64,000 bases of DNA from Dysidea avara (Eukaryota > Porifera > Demospongiae > Dictyoceratida > Dysideidae): contig NC_089278.1 of the NCBI RefSeq assembly GCF_963678975.1, positions 9,823,479 through 9,887,478 on the forward strand, written 5' to 3'. This document shows, piece after piece, positions 1 to 64,000 of this stretch. Made by a program: the position numbers and the translations under genes. Positions within the stretch are counted from its first letter, which is position 1, and every line of letters starts with the position of its first letter. Below the pieces are notes generated by a model. That model was not told where the DNA came from. It worked only from the letters and a program-made list of their open reading frames with translations, and did not search any database.

Positions 1-2950
1 CTTATGGCAATTTCACCATTGAACGTATTGGGTATGGTGGATCCTTGAATGTTGACGCAGAATATCACAATTGCTACTTGCCCACGATTTCTCCCATATC
101 TACTCCAACACCAACAAGTACATTTACTACTGTTTTTCCAACACCAATTCCAAATTTTGTTTGTAATGGAAGAGGGAATTTGTCAACTATTGAAGGATAT
201 GGTGATTTCAATCTGATATTTTCACACTACCCCAACTGTACCGGCAATGGATATTCTTCAACTTACCGTAACAATAGTTACTATTATCATTCTTCTAACG
301 GCAACTTTAGTTGCAGGGCTTATGGCAATTTCACCATTGAGCGCCTTGGAAATGGTGGATCTTTGACTGTGTATGCAGATTTTCACAATTGCTATTTGCC
401 CACGATGTCTCCCATATCTACTCCAACACCAACAAGTACATTTACTACTGTTTTTCCAACACCAGTTCCAAATTTTGTTTGTAATGGAAGAGGGAATTTG
501 TCAACTATTGAAGGATATGGTGATTTCAATCTGATATTTTCACACTACCCCAACTGTACCGGCAATGGATATTCTTCAACTTACCGTAACAATAGTTACT
601 ATTATCATTCTTCTAACGGCAACTTTAGTTGCAGGGCTTATGGCAATTTCACCATTGAACGTATTGGGTATGGTGGATCTTTGAATGTTGACGCAGAATA
701 TCACAATTGCTACTTGCCCACAATGTCTCCCATATCTACTCCAACACCAACAAGTACATTTACTACTGTTTTTCCAACACCAGTTCCAAATTTTGTTTGT
801 AATGGAAGAGGGAATTTGTCAACTGTTGAAGGATATGGTGATTTCAATCTGATATTTTCACACTACCCCAACTGTACCGGCAATGGATATTCTTCAACTT
901 ACCGTAACAATAGTTACTATTATCATTCTTCTAATGGCAACTTTAGTTGCAGGGCTTATGGCAATTTCACCATTGAACGCCTTGGAAACGGTGGATCTTT
1001 GACTGTGTTTGCAGATTTTCACAATTGCTATTTGCCCACGATGTCTCCCATATCTACTCCAATACCAACAAATACATTTGCTACTGTTTTTCCAACACCA
1101 ATTCCAAATTTTGTTTGTAATGGAAGAGGGAATTTGTCAACTATTGAAGGATATGGTGATTTCAATCTGATATTTTCACACTACCCCAACTGTACCGGCA
1201 ATGGATATTCTTCAACTTACCGTAACAATAGTTACTATTATCATTCTTCTAATGGCAACTTTAGTTGCAGGGCTTATGGCAATTTCACCATTGAACGTAT
1301 TGGGTATGGTGGATCCTTGAATGTTGACGCAGAATATCACAATTGCTACTTGCCCACGATTTCTCCCATATCTACTCCAACACCAACAAGTACATTTACT
1401 ACTGTTTTTCCAACACCAATTCCAAATTTTGTTTGTAATGGAAGAGGGAATTTGTCAACTATTGAAGGATATGGTGATTTCAATCTGATATTTTCACACT
1501 ACCCCAACTGTACCGGCAATGGATATTCTTCAACTTACCGTAACAATAGTTACTATTATCATTCTTCTAACGGCAACTTTAGTTGCAGGGCTTATGGCAA
1601 TTTCACCATTGAACGTATTGGGTATGGTGGATCTTTGAATGTTGACGCAGAATATCACAATTGCTACTTGCCCACAATGTCTCCCATATCTACTCCAACA
1701 CCAACAAGTACATTTACTACTGTTTTTCCAACACCAGTTCCAAATTTTGTTTGTAATGGAAGAGGGAATTTGTCAACTATTGAAGGATATGGTGATTTCA
1801 ATCTGATATTTTCACACTACCCCAACTGTACCGGCAATGGATATTCTTCAACTTACCGTAACAATAGTTACTATTATCATTCTTCTAACGGCAACTTTAG
1901 TTGCAGGGCTTATGGCAATTTCACCATTGAACGTATTGGGTATGGTGGATCTTTGAATGTTGACGCAGAATATCACAATTGCTACTTGCCCACAATGTCT
2001 CCCATATCTACTCCAACACCAACAAGTACATTTACTACTGTTTTTCCAACACCAGTTCCAAATTTTGTTTGTAATGGAAGAGGGAATTTGTCAACTGTTG
2101 AAGGATATGGTGATTTCAATCTGATATTTTCACACTACCCCAACTGTACTGGCAATGGATATTCTTCAACTTACCGTAACAATAGTTACTATTATCATTC
2201 TTCTAATGGCAACTTTAGTTGCAGGGCTTATGGCAATTTCACCATTGAACGCCTTGGAAACGGTGGATCTTTGACTGTGTTTGCAGATTTTCACAATTGC
2301 TATTTGCCCACGATGTCTCCCATATCTACTCCAATACCAACAAATACATTTGCTACTGTTTTTCCAACACCAATTCCAAATTTTGTTTGTAATGGAAGAG
2401 GGAATTTGTCAACTATTGAAGGATATGGTGATTTCAATCTGATATTTTCACACTACCCCAACTGTACCGGCAATGGATATTCTTCAACTTACCGTAACAA
2501 TAGTTACTATTATCATTCTTCCAACGGCAACTTTAGTTGCAGGGCTTATGGCAATTTCACCATTGAACGTATTGGGTATGGTGGATCTTTGAATGTTGAC
2601 GCAGAATATCACAATTGCTACTTGCCCACAATGTCTCCCATATCTACTCCAACACCAACAAGTACATTTACTACTGTTTTTCCAACACCAGTTCCAAATT
2701 TTGTTTGTAATGGAAGAGGGAATTTGTCAACTATTGAAGGATATGGTGATTTCAATCTGATATTTTCACACTATCCTAATTGTACTGGCAATGGGTACTC
2801 TTCATCTTATGGTAACAACAGTTATTATTATCACTCTTCTAATGGCAACTTTAGTTGCAGGGCTTATGGCAATTTCACCATTGAACATCTTGGAAATGGT
2901 GGATCTTTGAGTGTATATGCAGAGTATCACAATTGTTACTTGCCCACGAT
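1..2950 (+). repeat. In-frame tandem array, 318-bp unit, about 9.3 copies
   Basis: An anchor beginning cttatggcaatttcaccatt recurs at 1, 319, 637, 955, 1273, 1591, 1909, 2227, 2545 and 2863, exactly 318 bp (106 codons) apart. Copies differ at only a few sites. The last copy (2863) is diverged and runs into non-identical modules. Each unit contains two shorter Cys-bracketed half-repeats. The array continues beyond the left edge. Confidence 0.97.
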
Positions 2951-5900
2951 GTCCCCTACGCCAACTCCAATACCCAATTTTACTTGCAATGGTGGAAGTC
3001 GTAATATTACTATTTTAGGCTCCGGTTATTTTAGGCTGATGTTTGATGGTAACCCATCATGTGTTGGTGCTATTTCATCATTTAATGAATTTAGTTATAT
3101 CTTTGTAACAAATGGTTCATTTTTCTGTGATGGATTTGGTAATTTTACTGTTGAAAGAATTCAGCCTGGGGGAGTATTGAATGTAGATGCAGACTTCCAT
3201 AACTGCTTCTTTTCTGATACTGAAATTTCTTGTTTTGCTTCTGATCAATATGAAATTGTTGGAAATGGTGTCCTTAGTATTATCCCACAATTATCTAGAC
3301 CATTTGACTGCATCAGTGAATTGTTAATTAACAGTTCTGATTCTAATGCGCGTCTTCTTCTGGGTGAATTTATATGTTCAGGGAATGGCTTTGTTCAAAT
3401 AACGGGAATAGGTGATGTGTTTGTTAACAGCACTGGATACACTAACTGTACTGGCACTAATGTTCTAGTTGATGACACTCCTGTATCATGTAGTGGATCT
3501 GGAGTTTATCGTTTGTCTGGTATTGCCAATGCCACAATTGTGTCCTTGGATGAACTTACCTGTAGTGGTCAAGTAGCTTTACTCTCAGATCAAAGCAATG
3601 AAGCTAATATATTATACTATGTTGGTGGGTATTATATTTGTAATGGAAATGGTTTCTTTACCATAAGTGGATATGGATATGCTACTATTGATGTTGCTAA
3701 TGGAAGTCATACCTGTACAGGACCTCAACCAATTCTTTGTGCTACATTTAACATTGCTGAAAATGGTGGTATCTCTGTAGTAGGAGATGGAGAGTACACT
3801 ATTATTGGTGATGACAGTTTGTATTGTTATGGTAATGCTGTGTTGTGCCCAGGAGAAATCAACTACTACTTCACCAATGGACGTTTCTATTGTGCTGGTG
3901 ACCTCTTTGCTCATATTGATGGTGTAGGAGTTATTGAGAATATTACTGGCAACAACAATTGCAGTGGATTTGGATTTGCTGTCCCACCACCAATATTTTC
4001 AGGTACACCATTAACCCCACAACCAGTTTGTATTGGATATGGTAGTGCATACAGCATAAGGGGTACTGGACCTTTTAATACTAGTAGGCTTCTAGGAATG
4101 CTTAATTGTGATTCAACGCTTCAAGAGGTCACCTCAGATGTAGCTACTTACTTCAGTTACGAAGAGTCATTTTCTTGCAATGGTACTGGTATTTTCTTCT
4201 TTGAGGGTATGGGAAGTTCTGAAATAAATGTTGACAATGATGGGTTCTTTAATTGCATTGATGCTACACCTTTGGTGCCATTGTTTTGTGTTGGTGATGG
4301 TTTTGGTGTAGTTGAAGGGATTGGCAATTTCACTGTTGCTTCACGAAATGCTTCTTGTAGAAACAGAAACACAAATGCAGTTGCAGACAACTTATATATC
4401 AACGGATCAGTTGGAGATGTATTCTCCTGTCAGTTCAACTATCCATTTGAATTTGCAGGTACTGGAATAATTTTTAATATGATGGGTGCAGATTTCCAGT
4501 GTAATAATTCAAGACAATATTGTGAGGCTAGTGGTAATTTCACCTTCAATGCAACCGGCAACCTTTATATTCGCATTCGTACAGGTGGTAATATCATGTG
4601 TACTGATGAATCCAGTAACAGCCTGACATTTGAATCTAGCACTATAGACAACACTACATATATAAATGATGGCAGTGTCATGTGCAGTGGAAATGGTTTA
4701 CTAAGTATAAATGGTACAGGAATAATTTTGAGGAGGATGTCTGATGAGAGGTTTGCTTGCAATGCTGAATTGATTCCAACAACCACTACAGTTGCAACAG
4801 CTACTACTTCAATAGTCACTAGTACTCCAACACTGCAAACGGTTGCTGTAACAGCTACGGTAGTCCGAACAGTTAATACCGTCCCTACAGTTACAACTAC
4901 TCCAACACTTGCTACTGTAATAAGTGTAACTACAAACCCAACAGTTGTTACTGTACCAACCATTACTACAATTTCAACAGTCACACCAATGATTTCAATG
5001 GCCACTACTACAACTACTACCACTATTCCAACCCCAACAGTCACTACAACTACACTGGCTACTACAACAATAACTTCTACTACTACAAGTGTGTCAAGTG
5101 CTACCACCACCAGTGTGACAGCTTCTGTGACACCTGTTGAAACAGTAAGTGGTAACCGCTGATATCCAGTGTTATGTTGTGCATTCTGTTACAGCTAGTG
5201 AAGCTTGAGGATCTAACTCCAGCTCAAATTGAAAATGCTGTCACCTTATCATTTAGTGGATTTGACACGGTAACTTATGATTAATTAAGTAAACAGAAAT
5301 GGCAGACAGACATGCATATTTTGCCTTTTGCACTAGTTACTGGAACTATGAGCCACGTATTAGACATCATGTGGCAAAATACTTTAGGCTATTTATGTGA
5401 TGTGGTTGTTATCAAGCATGCTGCCACATGTAGGTGGATGAGTTCGATGAAGATGAATTTGCAAGTTTCATCCTGAGCTTGGTGGTGAATGTCAGGCAGC
5501 GTAGACAAATCTCATCTGATTTTGTTGTGGTATTTATTGACCCCACCCCCAGGATAAATAATGGATCACTTGAAGTTTCTTTTATTGTTATAAATTCCCA
5601 AGGAAGAGTGTTCAGTGGTATGGCCCTTTTATCAGAAATCCAAGACAGTGAAGATGACCTACTGAATGTTGTAAGTAACTGTTATATTTATTTATATAGT
5701 AACGCTTAATATCTATCAGCCATTTATTTGATAATACAGTGAAACCTCTCTTAACAAACTCCCCGAATTAAGGACACAATAGAAAAATCCTCCATAATAA
5801 GGACAAAAATTTTGGTTCCAACAGGTCTGGTTAGTACATTTTTTACCTCTGAAAGAGGAAAACCTCTATATTACAGCAAAAAATGGCCAAAACTTCTGGG

Positions 5901-8141
5901 TCCCAAAATGTCCATAATAGAGAGGTTCCACTGTATTCTGTTACAGTGGTTTTCCAGTTCGTTGTCACAAATGGAAATGCAATATGTGCATGTGCAATAA
6001 AAATTCAAACTGCTTGTAAAAATTTAGGCAGATAAAAATATCAGTAAACTAAAGGGACTCTTCTGTCATATTCGGTTGATTTAATGACTCACCCTCAGAT
6101 TATTAGTGTCTACTACGATATCTAGAACATATTTGCATAATGTGCAACATTGCTGGTGAGCATGCACGAAGTTTATTTTTGACAACGGACCAGAAAATTA
6201 CTGTAACCAGTCAACCAAAATACAGACACATGTATTAACAAAAGGTATTTATTGTTATTTCAATACTTGCACAATGTTGAAGTGCCATTTTCAAATGCAG
6301 AAAACTATTATACGGATTGCAGTTTTCCAGCTTTTACAAGCTCACCTGTAACAAGACTTATTATTGCATGAGGCTCATTGAAAGTGTATATGGGGACATA
6401 ATTAATCAATGTTATAATGACTACAATTCTCGTACTGTTGAGACCACTCTGAGAATGTAAGCTAGGTGAACTTCCATGCAGGAGTGTTGCCTCAATTACA
6501 GAAATCCCACACTAGAGGTTTGTTCTATCACAATAGGCTACAGACAAAAGCTATGAAGATGACAAAGCTAACAGCACATATATTAGATTTAGACAAAATA
6601 TGCTTCTTGGACTGCTTGTATAAGGTCTCTATCCTTCTACTTTCCCTCCAAATTTTTCTATGTGCATACAGCGAAACTGGCATACATTGACTTACCATGA
6701 ACAAATGAACAAATCCAAATAAATGTGGCCAGGCCACCCAACTGATCTAGTTTAACCTGATTACCATCATGACACTACATTACTGTATCTTCTATCTGTA
6801 AGTCCTTGCTTACAAGTTCCAGATTACTGTCTTCAGAGTTCCATAATATAAGAAATTCCTACTATTTTTGTTTTACCATGTGCATTATGTACTAGAAGAC
6901 CAAACTAATTATTTGACCGGAGCTTCTGCATCATAGGCTCCTGGTCATTGCAAGCATGTGTATTGTTCATTGCTGAATCATCCCACAGTTAGTTTTATGG
7001 GAACCCTCACTGCAAGATTGCTTGTTAACAATGTATCAAGCACCTGAAATATTGTTTCACTTGACAGTGTTACCACATTAGGGCTACTGTTGATTGCTAA
7101 GGGATAAATACAGTAATGTAACTGGCTAGTCTTGTGTGGCTACGCCTTTGTTTACTCAATTTGAAGTTATAAGCACTCATGCTTATAATCTCTAATCAAT
7201 AAACCCTGGCGTTGTGAAGCTCAACTTGTTTCGGTTGCTGCTGCCACTTTTTAATATCATTCATGTACCTGTAGAATAGTGTAGTGAGGGCTTATAAAGC
7301 ACTGATTTGGTGGCTTGCAAATTCCTGAGTGCATGTTGTACATTGCTGCACAGTAATGCAATGCTCATATTTCTGAAGTTGTTTCTAATCACCATACAGC
7401 ATATACCATGTACCAAATGCCAACTTACATCTTTTTTAAAAGTGGACCCTAGACTGAGACAAAAACATCACTGATATTGAGGCCATTTTTGTCACTCTAG
7501 TTGGACTACTGATCTCAACAATGATGATGTAACTCTCAGTATTGGTACATGTGTTCTGTTGTACCATATTTATTATAAACAACATTTTTAATTTGACTAA
7601 TGTGGCAACTGTAATGATTGTTCTATTAGAGAATTATGGTGATTGTGATAAGATACATGTGCACATATTACTATATCTACAGGTTGGGGCAGACAGTTTG
7701 GTGGATATAACTGGAGGACTATCAGAGGATTTAGAACAATTGCGAAATGATATTATTAGTACTCCAACACCTACCCCTGGAGACAACGAGGATGATGATG
7801 ATGATGAGTTGAGTGGAGGAATCATAGCATTGATTGTGATACTTGTGGTGCTCACTGTGATAGTACTAGTTGCAGTTATTGTTGGTCTTCTTGTGTACAG
7901 AAGCAAAAATACTGCAAAATTTGAAATCAAGGGATCTGTGAAACAACGTGTGTATGGCAGCACCGATTACATTTCAAACAGAACAGCTGTGAATATTTCT
8001 TACGTCAGTAAACAAGAATTACAGGCCAGCAATATACAAGAGATGGCATCTAATGAGCCTGAGCCATATAAAACAGAAACAGGTGACTCTTTGGTGAAGC
8101 AAAATCTCGGTGCGAATGATGATATAGACACACATTTATAA
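1..8141 (+). CDS. Giant Cys-module repeat surface protein, 3' part (5' end outside window)
   Basis: I do not recognise the family. Four coding exons are visible: 1-5144, 5195-5269, 5434-5670 and 7683-8141, all joined in phase 0. The frame is already open at the left edge. Exon one carries 106-residue near-identical repeats (to about 2950), then 14 degenerate modules of the same type (to about 4770), then a Thr/Ser/Pro/Val mucin-like stalk (4770-5144). Each module is bracketed by cysteines with glycines and N-glycosylation sequons between (C-x-G-x-G, I-x-G-x-G, then N-C-x-G). The next two exons and the start of the last form a roughly 115-residue domain resembling SEA-type membrane-proximal domains. 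A membrane segment lies at 7821-7898, followed by an approximately 80-residue cytoplasmic tail ending D-T-H-L, a class I PDZ-ligand pattern. Role in adhesion, surface coat or self-recognition is only inference. Confidence 0.85.
5737..5933. mobile_element. Short pogo/Tigger-like MITE in intron, TA target duplication
   Basis: A 197-bp element begins cagtgaaacctctctta and ends with the approximate inverse complement agagaggttccactg. It is flanked by TA on each side, as expected of Tc1/mariner-pogo type transposons. It lies in the last intron of the giant repeat gene and has no coding capacity. The rest of that 2-kb intron shows no exon I can support. Confidence 0.65.
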
Positions 8142-8512
8142 TAAGAGTCGTTTATTATATGTGATATGTTACGTTTGTCTACTCACAATTTTATTCGTAA
8201 TTGTTCCCTTTAATTGAAGGCATTAGTTTCCTTAATAGTTTGCATTTCTATGCATACATTCCTGAGTATACACTAAAACAAGTTGGTACATACAAGGTTA
8301 AAATATAGCTATAAACTGAGTGATCGGTCACTCTAAAAAACTTGATGGTATTATTCAAAACTTGGCTACGTCAAATTTCATTCCAAACTCAAAATTTCAT
8401 TGCAAAGTTCACTTTACGTAAGTTACTTAGAAAGCCACAAAATACATTGCTCATCACGTGATGACACTTAAACTAAGTTAGCAGAAAGTATTAGGTTTTA
8501 TACTTTTACAGG

Positions 8513-8541
8513 GGGGGGGGGGGGGGTGGTGGTGGGGTGGT
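8513..8541. repeat. G-rich tract
   Basis: A run of about 16 G residues leads into a (GGT)n/G-rich stretch. It looks like a simple-sequence tract or the degenerate edge of a dispersed repeat. Collapse or sequencing error is likely here. Confidence 0.8.
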
Positions 8542-8754
8542 TTTAGGGGGGTTTCCAGAAACCCCTTTGGGGCTGGGATTACTTCAAAACAGCTGTCCAG
8601 CCCTTATTATACTGACTCTTCCTTAACTACAACTATAAACCCATAGGACATAACAAACGAATCATACTCACTAATGCCGGCTCATCTGCTAACTGATATA
8701 CTTTTGCAGTAAAACTCAAGGATCACAAGAACATACAGGCTTAGCCTTCTCAGA

Positions 8755-9325
8755 GCATAAGATCGAGATACTCTAATAGAACAGTCACCTATTCTAATAG
8801 AACATTCAGTTGAAGCATCACAATTTATGTTCAAGGATGCAATTTATCCAAACCTATCTGCAATTAGAGAATTTATGTGTGTATTTCAAAGGCCTTTAAT
8901 TTATTGGTATCTACTTGTACAGTACTTAATGACAGTCATTGAGGAATACTGTAGTGTATTGATGTATGCGTGCACCACTGAAATTGTTCTCTAATTCAAT
9001 CAAAATTTTCCTGTGAGGCATATATGCCCTAATATTGTGATTTGTGCACTAAGGACTAGGTGCAGTTAATGATTCTTAGATACTTCCTGAATGTTAACCA
9101 CTTCATGACTTTTGCTCCCCCTTCCCCAACTTAGCTAAGCAGTGTTCTGGTAAAATATGACATATTAAATGCTAGTGAGCATCACACCTGCATCAGTAGA
9201 TAGAAACTCTGAGGTTTTAAACAGTAAGTTTCATTAAATTTCAAGCATTGTAAAATCAAAACCTTGTCGCAGACCCCCACATCTGAGTCCTACTACCACT
9301 TCTAAAAATTCTAGATCCGCTCCTG
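8755..9325. repeat. Dispersed repeat family copy 1
   Basis: The stretch with ctctaatagaacagtcacc, then ctaatagaacattcag, followed by a segment with 'gtcattg..gaatactgtagtg' and 'caccactgaaa', is repeated in diverged form and the same order at 13190-13620. The right end (inverse of caggagcggatctaga) resembles the start of a third, oppositely oriented copy at 11047. No coding capacity. This is a non-autonomous dispersed repeat of unknown class. Confidence 0.55.
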
Positions 9326-9420
9326 GTTTTATATAATTTTTTTACAGCACTTCTGCACTTTGTAATTTCACGAAGTGACTGACCCCTCTGATGACACTTG
9401 CTATGCATAGCCGGCATAGT

Positions 9421-10645
9421 AGAGTAAGTCATCAATAACCGGATGATTCTTTTCCCGGACACCTGTAGTTGCCAAACGGATAAACCGATCAGTCTAAAAT
9501 TTGGAGCGTATAGAGGTCTAGGCTAAAGTACTTTGAATACCAAATATCAGCCAGAACGCTTGAAGCAGCTAGGAATACGAAGCTAATATATCTGTCTGGA
9601 AAAACAACCAATAACCGGACAAAACAATCAATAATCCGGACAGTGGTCCTGAACTCAGCAACTACAGCTCCGATTTCCGCCAAACTCAAGGGCATGTAAC
9701 ATCAGTCTATGGTCGTGTGTTAATAAAAATTTGGAGTCTAAGCTATGTCTGGTTTGGAAGATACGGCTTGTTAAAGTCAGTGTGTTTCGTTGACTACAAT
9801 TTCCGGACACCTCTATTCTTTGGTTTTTGGGAAGTCAACGCATTTACAAGATCTCCACAGCCACTTAACTGATGGAAACAGTTACTGTGAACATTGTACT
9901 ACTGCTGTTTGATCCAGGTATAGTCCGTTTTGTCTGCAGCAACTCCTTACATGCCATTAATGCACTTGTCAATTTCATGTCCCCCCCCCCCTAACCGGCG
10001 TCCCCACATCCCAGGTGGGGATTTGACATTGCTTCTTGCCCCACCCCTGGGGTAATTGACAGTTGTCCAATTCACTGACGGATTTTCGGTAGTTGCATTT
10101 TTTAAATAATAAAATTGCACTTGCTATAATTTTACTAGCTACAGGGCACTAGTCGCATGCATGAAATATGCGCTTAGTCATCCTTGAGGTGTTGTCAAAT
10201 CCCCTAGTATGGGGGTGGGGACATAGTGGGGATTTGACAGCCGATTTTGCCCCAGTAGTGGAGAATTTGACACCACAATTTGTCAAACTCCCTGTATTCT
10301 CCCACCCCCTCGGGGGGTGGGGCATGAAATTGACAAGTGCATAACTAATATTTTCGAGCAGATGGACCAACAGTGCATTAACATGTAGTCCAAATCTCTG
10401 CATGTATGATGGTTTTGAGATGTTTTTTTTATCGTTTAATGATTTAAAGGGTACAATATGAAATAACTTTCTTCAATTAGCGGGGTTGCTAGCCGTTTTA
10501 TCCCATCATTGTAGTCAAAGTGCTCAACCTCTATAGAGTGATACATAAATAACTGAATATCCTTTTTCTGGACACCTGTTGTCGAATGGCTGAACCGACC
10601 AGTCTGGCATTTGGAAAGTATAAGGTCTTGGCTAAAGTACTAACA
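9421..10645. repeat. Left arm of large inverted repeat (with MITE inserted)
   Basis: This segment is closely matched, in reverse complement, by 15258-16099. Shared landmarks are gagtaagtcatcaataaccg, the paired 'ccggac' blocks and the 'agcggggttgctagccg' block. After subtracting the 381-bp insertion at 9961-10341 the two arms have nearly the same length (about 840-850 bp). A diverged direct repeat of the first part of the unit continues at 10556-11040, so the unit is also partly tandem. No gene is seen. Confidence 0.8.
9961..10341. mobile_element. 381-bp MITE with 19-bp terminal inverted repeats and TAA target duplication
   Basis: The left end tgcacttgtcaatttcatg is the exact inverse complement of the right end. 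TAA flanks both sides (9958-9960 and 10342-10344). The reverse-complement arm at about 15564-15566 has the same flanks joined by a single TAA, so it is the empty site. A 3-bp TWA-type target duplication fits PIF/Harbinger-like elements. Internal sequence is G/C-tract-rich and non-coding. Confidence 0.85.
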
Positions 10646-11040
10646 CATTTGAAACAGCTAGGAAGCACACGTGTGTCCGGAAAAACAACCAATAACTGAA
10701 CTGGACAAAATGATCAATAATCCCTGAATTCTGTGAAAAAAGCTCTGATTTCCCTGAAACTCTAGGGCATGTAACATCGTTATGGTCGTATATTGACAAA
10801 AGTCTGGAGTCTCAAATATGAATCGTTTGGAAGATGCAGCATGCTAAACTTAACATGTTTCATATACTATTTCTGGGCACTGCTATTCTTTGGAATAATG
10901 CATTTCCATGATCTCTACAGCCACCTAATGAACATTACAATGTCACTGAAATGTTGCATGGAATATACTATAGCACCTGAAAATCTGTATAGTGCATTTT
11001 TCTGCAGGAACTATGTTAAGTATTATTTTCAAGCAGATTG

Positions 11041-11335
11041 TCCTACAGCAGGAGCGGATCCAGACTTATGGAAAGGGGGGGGTCAAAATGAACTGAGGCA
11101 CTAAGGTGAGACCAAAAATAAAAGATAAAAAAGGTCACAGCCAGCTGACAATAGCTGCCCACCTCACCAACTATGCATTTATCGCTGATAAAGTACATAA
11201 AAATCCTTAAATAGTTCCCTCTAATACTGTGACTGCTTTATTAGAGTGACTGTTCTATTAGAGTATCTCGATCTTCGTATACTAAAATTTTTGGAGGAGG
11301 GTCAAGAGCTCCCCCTGACCCCCCCTGTCGTGCAG
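11041..11335. repeat. Dispersed repeat family copy, opposite orientation
   Basis: It begins caggagcggatccaga, contains a G8 tract and the block agtgactgttctattagag, and ends in C-rich sequence. Its parts are inverse complements of blocks in the copies at 8755-9325 and 13190-13620. Non-coding. Confidence 0.5.
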
Positions 11336-12879
11336 TGTATTAACGTGTGTTTATCATATTAAATTTCTGCACGGTCTGTTGCCTTATTGTTTAATGCATC
11401 TTGTTCCTGAGGATATGTAGATCTAGATGTATTATATCAGCGGTGCAAAGTTAATTATCATAAATCAAACTGTAACAGTGCTGCACATGCCCATGCTAGG
11501 AATTTACATCAACTAAGTTGCTGTAAGATCCTGCAATTGTGTCAAATTGAAAATACAGGTGATTTCCAGATTAGCAGTAGGTATACATCTGCCATCTGGT
11601 ACTCAGCTAATATATAGAGCCTTTTGTTTACATAACAGACTGAAGTTATAAGTCCATAGACTTTATTAGTCCACTTCAGTAGGATTTTAGAGCTGCTATA
11701 AGTAAATACTGCTATAAGTAAATACTCTGATGCATAGCGTACTTAAAAGGCAGACAAGCAGTCAACAAACAACCAATTACTTGAAGCAATTACCAACAGC
11801 TAAGCCGTACTTCAAATCATTCCTAAATAAAGATGCCACTGAACTCTCCCACAAAATATTTAAATTAAAAAGCCCATCTATAATTTATTACCTGATGCAA
11901 ACTTCTTCACTCAATTTGTGACTGAATTTTGGAAATCACCCATGTCACGTGTGATTTAGTTAGAATTTTAAATGTTTATGGTGATGCTGTTTAGTGCAGG
12001 ATCCAGCTTTAAAAATATTTCAATTGTAATCCAAGGAATTGAAAATCATTAACAAGTGGATTTGTACCAAGAATATTACTTAATCGTTGATTATTTTATG
12101 TCATATGGGTGATTTTCCAACATTTATTTATTTGTTAGGACTTTACAGCACAAGTGCTGAAGGTCTGTAGAACTCCTGGTCCTACAGCCAGTTTAAAGTT
12201 GTTACAGAATTTAATGCTACAAACTTCTTTGTGAAGTTATAGCGATTATAGCACTGTCACTTAGCCAAGGGAGAACATCACATGCACTGTTTTATTATAA
12301 GATAGGAAAAGGACAAAACTAAAGAAAACTACTTTTCTCTTAGCTAAATATTTGGGTACTACGTACTTATGCATACAACTGCAATGAATAGACATTAAAA
12401 TAATTATAGTAAGGATTCACTCTATCATAAAATCCTCAAATTCACTGCTTATCTAATTTTGTTTTCACTGTACTCAGAATGTATACATGATGGCTCAAAG
12501 TAAAACTGTAGTAGCTATTTCATTAAGACCACAGCAATATTTGTGATACCAAGTGAGCAAACATCACAAGCAATCCATCCAGAGTCTGACTTGAATTGAT
12601 CAATAACACAAGGTTCCGGTGTACAGATGTCTACACACCAAAATGGAGTTTAATTAAGATATATCTTCATTGCTTGTGCTACATATATACTACTTGCACT
12701 GACAGTGGTTATAATGGGATGTATACACATTCACTTACGATATCCACCATAGTATATACCTGTTCTTCTTGTAAGTAGTTGTACTTGTAGCTTTGGTTTT
12801 AGTGGTTCCGCCTTCTAAATATTGAAAGTGCCACAAGAAGTAACTTCCACAATACTTATATTTATACCAACTACATACA

Positions 12880-13090
12880 GTGCTCCCTTGATCATTTGAA
12901 CCTCTATTATCCGAAAACTTGGTTATCCGAGCAGTAGAAATGACTGCTCTATTAGAGTATTTTATCTAAGATGGATAGAGTATTTGAGCAGGGCTCTGTA
13001 TATAAATGAATGGGCAAGGGCAGAGAAATTTGGGGGGCAAAAGTGGAGGGGCAGTGCCCTCTCACTTTTTCCAATGCCCAGTTGCTAAAG
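12880..13090. repeat. Degenerate repeat cluster with pogo-like terminus
   Basis: The text 'gaacctctattatccgaaaa' with a second 'ggttatccgagc' resembles ends of Tigger/pogo elements. It is followed by the 'gactgctctattagagtat' block shared with the other dispersed repeats here. Boundaries are unclear. Confidence 0.4.
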
Positions 13091-13189
13091 TAAAGCAATT
13101 GTTGCAGTCATTAGCCAACTTATTTTGCATTAATTTGTGCTAAAGGTTATGCAAGAATGGAATACTGCATGAAATCAGTGCTGGGAATG

Positions 13190-13620
13190 CAGGAGATTAA
13201 GATACCCTAATAGAGCAGTCACTTAACTACTCTAATAGAACATTCAGTGAAATCGTATGAGTTGGTTCTGCTATGCAATTAATTCAATCTTTCTCCATTA
13301 ACACATTATATCTATACATAATCAAGAGCATGAGTCTGTCTGAAATGCCTTCATTTACAGTATCTTATTGATAGTCATTGTTATAGAAGTATCCCGCTAT
13401 TTGAGTGCACATGTACCACTGAAAATACTCTCAGATTCAATTTCAAAGCATTCAAATCTCCTGTGGGGGAATGCCACCAGACCCCCCCTAAGCATTGACA
13501 TGCTTCACACACTAAGGTACAGTTACTGATTTTAAAAACATTTTGTAACTTACAGCCAGTGCCCCACATGACTCCCCCCAGGGCCCCCTTCCTCTTTTGA
13601 GTACTGCTCTCCACCCCTGC
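13190..13620. repeat. Dispersed repeat family copy 2
   Basis: It runs in the same order and orientation as 8755-9325: 'ctaatagagcagtcact', 'ctctaatagaacattcag', 'gtcattg', 'accactgaaaat', then a C-tract (agacccccccta). The G/C-tract block also recurs near 14404 (ggggggtctgggggcatg). Non-coding. From 13621 to 15257 I see no other supportable feature. Confidence 0.5.
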
Positions 13621-15257
13621 ACTGGCTACAAATTTATATACTTATTTATCCATCTACTCTTGTTACCTTATTCGATATCTGACCTTGATCTATAGTTAGG
13701 TGTTCATGATCTCCACAATACCAGAAATTTGAGGTCATGGGCCTACTAATTAAAAATTAAATTGACATACAGTGTTGTATTGGCAATACATCTCAAATAG
13801 CGGTGTACAATGTCCGCTCTGTAGTGAAGGTAATGAAATATGTATAAATAGAGGCTAAATGACCCATTTGGTAGGATTGAAGTCCGTCTACATGTGGCAA
13901 TACAGACTATGGTTCAGTAGGCCCAAATGTATGGGTTTAACATACAATAAACTCACTCACCCTACGAAGTAGGTTGAATCTGTATGTAACCAATCATTTT
14001 CACCTTATTATTAACGTGTAGGCTAAAACCTTCGCTAAATACAGCCATCTACTTGTGGTTCCAGGCCGTCCATAAATGTCCAGCGATGCTCCAACAAATT
14101 AGAAACTGCTTCAGTCTTTGACGTATTGCCTACGTCATTCGTCATTAATAGGCAAATCCAGCACTGACCTTACTTAGAAAGCTCAATCCAACTAATTATA
14201 GGTGTTCTGTTTTCTCCAGCACGTAAACTACGAAAGTAGTAGCTAGCTGAAACCGGCGCCAAATGAGATAGTCTACTTTTCAAGATCACGTACATCGAAC
14301 TAGTGTAATAAAATCAGCAGATTATGATGGGTGTTCTTTTTTTAAACTAAGGAGTTTTGAGCATATATGCACGTACACAGTGCAAAACCTAGAGCATGCT
14401 TTCGTCTAGGGGGGTCTGGGGGCATGCCCCCACAGAAGATTTTTTGAGAATTTACCCATCTAAGGTTAAATCTGGTGTAAATTTGGACCAAAAATTGCTC
14501 GACTAGTTATGCTAGCGATAATAACAAAGTAAAACGACTGAAATATGATGTGATAGACCAGCTTCCTACAGGACAAGACACTTATGGCATACATGTTGTG
14601 ATACAGACTACATTATAGTCAATCAACTCAATTAATTTAAAAATGCAATAACACGCACACATGCATGCACATTATAAACAATCATCAGTTTAGTCGGTGA
14701 CTTGTGGCTTCCGGATGAATGGTTTTGTATAGACGAGCTGCAGGCTATAAAGGAACATGTACTTGTAAATTACAACAGAAATTGGAAAAAAAAAAAGAGA
14801 AACAAACAGTTTATATCTCACACCATGTTCCTTAACTGAGAAAGTTTAAGCACACAAACAGTTATTTCGAGTATACCTTTGATGTGGTTAACACTCTAAT
14901 TTATGAGGTATAAATGTGCCATGATTAAACCATGCACACATAGACACAGACAGTATGGCTTTGAAAGTGTACTACTAAGTGGAAGCAAATTTTGAGGTTA
15001 GTGCAAGATAATATTGTGGTTAGGGACTAAATGGCTTCAAACCCTTTGGAATGTGTTGGTTTCATTCATTAGACATTTATTCCAACATATGCATAGCTTT
15101 AAAAACATCGCATTCAAAAGTGATTGTATTATATGAATATTTTACACAGGTTATCTACACTAATGCACACGACCAAAAAATGTACCAAATTTCTGGTAAT
15201 GACAGGTTCTTTCCAAGTGACTTAGGTTGCAAAATTATACACAGCAATTTGGAACGT

Positions 15258-16099
15258 TAAAGTACTTTAGCCAAGACCTTATACATTCCAAATGCCAGAC
15301 TGATTGGTTCAGTCATTTGACAACAGGTCCGGTGTCTGGAAAAAAGATTATCCAGTTGTTGATGTACCACTCTATAGACGTTGAGCCAGGGTTGAGCATT
15401 TTGACTATAATGGTGGGATAAACCGGCTAGCAACCCCGCTAATTGAAGAAAGTTATTTCATATTGTACCCTTTAAGTCATTAAACAATAAAAAGACACCT
15501 CAAAACCATCATACATGCAGAGATTTGGACTACATATTAATGCCATCTGCTCGAAAATATTAGTTAATGGCATGTAAGGAGTTGTACATTGCAGACAAAA
15601 CGGACTATACCTGGATCAAACAGCAGTAGTACAATGTTCACAGTAACTGTTTCCATCAGTTAAGTGGCTGTGGAGATCTTGTAAATGCGTTGACTTCCCA
15701 AAAACCAAAGAATAGAGGTGTCCGGAAATTGTAGTCAACGAAACACGCTGACTTCAACAAGCCGTATCTTCCAAACCAGACATAGCTTAGACTCCAAATT
15801 TTTATCAACACACGACCATAGACTGATGTTACATGCCCTAGAGTTTGGCGGAAATCGGAGCTGTACTTGAGGACTACTGTCCGGATTATTGATTGCTTTG
15901 TCCGGTTATTGGTTGTTTTTCCGGACAGATATATTAGCTTCGTATTCCTAGCTGCTTCAAGCGTTCTGGCTGATATTTGGTATTCAAAGTACTTTAGCCT
16001 AGACCTCTATACGCTCCAAATTTTAGACTGATCGGTTTATCCGTTTGGCAACTACAGGTGTCCGGGAAAAGGATCGTCCGGTTATTGATGACTTACTCT
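15258..16099. repeat. Right arm of large inverted repeat (empty of the MITE)
   Basis: It is the reverse complement of 9421-10645 without the MITE. It ends about 365 bp upstream of the start codon of the Tudor gene. The spacer between arms is about 4.6 kb. Sequence between 16100 and 16464 holds a T18 tract (16207-16224) and possible LINE 3'-end debris ('caatttatttaaacaggg'). Confidence 0.8.
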
Positions 16100-16464
16100 T
16101 CTGCAAAGCCCAGTATCACCAAAGCATTTTCGTGGTGGTTGCAATAGCAGCAAGTTCTTAGCAAAAATGTAATGGACCAAGCTTTGAAATAATGCGCGCC
16201 TCAGTTTTTTTTTTTTTTTTTTTTCAATTTATTTAAACAGGGAAGGTAGCATCAGCAAAGCTGTTTTTCAGCTACGCCCTGTATACAGCATACATGTATA
16301 AAACTACATACATTTACAAATTAATATTAACTACAATTATATTGTTCTAAATAGCTACTCCTGAATTGAAATAAAGTTGATGCGTGATACAAAGCAGCTG
16401 GCAGAGCGTTCCACAATATAGTACCTCACGTGAGTAAACGTGGTTTCCACGTGTATCATGAAGA

Positions 16465-19400
16465 ATGGAAGTGCTGAAGAAAAGACTTACAGACAAGGTC
16501 TCTGAGATACAACGTGATGCTTCCACGGTACAAAGTCGCCTGGACGAACAAGCACGTCTACAAACCAGTCTAGACCGATGGAAGCAGAAGTTACAGGTGG
16601 ATCTTGACCAAGCGTTCTCACGTTTGCAAGAGTTGATTGAACGACGAAAACAGGAACTCACTAATAAGGTAGATAAGATGATTGCCGAAGGAAGACGAAT
16701 GTTTACGCAGCAGAACTCTAACTGTCGTGATTGCCTGGCCAGTGTGGACAAGGTGAGCGAGTTTTGTATTATATCCATGTGAGTTACATGTCGATTATCC
16801 TGTGTATTCTCACGAGTGTTAGTGGCTGTGGTGCAATAATTTAGAGATTACTAATTGATGTGTTTTAGTATGGAAGTAGGGGATTCCCCTTTGGTGGCAT
16901 AAAGAAAGTGAGTTGGTCAAATAATAAGTTGTTCAGTGTGTTCTACAACTGTAAACCTGAACCTTGGAAAACAATATGCTACTTTTAAAAAGCAAGCACC
17001 CAGTTAATACTATCCCTTGAATTAATCAGCTATGCAGACAACATACTATTACTTACCGACCTACTTACTTACTTACTTACTTACTTTACTTAATTGAGCT
17101 ATGGATCTGGTTTACTGAAATTTTTTCGTAAAAACGTGTGTGTACCTATCTATGTTTGATTATCCGTACGTACCCATGTGAGCAATGTTTAAAATGGTGA
17201 GAAGCAGCCAGGGTGTAAGAATTGGAAGCTCCGTATTAAACTTCCACAAACAAACTGCCGATGTGTCCCATTTCTCTTTGCTGACAATTCAAGGTGTTGA
17301 TTTGTGGTATGGCGCATGATGTTTGTAACAGGAATTATCCATAGTTTCTATAGTGACTGGATTGGTTGAAGAGGTGTTTCTCATACTGTTCTTTATTTGT
17401 AACGTTGTGTTGTGGACTGAACATAGCTGAAAATGAAGTGTAATGATATGATAACCTGTTACAGCATTTCGGTAAATTAAATTTTGCCAACTGCAATTTT
17501 ATAGCAAATCTCCAATATTAGTTTCACCAATATTTGGCATGAATGTAGTTTGTGTCCTGGTTTTCACTGTCTAGTCACATATTATAGGTGGTCTAAAGTC
17601 TTGTAATACCATCATGCAAGCAAAAGAGTCCTGACATTGTAAATCGAGTTTGAAAAAAAGCTTAAACGCTATGCATTTTAGAAAAAATTATAATTCAGTC
17701 CAGTAGTTCAGTCCAGTGATTACATACTACCCTTCTTGTGCTTGGTCTAAGGATATTGTTAAAGATATCATCAACTGGTAAGTCGATTGCTAGTTAACTA
17801 TCATGGTCACTTAATTCCCTGCAAAATTACTATACACCGGGGTAAGGAAAGGAGTAAGTGTTGTCAGCTACACATGAGTGCATGACATGACAAACCGTAG
17901 CAAAAGTATTAAGACAGTTTTTGCTTATTTCACTGTTCATATTCAGTGTTCAGTTGCAGGCTGCAGGTTCTCAAAGAGTCCTTAGCTTGGTAAATCCAAT
18001 CATAGAAATCAAAAATATGTCAGTCCAATAGTCCAGTCCACTGAATAGTAATGGCCTAAGGTTCATGTACTTTAAAAGTGGTATCACCATGCATGTTACA
18101 ACATGAAAGGGGTTGATATTTTTTTGCAATACATTAATTGTGGTTATAGTGTAGAAATTGAGAAAGTGTGTAACATGTCCTGCATGTAGCTCACATAGCA
18201 ATGCTAGTGTTAATATAGAGGGATGCACATGTCTTGTATCAGGACATTTAATTTGTTGGAACATGCATGCAACTTATCACATGCGATGCATTTGCAAACC
18301 ACATGGCAAGGTTGCAATTCTAGTTGATATTTATATGTGCACGGTGCCCATTTATCTGGGTCTTTGTATTTTAGTATTATTGATGAGAGAAAAGCCAACA
18401 ATTAATCATTTAACCCATTCAAGATGATGTTTGTTTCACACCATGTCACATGTACCCTTGTGTACGTTGTTAGGCATGTGATGAAGCTAATAAGTTGCTG
18501 AAGGAAGACAACAAAACTACTTTCCTTGCTACTCACAACAAAGTCAGTCAACAGTTGGAGGAATGTTTCGTTGAACTACTTATGCTTGAAGAGACTGATT
18601 CTTGCAGCAGTGATGTCATCAATATGGAGCACCTTGAAAGATGTTTTAGAGAATTTTCTTTGATGACAGAGGACTGTTTACTGTCAGCTGGTAAGACCGT
18701 TTCTTGTCAATGGTTTAATACTTACCTTAGTGTGTATAACCACACCCATAAATCACTGGTTGTATTTTTAGTCAAGTGTTTGGGTTTTCTTAGCAAGCAG
18801 CTGGCTATTAAAAACTCTCTAATAAACCATTCACCCTTGCTATGTATGCAGTACTTGAGTTCTCATGATACAGTTTTAAAAAGGTTAGCTATACACTTAA
18901 TTTCAGGACAAGATTATTAACAGTTTTTAATTGGCAATCTAACAAGGACCCAAAGGTTTCTGAATATATGTAAATTATATGTGTACATATAGCCAATAGT
19001 ACATAATAATAGAGTAGGGATTATGTATTATTATGTACTATTATTATGTACTCTTGATATAGCGTGTGTGACTGTTTGGTGTCTTCCCTGCTGTTTTTGG
19101 GTTACCTCTCACCGTTTACACCCAGAGTTCCTGGGACCATTTTTGCAGGAATGCTTTCTCCAAAAAAAAAAAAAACTGCATATATAGGTAGTTTGGATTT
19201 CTATCCTGCTCCATGTATTTGTAGCCATCTTAAATAAGTAGTGCAAGAGGAGGTTTGTGACAAATTAGGGAGCTACAATCAAGAAATCTTTTAGCGGTGG
19301 TTGATGGGGTTATCATAAGTGTGAATTGGAGGGATCTTGGGGGAGGGGTGCCACTTTTGTTATTGATAGCTAGCTATGATTACACCTGGAAATGATAATA

Positions 19401-22400
19401 TGGCTGACTAAAAGAAATATTAGAACTACTGTAAACTCTTAAATTTCAAGAGGGACAAAGCCCTCTGACTTCCTTATAATAAACCCTGAAACAAATAACT
19501 TTAATTGTCACTTCTATATTGACAGGCATGGTACCTAGTAGTGATGTTACAGCAGGTGATGATAATGAGAGAGAGAATCAGGTTTCCAAGCAAACAGTGT
19601 TTCCAGAAATCCCATCCCTTAATACTCCTGTTGATGTGAATTCTGACAAGACAGTAGACAGTACAACTGGTCATGCTGCATCACAATATAGTGCTTCAGT
19701 CACTTCTGTACCATCTCTAGCTTCCTCTTGTTCTCACACAGATGACGACACGTTTGTTTCACGTGATCGTGCAACTTCTGATTCAGAAAACTCAATTGCT
19801 GCAGTGTGTGTGTCTTTTGCTAACATTCCTGTGTCTGTGCAGGCTCCATTCACCTTTATGGCTGCTCCACATTCTCATCTGTGTCCTGTTTCAGTAGACT
19901 CCAGTCTATTTTCTTTACCAGCAAGCACAGTTTCGACTTCTGCCCACAACTCTAATATTACTGCCAATATTAGTTCTCCACTTGCAGCTCCCACAACTGA
20001 TCTGAAGATTAGTGTTACAACAGAGGAATTTGATCCCTTCTCAGTTGTATGTTCTTCGTCTAGTTTGGTTACGCAGGCCAGCTCTGCTTTCAGTACAATT
20101 GCTATCATGCAAAGTACAACTGTGCCAAATAGTATTTCATTGCCAGTTGTTGCCAGTGTAGCTAAAGCTTTGCCATCAGAATATACTCTGTCACATTCAG
20201 GCAATGTCACAAAGACATGTACTGCTGTTTGGACTCCAATCACCACATCTAGTCAAGGTTCTGCCATGCAAACTACTTGTGCAGTTTCAACTGTGGCAAA
20301 TACATCATCCACTATCAAAACGACACCACCTAAAAAGGCTAGCAGCAGAAAAACTAAAACGACATCATCAGCATCTTCAGCAGTTGTCACAATAAAATCA
20401 AGTAAGTTACAGTTTACTCACTACCACAATGTTTCAGTGATAACAGTGCTGTCAGCACCAATTGTAAGCATTTACTTATTACAAAGGTTGCTACTGCAGC
20501 TTTACTTATTTCTTCAGGTCACCGATCAACCAACAATGCTACAATTGGTTACATATTTGATCTCAAACAAGGTGACGAGTTGGAGTGTGTCATTACAGAG
20601 GTCGTGAGTCCCTCGGAGTTTTGGGTACAACCAGTTGGGTATGAGCTAATCAGCCTGATGAACAGTATGGGGTGAGCTAATAGACTTTGTATAGGGGTTA
20701 GTATGATGGATGTGTGTTATAAAGGTCTTACTATAAGTGGCTTGAAAAGGATGGTGATTATGGTGGTCTCAAGGAACCACCAAGGGTTGGGGATTTCTGT
20801 TGTGCCCGATTTTCTCAGGACATGAGATGGTACCGGGCTAGAGTACTGTCATTCATTCATGGTGAGCTTTATGGTAGTCAGAATGATAATCTGTTATGTT
20901 TGTTACAGATAGGGTGGAGGTTTTGTATGTTGACTATGGCAATAAGGAAGAAGTCCCTTTGTCTTCTTTACGTCCACTTGATTACCGATTTGTCATCTTG
21001 CCCTGCCAGGCAATAAAGTGTAGTTTGAAAGTCAGACCTGCAGTTGAGATTTCTGCACCTATGTTGAAGGATTCAGTTGTCAATATTCCACTATGGCCCA
21101 AGCATACAAAGAAATGGTTAAAAAGTTTATTGATGGGGAAGCATGCTACGGTGTTGTTTCTGACAACTGCAACTAGCAACCATGCTCAAGTTGACATTGC
21201 TGTTACCAGAGAAAATTTTCTATCATCGCTCTCATGTCTACATGGTGTTCTTTCCATTGGTGAAGGAATCAAGCAGTTCTTACAATCAACTCAGCTTAGT
21301 CCACTCTATGCATTGTGTGGTGTTTCAAAGTTTATGTGTGCAGTGAAGTTGGCAGTTGCAAATGGTGAGAAACCTTTGTCCAACAAGACTACTGTGATGC
21401 CGTTTTCTGCAAGCCATTCCTTTTCTGGTTCCTCTGTCTTTCCTTTTCCAACACCGACACCTTCTGGTTCTGTATTTCTGCGTCAGTTTCCCACTATGCC
21501 GCAGTATTCATTGTTTCCTTTCATGGTACATCCAAACCCTCCACAACCACTATTTTCACCTGGGTTTATTCAACCAGTCGTTTCTCCCCCTCCATCTTCT
21601 AGCTTTGAATTTGTTGACACTATTGAGCGACGTTGTCAATCAGAAAATAATGACGATTCCCGGAACTGTCAGACTCCTAAGAAACGATCGGCTTCTCTCA
21701 CAGCAGCAGCTGCTTTGACTCTTTCAGATTTCTCAGATGATGTACAACAACTTGGTAGTAATAAAACAAAAGTTAAAAAGTTGTCCAGTTCAGAAGGGAA
21801 GTCGTCAACTGAGCGTATTTCTCCTCCATCAGGGACACATGTCACTAGTGAGCTAGATACTGAATTATCAGACCAGTCTTTGTTGATACCTTCGCTGTCA
21901 TCAGAGCATAGCAATTCAAACTTGAGTAGTTCTACAATATCAATAGATGTCACAACCCTATCACAGGTTGCAACAGCAGTGCCCACATCAACTACTTCTC
22001 CACTACTATCATCTAGAAACAGTTCTATTTCAAGTGTGCCAACTACTAGTGAATCACCGAAAGCAGATAACAGTACAGTAACATTTAGCTCACCTTCTGT
22101 AGCTGTGATGGAGTCGCATCACTCGTCTCCTACTACTGTTGTGAGCATACATGCTTCCCCCAAGTTCCACAACATAGCCGCACTGCCGATATTATCCAGT
22201 GTGATTTCTGATGAATGCCATGACCATAATGTGATTATTTCTCATGTTGTTAGCCCTTCAGAATTTTACCTCAACTTTTTATCAGATGTTGAAGAGATTA
22301 AACCTTTTGATTCCTTTCAGAAGTTACTAAATGAACATTATTTGCTTAATGAAGAAAAAGAAGCAGGTGATGATTTGAGTACACTTTTGTCTGTGGGACT

Positions 22401-24563
22401 CATTTGTTGTGCAAAGTTCACCGATGGTACATGGAACAGAGCAATAGTCCGTGACATTAAACCGAAAGAAAGTAGCGACAGCGTAAACAAATATTTAATT
22501 CAGTATGTTGACTTCGGAAATTACCAGTGGGTAGCTGTTAAAGACATTCAACCTCTTAAGGAAGAATTCCTCTCCCAGCCTGCTCTTACTGTCCGCTGTA
22601 CTCTGGTTGGTGTTGTTCCATGTAATGATAGAAGGCAGCGGCGGAAGAAAACAAGATTGTCATCAAAGGTGCTGATGACTGCTGCTGGAGCTGAAGATGA
22701 TTTCCTAGAAGAATGTGATGACCTGTCCACTACAGACAGACAACAGTTTTCGGAGCCAACCAGAAAGACGGAAGATGGTGAAGCATGGTCTCAAGAAGCT
22801 TTGGATTGGTTTACTCAGCTGACAGGCAAGATGTTGGTTGCTACACTGACCGAGGAAGGTACAAAATATCTACACCTTGTTATTGTGACTATACACTTTT
22901 ATTACAAGTTATGATGCTGAGCTGGGATGACTCCTTACAAGTAAAACTGATTGACACAAATGGATCCATTGATGTTAGCATTGCAGAAGACTTGGTGTCT
23001 AAGGGACTTGCTAAGTACAATGCCAAAAAGATGCCAGCAAGCAAAGGCAACAGCAGTGAGAGTATGTGTACTACCGAAGCCCTACTGTATGCACTGTACA
23101 AGTATGATTAGAGTGTCATATAATACTGAAGCAATTGAATGTATTCTGTGTAATATGATATGCTTGTTTTATAGGTACCGAAATTCCACACCTAGATCAA
23201 GTTAACCCAGTTAATGAGCTGTCACCATCTGCTGTGTTACATGCTGATAACACTTCAACCCCCAAGGTTGATTCTGATACACTGTCAAGTCCTACTGAGG
23301 TTGTCATGGATGCCTGGAATCCAATGGAAAGCCATTTCCTGTCTAACTGGAATCTCTATCAGAACACTGGTGACCATACATCAGCTGGCAGAGGTATTGC
23401 TACAATGGTAACTAAAAGTAATGAAAGTATTATATTCACTTATTATTGTAGGATCTTTGTTTAGAACAAGAGGGGGAAAACAAGGTTCGTAAGATGATAT
23501 GCTCTCTCTGAATTGAAATCTTTCCGTCTGCAGAGGCTGGTTTTAGTGACGGTACAGCAATATCTAAGTCATGGAAAATGCAGACGGTCCCATTGCCAGC
23601 TGAGAATACTTGTGTTCCAGTAGTAATCACAGGCATTTATAGCCCTGTGAGGTTCTGGGTTCAACTGTTTCCTTCCATTACCAACCCTGGTATGTGTGTG
23701 CGTAGTGTACATGTACTCAATATCTATATACAGATGAGGTCGATGATAGGAATGTTTGTGGAATAACTTTGAGTCAACTTTGTGAGGAGATGAAGTAAGC
23801 TGTCTGTCCTTGCCATTATGTTATTCAAACTGTTTCAATGTTAGCAAGGAATGTTCTCGGTCTGTGTTCAAGGGAAGAGAATCAGATATCATTGCTCATG
23901 GTGAACTAGTAGCTGCCATGTCGCCTGAAGATAGATGTTGGTATAGAGCAGTACTGAAGGACTATGATGATAATACTAATAGTGTTTTGGTGGGTTCACT
24001 CTATCATACTTCACTGTTATTTTTTACAACATATCAGGTAGCATTTGTTGATTTCGGTGACACAGCATGGATTAAAGAGACCAACATACGCCGTCTACAT
24101 TCAAAGTTCTTACATTTACCCATTCAAGCAGTGGAATGCACACTTGATGGAATGAAGCTTAATGAAGATGTGGACTTTAATTGGGCAATGTTAGTGGATT
24201 CACTGAATATATTTATAGTACTACTCAGAAATGGTTTCCTGATATCATAAGGTTTCAATTCAACTATTGTTGCTGTAGGGAAGAAGTTTTGGAGATGGTG
24301 AAGGACAAAGCATTTGCAGCTCATATTATAGAAAGGTAGGTCTTCGTAATTATTTTGTTTATCTAACTGTGGTCTCTGCTGATAGGGACACGGTCGGCAA
24401 CAGGCTATCATTGGATCTGTATGAAGCCAGCAGTATTGGTATTTCAGTGAATCTCAAAGATGAAATGGTTACCAGAGAGATTGCACTACGAAATACCACG
24501 AAGAATTCTGTTAGTAACTCAATTCCTGGTAGGTACCAGAAAGCCTCTTCACTTCCTGGCTAA
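16465..24563 (+). CDS. Coiled-coil, three-Tudor-domain protein (RNF17/TDRD-like)
   Basis: Fourteen exons join in frame to a protein of 1580 residues: 16465-16752, 18474-18690, 19526-20401, 20518-20671, 20725-20861, 20909-22858, 22909-23061, 23175-23393, 23534-23689, 23734-23794, 23845-23989, 24038-24189, 24279-24335 and 24386-24563. Residues 1-165 are charged coiled coil like that following B-boxes in TRIM proteins. A Ser/Thr-rich linker follows. Three extended Tudor domains show the hallmark strings V-S-P-S-E-F-W-V (exon 4), Y-V-D-Y-G-N (exon 6), V-S-P-S-E-F-Y-L with Y-V-D-F-G-N (exon 6), and F-V-D-F-G-D (exon 12). Such proteins bind dimethylarginine on Piwi-type proteins in germ granules. 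No RING or B-box is seen upstream; a TGA precedes the chosen ATG by three bases, so either the protein lacks a RING or an upstream exon splices in. Confidence 0.85.
17053..17090. repeat. (TTAC)n microsatellite
   Basis: About nine units of cttactta lie in the first intron of the Tudor gene. No further exon is seen between 16752 and 18474. Confidence 0.85.
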
Positions 24564-24625
24564 TTTCATTGTAATTCAACGAATGTAAATATATGATTGA
24601 ACCAATCTATTCAGCTACTTGATTA

Positions 24626-24750
24626 CACTTGTATATATTAATAATACATATCAGTTTTATGGAATCAATCAATTTAAAATGTTGTTAACACTTGTATAGA
24701 CTAATACATATCAATTTTATGGAATCAATCAATTCAAAATGTTGTTAACA
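24626..24750. repeat. Two-copy tandem repeat, about 60 bp
   Basis: The block 'cacttgtata..aatacatatca' with 'ttttatggaatcaatcaatt' is present twice, 60-63 bp apart, just downstream of the Tudor gene stop. The rest of 24751-25517, between convergent genes, shows nothing I can support. Confidence 0.85.
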
Positions 24751-25517
24751 TGTTTTCCACTGTGCACTGCCAGGTAGATTTCATGAGGTATTAAGTTTGC
24801 TACTGCTTTGAAATTAAAACCACCTCATTGGCATAAGTGGCTGTTCTGTCTCTACATGTATGTGTGGTCTTACTGTGTGTGCCTTCACTATATTAATTGT
24901 CCCATTGACTAGTCCTTGTTTACCGACTATTCCACTAGGAGCTGCAAATTACCTGCTGAAAACATCCCTCAGTTACCTTGTACACTGACAGTGAATACCA
25001 GTAATACCAAACAGAATCACACCAGTTAGTACAATATTGTATTATTCCTGCCACTTAGGAATCCAACTAACAACATTCATAGCTTTGTTTGCATGTTATC
25101 AACTGTGCATTGTATTTGACAAGCTAGTGGGTTAACTGACAATTTCAAAACCTACATTTATCCATATACCAAACTAATACACTAAGTTGCATTGATAAAG
25201 TCAAGTAGTTGTTTGTCGCATCATAGATCTATGGTCACATTGAACACCTGGTTTGTGGTCGGTATACTAGTGAGTTGTATATCTTATAGAGACTCAGATT
25301 CTTGACATTCACTACTGCTCCAGTAATTGATGGTGTTACAGCCAAGTAACTATAACTGATGGTATGTAATTTCAGCCTAAAATTGCAGGGATCTTGTATC
25401 CTCTAACCAGTGGAATGTTAACTTAAATTATAACTGCACAAGACAGAAGTTAATGATTCGCTAGTACATGTAGCCTCATTATGGTATTAACATGATAACA
25501 ATCAACTCATTAACTAT

Positions 25518-26271
25518 TTAAGTATCAATTACATGGTCAAGATTTGATAATCGTACCAGGCAGACTTCAATTGACTTACTACCTCTAGACTGATGCTTGT
25601 ATACATGTCCATTTAATCTGTAGTCTATCATTTCAACGACATCCAATTTTACACCCCATTCCTTGCAGTTCTTCTCAATATAATGCAACGTTGCTGCCTT
25701 GTGGAGAGAATAAACAGTTTCTTGCCACCTTGCAAGCAATTTTAAGAAAGTCTATATCAGTCGCTTGATGTACATTGTCATCCAGTCGTACCACATTAGC
25801 CATCCCTTTCTGTTTGTGCTTGTATTTGTAGTGTTGAATTTTTATGTCCTTGACACCCGTCTTAGTGCCAAACGGCGGGTTCATGATTACCGTATCGAAC
25901 CGTTTGGTGAGAGTATTAGTATTCAATGATGATATGTCGCACGTGATCACATCTACTGTGTCCTGAAGTTCAAAAATGTCAGAGATGTTTTCTGCTGCGC
26001 ACTGGACCGCGTCTGCATCGATTTCGAACCCTAATACAAAATCGGCTCCCATCAACGCACAGCCTATACTCAGCATACCAGTCCCACAGCCAAGATCGGC
26101 CACCATCTTCCCATTAATATCACCTTCAATACGCAACAGTATCTCTGCTGTAAGATCTGGCGGAGTCATGTACTGCTCAAAACTAACGACAGGTTTTGTA
26201 AAGTCAAGAACCTTAGACAATTCACTCTCCAATCGCTTCTTACTGAATTTCTTTCGTCTCGCACAAGCCAT
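25518..26271 (-). CDS. METTL5: METTL5-like rRNA adenine N6-methyltransferase, frame interrupted
   Basis: METTL5 with TRMT112 methylates one adenosine of 18S rRNA. From the ATG at 26271 the protein shows the family N-terminus, an AdoMet-binding motif (A-D-L-G-C-G-T-G), an acidic loop and the catalytic N-P-P-F motif. The C-terminal part (V-Y-S-L-H-K and later K-S-I-E-V) lies in another frame. Frames switch near 25717-25722; one base fewer in the short A run of 'agaaact' on the coding strand would join them. Just after N-P-P-F-G-T-K there are 93 extra bases (25764-25856) with GT and AG ends and no stop; they could be a small in-frame intron, because removal gives the usual spacing to the next conserved block. 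The frame change may be a sequencing error or a real lesion. An earlier in-frame start exists but lacks family similarity. Confidence 0.8.
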
Positions 26272-26397
26272 GGAGGTCATATATTCTAATTCTTTAATTT
26301 GTTCAAAAGTAATTCTGTACATATAGATATAGCATGCACACAAAACAAGTCCCAAGTATACAGTGTGTGTTGTAATGTGTTGGCAGTTTAAATACTT

Positions 26398-27408
<1,011 letters not shown>

Positions 27409-27983
27409 TTTCCTATCAAAGTGATAGACAATTACTAAGTACTGCTTGGCAAATTAGCAGCTCTAATCGAGCCTGAATAGAAATTGATTCCAACACGAAT
27501 ATACTTCTATTTCACTGGTACAAACTAACGCATCACTGCTACTCACCTTCTTATGGAAGAGTACTAGAGCGAGAGTCACTTGACAAACTACCAACGAGAG
27601 ACTTACAATTTGAACCGAGAACACTGGGTGGAGTAACCTGACCGAATGTCAGATAGGTTCTATTTTTATGTACCGCAGGTTTACTACTATTTTTAGCACA
27701 ATCTATATTTAGCTACAATTTCAAACCATTTTCGGAAGAATTTATGTTACTATTTATATCATGCTAATGCACTTTAATAAGAGTTCCTTCGCTAGTTCCA
27801 GATTACACAGACTACGGTGTAGCGTGTAGCTAGGTTCTATACAATGGTACCTTGGTCAGAGCGCCAAGTGTAACTATGCATTTACTCCTTTAGATCTCTT
27901 ACGCGGATTTCCACGTAAGTTTTTGAATGAAAATCGTGTTTGGGTTCTAATGTATTGGTGCGGTAAAATTGTATAGGGCAAGC
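27409..27983. other. Shared upstream region of RAP1 (-) and F-box/WD40 gene (+)
   Basis: About 575 bp between divergent start codons. It must hold both promoters and 5' UTRs. I see no TATA box or other motif I would defend. Confidence 0.5.
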
Positions 27984-30900
27984 ATGGAAAGTTTACCTAA
28001 CGCGTCTACACAAACTGGAACTTGTTCCATAGAGGATTCTTTATCACATAATGATTATAAAGACATCACATCAAAGCCAAGATCAAAGGTGTGGACAAAG
28101 GTTGCTTGGTTTAGTCGCAAGACAAGGAATTCAGACTTAGCTATGCAGCACAGTAATACTGGCAGTTTTCAAAATGGCCATGGCTACATAGACTCAACTG
28201 AGTCACTAGACCAACTTCGCAGTACCAACCACATTTGGAGTTCAGACGATAGCTTAGATGTGCTGTCCAGAGATGACCATTGGCTGACAGAAACAGATGC
28301 TACTAATAGCATACAGGCCAAACGTCCATTAGATTTGCAGCTGAAAGGATGTGTTAGCCGTGCCCGGGCAATGTTCACTGGTGAACAAGTAAAACCAAAT
28401 CAAACTAGAACAACTACTGATGCTGGCAAAGTCACTAGTGATAATATTGAACAATCAAATGAAAGCAACTCATACACTGTTGATTATGAAACAGAGTTGC
28501 AGGATACGTTCAAAGATTTTTCAGAAGCATGCAGGGAATTTTTAAATGGGGGAGAATTGAGTGGTGCTTTTACTGCTGATGAAGATTTTGTCAGCACAGA
28601 TGATGTGGATGGTCCGTATGACAGTGAACCACCAGCTGCTGACAATAACCAGTATTCGGTTAGCGTGCAGTTTGACTCCACTGTCTATGAGTCAGAACAT
28701 ACTGCGTGTAGTGATGCTGAACTATCACAACCTGTAGCTGGAACACTGGTAACCAGTAGTGAACCTCCTAATCCAACTGTCATGTGTGAGTTTGCTAAAG
28801 AGCCAGTCTTATCTCAGAAAACATCTTCGATTTCGGGTGATCATTCTACTTTAGCCATACGTAGGGTTGCTACGCCTCCACATTCTGCTCCTTTAATGAG
28901 ACATCACATTTCATTGCCATTACATTCTGGGTCACCCAATTTGGGGTCTTTGAAGAACTTGTCTCAGTGCAGCAGCTGTAACAGTATAGATGCTGAGTCT
29001 CTGCCTGGAAAATTGAATGAATTGGGGCATAGTTGCTTAGTTCAAAGAGCAATGAGTGTACCACACAACGTACACAGCTACAGTCCAATTCTGGGTGCAA
29101 GAATTGACAGTCACTATTGTTCACATGAAAGAGGTGGTGGTGATTATCCACTTAGGGTGAGCAGCTATAACCAGCTTCAGTGCAATAGTCCAGATGTAGT
29201 TCACATCAGACAAAGCAGCCATCCCAACCAAGATCTGATGAAACGACTTCATGAGCCTACTAGAGATGACAACATTCCTTCTCCATTTTATAAACAGCAC
29301 AAGAAGGGATTTGGCCGCAAGGTCAGCGACCCACTTACTCAGGTACCGGAACTAACTGTGGATAGAGCATCCCAAGAAGAGTGTGATGGAGCAGTTACCA
29401 GGAGTGAAGAAGACACTGGCTCCACTTACAGTCTTCAGAGTATAATAAGTAATACCCAGAAAAGACTAGAGGCAGGTCAACTGAGTGAACATGGATCATT
29501 GTGGAGCTTGCGTAGTCGCTGCAGTAGTGTACGTAGCAGAACAGGGTCTCATTGCTGTGACCGGCTGCATGCCAGCTACTCTAAAGGTGTATCTGGAAAT
29601 GTGTTCAAGGAAAGGATGGAGGTATGAAATATTTTATTTCATTGCTTAGTACAGTGAAACCTCACTTAGCAGCCACCTCTGAAATAAGACCACCTTGTTA
29701 TAGTGGACACTTCGTGGGTCCCAAATACAGCTAATACGTACTTCATGACCTTGTTAATAAGGCCACCTCATTATTAAGTCCACAGAATTTTTGATGGCCC
29801 TATTAATGAGGTTTCACTGTAGGTACTTGTGCTGGTCCCTATATACATGTGCTGGTCCCTTCTACTGTAAAGAGGGAAATTTTGGCAGAGGAAAACTTTG
29901 GCAAATTTGGCGATTCGCTACAAATTTGCCAAAGTCTAACCCGCCAATTACTCATAGCGCCTGAGATTAGCATCTTTATAGCTATAGATTAAGCTTGAGT
30001 TCGCCAAAGTTTATTTTGCCAAATGCGATTTAGCTTGCTGTTCACCATAGCTTCCCTATTTTTATTGGTGTTTGGGTTTATGTCATACATTGGTATTCTG
30101 TTTAATTCCATATTTGTGTCGATGGTTTTACAGATGACGATCAGAAATGATATAAAATGTTTTGATTTCCTCTCCATGTTTCCTAAAGCTTATGGTTAAA
30201 AAGAAATGTGGCTAGCAGGAAAGTCTGCTATTAAAGAGGGAAAAGTTAGAAGTTACAATGATGTACTATATCCTTAGCACACATGCATCCACTTGGCTAC
30301 TTACATGCCATACAATGATCACACTGGAGGCCCCAGTAGTAGTAACCTATAGTGTATGTTGTGTGTACTATTTACAATACGACATTAATTGTTAGTGTGA
30401 TCACAAAGTGAGAAAATAATGTTCACTTTGTGGTGGTGACAGTTTAAAAGTATCGTTGAAAGTACCCTTAGTAAAATGCAATATCAATTTTATTTTTACC
30501 AGAATGACTACCCATCAGTCACTCCAGTGACCAAATACACTAACACACACACACATGCATGATTTTACTCTTGTTTGGTAATAGAAATTCTGAGGACCGT
30601 ATTTTCTTGTTTAAATGCCGCACCTTTAATAGTCACCACATTTGGATGGTGGCCACACTGTATCCTTAATGATGATCATAAACTCCGCTCTTGAATAAAC
30701 ACCACGGCTATTATTTGAATCCATACTGGGTTAGGAAGAAGGTGAAGTAGAATATCCTACAGTATTATTTACATGTAGAAGTTTTCTCAGCAAGGAAAAG
30801 AGCAATAGTCATTCTTCATGTATCTAGAGGCCATATACCATTCATTTGCTGATTCCTTTTAGTGCATATCACAGTGAAATGTACTAGAGCTATTTTGAGA

Positions 30901-33900
30901 GCTACTAAAGTAAGCTAATACTCTTCTTGTAACTATAGTTGCTGTACTTTAAGACCTGCTTATGCTATAAACACCGCCCTATAATAGTGGTCACCTTGTG
31001 ACTGCACTGATTTTAGCCACAGCGTTTAACCTAGTAAATATATGGCATGCACAAATTTGTAGATGATAATTCAAAATTAGTATATGTTACAATTAGCTGT
31101 GTCTAAAGAACTCGTGAATTAGTAATATCCTTAATTTAAATCAGTACAACTTGCAAATGAGTAGGGTGGTCCAGTTACCCAGTCTAAACAGATAAAAGAA
31201 TGTTTTAACCATGTTTAGAATGTGTACATCTGTGGCCTTGTCTCTAATGATTCTCTGTTTCATCTTTCAGTAAGTTTCTGTTTTAGGCCCTTTCCAAAAT
31301 TGGAATTGTGTGACTGAGAAAACTTATAGCACTGACATACTATCCATATATCAAATGCAAGCAGTTTATGATTTCTCTGAACTAGTCCTTTCATCCCAAT
31401 GTGTTACATGTGGAAGTGTATCATATGTTTTACATAATTATTGTGATTTCATATCTGAGACTGATTTATGTTGTGTGTCACTATGAGTTTATGAAGTCTT
31501 AAATTGATTTGTAGAAAGTGCTACTGTGGTTCAATGAGTTTAATGATCAACAAAGAAACATCATGTTCACCAAATTGTTGGCAAGTGATACACACATGTA
31601 CACACACACACTGTCATGTAACGTCTTCTACAGGGTAACTGTAACTGTGCTCAAATGCATTTGCTGTCGGTATACATGGAACCAATACTACATGTTAGTT
31701 GTCCACACAACTGTGAAGACTTTCTCTCATGGCTACCTCCTGGACTTGCATTTCACATACTCTCCTACCTTGACCCAGGTATGAGCTAAGTCTTGTGGTT
31801 ATTACTGTTTACTGCCTCCCTACCATAATAACTAAGTTTGTTTATAGTATTTAATGATGTTTTAATAGGACTGTGGTTGTATCCACAAGATTGTTTAATG
31901 TAGTTAATTTCTTGCCACACAGTGAGTCTGTGTAGGTGCAGCCAAGTCAGTTTTAGTTGGTTTAACATGGCCAATGATCCTAAGCTGTGGATGAACTTGT
32001 GTAGGTGAGTAATGATGGACACTGTCAAGAAAAGTTAACATTGTATTGCTTCCATTAAGAGTGGACAAGTGGCAGTTGTCCCCAGCTTCACAGCTCAAAC
32101 AACTAACTTCTTATACATTACCAGATGGCAGAGTACAGGTATTTTTGTTGATCAAGGAAAGTTACACATTAATCTCCTATTCTAATAGTGGAAGGCGATA
32201 TTTACTGAGCGCTACAGACTGTTCTCTAACTGGATGAAGGGGAGATGCACTGTTAGGACTTTCGCGGGTCACACACAAGGTACATGCATACCTTGTAGGT
32301 CAAGTATTTGTCTTTACAATGTAAAACCCACACTTGTACAGCTTCCCTCATTGTATTGTTTGTGCTGGAGGCAAATGATATCAAATATGTATGAGTGGCA
32401 TATGGTTGTATTGAGTGATACCTCCTTATATAGGCATCATGTGTATCCAGTTTGATGACACAAGAATAGTCAGTGGCTCATCAGACAAGACTATCAAAGT
32501 GCTATGACATGCATCATGTACTGTTTTTTAGAGTGCTACATTTTATTCAGGTATGGAACATACGTACCAATACACCATGGGCTGCGCTGACACTTGCCGG
32601 ACATTCAGGACCCGTCCGCTGCCTCCATCTCTATGGTAACAGGCTAGTCAGTGGTTCTACAGACCGGACAATTAAAGTGAGCTTCTATTCATATGAGAGA
32701 TATAAATGTTTTGTTTAGGTTTGGGATCTGGCAACTGATAAAGTTGATTGGGTGGGAGCAACTTGTAGAGCTACAATGGTTGGCCATAGTCACACAGTCA
32801 GGTGTCTGCAGGTGTGTACAACAGCTGAAACATCTCAATAGATTAATAAATTGTTTATAAACTGTTTACTGCAAATAAAGTGTATAGGCCCAATATGTTT
32901 GAAACCCATCAAGTTACCAGGTTGTCTGCAATTGACACTTAATTGCCCATATGCAGTTGTACCTCATTACATGCAACATTAGTGTCAACACATTTAACTG
33001 TTTGGCATGTGGTGTTAGTTTCCCATCTTGTGGTTTGTGGCTTGTTGTTATAGTCTGATGGAGAAAAGGTGATAAGTGGCTCCTATGACCACTCGTTGAA
33101 AGTATGGGATGTCAAATGTGGCCAGTGCAGGGTTACACTAAGGTGTGTGCTACCACTCTTTTGCTGACTGCGATAACAGATGTATTACTAACAGGGGCCA
33201 CACAGATGCTGTGCTGTGCTTACAGTTTGTTGGGGATACTCTGGTGTCAGGCTCAAGTGATCAAACAATAAAAGTAAGGGTGTTGCTGTTGTCTTTCATT
33301 TTATTAACTTGGTTTAGGTGTGGAGTCTTCCACAAGGTCAATGCAAGATGACTTTACATGGCCACCAGGCTGCAGTCACTTGTGTGCAATTTGACCAGAG
33401 TAGAATTATCAGCGGATCTCTAGATCGGTTCATCAAGATCTGGAGTATAAATTCTGGCCAGGTACGTATGAACTAATCCATGTCCACACAAGTGTAATCT
33501 TGTGGATAGTGTATCAGGAATCTGGACTGGATTAAGGCCGAAGGGCACACAGGAGTAATCAGGTAGATGTTGTTTGGTTCTTTCTTTGCTATTATTTTAT
33601 TCTTGTTATATTTCAGGCAGTTACAAGTTGATCGGTGGAAGATGGTCAGTGCTGCAGATGACCGAACACTGAAGGTGAGAGGATGCTGTGTTGTGTGCAA
33701 TTTTGGTAGAGGAGGATATAATGGAAATCATTTGTGTCATATAAAATTAATGTGATGATTGTTTTTGTTCATAGTTTAATGTTATCTACATGTGTAGGTG
33801 TGGGGTTTGGATTCAGGCAATAGACTGGTTACTCTACAATCACATACTGATGGTGTAACATGTCTACAGTTTAACGACACTACAATTGTATCAGGGTCTT

Positions 33901-33941
33901 ATGACAAGACTGTAAAACTGTGGGATTTCTCTGCTTGTTGA
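27984..33941 (+). CDS. F-box/WD40-repeat protein, substrate receptor of an SCF ubiquitin ligase
   Basis: Fifteen exons give roughly 990 residues. The first exon (27984-29621) encodes 546 residues of disordered, Ser-rich sequence. Exons at 31515-31580 and 31634-31780 carry a helical lead (L-L-W-F-N-E-F) and the F-box (W-L-P-P-G-L-A-F-H-I-L-S-Y-L-D-P). The next exons finish the F-box (L-C-R-C-S-Q-V), then a basic linker (R-Y-R-L-F-S-N-W-M-K-G) enters about seven WD40 repeats with repeated S-G-S-x-D-x-T-I-K motifs. It stops with TGA at 33939-33941. The F-box binds SKP1 and the propeller binds phosphorylated substrates, as in FBXW7 and beta-TrCP; I cannot assign an orthologue. Intron 2 appears to be GC-AG. 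Many exons end exactly after the T-I-K of a WD repeat. Confidence 0.88.
29652..29819. mobile_element. Pogo-like MITE in F-box/WD40 intron 1
   Basis: A 168-bp element with termini cagtgaaacctcactta and its near inverse complement (taatgaggtttcactg), flanked by TA on both sides. Same terminal family as 5737-5933. The remaining 1.9-kb intron shows no exon. Confidence 0.7.
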
Positions 33942-34106
33942 TATTATGTACATATGCAGTCCAATCATTTTTATACTTATCCATTCTCATTTTTTTTGTA
34001 TTCAATCTTTTTCTACAATTCTATTATTTGTACTGCAAGTTCACTGATCTGAAAAATATTATGAAATTGATTATTATGCTACATAGGAAGACGTGCATAT
34101 TAAATG

Positions 34107-34830
34107 TCAACACGCGTAAAATCCACCATCGTGTTTTCTTGAGTAGCCTCTGTTGGTTGTTTCACTGTGATGTCCCTCTGTGTGTGGGACACAAGGTAAA
34201 CATACAAGCCTGGGTGTATTTTTACATACCAATTGCAAGTCCCTTTTCAGAGCTGATGGTTTTCTTGTGTTTGTCTGTGTATTCCACTAGTGGCTTATCC
34301 TCAAGAGTGACTGGTTTAACTGCAACAGGCCTGTTCTTCAGTATCCGTCTGTACATGTACACAACATCAACATACTACATAGAATTGTTTTATAGCATAC
34401 CCATGGGGTAAGCCTAGTGTTTCTGACTGCAATAAGCTTTCTGCTGTAGATTTCATAAACTCGTTGTGGTGGTCATACTTGGATTTCATGACAAAATCTA
34501 GCTTGTCATTTGGCGCCTGGAGAGTTGGAGACAATATACAACCGATTAACAATGATGTGGATTACTTTTGAATCGTAATGATAAACCTCTCTTCTCATGC
34601 TTGCTAGAGTTGGTGTTAGATTTAGCCTCTGCCATGGGTCTAGCTCTCCTTGCTTCAAAGTAACTTTTTCTGTTGGTGGAGGCGACTAGTAAAAATACAC
34701 AAATATAACAGTACTGATTTAACTTAATCTTCAAACATTTTACCATTGTGGGTCCAAACTTCTCATCATTTTCTAATCTTGGAAACGGGTATGGATCCCG
34801 GTTAACTTCTGTAGCGAGTTCTGTTGACAT
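34107..34830 (-). CDS. CFAP276: CFAP276 (C1orf194-like) ciliary microtubule inner protein
   Basis: Five exons give 170 residues, matching the roughly 169 of the vertebrate protein: 34744-34830, 34566-34685, 34401-34516, 34230-34348 and 34107-34177. Conserved landmarks are W-Q-R-L-N-L-T-P-T with S-M-R-R in the middle, Y-D-H-H-N, and the C-terminal N-R-G-Y-S-R-K-H-D-G-G-F-Y. CFAP276 sits inside the lumen of ciliary doublet microtubules and stabilises them. It converges with the F-box/WD40 gene (165 bp between stops). An RFX-type X-box lies 47 bp upstream of the start. Confidence 0.9.
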
Positions 34831-34876
34831 TTCAACTGCACTGGATTTTATTTAATGCCTCCTGTATAGTTGTTAT

Positions 34877-34890
34877 GTTGCTATGGTGAT
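34877..34890 (-). promoter_or_regulatory. Candidate RFX X-box upstream of CFAP276
   Basis: On the coding strand it reads ATCACC-AT-AGCAAC, which fits the X-box consensus RYYNYY-N(0-3)-RRNRAC at every position. It lies 47 bp before the ATG, the usual distance for ciliary genes driven by RFX factors. Confidence 0.5.
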
Positions 34891-36371
34891 ATATTAAAGT
34901 TGCGATAGAAAACGGAAATTCGTATTCTTTACTGCTTTACCCCCCGCTGAATTGTATTGGACAACGATGAATTTCTGGGCGACCTGGTATCGTACAAGAA
35001 GCACAAAGATTTGGTAAGCAGTAAATAACGTTAGCATTGTAAAATTGGTATATATTATCATTGAATTTGAGTACTGATCGCGTCGCGTGTTGATTGCATT
35101 TACTGAAATAGTCTCCTTGTTTACTCTCTTCACAACGCTAATAATGTACATGGATTTTAGCGTGAAATAATGGCTGTGGACCGTATGGCTTGTTAACAAA
35201 AACCCGGCTGCTTACGGGAATGTTTGCACGACAGATGGGGGTGTAGCTACATTCGTGTATGTGGCAAGCAAACACATATCAGAAGTACAGAGCTTAAGCT
35301 GTTGTTAGCTACACTTGTATTGATCTGTATCACACCTGTGGCTATAGTGACGGGTTAAGCGGATATAGTCATGCCCTATAAATCCCATCACATCGCTACA
35401 TTCCTTGAGGGTGCGGGCTAGCACTTTTATGTTATCGATTAGTATCGTTTGCACCTCGGGCAATCAATGTTCTACTATAAGGTTGGGTAAAAAAGCTGAT
35501 CGGTGCAGCAGCGGCAAACTTTGCCATTCCCTCAGCAAGTAAACATCCCGTTCATATTTCCTGCTCATGCAAGTGCTTGGGTGACAATGTTTTGACTATT
35601 TGTAAATCATTTATGCTACCATTAGGGACCTGTGAGAAGACTTAAAGCCTGTGAATACAGGGAGTCAAAAACATGTAACAAGAATCCAGAAAAAATCCCA
35701 GACCCAATGGTGACTGAGCAATACTATACATCTAATACTGTAAATTGAAAAATGCACTGCCAGACCCAGTCATGAACCAATCAACACCTTAATGCTAGTA
35801 TGTGAGGCTTGAGAAGTATTCAAAGGACAATTAATATTTTGACATATTTCTAACCCTATCAAAATTAATGCTTGCCTAAAACATACAATATGTGTGTTTA
35901 GTGGCTTAAAATTCACAACAAAAAATGCACCTGGCATGTGTAGGCACGGCAATAGAGGATACAAAGGTTATGGGGAGGAGAGACTATGTTGGCCAGATTG
36001 GTTATATGTTTTGATCAGCTCTAATTACAGCAAAACCTCATTAATAGGGCTGGGACCAAAACTTATGGCGTCATGCTGTCAGCCACTATTGAGTGTTTCA
36101 TAGTTGGACCTGGTCATTATAATGACGAGATGGCTGATGTCATTTATACCTATGTTTGTGAATGTAGCTTTTAACACATGGTGGAAAAAATGGGAACTTT
36201 TCAATATGTACAACTTTTCCAGATCATCACTTGTTTCACCACTATTTCCCATAGTAAGATGTTTTATTGTCAACCACTTCACTGTTAATGTAGTGATAGA
36301 TATAAGCTGTTATGTGGTGTCATCTGTCTGCTTTTGAAAATAGGTAGTTGCTAATCGGAGGATAGTAGTTG
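34891..36371. other. Intergenic region, CFAP276 to Ser-rich gene
   Basis: Apart from the X-box, I see only a degenerate pogo-like MITE fragment (36028 to about 36100, beginning cagcaaaacctcattaat). Short open frames here have no domain, coding signature or splice context. Confidence 0.5.
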
Positions 36372-38545
36372 ATGTGGACTATGAAAATGGGTAAAACTAA
36401 GAAGTCCAAAGCTCAGAAAACAATTCGTAGTAATGTAAGTTGGCCAGACAGCTAATATTTGCCATGATAAAATATTAATATTTGCTATAGGCATCAAGCT
36501 CTGGTCCACTATTAGACAAACTCTGGCCTAGAGGGCTAAAAGGAGTAAGTAGAAGGACCTTCTATAATTTTATTCCATAAACCATTGTTGTTCACACAGA
36601 CAATATTCTGGAAAAGCTCCAGCAGCGAGAAGCTTCCAGCTAAAGCAGATGATCAAACCAGCACTGGAACACAGAGCAGCCAAGGTAGGTTTATTGTTGA
36701 TGCATTATTTCATACCATGTGTGGTTACATGGATCAAATCATTGCTTCAAGGAGGTCTGCTTGTGGTTTAATCACTTACAATGCCAAGGGCATTTTTTGG
36801 GGCTTTGTTAACCACAGCTTGGTTTACATCTCCTGTGCAGAACCACATTTGTGTAAACTTGTGTGTTCTGTTGGCACTAGAGTGTCATTCCATCTGATGT
36901 GTACATCAAGTTTTGGTCCCCATGGGCTGCCCATACTGGTTACACACCCATGGCATAGTAATCTGATACCACTGACTTTTCACCTACTTAACAGCATAAA
37001 CTAACTATCTCAGTCATTCATACACTTAGGGTGTTGCAGATAACAGTGTTTTTCTTTTGTTGACAGGTTCTGCAGTGAATCTTGCTGGTACTGCTAGTTC
37101 AGGGTAAGTGTATATATTTTAGTAAACCTATTACTGTTTTTCCTATACATACCTAAAACTATAATAATGTATTGTTTTTGCATATTGTGTAGGTCTTTTC
37201 ATAATATGCTCCCACCAATAATTGCTGGTGCACAAAACCTGAACTGTGCTTCAGCCAAGTCAGTAGCAAGGTAACTAGTTGTTTGTTATTCCTTTGTAAG
37301 TAGCCAGTGTTATTTCATACAGCTCTGGCTATGGCAGTATGCCAAACAGCACAAGAAATAGTGTGATAGAAACTAGCCTACCACCAGTTCCTGTTCACTC
37401 AAACATGTATGGCTCAGATTCTGATATTCAGAAAAGCAGTCCGGACACTTCCCCGCTCACAGCTAAAAAGTGGAGTGTATCAAGCTGTAGGAGATCAAGG
37501 GATGAGTCCAGTAGTTGGGTATGGAGTTTTATTTTCACTGCTATCCATGTGTCATTTGCTACCTCTACATAGGTATTACGTAGTCAAATGTCACGTCACA
37601 AAATCAGTGCAGCATCTACATGTAGTGTACCACCTCGTCCTTCACAATCGTCAATGTACTCTTTTATGCCTATGACAATCACGTGAGTTATGTCTATACT
37701 GTTGTAGTGCATGTATCACTGTAGACTGTTTTATTTTGTAGACAATTACCTAACAAACAATTTAGAGGTTCAGATCCCATATCCCTTTCACATGCAGCAT
37801 CAAACAGGAAACCGTAAGCCTTTTCTATTATTTCATTTTGTGTATCCATTACCTTTGCAGACGTGTAGTTAAAGTACACAACCGTGAGTACAGCTTTTCG
37901 TCTGCTTTGGGTCGAACTAGCATTGAAGTACGGGAACCTGGAATGAGATATCGGAAATCATCTGACGCCTACTCTAAGAAGCCCTCCCTAACTAACAGGG
38001 CATCTATTGCAAGTCTGCCACCATTGGATGAACACCACAAAGAGGCAACTGCCAGTGCTACCAGGCCACAAAGGAACAGTTTTAACTGCAAAGCTCACCC
38101 AGAAAAAGAGAACAACCTTGCAGCCACAGCGAGCCGACTGAGCATAACCAGTCAGAACTTAAACGGAAGACCTTCCGTTACTAGTTATGCCAGTGATACT
38201 GGACAAAGAAGATCAGTTCATAAAATATCAATAACTTCTGTGGATGATGGCAAAGTGGTAGCAAACAGTGGCCCACCAGTTGCTATTATTGAAGAGCCAG
38301 TAGAAAGACCGACAAGCAAAAGACGATACGGGACCATCATGCTTGAAAGTCCCAGGTTATGCGACATACAAAATGCGGATTCTCCTTCTTTCAAAAAGCC
38401 AGTGAAAGCACCAGCTGCCAGAGGGAGGAAGGATTCTCTAGTGGTTCCAGCAGTGCCACAGATTGTTTTCATCTCACCTACACCTGATCCAAGTTATGGA
38501 GCACCATCACCTTCTTCATCCAGTTCACCTTCTGACCAACAATGA
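36372..38545 (+). CDS. Unrecognised Ser-rich, basic, disordered protein
   Basis: Several short exons join in frame: 36372-36434 (basic N-terminus M-W-T-M-K-M-G-K-T-K-K), 36491-36544, one starting at 36600, one from about 37067, one from about 37193, one near 37322, one near 37573, one near 37741 and a long last exon from about 37860 to the stop at 38543-38545. A TAG six bases before the chosen ATG supports this start. The product is rich in Ser, Pro, Arg and Lys with R-x-x-S and S-P sites, suggesting a phosphorylated, unstructured scaffold or cytoskeletal/nuclear factor. No domain is visible. It converges with BORCS6, about 200 bp between stops. Exon structure is moderately sure; function unknown. 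Confidence 0.65.
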
Positions 38546-38747
38546 CTTGCAACTTGAATGTGTCATATGTACCATTCATTTCCTTTGCATTCTCTGTACA
38601 AAATCAAATGTAAAATTTCACAGTGTAAACAATTACAAATAAGATGCATGTTTGTATTAAATTATGAGAAATTTCCTGCTATCTGACTGCTTTTTCAAGC
38701 ACCTTCAAGGATTCGCTGACATCCTTGCTGTTACTACGTTAAGGAAT

Positions 38748-40639
38748 TTACCATAGCAAACTATTCATCCACAATTCAGTGGTAGGATACATTTGTGCAG
38801 CCAGCTCTTCAACAGGCTTCATGTTTTGAATCAACTCTTCAAACTTAGCCAGGAAGGCATATGTTGTCTATGATAAACAGTAAACTGTTGTTGATTTAAA
38901 TCCATAGCATACCTTGATACACTCATCAACTGTAGTGTGCATGTCATCCACAGCTTCCTTGTGTAGCGAAACAGACAGCTTAGTACACGTAGCCATCTAC
39001 GAAACAACATCATGTAATAGCAAATATAATTTTAGCTTACAGCATGTAAACTGTATTTGAGATTGTCCATCATATAGTCGAGAGCTTCAGCAACTTTCTT
39101 GGCATTCTTCTCGATATCTCTAAGTGCTGAGTTATCCAGTAGAACCTCATCAATTGCAGCCTATCCAACAACCAGTGCCTAATACATTATACTCTATCAG
39201 TAATAACTTACAGTGCAAGCCCCCCTTTCAGGTGGATAAAACAGTGGTATTCCTACAAAGAAACAAATTAAGTAGTTAATACAAGCAAAATGGATACATT
39301 TGTGCAATGAGACGGTCACAAATGAACCGTAACTGTTAAACATCTCACTGGGAGGATGCCAGATTATTATGCATTTACAAAACCATTGACAACAATTGAT
39401 ACCTCATGGTGAGCTCACCATTAAATAAACACAACTTAACTTACCACCTTTGTGTCTGTGCTTGAAGGTGGCAATCTGTGACTGATCAATAAACACTTCT
39501 CCTCTTTGGTCTGCTTTAGCTTTTACATGATGGTGACTTGCTTTGTGTGGTATGACAATTGGTGATTTCTCCTCGGCCAGAAGGGCCTCAGTCGCTGCCT
39601 CAGCTGGTTCAAAAGTTTCTCTCTGCTTGGGCTTCTTCACTGGATGAGCAAACAACAGTCCTGGTGATTCAAATGCATTTTGTGTTGGCTTCAATTTTTC
39701 GGAAAGACTAGTAGTAACTGAGCTAATGCTAGCATCAGTCACTCTCTCAGAGTCAACAGAAACATTACCTGTGTGTGGTACCTTGGAAATTAAGCTAGAG
39801 TTTGTAACTGCCATCATACCAACAATACTTGGACTAGCATTACTAACTGGTGTATCAATATGTGGAGTAACAATGGGGCTTAGTTCACCACTAACAAAGG
39901 GACTTGGGGAAAGATCAAGTTTAACATCAGTAAGAGCAGCGGAAGTGCTGGGTTGAGCCCCAATAGGAGTACTATTCAACTCAAGTGCACGAATAATGGT
40001 TGGCTGGGTATTTGCTGGTGAAGTATCAATAACAATATTTGAACCATTAGAATCAGTTGCATTAGTAGCATCAACTTTCAGTTGTGTGACAGCACCTGTG
40101 ACGTCTACCAGAATATCACTAAAACTGTCATTACTCTTCAATGGAGTGATGTCAACAGTTGGTGGAGTGATAGTCAAATTAAAATGGTCAGCGCCGTGAT
40201 CCTTTTCTTCTCCCTCATCTTCTTGTTTGATTTCTTCTTCATCTCTACCACTTTCTGAAGTGTTTTCATCTTGTACCAATCCTGGGAACAGCATTCCTGA
40301 GTTCTGTTTGTCACCAGTAGTTGTCCTGTGGTAGCCCGTTCCAGTATCTGGTGACGAAGCCGTCATTGAACTCTGTAACTCATCGAGACTAAATATCACT
40401 GATGTCTGGTTATAGTCAGACTCTTCAGAACTTGATGCTCCATTGTAACTAGAACTTATATCCGACTGTTTGAAATTCTCCTCCCTATCAAACACTGGTG
40501 TTAGTTTGCTTGATATTGGAGAGGTGGAGAATTGGGTTTGGGATGAGTCCTCAATTAAACGTGATTGGTTCTTATTGGTGTCCATTCGGTGTTTGCCATG
40601 ATGTGCAGTGTTAACAGAAGTATCTCTTTCAGAAGTCAT
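38748..40639 (-). CDS. BORCS6: BORCS6 (lyspersin-like), BORC complex subunit
   Basis: Five coding exons give about 519 residues: 39445-40639, 39212-39252, 39041-39160, 38913-38996 and 38748-38867. The last three encode the helical BORCS6 domain (A-K-K-V-A-E-A-L-D-Y-M-M, then S-L-H-A-M, then T-V-D-E-C-I-K, then F-L-A-K-F-E-E-L). BORC on the lysosome surface recruits ARL8 and drives kinesin-dependent lysosome positioning. The N-terminal 400 residues are acidic, Ser/Thr-rich and disordered; they carry S-P-I-V-T-P-like motifs. An ATG at 40639 was chosen because the frame upstream has no family features; an acceptor-like 'ggttag' just before it allows a 5' UTR intron. The gene is divergent from IFT122. 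Confidence 0.85.
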
Positions 40640-41561
40640 CTCTCTAACCAGAGGACACATACTATACTTCTTATTAAATTTTAAGAAAAAAGTCCCTAAA
40701 AACCATCTGGTAACACAATATCCTAAGCATAAACAGTCCCTAGCATATAGCCTCAAAACACCAGGTTCTTTTTTTACTACAATACAAAATACATCCAGTT
40801 TGCATACTTTCAATATATGGGAATCAAGGATGACCATGAAAAGTGAATACCTAGACCATTGTGTTCCTTCGAGGTTGTAAATTACCCTACCTAACATTGC
40901 TGTGAATTATTCTGTAGTACAAAATTGTTACTATGGAATATAGAAACACACAAAGAAATGTGTTCTTATCAACAGTAACCATCAAAATAGAAACAACAAA
41001 CATAACCATGACACATTTTTACAATTATATCTATATCGAGTCATCGACATCAATTGACTAGTTCAAACAAAGTATGTTACCATATAGAAATACAATAATT
41101 TGTTAGCTGTGCTTTCATTTGCTCTTATGGTTCTCAATCACAGTAATTATTGAAATACAGCTTATACTCAGAACAGTAGTAACTATAACTCCAGTCACAT
41201 AGGTGGTGTGTCATGCGGCAATCCATATTGTATTAATACATACCTTGTCTACAATTAAGTGGTGATTAGGAAGTGAATGCAGCGTGTGGTGGGCTTTTAT
41301 TAGAATCAACTAAGCGAGGCACTTATTTACCCTGTACATCTACCAAATAGCTTACAAAACTAACCTGGCCAGGCTATAAGTCAACGTTATGCGAACATGA
41401 AACCCTCTCAACAGCTAAAACGCATATTGCATTAGTAATTTAAACCAAGTGCGTTAAGTAGAGGAGTGTGGCTTATTGGAAGGCAAGGCTGCTGTCACTG
41501 GTGACGAAAATAAACAACCCCGCCAAGTTAGAAAAATGTCACGGTGATCAATGTGTACACG
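40640..41561. other. Shared upstream region of BORCS6 (-) and IFT122 (+)
   Basis: About 920 bp between divergent starts. An X-box-like palindrome lies near the IFT122 end. I see no other supportable element. Confidence 0.5.
41494..41505 (+). promoter_or_regulatory. Candidate RFX X-box upstream of IFT122
   Basis: GTCACT-GGTGAC is close to a perfect palindrome and fits RYYNYY followed directly by RRNRAC (zero spacer). It lies 56 bp before the start codon. IFT genes are classic RFX targets. The zero spacer is less usual than one to three bases. Confidence 0.4.
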
Positions 41562-50001
<8,440 letters not shown>

Positions 50002-50128
50002 CACAACAACACAGTATCACTTCATGTTCATACAGTTTAATACAAAGAAAATATTTATATTATGCTGGCTAAGGGTGTCAGTTCATTGTACCTGCAGCTC
50101 ATGTAATTCGTAATACACAAATTGTTGC

Positions 50129-50933
50129 CTATGATCTGCTTGAGAGCTCCCTAAAACAGGTGTTGCATACTCGAACAGGTTTCTTGGATGATGGAAGCTG
50201 GTAATTCTGGCTTGCACATTGTCCACAATAAATATGGCTGAAACAACAAAAATATAATGGAATTTGCAATGACATAATTCACAATAACTATATAGCTGAA
50301 ATAATGATGAAATAATACACAATAAATATGGTTAAGATAACAAAAATCAATAACTAAAATGGCGGCTTGTAAAATACTACTTACCCACAATTTCTACAGT
50401 GATGCTACAAAGTAAAGAAAAAAGACAATAAGTAAATTACAAAGTTGAAGTCAAGCAAAACTTACTCTTCTGTTGTTGATGGTGAACTTTTTATTACACA
50501 TTTTACAAACTTTCACCTCGTCATCTTTCTCCCATTTCCTCTCATTTTGACGAGTATGGAACATCTAAAGCATATAACAAGTATTTTTTAATGGTAATTG
50601 TCTCTTCTCCAGTGGAAAATTCAGAATAATTTGATAATCTATCCAATACTCTGAGAATTTTATTGGGTTAAAAGAGCTAAGAGAATCCATGTGATACTAT
50701 GTAACTGCTGGTTTGGGTCAGGAAGTTGTATTTGTTGAACTGTACCTGAAGTGTTTGGTTCTCTCTTCCTAAGTCTTGTAGAGCAGTGATCATCTCCTGG
50801 TTCTTTTGCTTCATGACCTCTTTCTCTGACTGTAGTGTTGATATACTCTCCTCTGCTGCCACACATCTGATACACAAGTGTAGAAGTATAATACTATGAC
50901 AGACCACACATGCACGCACCACCACCACCACCA

Positions 50934-50998
<65 letters not shown>

Positions 50999-53900
50999 CA
51001 TACTTTTCTAACAATGTGTGGTGCTCCTCTCCAAGTGATTTGACTTGTGCTTTGTGACCTGCAAACATTGATTATGAGCAGGCCGTGGCAGAGAAAGAGA
51101 CGACGGTTTACCTTCAATTTGTTGATTGAGTGACTTTGCCAGGTCCTCCATTTCCTCATTTCGCCTGCTAGACTTATCAAGCTCTGTACGCACCAACACC
51201 AGGTTGTCACTGAGGGCTGAAATCTGACTATCACGCTGCTGTAGCACCTGCTTGCTTTCTGCTTGTTGTTTTGCAAACTGTTGCTCAGCAGACGACTAGT
51301 GAAACTCTTGTGTATCTGCTTGTTTAGTGTACAAAGGTATTTACCAATTTTTCTTCAGTAGTAGCAATATTAGTTAACAGTTTAGCTTTCTCCAAGTCTC
51401 TATCTTCTTCGAGTTTCTTTAGTTGCAGTTGGAGCTGTGAGTTGAATATTATTATAATGAGACAAGTTTAGCTCTTATTCTACCTTAACAATGTGCTCTT
51501 TTGTGGAAGAAACTTGTACTTGAAGTTGTTCATTTTGAGTGCACAAATCTCTTCTCTCCTCTTCAAATTGATTTGCTTCCTATTAAAAGCATTAATAAAG
51601 TTTATACCTACTAAAAGTTAGCTTGTGTGTACTTCCTCTCGAGCTGTGGTCTCTGTATTGTATTTCTCTTTCCATTGCTCAACTTGCTGAAGAGCAAGAT
51701 CCCTGTGGTGTCATGTTTAACACACAGTGAGCACTCTATTTGAACAAACACACCTTGCACTTGTTAGTTCCACAATGGAAGACTCATTTTCTCTTAACAT
51801 CTTCTGAAGTGAATTCTAATAAGTGAAAATATATTGTGTAATTACATTTGCTGAAGCACCCAAAATGTGTAACAAATTGGTCAGAATTTAGTATGGTAGT
51901 AGCAGGATAAATATAACTAATTACCTTCTCAGTTTGTAGGGTTTCACACTGTCCATGTGTCTCCTTCAGTTGCTGGTCCAAGGTTACTATTTGATTGCCA
52001 AGTGTCACCTTGACCTAAAGGAAGAACAATGTCACACATACAGCTACTACAGGGTTGATGCACACCTCCGTTAACTGTTCAACAGTGTTTGTAAGTTGAT
52101 CTTCCTTGGTGGCTGCCTTCTCCCTAAATGATTTCAATTCCTCCTCTGCCTTGTCAAGTTGTTGATTCAAATCCTATACAATTCATTATGAAATCCATAA
52201 AAAAATATTTAGTCAAAGACCCTACTTGGAAGTCTATTCTGGCACCATCTAGTTCTAATTCTAGTGCAGATGATTTCTCTTTCTCAGCCTATCAATTAGT
52301 AGGTATACACTTGCTTCATTTCAACTAGCAATATGACAAACCTTTAGTTGTAAGTCTAACCCTTTTATCTTACGATCATATTCTTGTTGATTCTCATCAA
52401 ATGATTTTTGCCCTGACTAGAGAAATAAGAAGAGATTTTGTGAATTACTACTATAAATAAATCCGCACCTCTAAATCTCGCTGCAATGCAGATAACATTT
52501 CAGCTTTCACTGATAACTCATTTTCAGTACTAGTAGCATGCTTTGTCTGCAAAATATGAAAATGTGAATAAACAGATACCAGAAACATCCAGTTACCTGT
52601 TCCGCTAAGTTTGATTCCAGTAGAGCTTGTTGGTTCTCAAGTGACTTGTTTTTCTCTTTCTCCGTCTATTTCATACCAGTTGTCATCAATGTAATTATGC
52701 AGTTCTTCTCACCTGTAAATCACTTTCCGACTGCTCCAGTCTAATCTTGAGTGACCCCAGCTGTATGATACACACTCACAATGAGTACTAGTTCTATATG
52801 GTGTGTACCTCTTCAGTGAGTTTCATTTCATTTGTTAACTTGTTCTCCAGCTGTTGTCTTGTCTTAGAATGGTGATCTTTCTCCGACTATAATATGATTG
52901 ATGTGGAGTATATTGGCTGTACTGGCTTACACTTAAGAGCTCAGTTTTTGATGTCAGTTCATTCTCCAAAGTGTTAATCTATGGTGTATGGTCAGTATAA
53001 TAATGTTCCTACTACCATCCATTTTGTATGTGCAGTACCTTTTCCTGTAGTGTGTTACACTCTTTCTCTTTGGTCTTTGTTAGTTCAGCAAGTTCTTGTT
53101 GTGTAGTGCTCAATTGTTGCTCTAACGAAGTGATGTTATCCTGTCGTCCACTTAGCTACACAGACAGATTGCTCAATACAGAACTGCTATAAACTGACCC
53201 TACCTTGTTGTTCATCTCTGATTCTAGTTTGGTCATGTTTTCCTGAATATTGAAAAATTGTTGCAAATAATAGAACAGAAATACCGTTTCTACTGGTAAA
53301 TTTTACTTGAAAGTTACAGACCATTCCCATGGTTTAACTACCATGCTATTTCTCTTGTCGCAGGGTAGTAACAAGCAATTGACTAGTGACTTAAGCCAAG
53401 ACAAATTTCTGTGGTAATTTACCTTGGTTCTAGCTATTTCATCAGTCAGGGAAGCTACCCTTTCCTTCTCTGCTGTTAGCTGTGTATTCAAACCTTCCAC
53501 AGTTGAGTTTAGTGACTCCTGCATATACACAAAACTGGAATAATACATTTGACTGTACAATATATACCTCATTCTTTGCTGAGGTGTCCTTCAGCTCTGA
53601 GACCTCTCTTGTTAGTGTTTCGATTTGCTATCAACAGAGTAGTTGGATTAGTACACATTGTGTGTGTACACATGTGTATATGTACTTTGTCTTGACTGGA
53701 GAGTTTATTATCAGCTGAATCCAAATTTGACTGTAAGGAATTCTTCTCTGCTTCAAGTTCTGCTATAGTATTGTCCTATGCAGTAGACACATGAGTGTAT
53801 GGATCAAAAAACATTAATGTTACCTTTGTCTTTGATTCTGACTGTAGTTGAGATACAGAAGATTCGCTGGCCACTTTGCCTTCTGTTTCCACCCTCAACT

Positions 53901-56573
53901 TTTCGTCCACTTCATTAAAAGAATTTCTCAACTACAAGACAATAAAATGAGCAATTGGTTTGTTGCAGTAACTGATTATAGCAAATGTGACAATTATTCC
54001 ACCAACAGATGTTGTCAATTAAAACTAATTAATACCTCAGTGAGTTGTTGATCTTTCTTGCTGAGCTCAGCAACTTGATTTTCATTCTTATGCTGTAAAC
54101 TAGCCAGCTCATTCTGTAGTTGCAGTTGTTGTTCAGAACTGGTCATCTCTAGCTTGACCAGAGCCTCACTCTAACCATACTATATCAGTAACAACATAAT
54201 GACTAGCTCCAGTTCACCTTGGCCTTCAGCTGAGAGGTAATATTATTGACTTGATGTTGGGCTTGCTCCTGTACTGTCTTGATGCTTTCCTGTAGCGTAG
54301 TTTCCTGCTCCAGATTCTGTTGTTGGATCTGTGGAGACATACAAATCAGTGAAACACATGTAGGCATCTTACAGTAACAATTTGAGCTTGAAGAGATTCT
54401 TTCTCTCCCTTCACTGCTTTTAGCATATCCTGGGCAGTCTCAAGTTGCTGCTCTAAATCTTCTTGTACCCTCTCCATTTCTTTTTCTTTTTCAGCCCAAG
54501 CTGCTCTCTGTCATACGACACCAATGATAACACAAAATTACATTGTAAATAAATGTGAAACTGTTTACTTTTGTTGAAATTTCAGTTGTAAACTTTTGGA
54601 TTTGAGTGTTGGCGTTAGCCAAAGATGATGTTTCCTTCACTAACTGATCTTGTATCTGTTGGTTCTGTTCCTTGGCAGCCTCAACTTCTTCTTCCATCTA
54701 GCAATTAATGGTTGAAACTTTTAATAATACGATTACATAGATTTTTGAACCTACTTTGTCAATTTTCTGATTCAACTCAGCAACTTTGTCATCATATTTG
54801 ACATAGTTTTGTTTGGCAGTCAGTAAAGCCGAGTCCAACTTCTCTTGCAAGCTTTTCTGCAGGTTTGAACCCCCCCATTACTGTTATACAAATTGACTAT
54901 ATAAATAATACAAACCTTTTCTTCTTCCAGCTGTGCAATGGCAGTAGAAGTACCCTCACCATTTTTAATCTATTGTGGTAAATTTCAATATATACCTGTT
55001 ATAGCTTTAGTACATACCTTGGTGAACAGTTCAGTTCTCTCTTGTTGTAGGTGAGTGATGTTCTCCTGGAGATCAGTCAATTGAGCTTCAATAGACTTAA
55101 CATGTGCTTCCCTACCAGTGACATTTAACACATAATCTGTGTGCTACTACTACTACTACCTTGTGCCAGCTTCATTTTCTAATTGCTCAATTTGTTTCTT
55201 TGCCTGCTTGGCATCTCGCAAGGTGTCTGACAATCGTGAATTCTACAATTGCAAGATAAAAAAATGTTTTAATAAAATGCATTATGATCTATGTGATCAT
55301 GTAGAGAAAACCTTCCTAGTGCAGTACATATGGCTACTACATGTTTCATACCAGTTCAGTTTTCTCTGTTTGTGTCTGCTCCAGCTGTTGTCCTAATAAG
55401 GTAACATGATTATCTTTCTCCCTCAGCTCATTCTGGACCTGCCCAATGCGTAGAGTTGTCAATTATGATACACTAATAGGAAGGGAGATGGCTAACTTTT
55501 GTGATTTCTTCTTGTAAGTTTTGGTAATCTCTTTCCTTATTCTGCAGCTGTTCCTTCGACTGACCCATCAGGGACTGCACTGCTGTCAAGGCTGTTTGCA
55601 GGCTAGTCAAGTTACAATAGTTAGCTAGCTAGAGTTTGGTAGGTTATGGGTACCTTTCCAGCTGCTGTGGTTTTGGAGCAGTGTTCAGTTGCTCTTGAAG
55701 TGTTCGTACTTGAGACTCAAGCCTTGAAAAGTTTAATATATAATGTTAAAACTTGAAACTGTAACCTACAAACATAGAAGTGCTCAAAACTTAAGGGGGA
55801 CAAACACTGTGGATTTGTTACCAAAAAAATCCACCAAACTTTACTATCTAACACATTTGCTATTCAACCACTGTCTAGTTTCAATTATACCAAAACACAT
55901 TTACTGTGAGGATGATTACATACTTCTCAATTCTTTCTGGTTTTGGTGCTGCAGCAATATCTAATTCCAACTGTCTGATTTTTGCTTCCCGGCTAGTAAA
56001 GATGACATTTAAAATGAAAAGAGCAAAGAGCTTTCGCTTACTCTTCCAGTTCTTCTGCTTTGGGAGCTCTCTGTAATTCACTTTCCAGCTGTTGACATTG
56101 ACTGCTACTCCTATAAAACGTTGGCATCATTTTTTTTACTCTTTAAAATACAAATCACCTCCGCAATTCTTCAGATCTTCTCTGTGCTTCATCTTTAAGC
56201 TGTTGCAACTCTGTCTCAAGCCTAATAGATAACATTACTTGTTGTTAGTTGCAAAGAACAGGCATTTAACCTACCGATTTACATATTCTTGCTTTGGAGC
56301 TGACCGTAGCTCAGATTGGAGAGATTGAACAGTGTTACCTTGTCTGCATTGTATAATGGTAGCATGTTACAAGTAGCATAGTAATACTTACTCAACATAT
56401 AGTTTCTTTTGCTCAGAGAGTTCACCTTGTAATCTTTCATTTTCACTTTTACAACTATATTATAATAGCAATAGTAATGGGTAGTCAGTTATAGTAACAC
56501 TAACTGTTGGTATTGATCTGGAGTAGGATAAGTTGAATATTTCTCCTCTGTCAATTTTAATTGAGAGTCTTTG
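50129..56573 (-). CDS. EEA1: EEA1-like FYVE and coiled-coil protein (5' end not found)
   Basis: EEA1 tethers early endosomes, binding PI3P through a C-terminal FYVE finger and RAB5. The last exons encode a full FYVE domain: W-E-K-D-D-E-V with C-K-M-C (about 50463-50565), H-H-C-R-N-C-G (about 50395), then Y-C-G-Q-C, the S-S-K-K-P-V-R-V-C core and C-F-R-E-L, stop at 50129. Upstream lie more than thirty small exons, almost all coiled coil with Gln, Glu and Leu heptads. The most upstream exon I can support is 56505-56573. The N-terminal C2H2 finger and RAB5-binding region of EEA1 are not seen before the next gene, so the 5' end is missing, unrecognised or further upstream with 56747-58372 nested in an intron. 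It converges with IFT122 (127 bp between stops). Confidence 0.8.
50930..50997. repeat. (CCA)n/(CA)n compound microsatellite
   Basis: 'caccaccaccacc' passes into about 29 CA units within an EEA1-like intron. Confidence 0.9.
55654..56573 (-). repeat. Array of 69/63-bp coiled-coil exons in the EEA1-like gene
   Basis: Seven exons, 55654-55722, 55924-55992, 56042-56110, 56159-56221, 56275-56343, 56392-56454 and 56505-56573, are 69 or 63 bp, each a multiple of three. Four encode a similar pattern L-E-x-x-L-x-x-A-P-K-x-E-x-x-E (T-A-P-K-P-Q, A-A-P-K-P-E, R-A-P-K-A-E, S-A-P-K-Q-E). This points to exon duplication. Confidence 0.75.
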
Positions 56574-56746
56574 CTACATGTAATAATACACATACGACTA
56601 GTATCAAATTCTGTTCATGCTATTCGAGGCGATTATTATTTACAACTACTTCAATGTAACAAACAAATGTATTGGAATACTTTACAACAACATACATAAG
56701 CAATGTCTACTACATATTACACAGCATTTCAAATATTATTGTATTG

Positions 56747-58372
56747 TCAATCTGTCACAGTTATTTTCCAGCCCAAATGGATGTGTGTGCCACATTGATA
56801 GTACACTAAATTTGGTGTGTTTCTTGTTGGTCTCCAGGTATACATTGTTGCCCCATCAGGACACTTCGGTTTTCTACGTCTACGAGTACAACATCTCTTG
56901 ATGTCATCATAATTGTGATAAACAAGTGGACCAGTAAACAAAGCATTGTTATTTTCATCTACTCCAGCAAACACCGTCTCATTGATACCCATCCCAGCAA
57001 ATAGTTTTTGAAAATATCCCCCTTCTGGACTATCAGTGATGTACAGTGGATGATAGTTTGAAGGATCAGCAGAGTCATTACCACCTAGAACACAGAAGGT
57101 GTATCTCTTTCCTCGTTTTACTGTAAGATGTGGAACAAGACATCCATCTACATACCAAGCAATTCCCCAGCTAAAAGTTAAATTAGTGAGTGCTTCATAG
57201 CCACACGGTTCTCCAGTTTCACCAATGGTAAATACAAATCGACGACGTTTTCCAACTTTGTTTCTTCTGTTTCTACATGGCTCACAGGGAGGTGGTGGGG
57301 TGGTTGGTGGCATTGTTGGTGGAGTACCATCAACACGATAACGATCTCTACAACAATCCTGGGTAAATGCTTTATCACACTCATCTGCACCTGTGCCGTT
57401 CGCAAAATCAACAAAAACATGGGGAACAGCATGAAACCCTGTTGGGTGTCGAAATATAATTCCTTGGTTAACAGGTCCCATAGCCCATACCACCGCCTGT
57501 GGATCAGTTAAAATGATATTATTATCATGATCAGGGTTTGGGCTCTGCAGGGGTCTTGTATAAGTACACCAAAAAACTCCATCTAGTTCTCCTCCACTAG
57601 TCATGGCAAGATTATCAACTCCACCATTGTATCTTGTGTCCATACACACTCCCGACACCATTTCCTGTGATGCACCACACTGAGCATAAGCTGAAATGTA
57701 GTAATCTTGGACTGTCCATTTTCCATCGCCATCTCTCCAGCACAGGGTAGGGTCAGCATTTAACATGGATGTAACAGATGGAGATTTGCTAATTCCAAAT
57801 CCCATAAAATAGTTATCAGGACGGTTATTCGAACACAGTGTTATCTCAGCATTTGCTGCAGTACTGTTGACACTCCAGCACACATCGTAGCCTTCTCTGA
57901 GGTTCTGACAGTACACTTTTCGCTCGCAAATCTTCTGGGTTTGCTTCCTGATGTTACCAAACGTTATGTGTCCAAAATTTGCAGTGACGCTTTTACACCA
58001 AATTGACAGCCAGTTTATTTCATTGATACCATACGAGTCCGGTAATTTTAGGTGTATCGTTTGATTGTCATAGGTAATCCCTCGAACAAACTGCAAAAAC
58101 GTTCGATCTCCATGCATCACCGTAGCATCTACACCAACTGAGCTAGCGTCAGGACCGGTTTGTGGATTGTTGCCAAGATAAGCAAATACCGCAGGGCCAA
58201 GTCCATCGTAGTAGAAGTTATCGATCACTAAATGGTTGCAGGAAATGGCGTAGACCTTTCCACTGACGTCGTGAGCGAGTCTACTAAGTTCTCCCAGGAA
58301 CTCTCGTCCCTCTGAGAGTGCAAATAGAACTAGCACAAGAACAAAGCGCATTACAGCTAACTCGCTCAACAA
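56747..58372 (-). CDS. Secreted DM13-DOMON-cupredoxin-like protein, Skeletor/Knickkopf type, copy A
   Basis: A single intronless frame of 541 residues. A signal peptide follows the second methionine (M-R-F-V-L-V-L-V-L-F-A-L-S-E-G). Residues about 25-130 form a DM13 domain (G-K-V-Y-A-I-S-C, L-V-I-D-N-F-Y-Y-D-G, ending W-L-S-I-W-C with F-G-H-I-T-F). A DOMON-like domain follows to about residue 330, holding W-R-D-G-D-G-K-W and C-M-D-T-R-Y-N-G. A Pro-rich hinge and basic stretch (R-R-N-K-V-G-K-R-R-R) lead to a plastocyanin-like C-terminal domain (N-Y-H-P-L-Y-I-T, L-V-Y-Y-Q-C-x-T-H). In insects this order occurs in Skeletor and Knickkopf, which organise cuticle and chitin; DOMON domains bind haem or sugars. 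Here an extracellular-matrix role is likely but unproven. The start could be either ATG in the first eight codons. Confidence 0.85.
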   Translation of the reverse strand: MLSELAVMRFVLVLVLFALSEGREFLGELSRLAHDVSGKVYAISCNHLVIDNFYYDGLGPAVFAYLGNNPQTGPDASSVGVDATVMHGDRTFLQFVRGITYDNQTIHLKLPDSYGINEINWLSIWCKSVTANFGHITFGNIRKQTQKICERKVYCQNLREGYDVCWSVNSTAANAEITLCSNNRPDNYFMGFGISKSPSVTSMLNADPTLCWRDGDGKWTVQDYYISAYAQCGASQEMVSGVCMDTRYNGGVDNLAMTSGGELDGVFWCTYTRPLQSPNPDHDNNIILTDPQAVVWAMGPVNQGIIFRHPTGFHAVPHVFVDFANGTGADECDKAFTQDCCRDRYRVDGTPPTMPPTTPPPPCEPCRNRRNKVGKRRRFVFTIGETGEPCGYEALTNLTFSWGIAWYVDGCLVPHLTVKRGKRYTFCVLGGNDSADPSNYHPLYITDSPEGGYFQKLFAGMGINETVFAGVDENNNALFTGPLVYHNYDDIKRCCTRRRRKPKCPDGATMYTWRPTRNTPNLVYYQCGTHIHLGWKITVTD

Positions 58373-58466
58373 CAGGCTGAATAATATTTTCTAGCGGTTT
58401 TACGTAAGGGGAAGAATAGATTACGTCATTTGCGCATGTGTACAAATAACCGCTGAACAAAAATTG

Positions 58467-60105
58467 ATAGATTTATTATTTTTATTTATTTATTATCAAT
58501 TTTTCCAAAGAAGGGTTCCACAAAAGGCTAGTTAGCCTGTACTAGATGGTCCCCAACACAGAACATACATACATATACACATACAGAGCATACATACATA
58601 CTAGTCTCGCGCAGCCAGACCACTATTTCTTCCCACGGCGCTTATCGATTAGAGATTAAAAGCGCCTGCTCGCTATTTCGAGCAGGCGCTTATAATCTCT
58701 AATCGATAAGCGCCGTGGGAAGAAATAGTGGTCTGGCTGCGCGAGACTACATACATACATACATACACAGAACATACATACATATACACTCAAAACAAAT
58801 TACAAATAAGAAATGATATAGCTATTTACAAAACAGAAAATGTTTAAGCTTATGCTTAAAACTGCCTGCAGTTGGCTGTGACAAAATTGTTGGAGGTAAG
58901 AAGTTCCATAGAAATAGCACAGCCACAAAGAATGAGTGCCTAAATGCGTTGATCGTAGAATACACAAGGTTTAAAGTTAAGGAATGAGATCTAGTAGATA
59001 GTGTGTTAAATTGAAAATATTTAGAGAAATCAATGGCTGTTCTCTTATGGAAGATGGAATACAGAGTCCAAATAGATATATAGTCACGATGTGCTTTGAG
59101 TGAGGGCCATCCCAGTTCATTGACACAAATAATTGAAGATTTGGACCATTTATTAGTAGATGAATCCCAAAAACTTTTGATCCAGCGTGCAGCCCTATGT
59201 TGTACAGACTCCAGTAAACTAATATCTTGAGCCGCGTATGGAGACCATATGGCACAAGCGTACTCTAAATGAGGTCTAACTAGAGCTTTGTAGGCACAAA
59301 TTTTAGCAGCTTGTGTACAACCAAACATAGCACGACGTATACGATTCAGACACTTGGTAGCCTTACTGACAACATATTGACAATGATCATTCCACTTAAG
59401 TTTCGAGTTAATAATAACACCAAGATACTTCACCTTCTGGGACCACGAGATTGTATGGGATCCAATGGAGTAGGCAAAAGTGATAGGAGAGCGCTTATTG
59501 CTGATGTTAACAGCTTCACACTTTTTTGGGTTTAGCTTAGGGTGCCACTTAAGAGACCAAACATGGACACGTATTAGATCATTCTGTAACTTGAGACAAT
59601 CTTCATAACATGACACCTGAAGATAAAGGGAGAGATCGTCAGCAAAATATTTGATAGACGAATCCTCAACAACATGTCTAATATCATCAATATATAAAAT
59701 GAACAGAAGCGGGCCCAAAATGGAACCCTGAGGAACGCCAGAGGCTACAGGAAGCCATTTAGAGAACTGCCCATTTACAACAACTCGCTGAGATTTTGTA
59801 GTTAGAAAACATTTAGTCCAGTCAAGTAATTCACCAGAAACACCCAAGGACTGCAGTTTCAACAAAAGCCGATGGTGAGGCACACTGTCAAACGCCTTTG
59901 CAAAATCAAGGAATAAACAGTGAATACTGTCACGGCCCTCCAATGCTTTGGTCCAATCATGTACAGCCTCAAGTAAGAGGTGAGTAGCTGAGTGATTCTT
60001 ACGGAAGCCAAATTGGTGAGTGCTAATTAAATTATGAGACTCTAATACCACAGTTAGCTCAGAATGTATAATACGTTCCATAGTTTTGATAACAACTGAT
60101 GTTAA
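58467..60105 (-). mobile_element. 5'-truncated non-LTR retrotransposon (LINE) with reverse transcriptase
   Basis: An intact frame of 419 residues (58822-60081) holds reverse transcriptase motifs: H-Q-F-G-F-R-K-x-H-S, L-D-F-A-K-A-F-D-S-V, S-G-V-P-Q-G-S-x-L-G-P and the catalytic F-A-D-D. It ends with the usual W-N-x-L-P tail. The N-terminal endonuclease is missing. On the minus strand the 3' UTR runs to a (AATA)n tail at about 58467-58500, as in CR1/jockey-like LINEs. A foldback element sits in the 3' UTR. The 5' end abuts the (AAT)n tail of another LINE fragment. The frame has no stops, so insertion is probably recent. Confidence 0.85.
58602..58749. mobile_element. 148-bp foldback element (near-perfect hairpin)
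   Basis: The arm starting tagtctcgcgcagccagacc is repeated as its inverse complement ending at 58749. Arms are about 70 bp with one mismatch and a loop of about six bases (ctattt). It lies inside a (TACA)n tract (58563-58780) in the LINE 3' UTR. A diverged relative of the inner arm ('cttataatctctaatc') occurs near 7186. Confidence 0.85.
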
Positions 60106-60412
60106 GCTTATTATTATTATTATTATTGGGGGTACAGGTAAGAAGGCAAAGCCTGTAATAACCTGATCTAAACAATCAAACTACTTCAAAAAATAACTAT
60201 ACAATATCATACTGGTAATCATAATAAAATCTATCTAGGTGTGTCTTAAACAAATTGGTTGAATTAACATTAACTGAATCATGTGGGAGTCCATTCCAAT
60301 CATTTATAATTCTTACTGAATAAAAGTGACAGCATGGCAAGCAGGTAGCGTGTGGTTTGTAGATCTTTGCATCCTTTGATGACTGGACTGCTGTCAGGCC
60401 AAACAAAATCAT
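60106..60412 (-). mobile_element. LINE 3'-end fragment with (AAT)n tail
   Basis: A 71-codon frame (60197-60412) matches the common C-terminal tail of LINE reverse transcriptases (F-Y-S-V-R-I-I-N-D-W-N-G-L-P, then F-K-T-H-L-D). An (AAT)n tail at 60106-60126 marks its 3' end. The rest of the element is absent. Confidence 0.7.
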
Positions 60413-61826
60413 TTCATGAACAGTTGATCGTCACTGCCAACATAATTATATTTTATCAAGTGATCTCCAGCTCGCTAATTATGTGCAAAACATTGACTCT
60501 GTCACGGCAACATTTTAGCTACATTAGTTAAGTCGAAAAAAATTTGTGGTTTACATTACCACCCCAGCGATCCTTTCTTGTTTGGTGGCTTTTTTTTAGC
60601 GATCCCTATTCCCCACTTGAAATTTTTTATTTATCTTATTAGTTTAATAGCTAATAATGCTCATGCAATATTATTATAGTTCAGGGATGGTACACAAGGT
60701 GAGATCATTAGTGAGGTCATGAACCACATTTTTAGTGAGCACATGTACTTTTGTATGTGGGCATGCATATTGCAAGTTTTTAAAGCAACACAAGAAACAG
60801 GAAATTGGGACTACACAGTCAATTATTAAAATATATATATATATATATTAACGATATATGCTTATACTTGGTAGCGCATTGAGACTAGAGCCGTTAATTA
60901 TCTATGCTGGAGCGCAGAAATTATTATTAGAAAATGTCCTATTTTAATAAGCAATGATTTCTGTTTGCTATTAATTGGTTTCCTCACTGAAAATATACTT
61001 ATATTAGATGTCAGAAAATTGCTGATTACATACTTCTTGCATGCAGGCCAATTGAGACAATGTTGTTATAATGCTATTGTAAAATCTTGCACGAACTTTC
61101 ATACAGAAAATTTAGTGGGCTGCATGTTTGGTACATGGCCAGCTTAATTACTTATGTATATGCTATGGAAATTGATATTTATAAACTACCACAAAAATAA
61201 TTGTTACAATAAACTTCATAAAGTTGATACAGTGTATAGTACAAGAATTACAATTTACATGTGATCATATAGGTGGTTTGACACTGATGCAACATTTTCA
61301 CTTAATCAGAAAGACTGATACATACTGCTGAGAGTGCGAGCAAATAAAGGCACTGTTTTGCTTGCGAGTATTCATCCTGTTTTGTTTGGGATGAATATTT
61401 GTGAGCAAAATGGGTGCCACGCCCTTTAATTTGTGAGTGTTTTTAATTACTCGCACTCTCGCAAGATGACATTGCGTTTCAGCGGTACTGCATGCCTGAA
61501 GACATAAAAGATCATAACACAAACAGATGACACACATACAGTAGTACTCAAGCACTTTTCACATGCACATAGATGATGCCATTATACTATGCATGCAGCA
61601 CTGTTCATGCACTACAACATAGTTACACTGATTGTGTGAGAACTAGTGCACAATGTAGCACCATTTGTATATATAATATAGATGCATGCCATTATATTGT
61701 CAAAATGACACGTAAATGTATTGGAATGTACTGTAGAACTCCATAAGACATAAATTCTCACAAGTACAATAATCACAATGATTCTACACAAGTCTCTAAT
61801 TCAAATGTTTCTATATACAAGGACTA
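60413..61826. other. Repeat-containing intergenic region between DM13-DOMON copies
   Basis: It contains an (AT)n tract (about 60830-60848) and a nested imperfect inverted repeat at 61325-61475 ('gagagtgcgag' with 'ctcgcactctc', and an inner pair around 'tattcatcc'/'ggatgaata'). No gene is supported. Confidence 0.55.
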
Positions 61827-63434
61827 TCAATTTCTCACAGATATTTTCCATCCCAAAAAGAAGTGTGTAGCACATTGATAGTACACCAAATCTGGAGTGT
61901 CTCTTGTTGGTCTCCAGGTATACATTGTTGCCCCATCAGGACATACTGTCTTCTTACGTGTACAACATCTCTTGACGTCATCATCATCATGATAAACAAG
62001 GGGACCAGTAAACAAAGCATTGTCATTTTCATCTATTCCAGCATACACAGTCTCGTTCATATTCCGATTCTGAAAATATCCCCCTACTGGACTGCTGGTG
62101 ATGTATAGTGGATGATAGTTTGAAGGGTCAGCAGAGTTGTTACCGCCTTGAACACAGAAGGTGTATTTCCTTCCTCGCCTTACCCTTAAGTGTGGAATAA
62201 GACATCCGTCTACATACCACGCAATGCCCCAGCCACCAGTTGAATTTGCAAGTGCTTCATAGCCACACCTTCCCTCAGATGAACCAATGGTAAACACAAA
62301 TCGACGACGTCTTCCAACTTTGTTTCTTCTGTTTCTACACGGCTTACAGGGGGGTGGTGGGGTGGTTGGTAGTGGTGGAGGCCCAGTAATACGATAGCGA
62401 TCTTTGCAACATTCCTGGGTTGATAATTTATCACACTCGTCTGCACCTGTGCCATCACCAAAATCAACTAAAACATTGGGAATGGCACGAAACCCTACTG
62501 GGTGTCGAAGAATCACTCCTTGGTTAACAGGTCCCATAGCCCATACCACTGCTTGTGGACCAGTTAAAGTGATATTGTTATCATGATCAGGGTTTGAGCT
62601 CTGCAGGGGTCTTGTATAAGTACACCAAAAAACTCCATCTAGTTCTCCTCCACTAGTCATGGCAAGATTATCAACTCCACCATTGTATCTCGTGTCCATA
62701 CAAACTCCCAACACCGTTCCTTGTGATGCACCACACTGAGCATAAGCTGAAATGTAATAATCTTGGACCGTCCATTTTCCATCGCCATCTCTCCAGCACA
62801 GGGTAGGATCAGCATTAAACATGGATGTAACAGTTGGAGATTTACTAATTCCAAATCCCATAAAATAGTTATCAAGGCGGTTGTTAGAACACAGTGTTAT
62901 CTCAGCACTTGCTGGCGTTCCTGTGGTGTTATTGATGCTCCAGCACACATCATAGCCATCTCTGAGATTCTGACAATGCACTGGCTTGCGCGCACAAATC
63001 TTCTGGGTTTGCTGTCTGATGTTCCCAAAAGTTATGTGGCCGAAATTCGCACTGAATGATCTACACCAAATGGATAACCAGTTTGCTTCGTTGATATTGT
63101 ATGAATCTGGGAGCTTTATTTGTATCACTGTATTGGTGTGCCTACTACGAGGAAACCGTACGAACGTTTGGCTCCCAAACGTCACTGTAGCATCTACACC
63201 TCCAGAATTACGATCAGGGCCATTCGAGGGATTCTTTCCAACAAACGCATATACCGCAGGGCCAAATCCATCGTAGTAGAAGTTTTCGATCACCAACTCG
63301 CTGCAAGAGATCGCGTAGACGTTCCCGCGGACTTCATGTTGACGTTCAGTTAGCCTTCCCAGAAACTCTCGCCCCTCCGAGAGAGCAAACACAACTGCAA
63401 GTAGGGCAACAAAGCGCATCCCAACTATGCTCAT
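61827..63434 (-). CDS. Secreted DM13-DOMON-cupredoxin-like protein, Skeletor/Knickkopf type, copy B
   Basis: An intronless frame of 535 residues and close paralogue of 56747-58372, in the same orientation with the same order: signal peptide (M-R-F-V-A-L-L-A-V-V-F-A-L-S-E-G), DM13, DOMON-like, Pro-rich hinge with R-R-N-K-V-G-R-R-R-R, and plastocyanin-like domain. Long blocks are identical, including the C-M-D-T-R-Y-N-G region and the W-R-D-G-D-G-K-W block. The N-terminal DM13 and the C-terminus differ more, and the hinge is shorter. Both frames are intact, so both copies are probably functional. The pair arose by tandem duplication; transposons later filled the gap. Confidence 0.85.
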   Translation of the reverse strand: MSIVGMRFVALLAVVFALSEGREFLGRLTERQHEVRGNVYAISCSELVIENFYYDGFGPAVYAFVGKNPSNGPDRNSGGVDATVTFGSQTFVRFPRSRHTNTVIQIKLPDSYNINEANWLSIWCRSFSANFGHITFGNIRQQTQKICARKPVHCQNLRDGYDVCWSINNTTGTPASAEITLCSNNRLDNYFMGFGISKSPTVTSMFNADPTLCWRDGDGKWTVQDYYISAYAQCGASQGTVLGVCMDTRYNGGVDNLAMTSGGELDGVFWCTYTRPLQSSNPDHDNNITLTGPQAVVWAMGPVNQGVILRHPVGFRAIPNVLVDFGDGTGADECDKLSTQECCKDRYRITGPPPLPTTPPPPCKPCRNRRNKVGRRRRFVFTIGSSEGRCGYEALANSTGGWGIAWYVDGCLIPHLRVRRGRKYTFCVQGGNNSADPSNYHPLYITSSPVGGYFQNRNMNETVYAGIDENDNALFTGPLVYHDDDDVKRCCTRKKTVCPDGATMYTWRPTRDTPDLVYYQCATHFFLGWKISVRN

Positions 63435-64000
63435 TCAGGACTAAACAAGACAATCCGTCTCAGCAGTTTTTACACAATGAATTGCGTAACACGCGCATGC
63501 GTATATACTTTAACCGCACATATAAGGGCGAGGCATTGTCCGGATGCAGCTTGTACAAATAAACGATTACAACACCATAGATGACAAAGGGTGCGGCGAT
63601 GCAAAAAATAATGCAAAACACAAAATTGGAATCTGAATTCAGCCATGCTGTTACCTCCCAGGAAAACTGAAGTCATTGCAAAAATCATACTTTTTTGTGA
63701 TATAGAATTCCGCATATTCTCTTTACATCATCTGCATCCTAGACTCCTCGTACTACACAAACATACTACACAAATCAGCAGAGTCTTAGTGAGAGCTTGT
63801 AAATAGCTGACAGTGGTGACTTCGACTATTTATACCATAACTGTGTAGTTTAAAAATGTGGCCTAAATTATGGGCATGTACACCTTGTCTCTGTCATACG
63901 GGATTCTTGCAACTTTAAATTTCAAGTACATACGCACTTGAATCGAGAAAACAGTCTATTTTTCAAGTATTGCTAACACTGTGACTGTTTTGGATAATTG
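63435..64000. other. Upstream region of DM13-DOMON copy B
   Basis: It presumably holds the promoter and 5' UTR of copy B. I see no gene, repeat or motif I can support. Confidence 0.4.

Follow-up and report, generated by a model that had tools for sequence, protein, structure and literature searches.

Introduction

Membrane mucins of the MUC1 and MUC16 type are type I proteins in which a signal peptide, a long ectodomain of tandem Ser/Thr/Pro repeats and a Ser/Thr-rich stalk are followed by a juxtamembrane SEA domain with a Gly-Ser motif, a single span and a short tail. Intermicrovillar protocadherins and tip-link cadherins carry giant ectodomains of cadherin repeats and a PDZ-binding C-terminus, and silk-type structural repeat proteins consist of homogenised, lysine-poor repeats. 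In the Ig superfamily two cysteines stand about 55-75 residues apart in the sandwich. For the GIN/DUF2807 beta domain (PF10988) of bacterial adhesin-like proteins a fixed cysteine pair is, to our knowledge, not a feature. Dystroglycan combines a mucin-like region, a Gly-Ser site and a single span, and an excerpt of PMC4582122 places dystroglycan-like proteins in sponges. A SEA-like membrane-proximal domain is described for protocadherin-15 and cadherin-23 in a section of PMC6586460. Sponge collars, in the part of PMC4942974 available to us, have intermicrovillar links and choanocyte-enriched harmonin, and the vertebrate linker cadherins are there given no obvious orthologue.

Here we describe a gene, p3, whose 3′ part lies in a window of 64,000 nucleotides from the sponge Dysidea avara. 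Its product, predicted to be of type I, resembles membrane mucins in having a signal peptide, a long ectodomain of tandem repeats, a stalk rich in Ser and Thr, a juxtamembrane domain with a candidate Gly-Ser motif, a single span and a short tail, but its repeats are mostly predicted two-cysteine beta modules, and Pfam finds no SEA domain. The likeness to dystroglycan lies in the mucin-like region, putative Gly-Ser site and span; the DAG1 profile around the span stays below its cut-off (E 0.022-0.036; 13.9-14.6 bits vs 23.3), and the Pfam scans show no further domain of dystroglycan. With the cadherins the protein shares the giant repeat ectodomain and a putative PDZ-binding C-terminus; no cadherin repeats were found here, and a common role is only conjectured. 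Silk-type proteins have similarly homogenised, lysine-poor arrays, whereas the proteins described here are membrane-anchored, cysteine-paired and sequon-rich. Among the matches listed in a search of open-licence literature (titles and beginnings of abstracts), no paper described this family.

Gene structure and paralogues

Exon 1 of p3 is open in the window to base 5144, in a reading frame without stops from 3 to 5162, and its true start in the genome assembly is C7:9817565, 5,914 bases 5′ of the window. The full gene has four exons, with three phase-0 introns between exon 1 and the C-terminal end (Table 1), and encodes 3942 amino acids with about 70 modules behind a signal peptide that opens exon 1. 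Since the window truncates exon 1, the 33 modules seen there are about half of the total. A giant protein with stalk, membrane span and short tail had been predicted from the window alone; the open frame and exon plan bear this out for a gene that exceeds the window. Hydropathy and composition show a signal peptide and a Ser/Thr stalk ahead of a single membrane span, with a short tail behind it, from which we infer the type I topology of a mucin-like membrane glycoprotein.

Table 1 Features of p3 in the window and of exon 2 in its paralogues.
Feature	Position	Strand	Remarks
Exon 1, in-window part	1..5144	+	Codons in frame from base 3; donor GTAAGT at 5145
Homogenised array, A-B units of 106 aa / 318 bp	3..2948	+	19 modules in window, first one cut
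Diverged tail modules T1-T14 (n=14)	2976..4772	+	
Mucin-like stalk, ~124 aa, 44% Thr	4773..5144	+	
Exon 2, 25 codons, phase 0, start of juxtamembrane domain	5195..5269	+	
Paralogue counterparts of exon 2	C7:9755927-9756004 and C7:9791354-9791428		
Exon 3, 79 codons, phase 0, core of juxtamembrane domain	5434..5670	+	Equal length in all three paralogues
RQRR in p3 (RRRR in both paralogues)	5494..5505	+	Presumably a furin-type motif; putative cleavage
Gly-Ser of NGSLEV	5563..5568	+	Resembles an SEA autoproteolysis site
Exon 4: end of juxtamembrane domain, acidic stretch, membrane span, cytoplasmic tail, stop (8139-8141)	7683..8141	+	
Membrane span	7818..7895	+	Hydropathy peak 3.68
C-terminal Thr-His-Leu	8130..8138	+	Kept in three paralogues; fits a class I PDZ ligand

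Two genes with an identical phase-0 exon plan, p1 (6397 amino acids) and p2 (1531 amino acids), lie in tandem upstream of p3, and genome-wide searches added no gene to the family and turned up a single degenerate module. Long, homogenised module arrays are a feature of p1 and p3. The motifs RxRR, THL, DY(I/V) and SxEPEP(Y/F)K are each conserved in all three proteins. Up to 700 bases from the stop codon, p1 has two AATAAA or ATTAAA hexamers and the other two genes none, an absence that counts against our reading of them.

Thirteen pairwise comparisons, spread across five regions, gave dN/dS values from 0.21 to 0.51 (in the head region of p1 and p3, for example, dS was 1.20 and dN 0.25), and these values support real proteins under purifying selection. 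Near-identical tandem repeats might also be a satellite-like array or an assembly artefact, the frame being no functional gene. This we regard as extremely improbable, because the non-repetitive tail, juxtamembrane and membrane exons are conserved in frame at these dN/dS values and the three gene models contain no internal stop in 11,870 codons. In T9-T10 the synonymous differences between p1 and p2 are merely 0.00-0.04, and both genes differ from p3 by 0.48-0.64; judged by these distances, the three genes are mosaics through gene conversion.

A tandem cluster of three genes with a conversion tract and array turnover, together with the Asp-Tyr-Ile/Val motif conserved in the three cytoplasmic tails, would suit receptors for self/non-self or microbe recognition, in which rapidly changing arrays and gene conversion would give individual-specific surfaces and the tail would signal. 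However, dN/dS is below 1 in all 13 comparisons, drawn from one assembly, and the genome yielded three genes and no large repertoire, so that we consider such a role unlikely.

The ectodomains of the three paralogues are almost devoid of lysine, with 4 in 11,023 residues where about 327 are expected. This scarcity and the mosaicism of the genes had both gone unmentioned in the original prediction. The opening 1590 residues of the p3 frame in the window hold 67 sequons vs a shuffled mean of 33.7, and p2, the least repetitive paralogue, has 32 vs a shuffled mean of 15.5 (maximum 29 of 1000). The dense sequons remarked on earlier are therefore a true enrichment over shuffles, and the heavy glycosylation read from them is a plausible consequence.

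Modules of the ectodomain

TRF reports a 318-bp tandem unit in 9.3 copies at positions 1-2953. Over the whole p3 array, 24 full units have a mean nucleotide identity of 0.957, and units two apart are more alike (0.968) than neighbours (0.951). A module profile scored 33 modules in frame (19 in the homogenised array, 14 in the diverged tail) and left nothing above its inclusion threshold in the rest of the 64 kb, a scan that is partly circular, the profile having been trained on these same modules. When each of the 14 diverged modules was left out in turn and compared with 200 shuffles with fixed cysteines, 11 outscored all shuffles, some narrowly (T8 with 10.3 vs 9.0 bits), while T3, T7 and T12 were equalled by 1, 11 and 4 shuffles of 200, respectively. 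A profile of tail modules only recovers the 19 array modules; one of array modules only finds four tail stretches above 5 bits, of which T2 alone (39.4) exceeds the best shuffled sequence (12.2). For the window, the predicted count of about 33 modules, 14 of them diverged, is confirmed by the scan and the leave-one-out result. The proposed pattern C-x-G-x-G...I-x-G-x-G...N-C-x-G holds for A-type and most tail modules, but the B modules (CRAYG...ERIGYGG...HNCYLP) depart from it, and its attribution to every 106-residue repeat was too strong.

Two cysteines are present in 108 of 108 scored modules of p1, 69 of 70 of p3 and 18 of 22 of p2, the remainder (one in p3, four in p2) having one. Outside scored modules, with those of signal peptides counted, p1 has 11, p3 four and p2 11 cysteines. 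Within the modules, a period of 8 residues is pronounced (z 10.1; lag 4, z −9.0; 35 non-redundant modules).

AlphaFold2 was run on alignments of a module pair and of four modules. The pair model is all-beta (pLDDT 82.9, pTM 0.72; strands 4-9, 12-25, 29-39, 47-60, 63-75 and 80-83), and so is the weaker four-module model (pLDDT 66, pTM 0.52). The prediction thereby agrees with the short beta units suggested from spacing. At the quality of the four-module model it lends no support to the suggested solenoid or to packing as a rod.

Sequence searches of Pfam, NCBIfam, PHROG and PDB gave no credible match for the modules. As anticipated, the pattern corresponds to no named domain in the profile searches run, and the module is unrecognised by these libraries. 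Rejected candidates were an NCBIfam histidinol-phosphatase model (E 0.0036; 17 bits vs a cut-off of 280), phrog_6060 (E 0.0048, summed over two stretches), a DnaJ zinc-finger (E 1.1) reflecting CxGxG only, and the best Foldseek match in BFVD (E 0.0075, TM 0.29, rmsd 12.1). Viral and prokaryotic contig collections contained no relatives, an absence uninformative about other animals.

The modules could be divergent members of a domain already described, such as GIN/DUF2807 or an Ig-like fold. PF10988 reaches E 0.0068, no stretch passing by itself, and a single module of the 35 matches it at E 0.1; the 35-module profile picks up nanobody sequences with E as low as 0.00025, and the pair profile an antibody chain at E 0.026. 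However, the PF10988 score of 16.6 bits is below the cut-off of 24.2, there is no GIN match in 832 residues of p2 or 853 of p1, and the module here has a fixed cysteine pair. The nanobody score is a sum of short pieces (best own E 8.9 among the alignments listed), no Ig family scored credibly in the Pfam scans, and the cysteines of the window modules are 23-29 residues apart, far from Ig spacing. Among the best 50 matches listed for each Foldseek search, neither model had one in PDB at E 0.001 or better, and BFVD likewise gave none. A known-domain origin is accordingly a very doubtful one.

Juxtamembrane domain and C-terminus

The domain next to the membrane had been called SEA-like, a label for which only layout and the NGSLEV and RxRR motifs argue. 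The three paralogue domains matched neither Pfam SEA (PF01390, E up to 10) nor any PDB sequence. In an exon-by-exon genome search PF01390 gave no hit over the cut-off and three weak ones, none at this locus, though none of its 14 control genomes scored positive. The Gly-Ser motif is NGSLEV in p3 and p2 but NGVLEV in p1, which lacks Gly-Ser. As a SEA domain the region is unproven and without statistical support, and the label is not upheld. The best Pfam match near the span, DUF4690 (E 0.005), is below its cut-off.

The THL C-terminus of all three paralogues and the very long ectodomains would also fit links or a mesh between choanocyte collar microvilli, acting like harmonin-binding intermicrovillar protocadherins, for which the collar links, the harmonin and the lack of obvious linker-cadherin orthologues noted above speak. 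Four choanocyte cadherins have already been proposed for that role in the same part of PMC4942974, and we rate a share of these proteins in it as decidedly unlikely.

Discussion

We consider it probable that p3 and its two tandem paralogues encode giant single-pass type I glycoproteins of the animal cell surface that serve as a coat or an adhesive tether, a function that we infer from architecture only. From N- to C-terminus the sequence reads as signal peptide, head of about four modules, module array, diverged tail modules, Thr/Ser stalk, conserved RxRR-bearing juxtamembrane domain, single span and a short tail with THL at its end. Each module is predicted to be a small antiparallel beta unit in 8-residue steps (hydrophobic-x-hydrophobic/Cys-x-Gly-x-Gly-x), whose two cysteines would pair as a disulphide staple, the partners being deduced from cysteine counts. 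Modules in series would form a long stiff rod, covered with N-glycans and lifted on an O-glycosylated stalk. Like membrane mucins, Notch and dystroglycan, the protein might be cleaved near the membrane and keep its halves joined, and a PDZ scaffold may anchor the protein inside the cell. Unequal exchange and gene conversion would quickly alter the length and sequence of the array, so that rod length and surface chemistry could vary while head, juxtamembrane domain and tail are constrained.

More speculatively, and with low confidence, the module may be a new disulphide-stapled octad-strand beta fold whose copies stack as one unbroken rod free of lysine. The three genes would then be a lineage-specific surface system, diversifying rod length and sequence by array exchange and gene conversion for collar-cell linkage or individual recognition.

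Little is known of the surface coats, collar links and self-recognition proteins in animal lineages that branched early. With its three genes, clean repeat, module unrecognised by the libraries searched and ectodomains that reach 6000 residues almost without lysine, this locus is a tractable target. If general, the depletion of lysine would suggest that selection acts on surface fibres that are exposed.

Results

The window begins inside a long exon of p3, the giant surface-protein gene, whose frame is free of stops at 3-5162. Bases 1-2953 hold 9.3 copies of a 318-bp unit of two modules, A and B, and 14 diverged tail modules (T1-T14) follow in the same frame. A module profile finds 33 modules in this frame, as the original prediction had it, and nothing above the inclusion threshold in the rest of the 64-kb window, a count made with a profile trained on those same modules. 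Each tail module was therefore left out in turn: 11 of the 14 scored above each of 200 Cys-fixed shuffles, some narrowly, the exceptions being T3, T7 and T12, equalled by 1, 11 and 4 of 200. While a profile from the tail modules alone recovers 19 array modules, recognition of the tail by the array is weaker, since a profile from A and B alone puts four stretches of the tail over 5 bits (no more than one in shuffled tail), and only T2 (39.4 bits) exceeds the best shuffled sequence (12.2).

The p3 model was picked by splice-site fit from 112 combinations compatible with the frame and matches the exon structure of its paralogues; visual inspection settled the start codons and a few of the splice sites in the paralogues. 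Exon 1 extends 5,914 bases upstream of the window to a Met and signal peptide, giving a full length of 3942 aa. Thus, 33 modules is right for the window but not for the gene, since the whole of p3 has 70 profile matches above 3 bits. Across its 24 full array units, mean nucleotide identity is 95.7%, a unit resembles the next but one more closely than its neighbour, and variable codons include 26 amino-acid-changing and 25 silent ones.

Positions in the window, or on the chromosome where prefixed C7
Feature	Position	Strand	Remarks
Window	C7:9823479-9887478	+	
p1	C7:9737439-9759408	that of p3	upstream; 6397 aa; first exon 6145 codons; stalk ~807 aa
p2	C7:9787501-9800497	that of p3	upstream; 1531 aa; stalk ~146 aa
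p3 start	C7:9817565	+	Met, signal peptide; stalk ~124 aa
p3 exon 1 end	5144	+	donor GTAAGT; splice-site fit
p3 introns	5145-5194, 5270-5433, 5671-7682	+	GT-AG, phase 0
p3 stop codon	8139-8141	+	gene model
Lone B module	C7:7531503-7531727	-	degenerate, first Cys missing; ~2 Mb from the three-gene cluster
Tudor-domain protein	20896-22914	+	two Tudor stretches
ORF	25675-26355	-	small-methyltransferase (MTS) domain
Secreted-looking, related pair	56747-58372, 61827-63434	-	DM13, DOMON, At5g54830-like domains
ORF	58822-60081	-	resembles LINE-type reverse transcriptase (by eye); between both DOMON genes

The tandem paralogues p1 and p2 share with p3 a head that comprises roughly four modules (judged by eye), as well as tail modules and a stalk, and all three have two juxtamembrane exons (25-26 and 79 codons), a single membrane span and a C-terminal THL. 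Above 3 bits the profile matches 108 times in p1 and 22 times in p2; with a broader profile and a threshold of 5 bits, the counts are 108 (p1), 23 (p2) and 69 (p3). Queries made from the repeat unit, the C-terminal exon, the juxtamembrane domain, the head together with the p2 middle, and the tail were run against the genome (550,814,596 bases, 108 contigs) in searches that score best candidates only, exon by exon, and revealed no further family gene. Elsewhere, the C-terminal-exon and juxtamembrane queries gave, respectively, weak membrane-span matches (best E 3e-5) and one match at E 9.7. The lone B module is perhaps a relic.

In 13 pairwise paralogue comparisons over five regions (that of T10-T14 leaving out p1), dN/dS is 0.21-0.51. 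The values for p1 against p3 show long constraint, both in the head (dS 1.20, dN 0.25) and in the juxtamembrane domain (dS 1.31, dN 0.39). Synonymous divergence is uneven: in T9-T10, pS is 0.00-0.04 between p1 and p2 but 0.48-0.64 between either and p3. Because p1 and p2 are nearly identical there while each differs strongly from p3, T9-T10 is best read as a likely gene conversion tract.

Lysine is scarce in the exon-1 ectodomains, with 3 in 6120 (p1), 1 in 1242 (p2) and 0 in 3661 residues (p3) against about 184, 34 and 109 predicted from codon-position composition, counts that the repeat arrays inflate. Scarcity persists in 44 non-redundant modules (2 K versus 43 R in 1319 residues), whereas two other secreted-looking window proteins have 18 K in 541 aa and 15 K in 535 aa. 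Tryptophan is also nearly absent (0, 0 and 1); over the 11,023 residues of the three ectodomains, the totals are 4 lysines and 1 tryptophan.

Discussion

No named domain had been recognized in the module, and this holds: the libraries searched gave no credible match to modules or juxtamembrane domain, and Foldseek with the models gave none in PDB or BFVD at E ≤0.001. The strongest numbers against novelty were a nanobody match (E 0.00025), which is a sum of short pieces with a best own E of 8.9 among the alignments shown, and GIN/DUF2807 for the modules (E 0.0068), which fell under its cut-off.

The short beta units originally suggested are favored by prediction. Columns of 35 non-redundant modules alternate, every second place being hydrophobic, Cys or Gly with polar residues mostly between, and the class autocorrelation has its maximum at lag 8 (z 10.1, overstated as the modules are related). 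The best of five AlphaFold2 models of the pair T5-T6 (9 window rows) has six strands and no helix (pLDDT 82.9, pTM 0.72; others 80.5, 77.3, 76.4 and 63.2). In the model of T3-T6 (5 rows; pLDDT 66.2, pTM 0.52; others 65.3, 60.2, 45.8 and 29.6), strands of the first two modules are patterned like the pair model.

The juxtamembrane domain, predicted to be SEA-like, has RxRR and, in two of three paralogues, Gly-Ser, in a layout that we take to be that expected of SEA; no profile supports SEA in it. It may work like a SEA domain, whether or not it belongs to that family.

From the sequence we read a secretion signal and a membrane span, as well as constraint and turnover of the repeats, and the modules are predicted to be beta. 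The protein would be a rod with disulphides in its modules and might be cleaved, and its tail could bind PDZ domains. The dense sequons of the original prediction are borne out, at about twice the shuffled expectation, and the protein would be glycosylated. A coat or adhesion role appears plausible, with recognition as an alternative. Linkage in choanocytes is another alternative, and it is testable because, according to passages of PMC4942974, sponge collars have intermicrovillar links, while obvious orthologues of vertebrate linker cadherins were not found in sponges.
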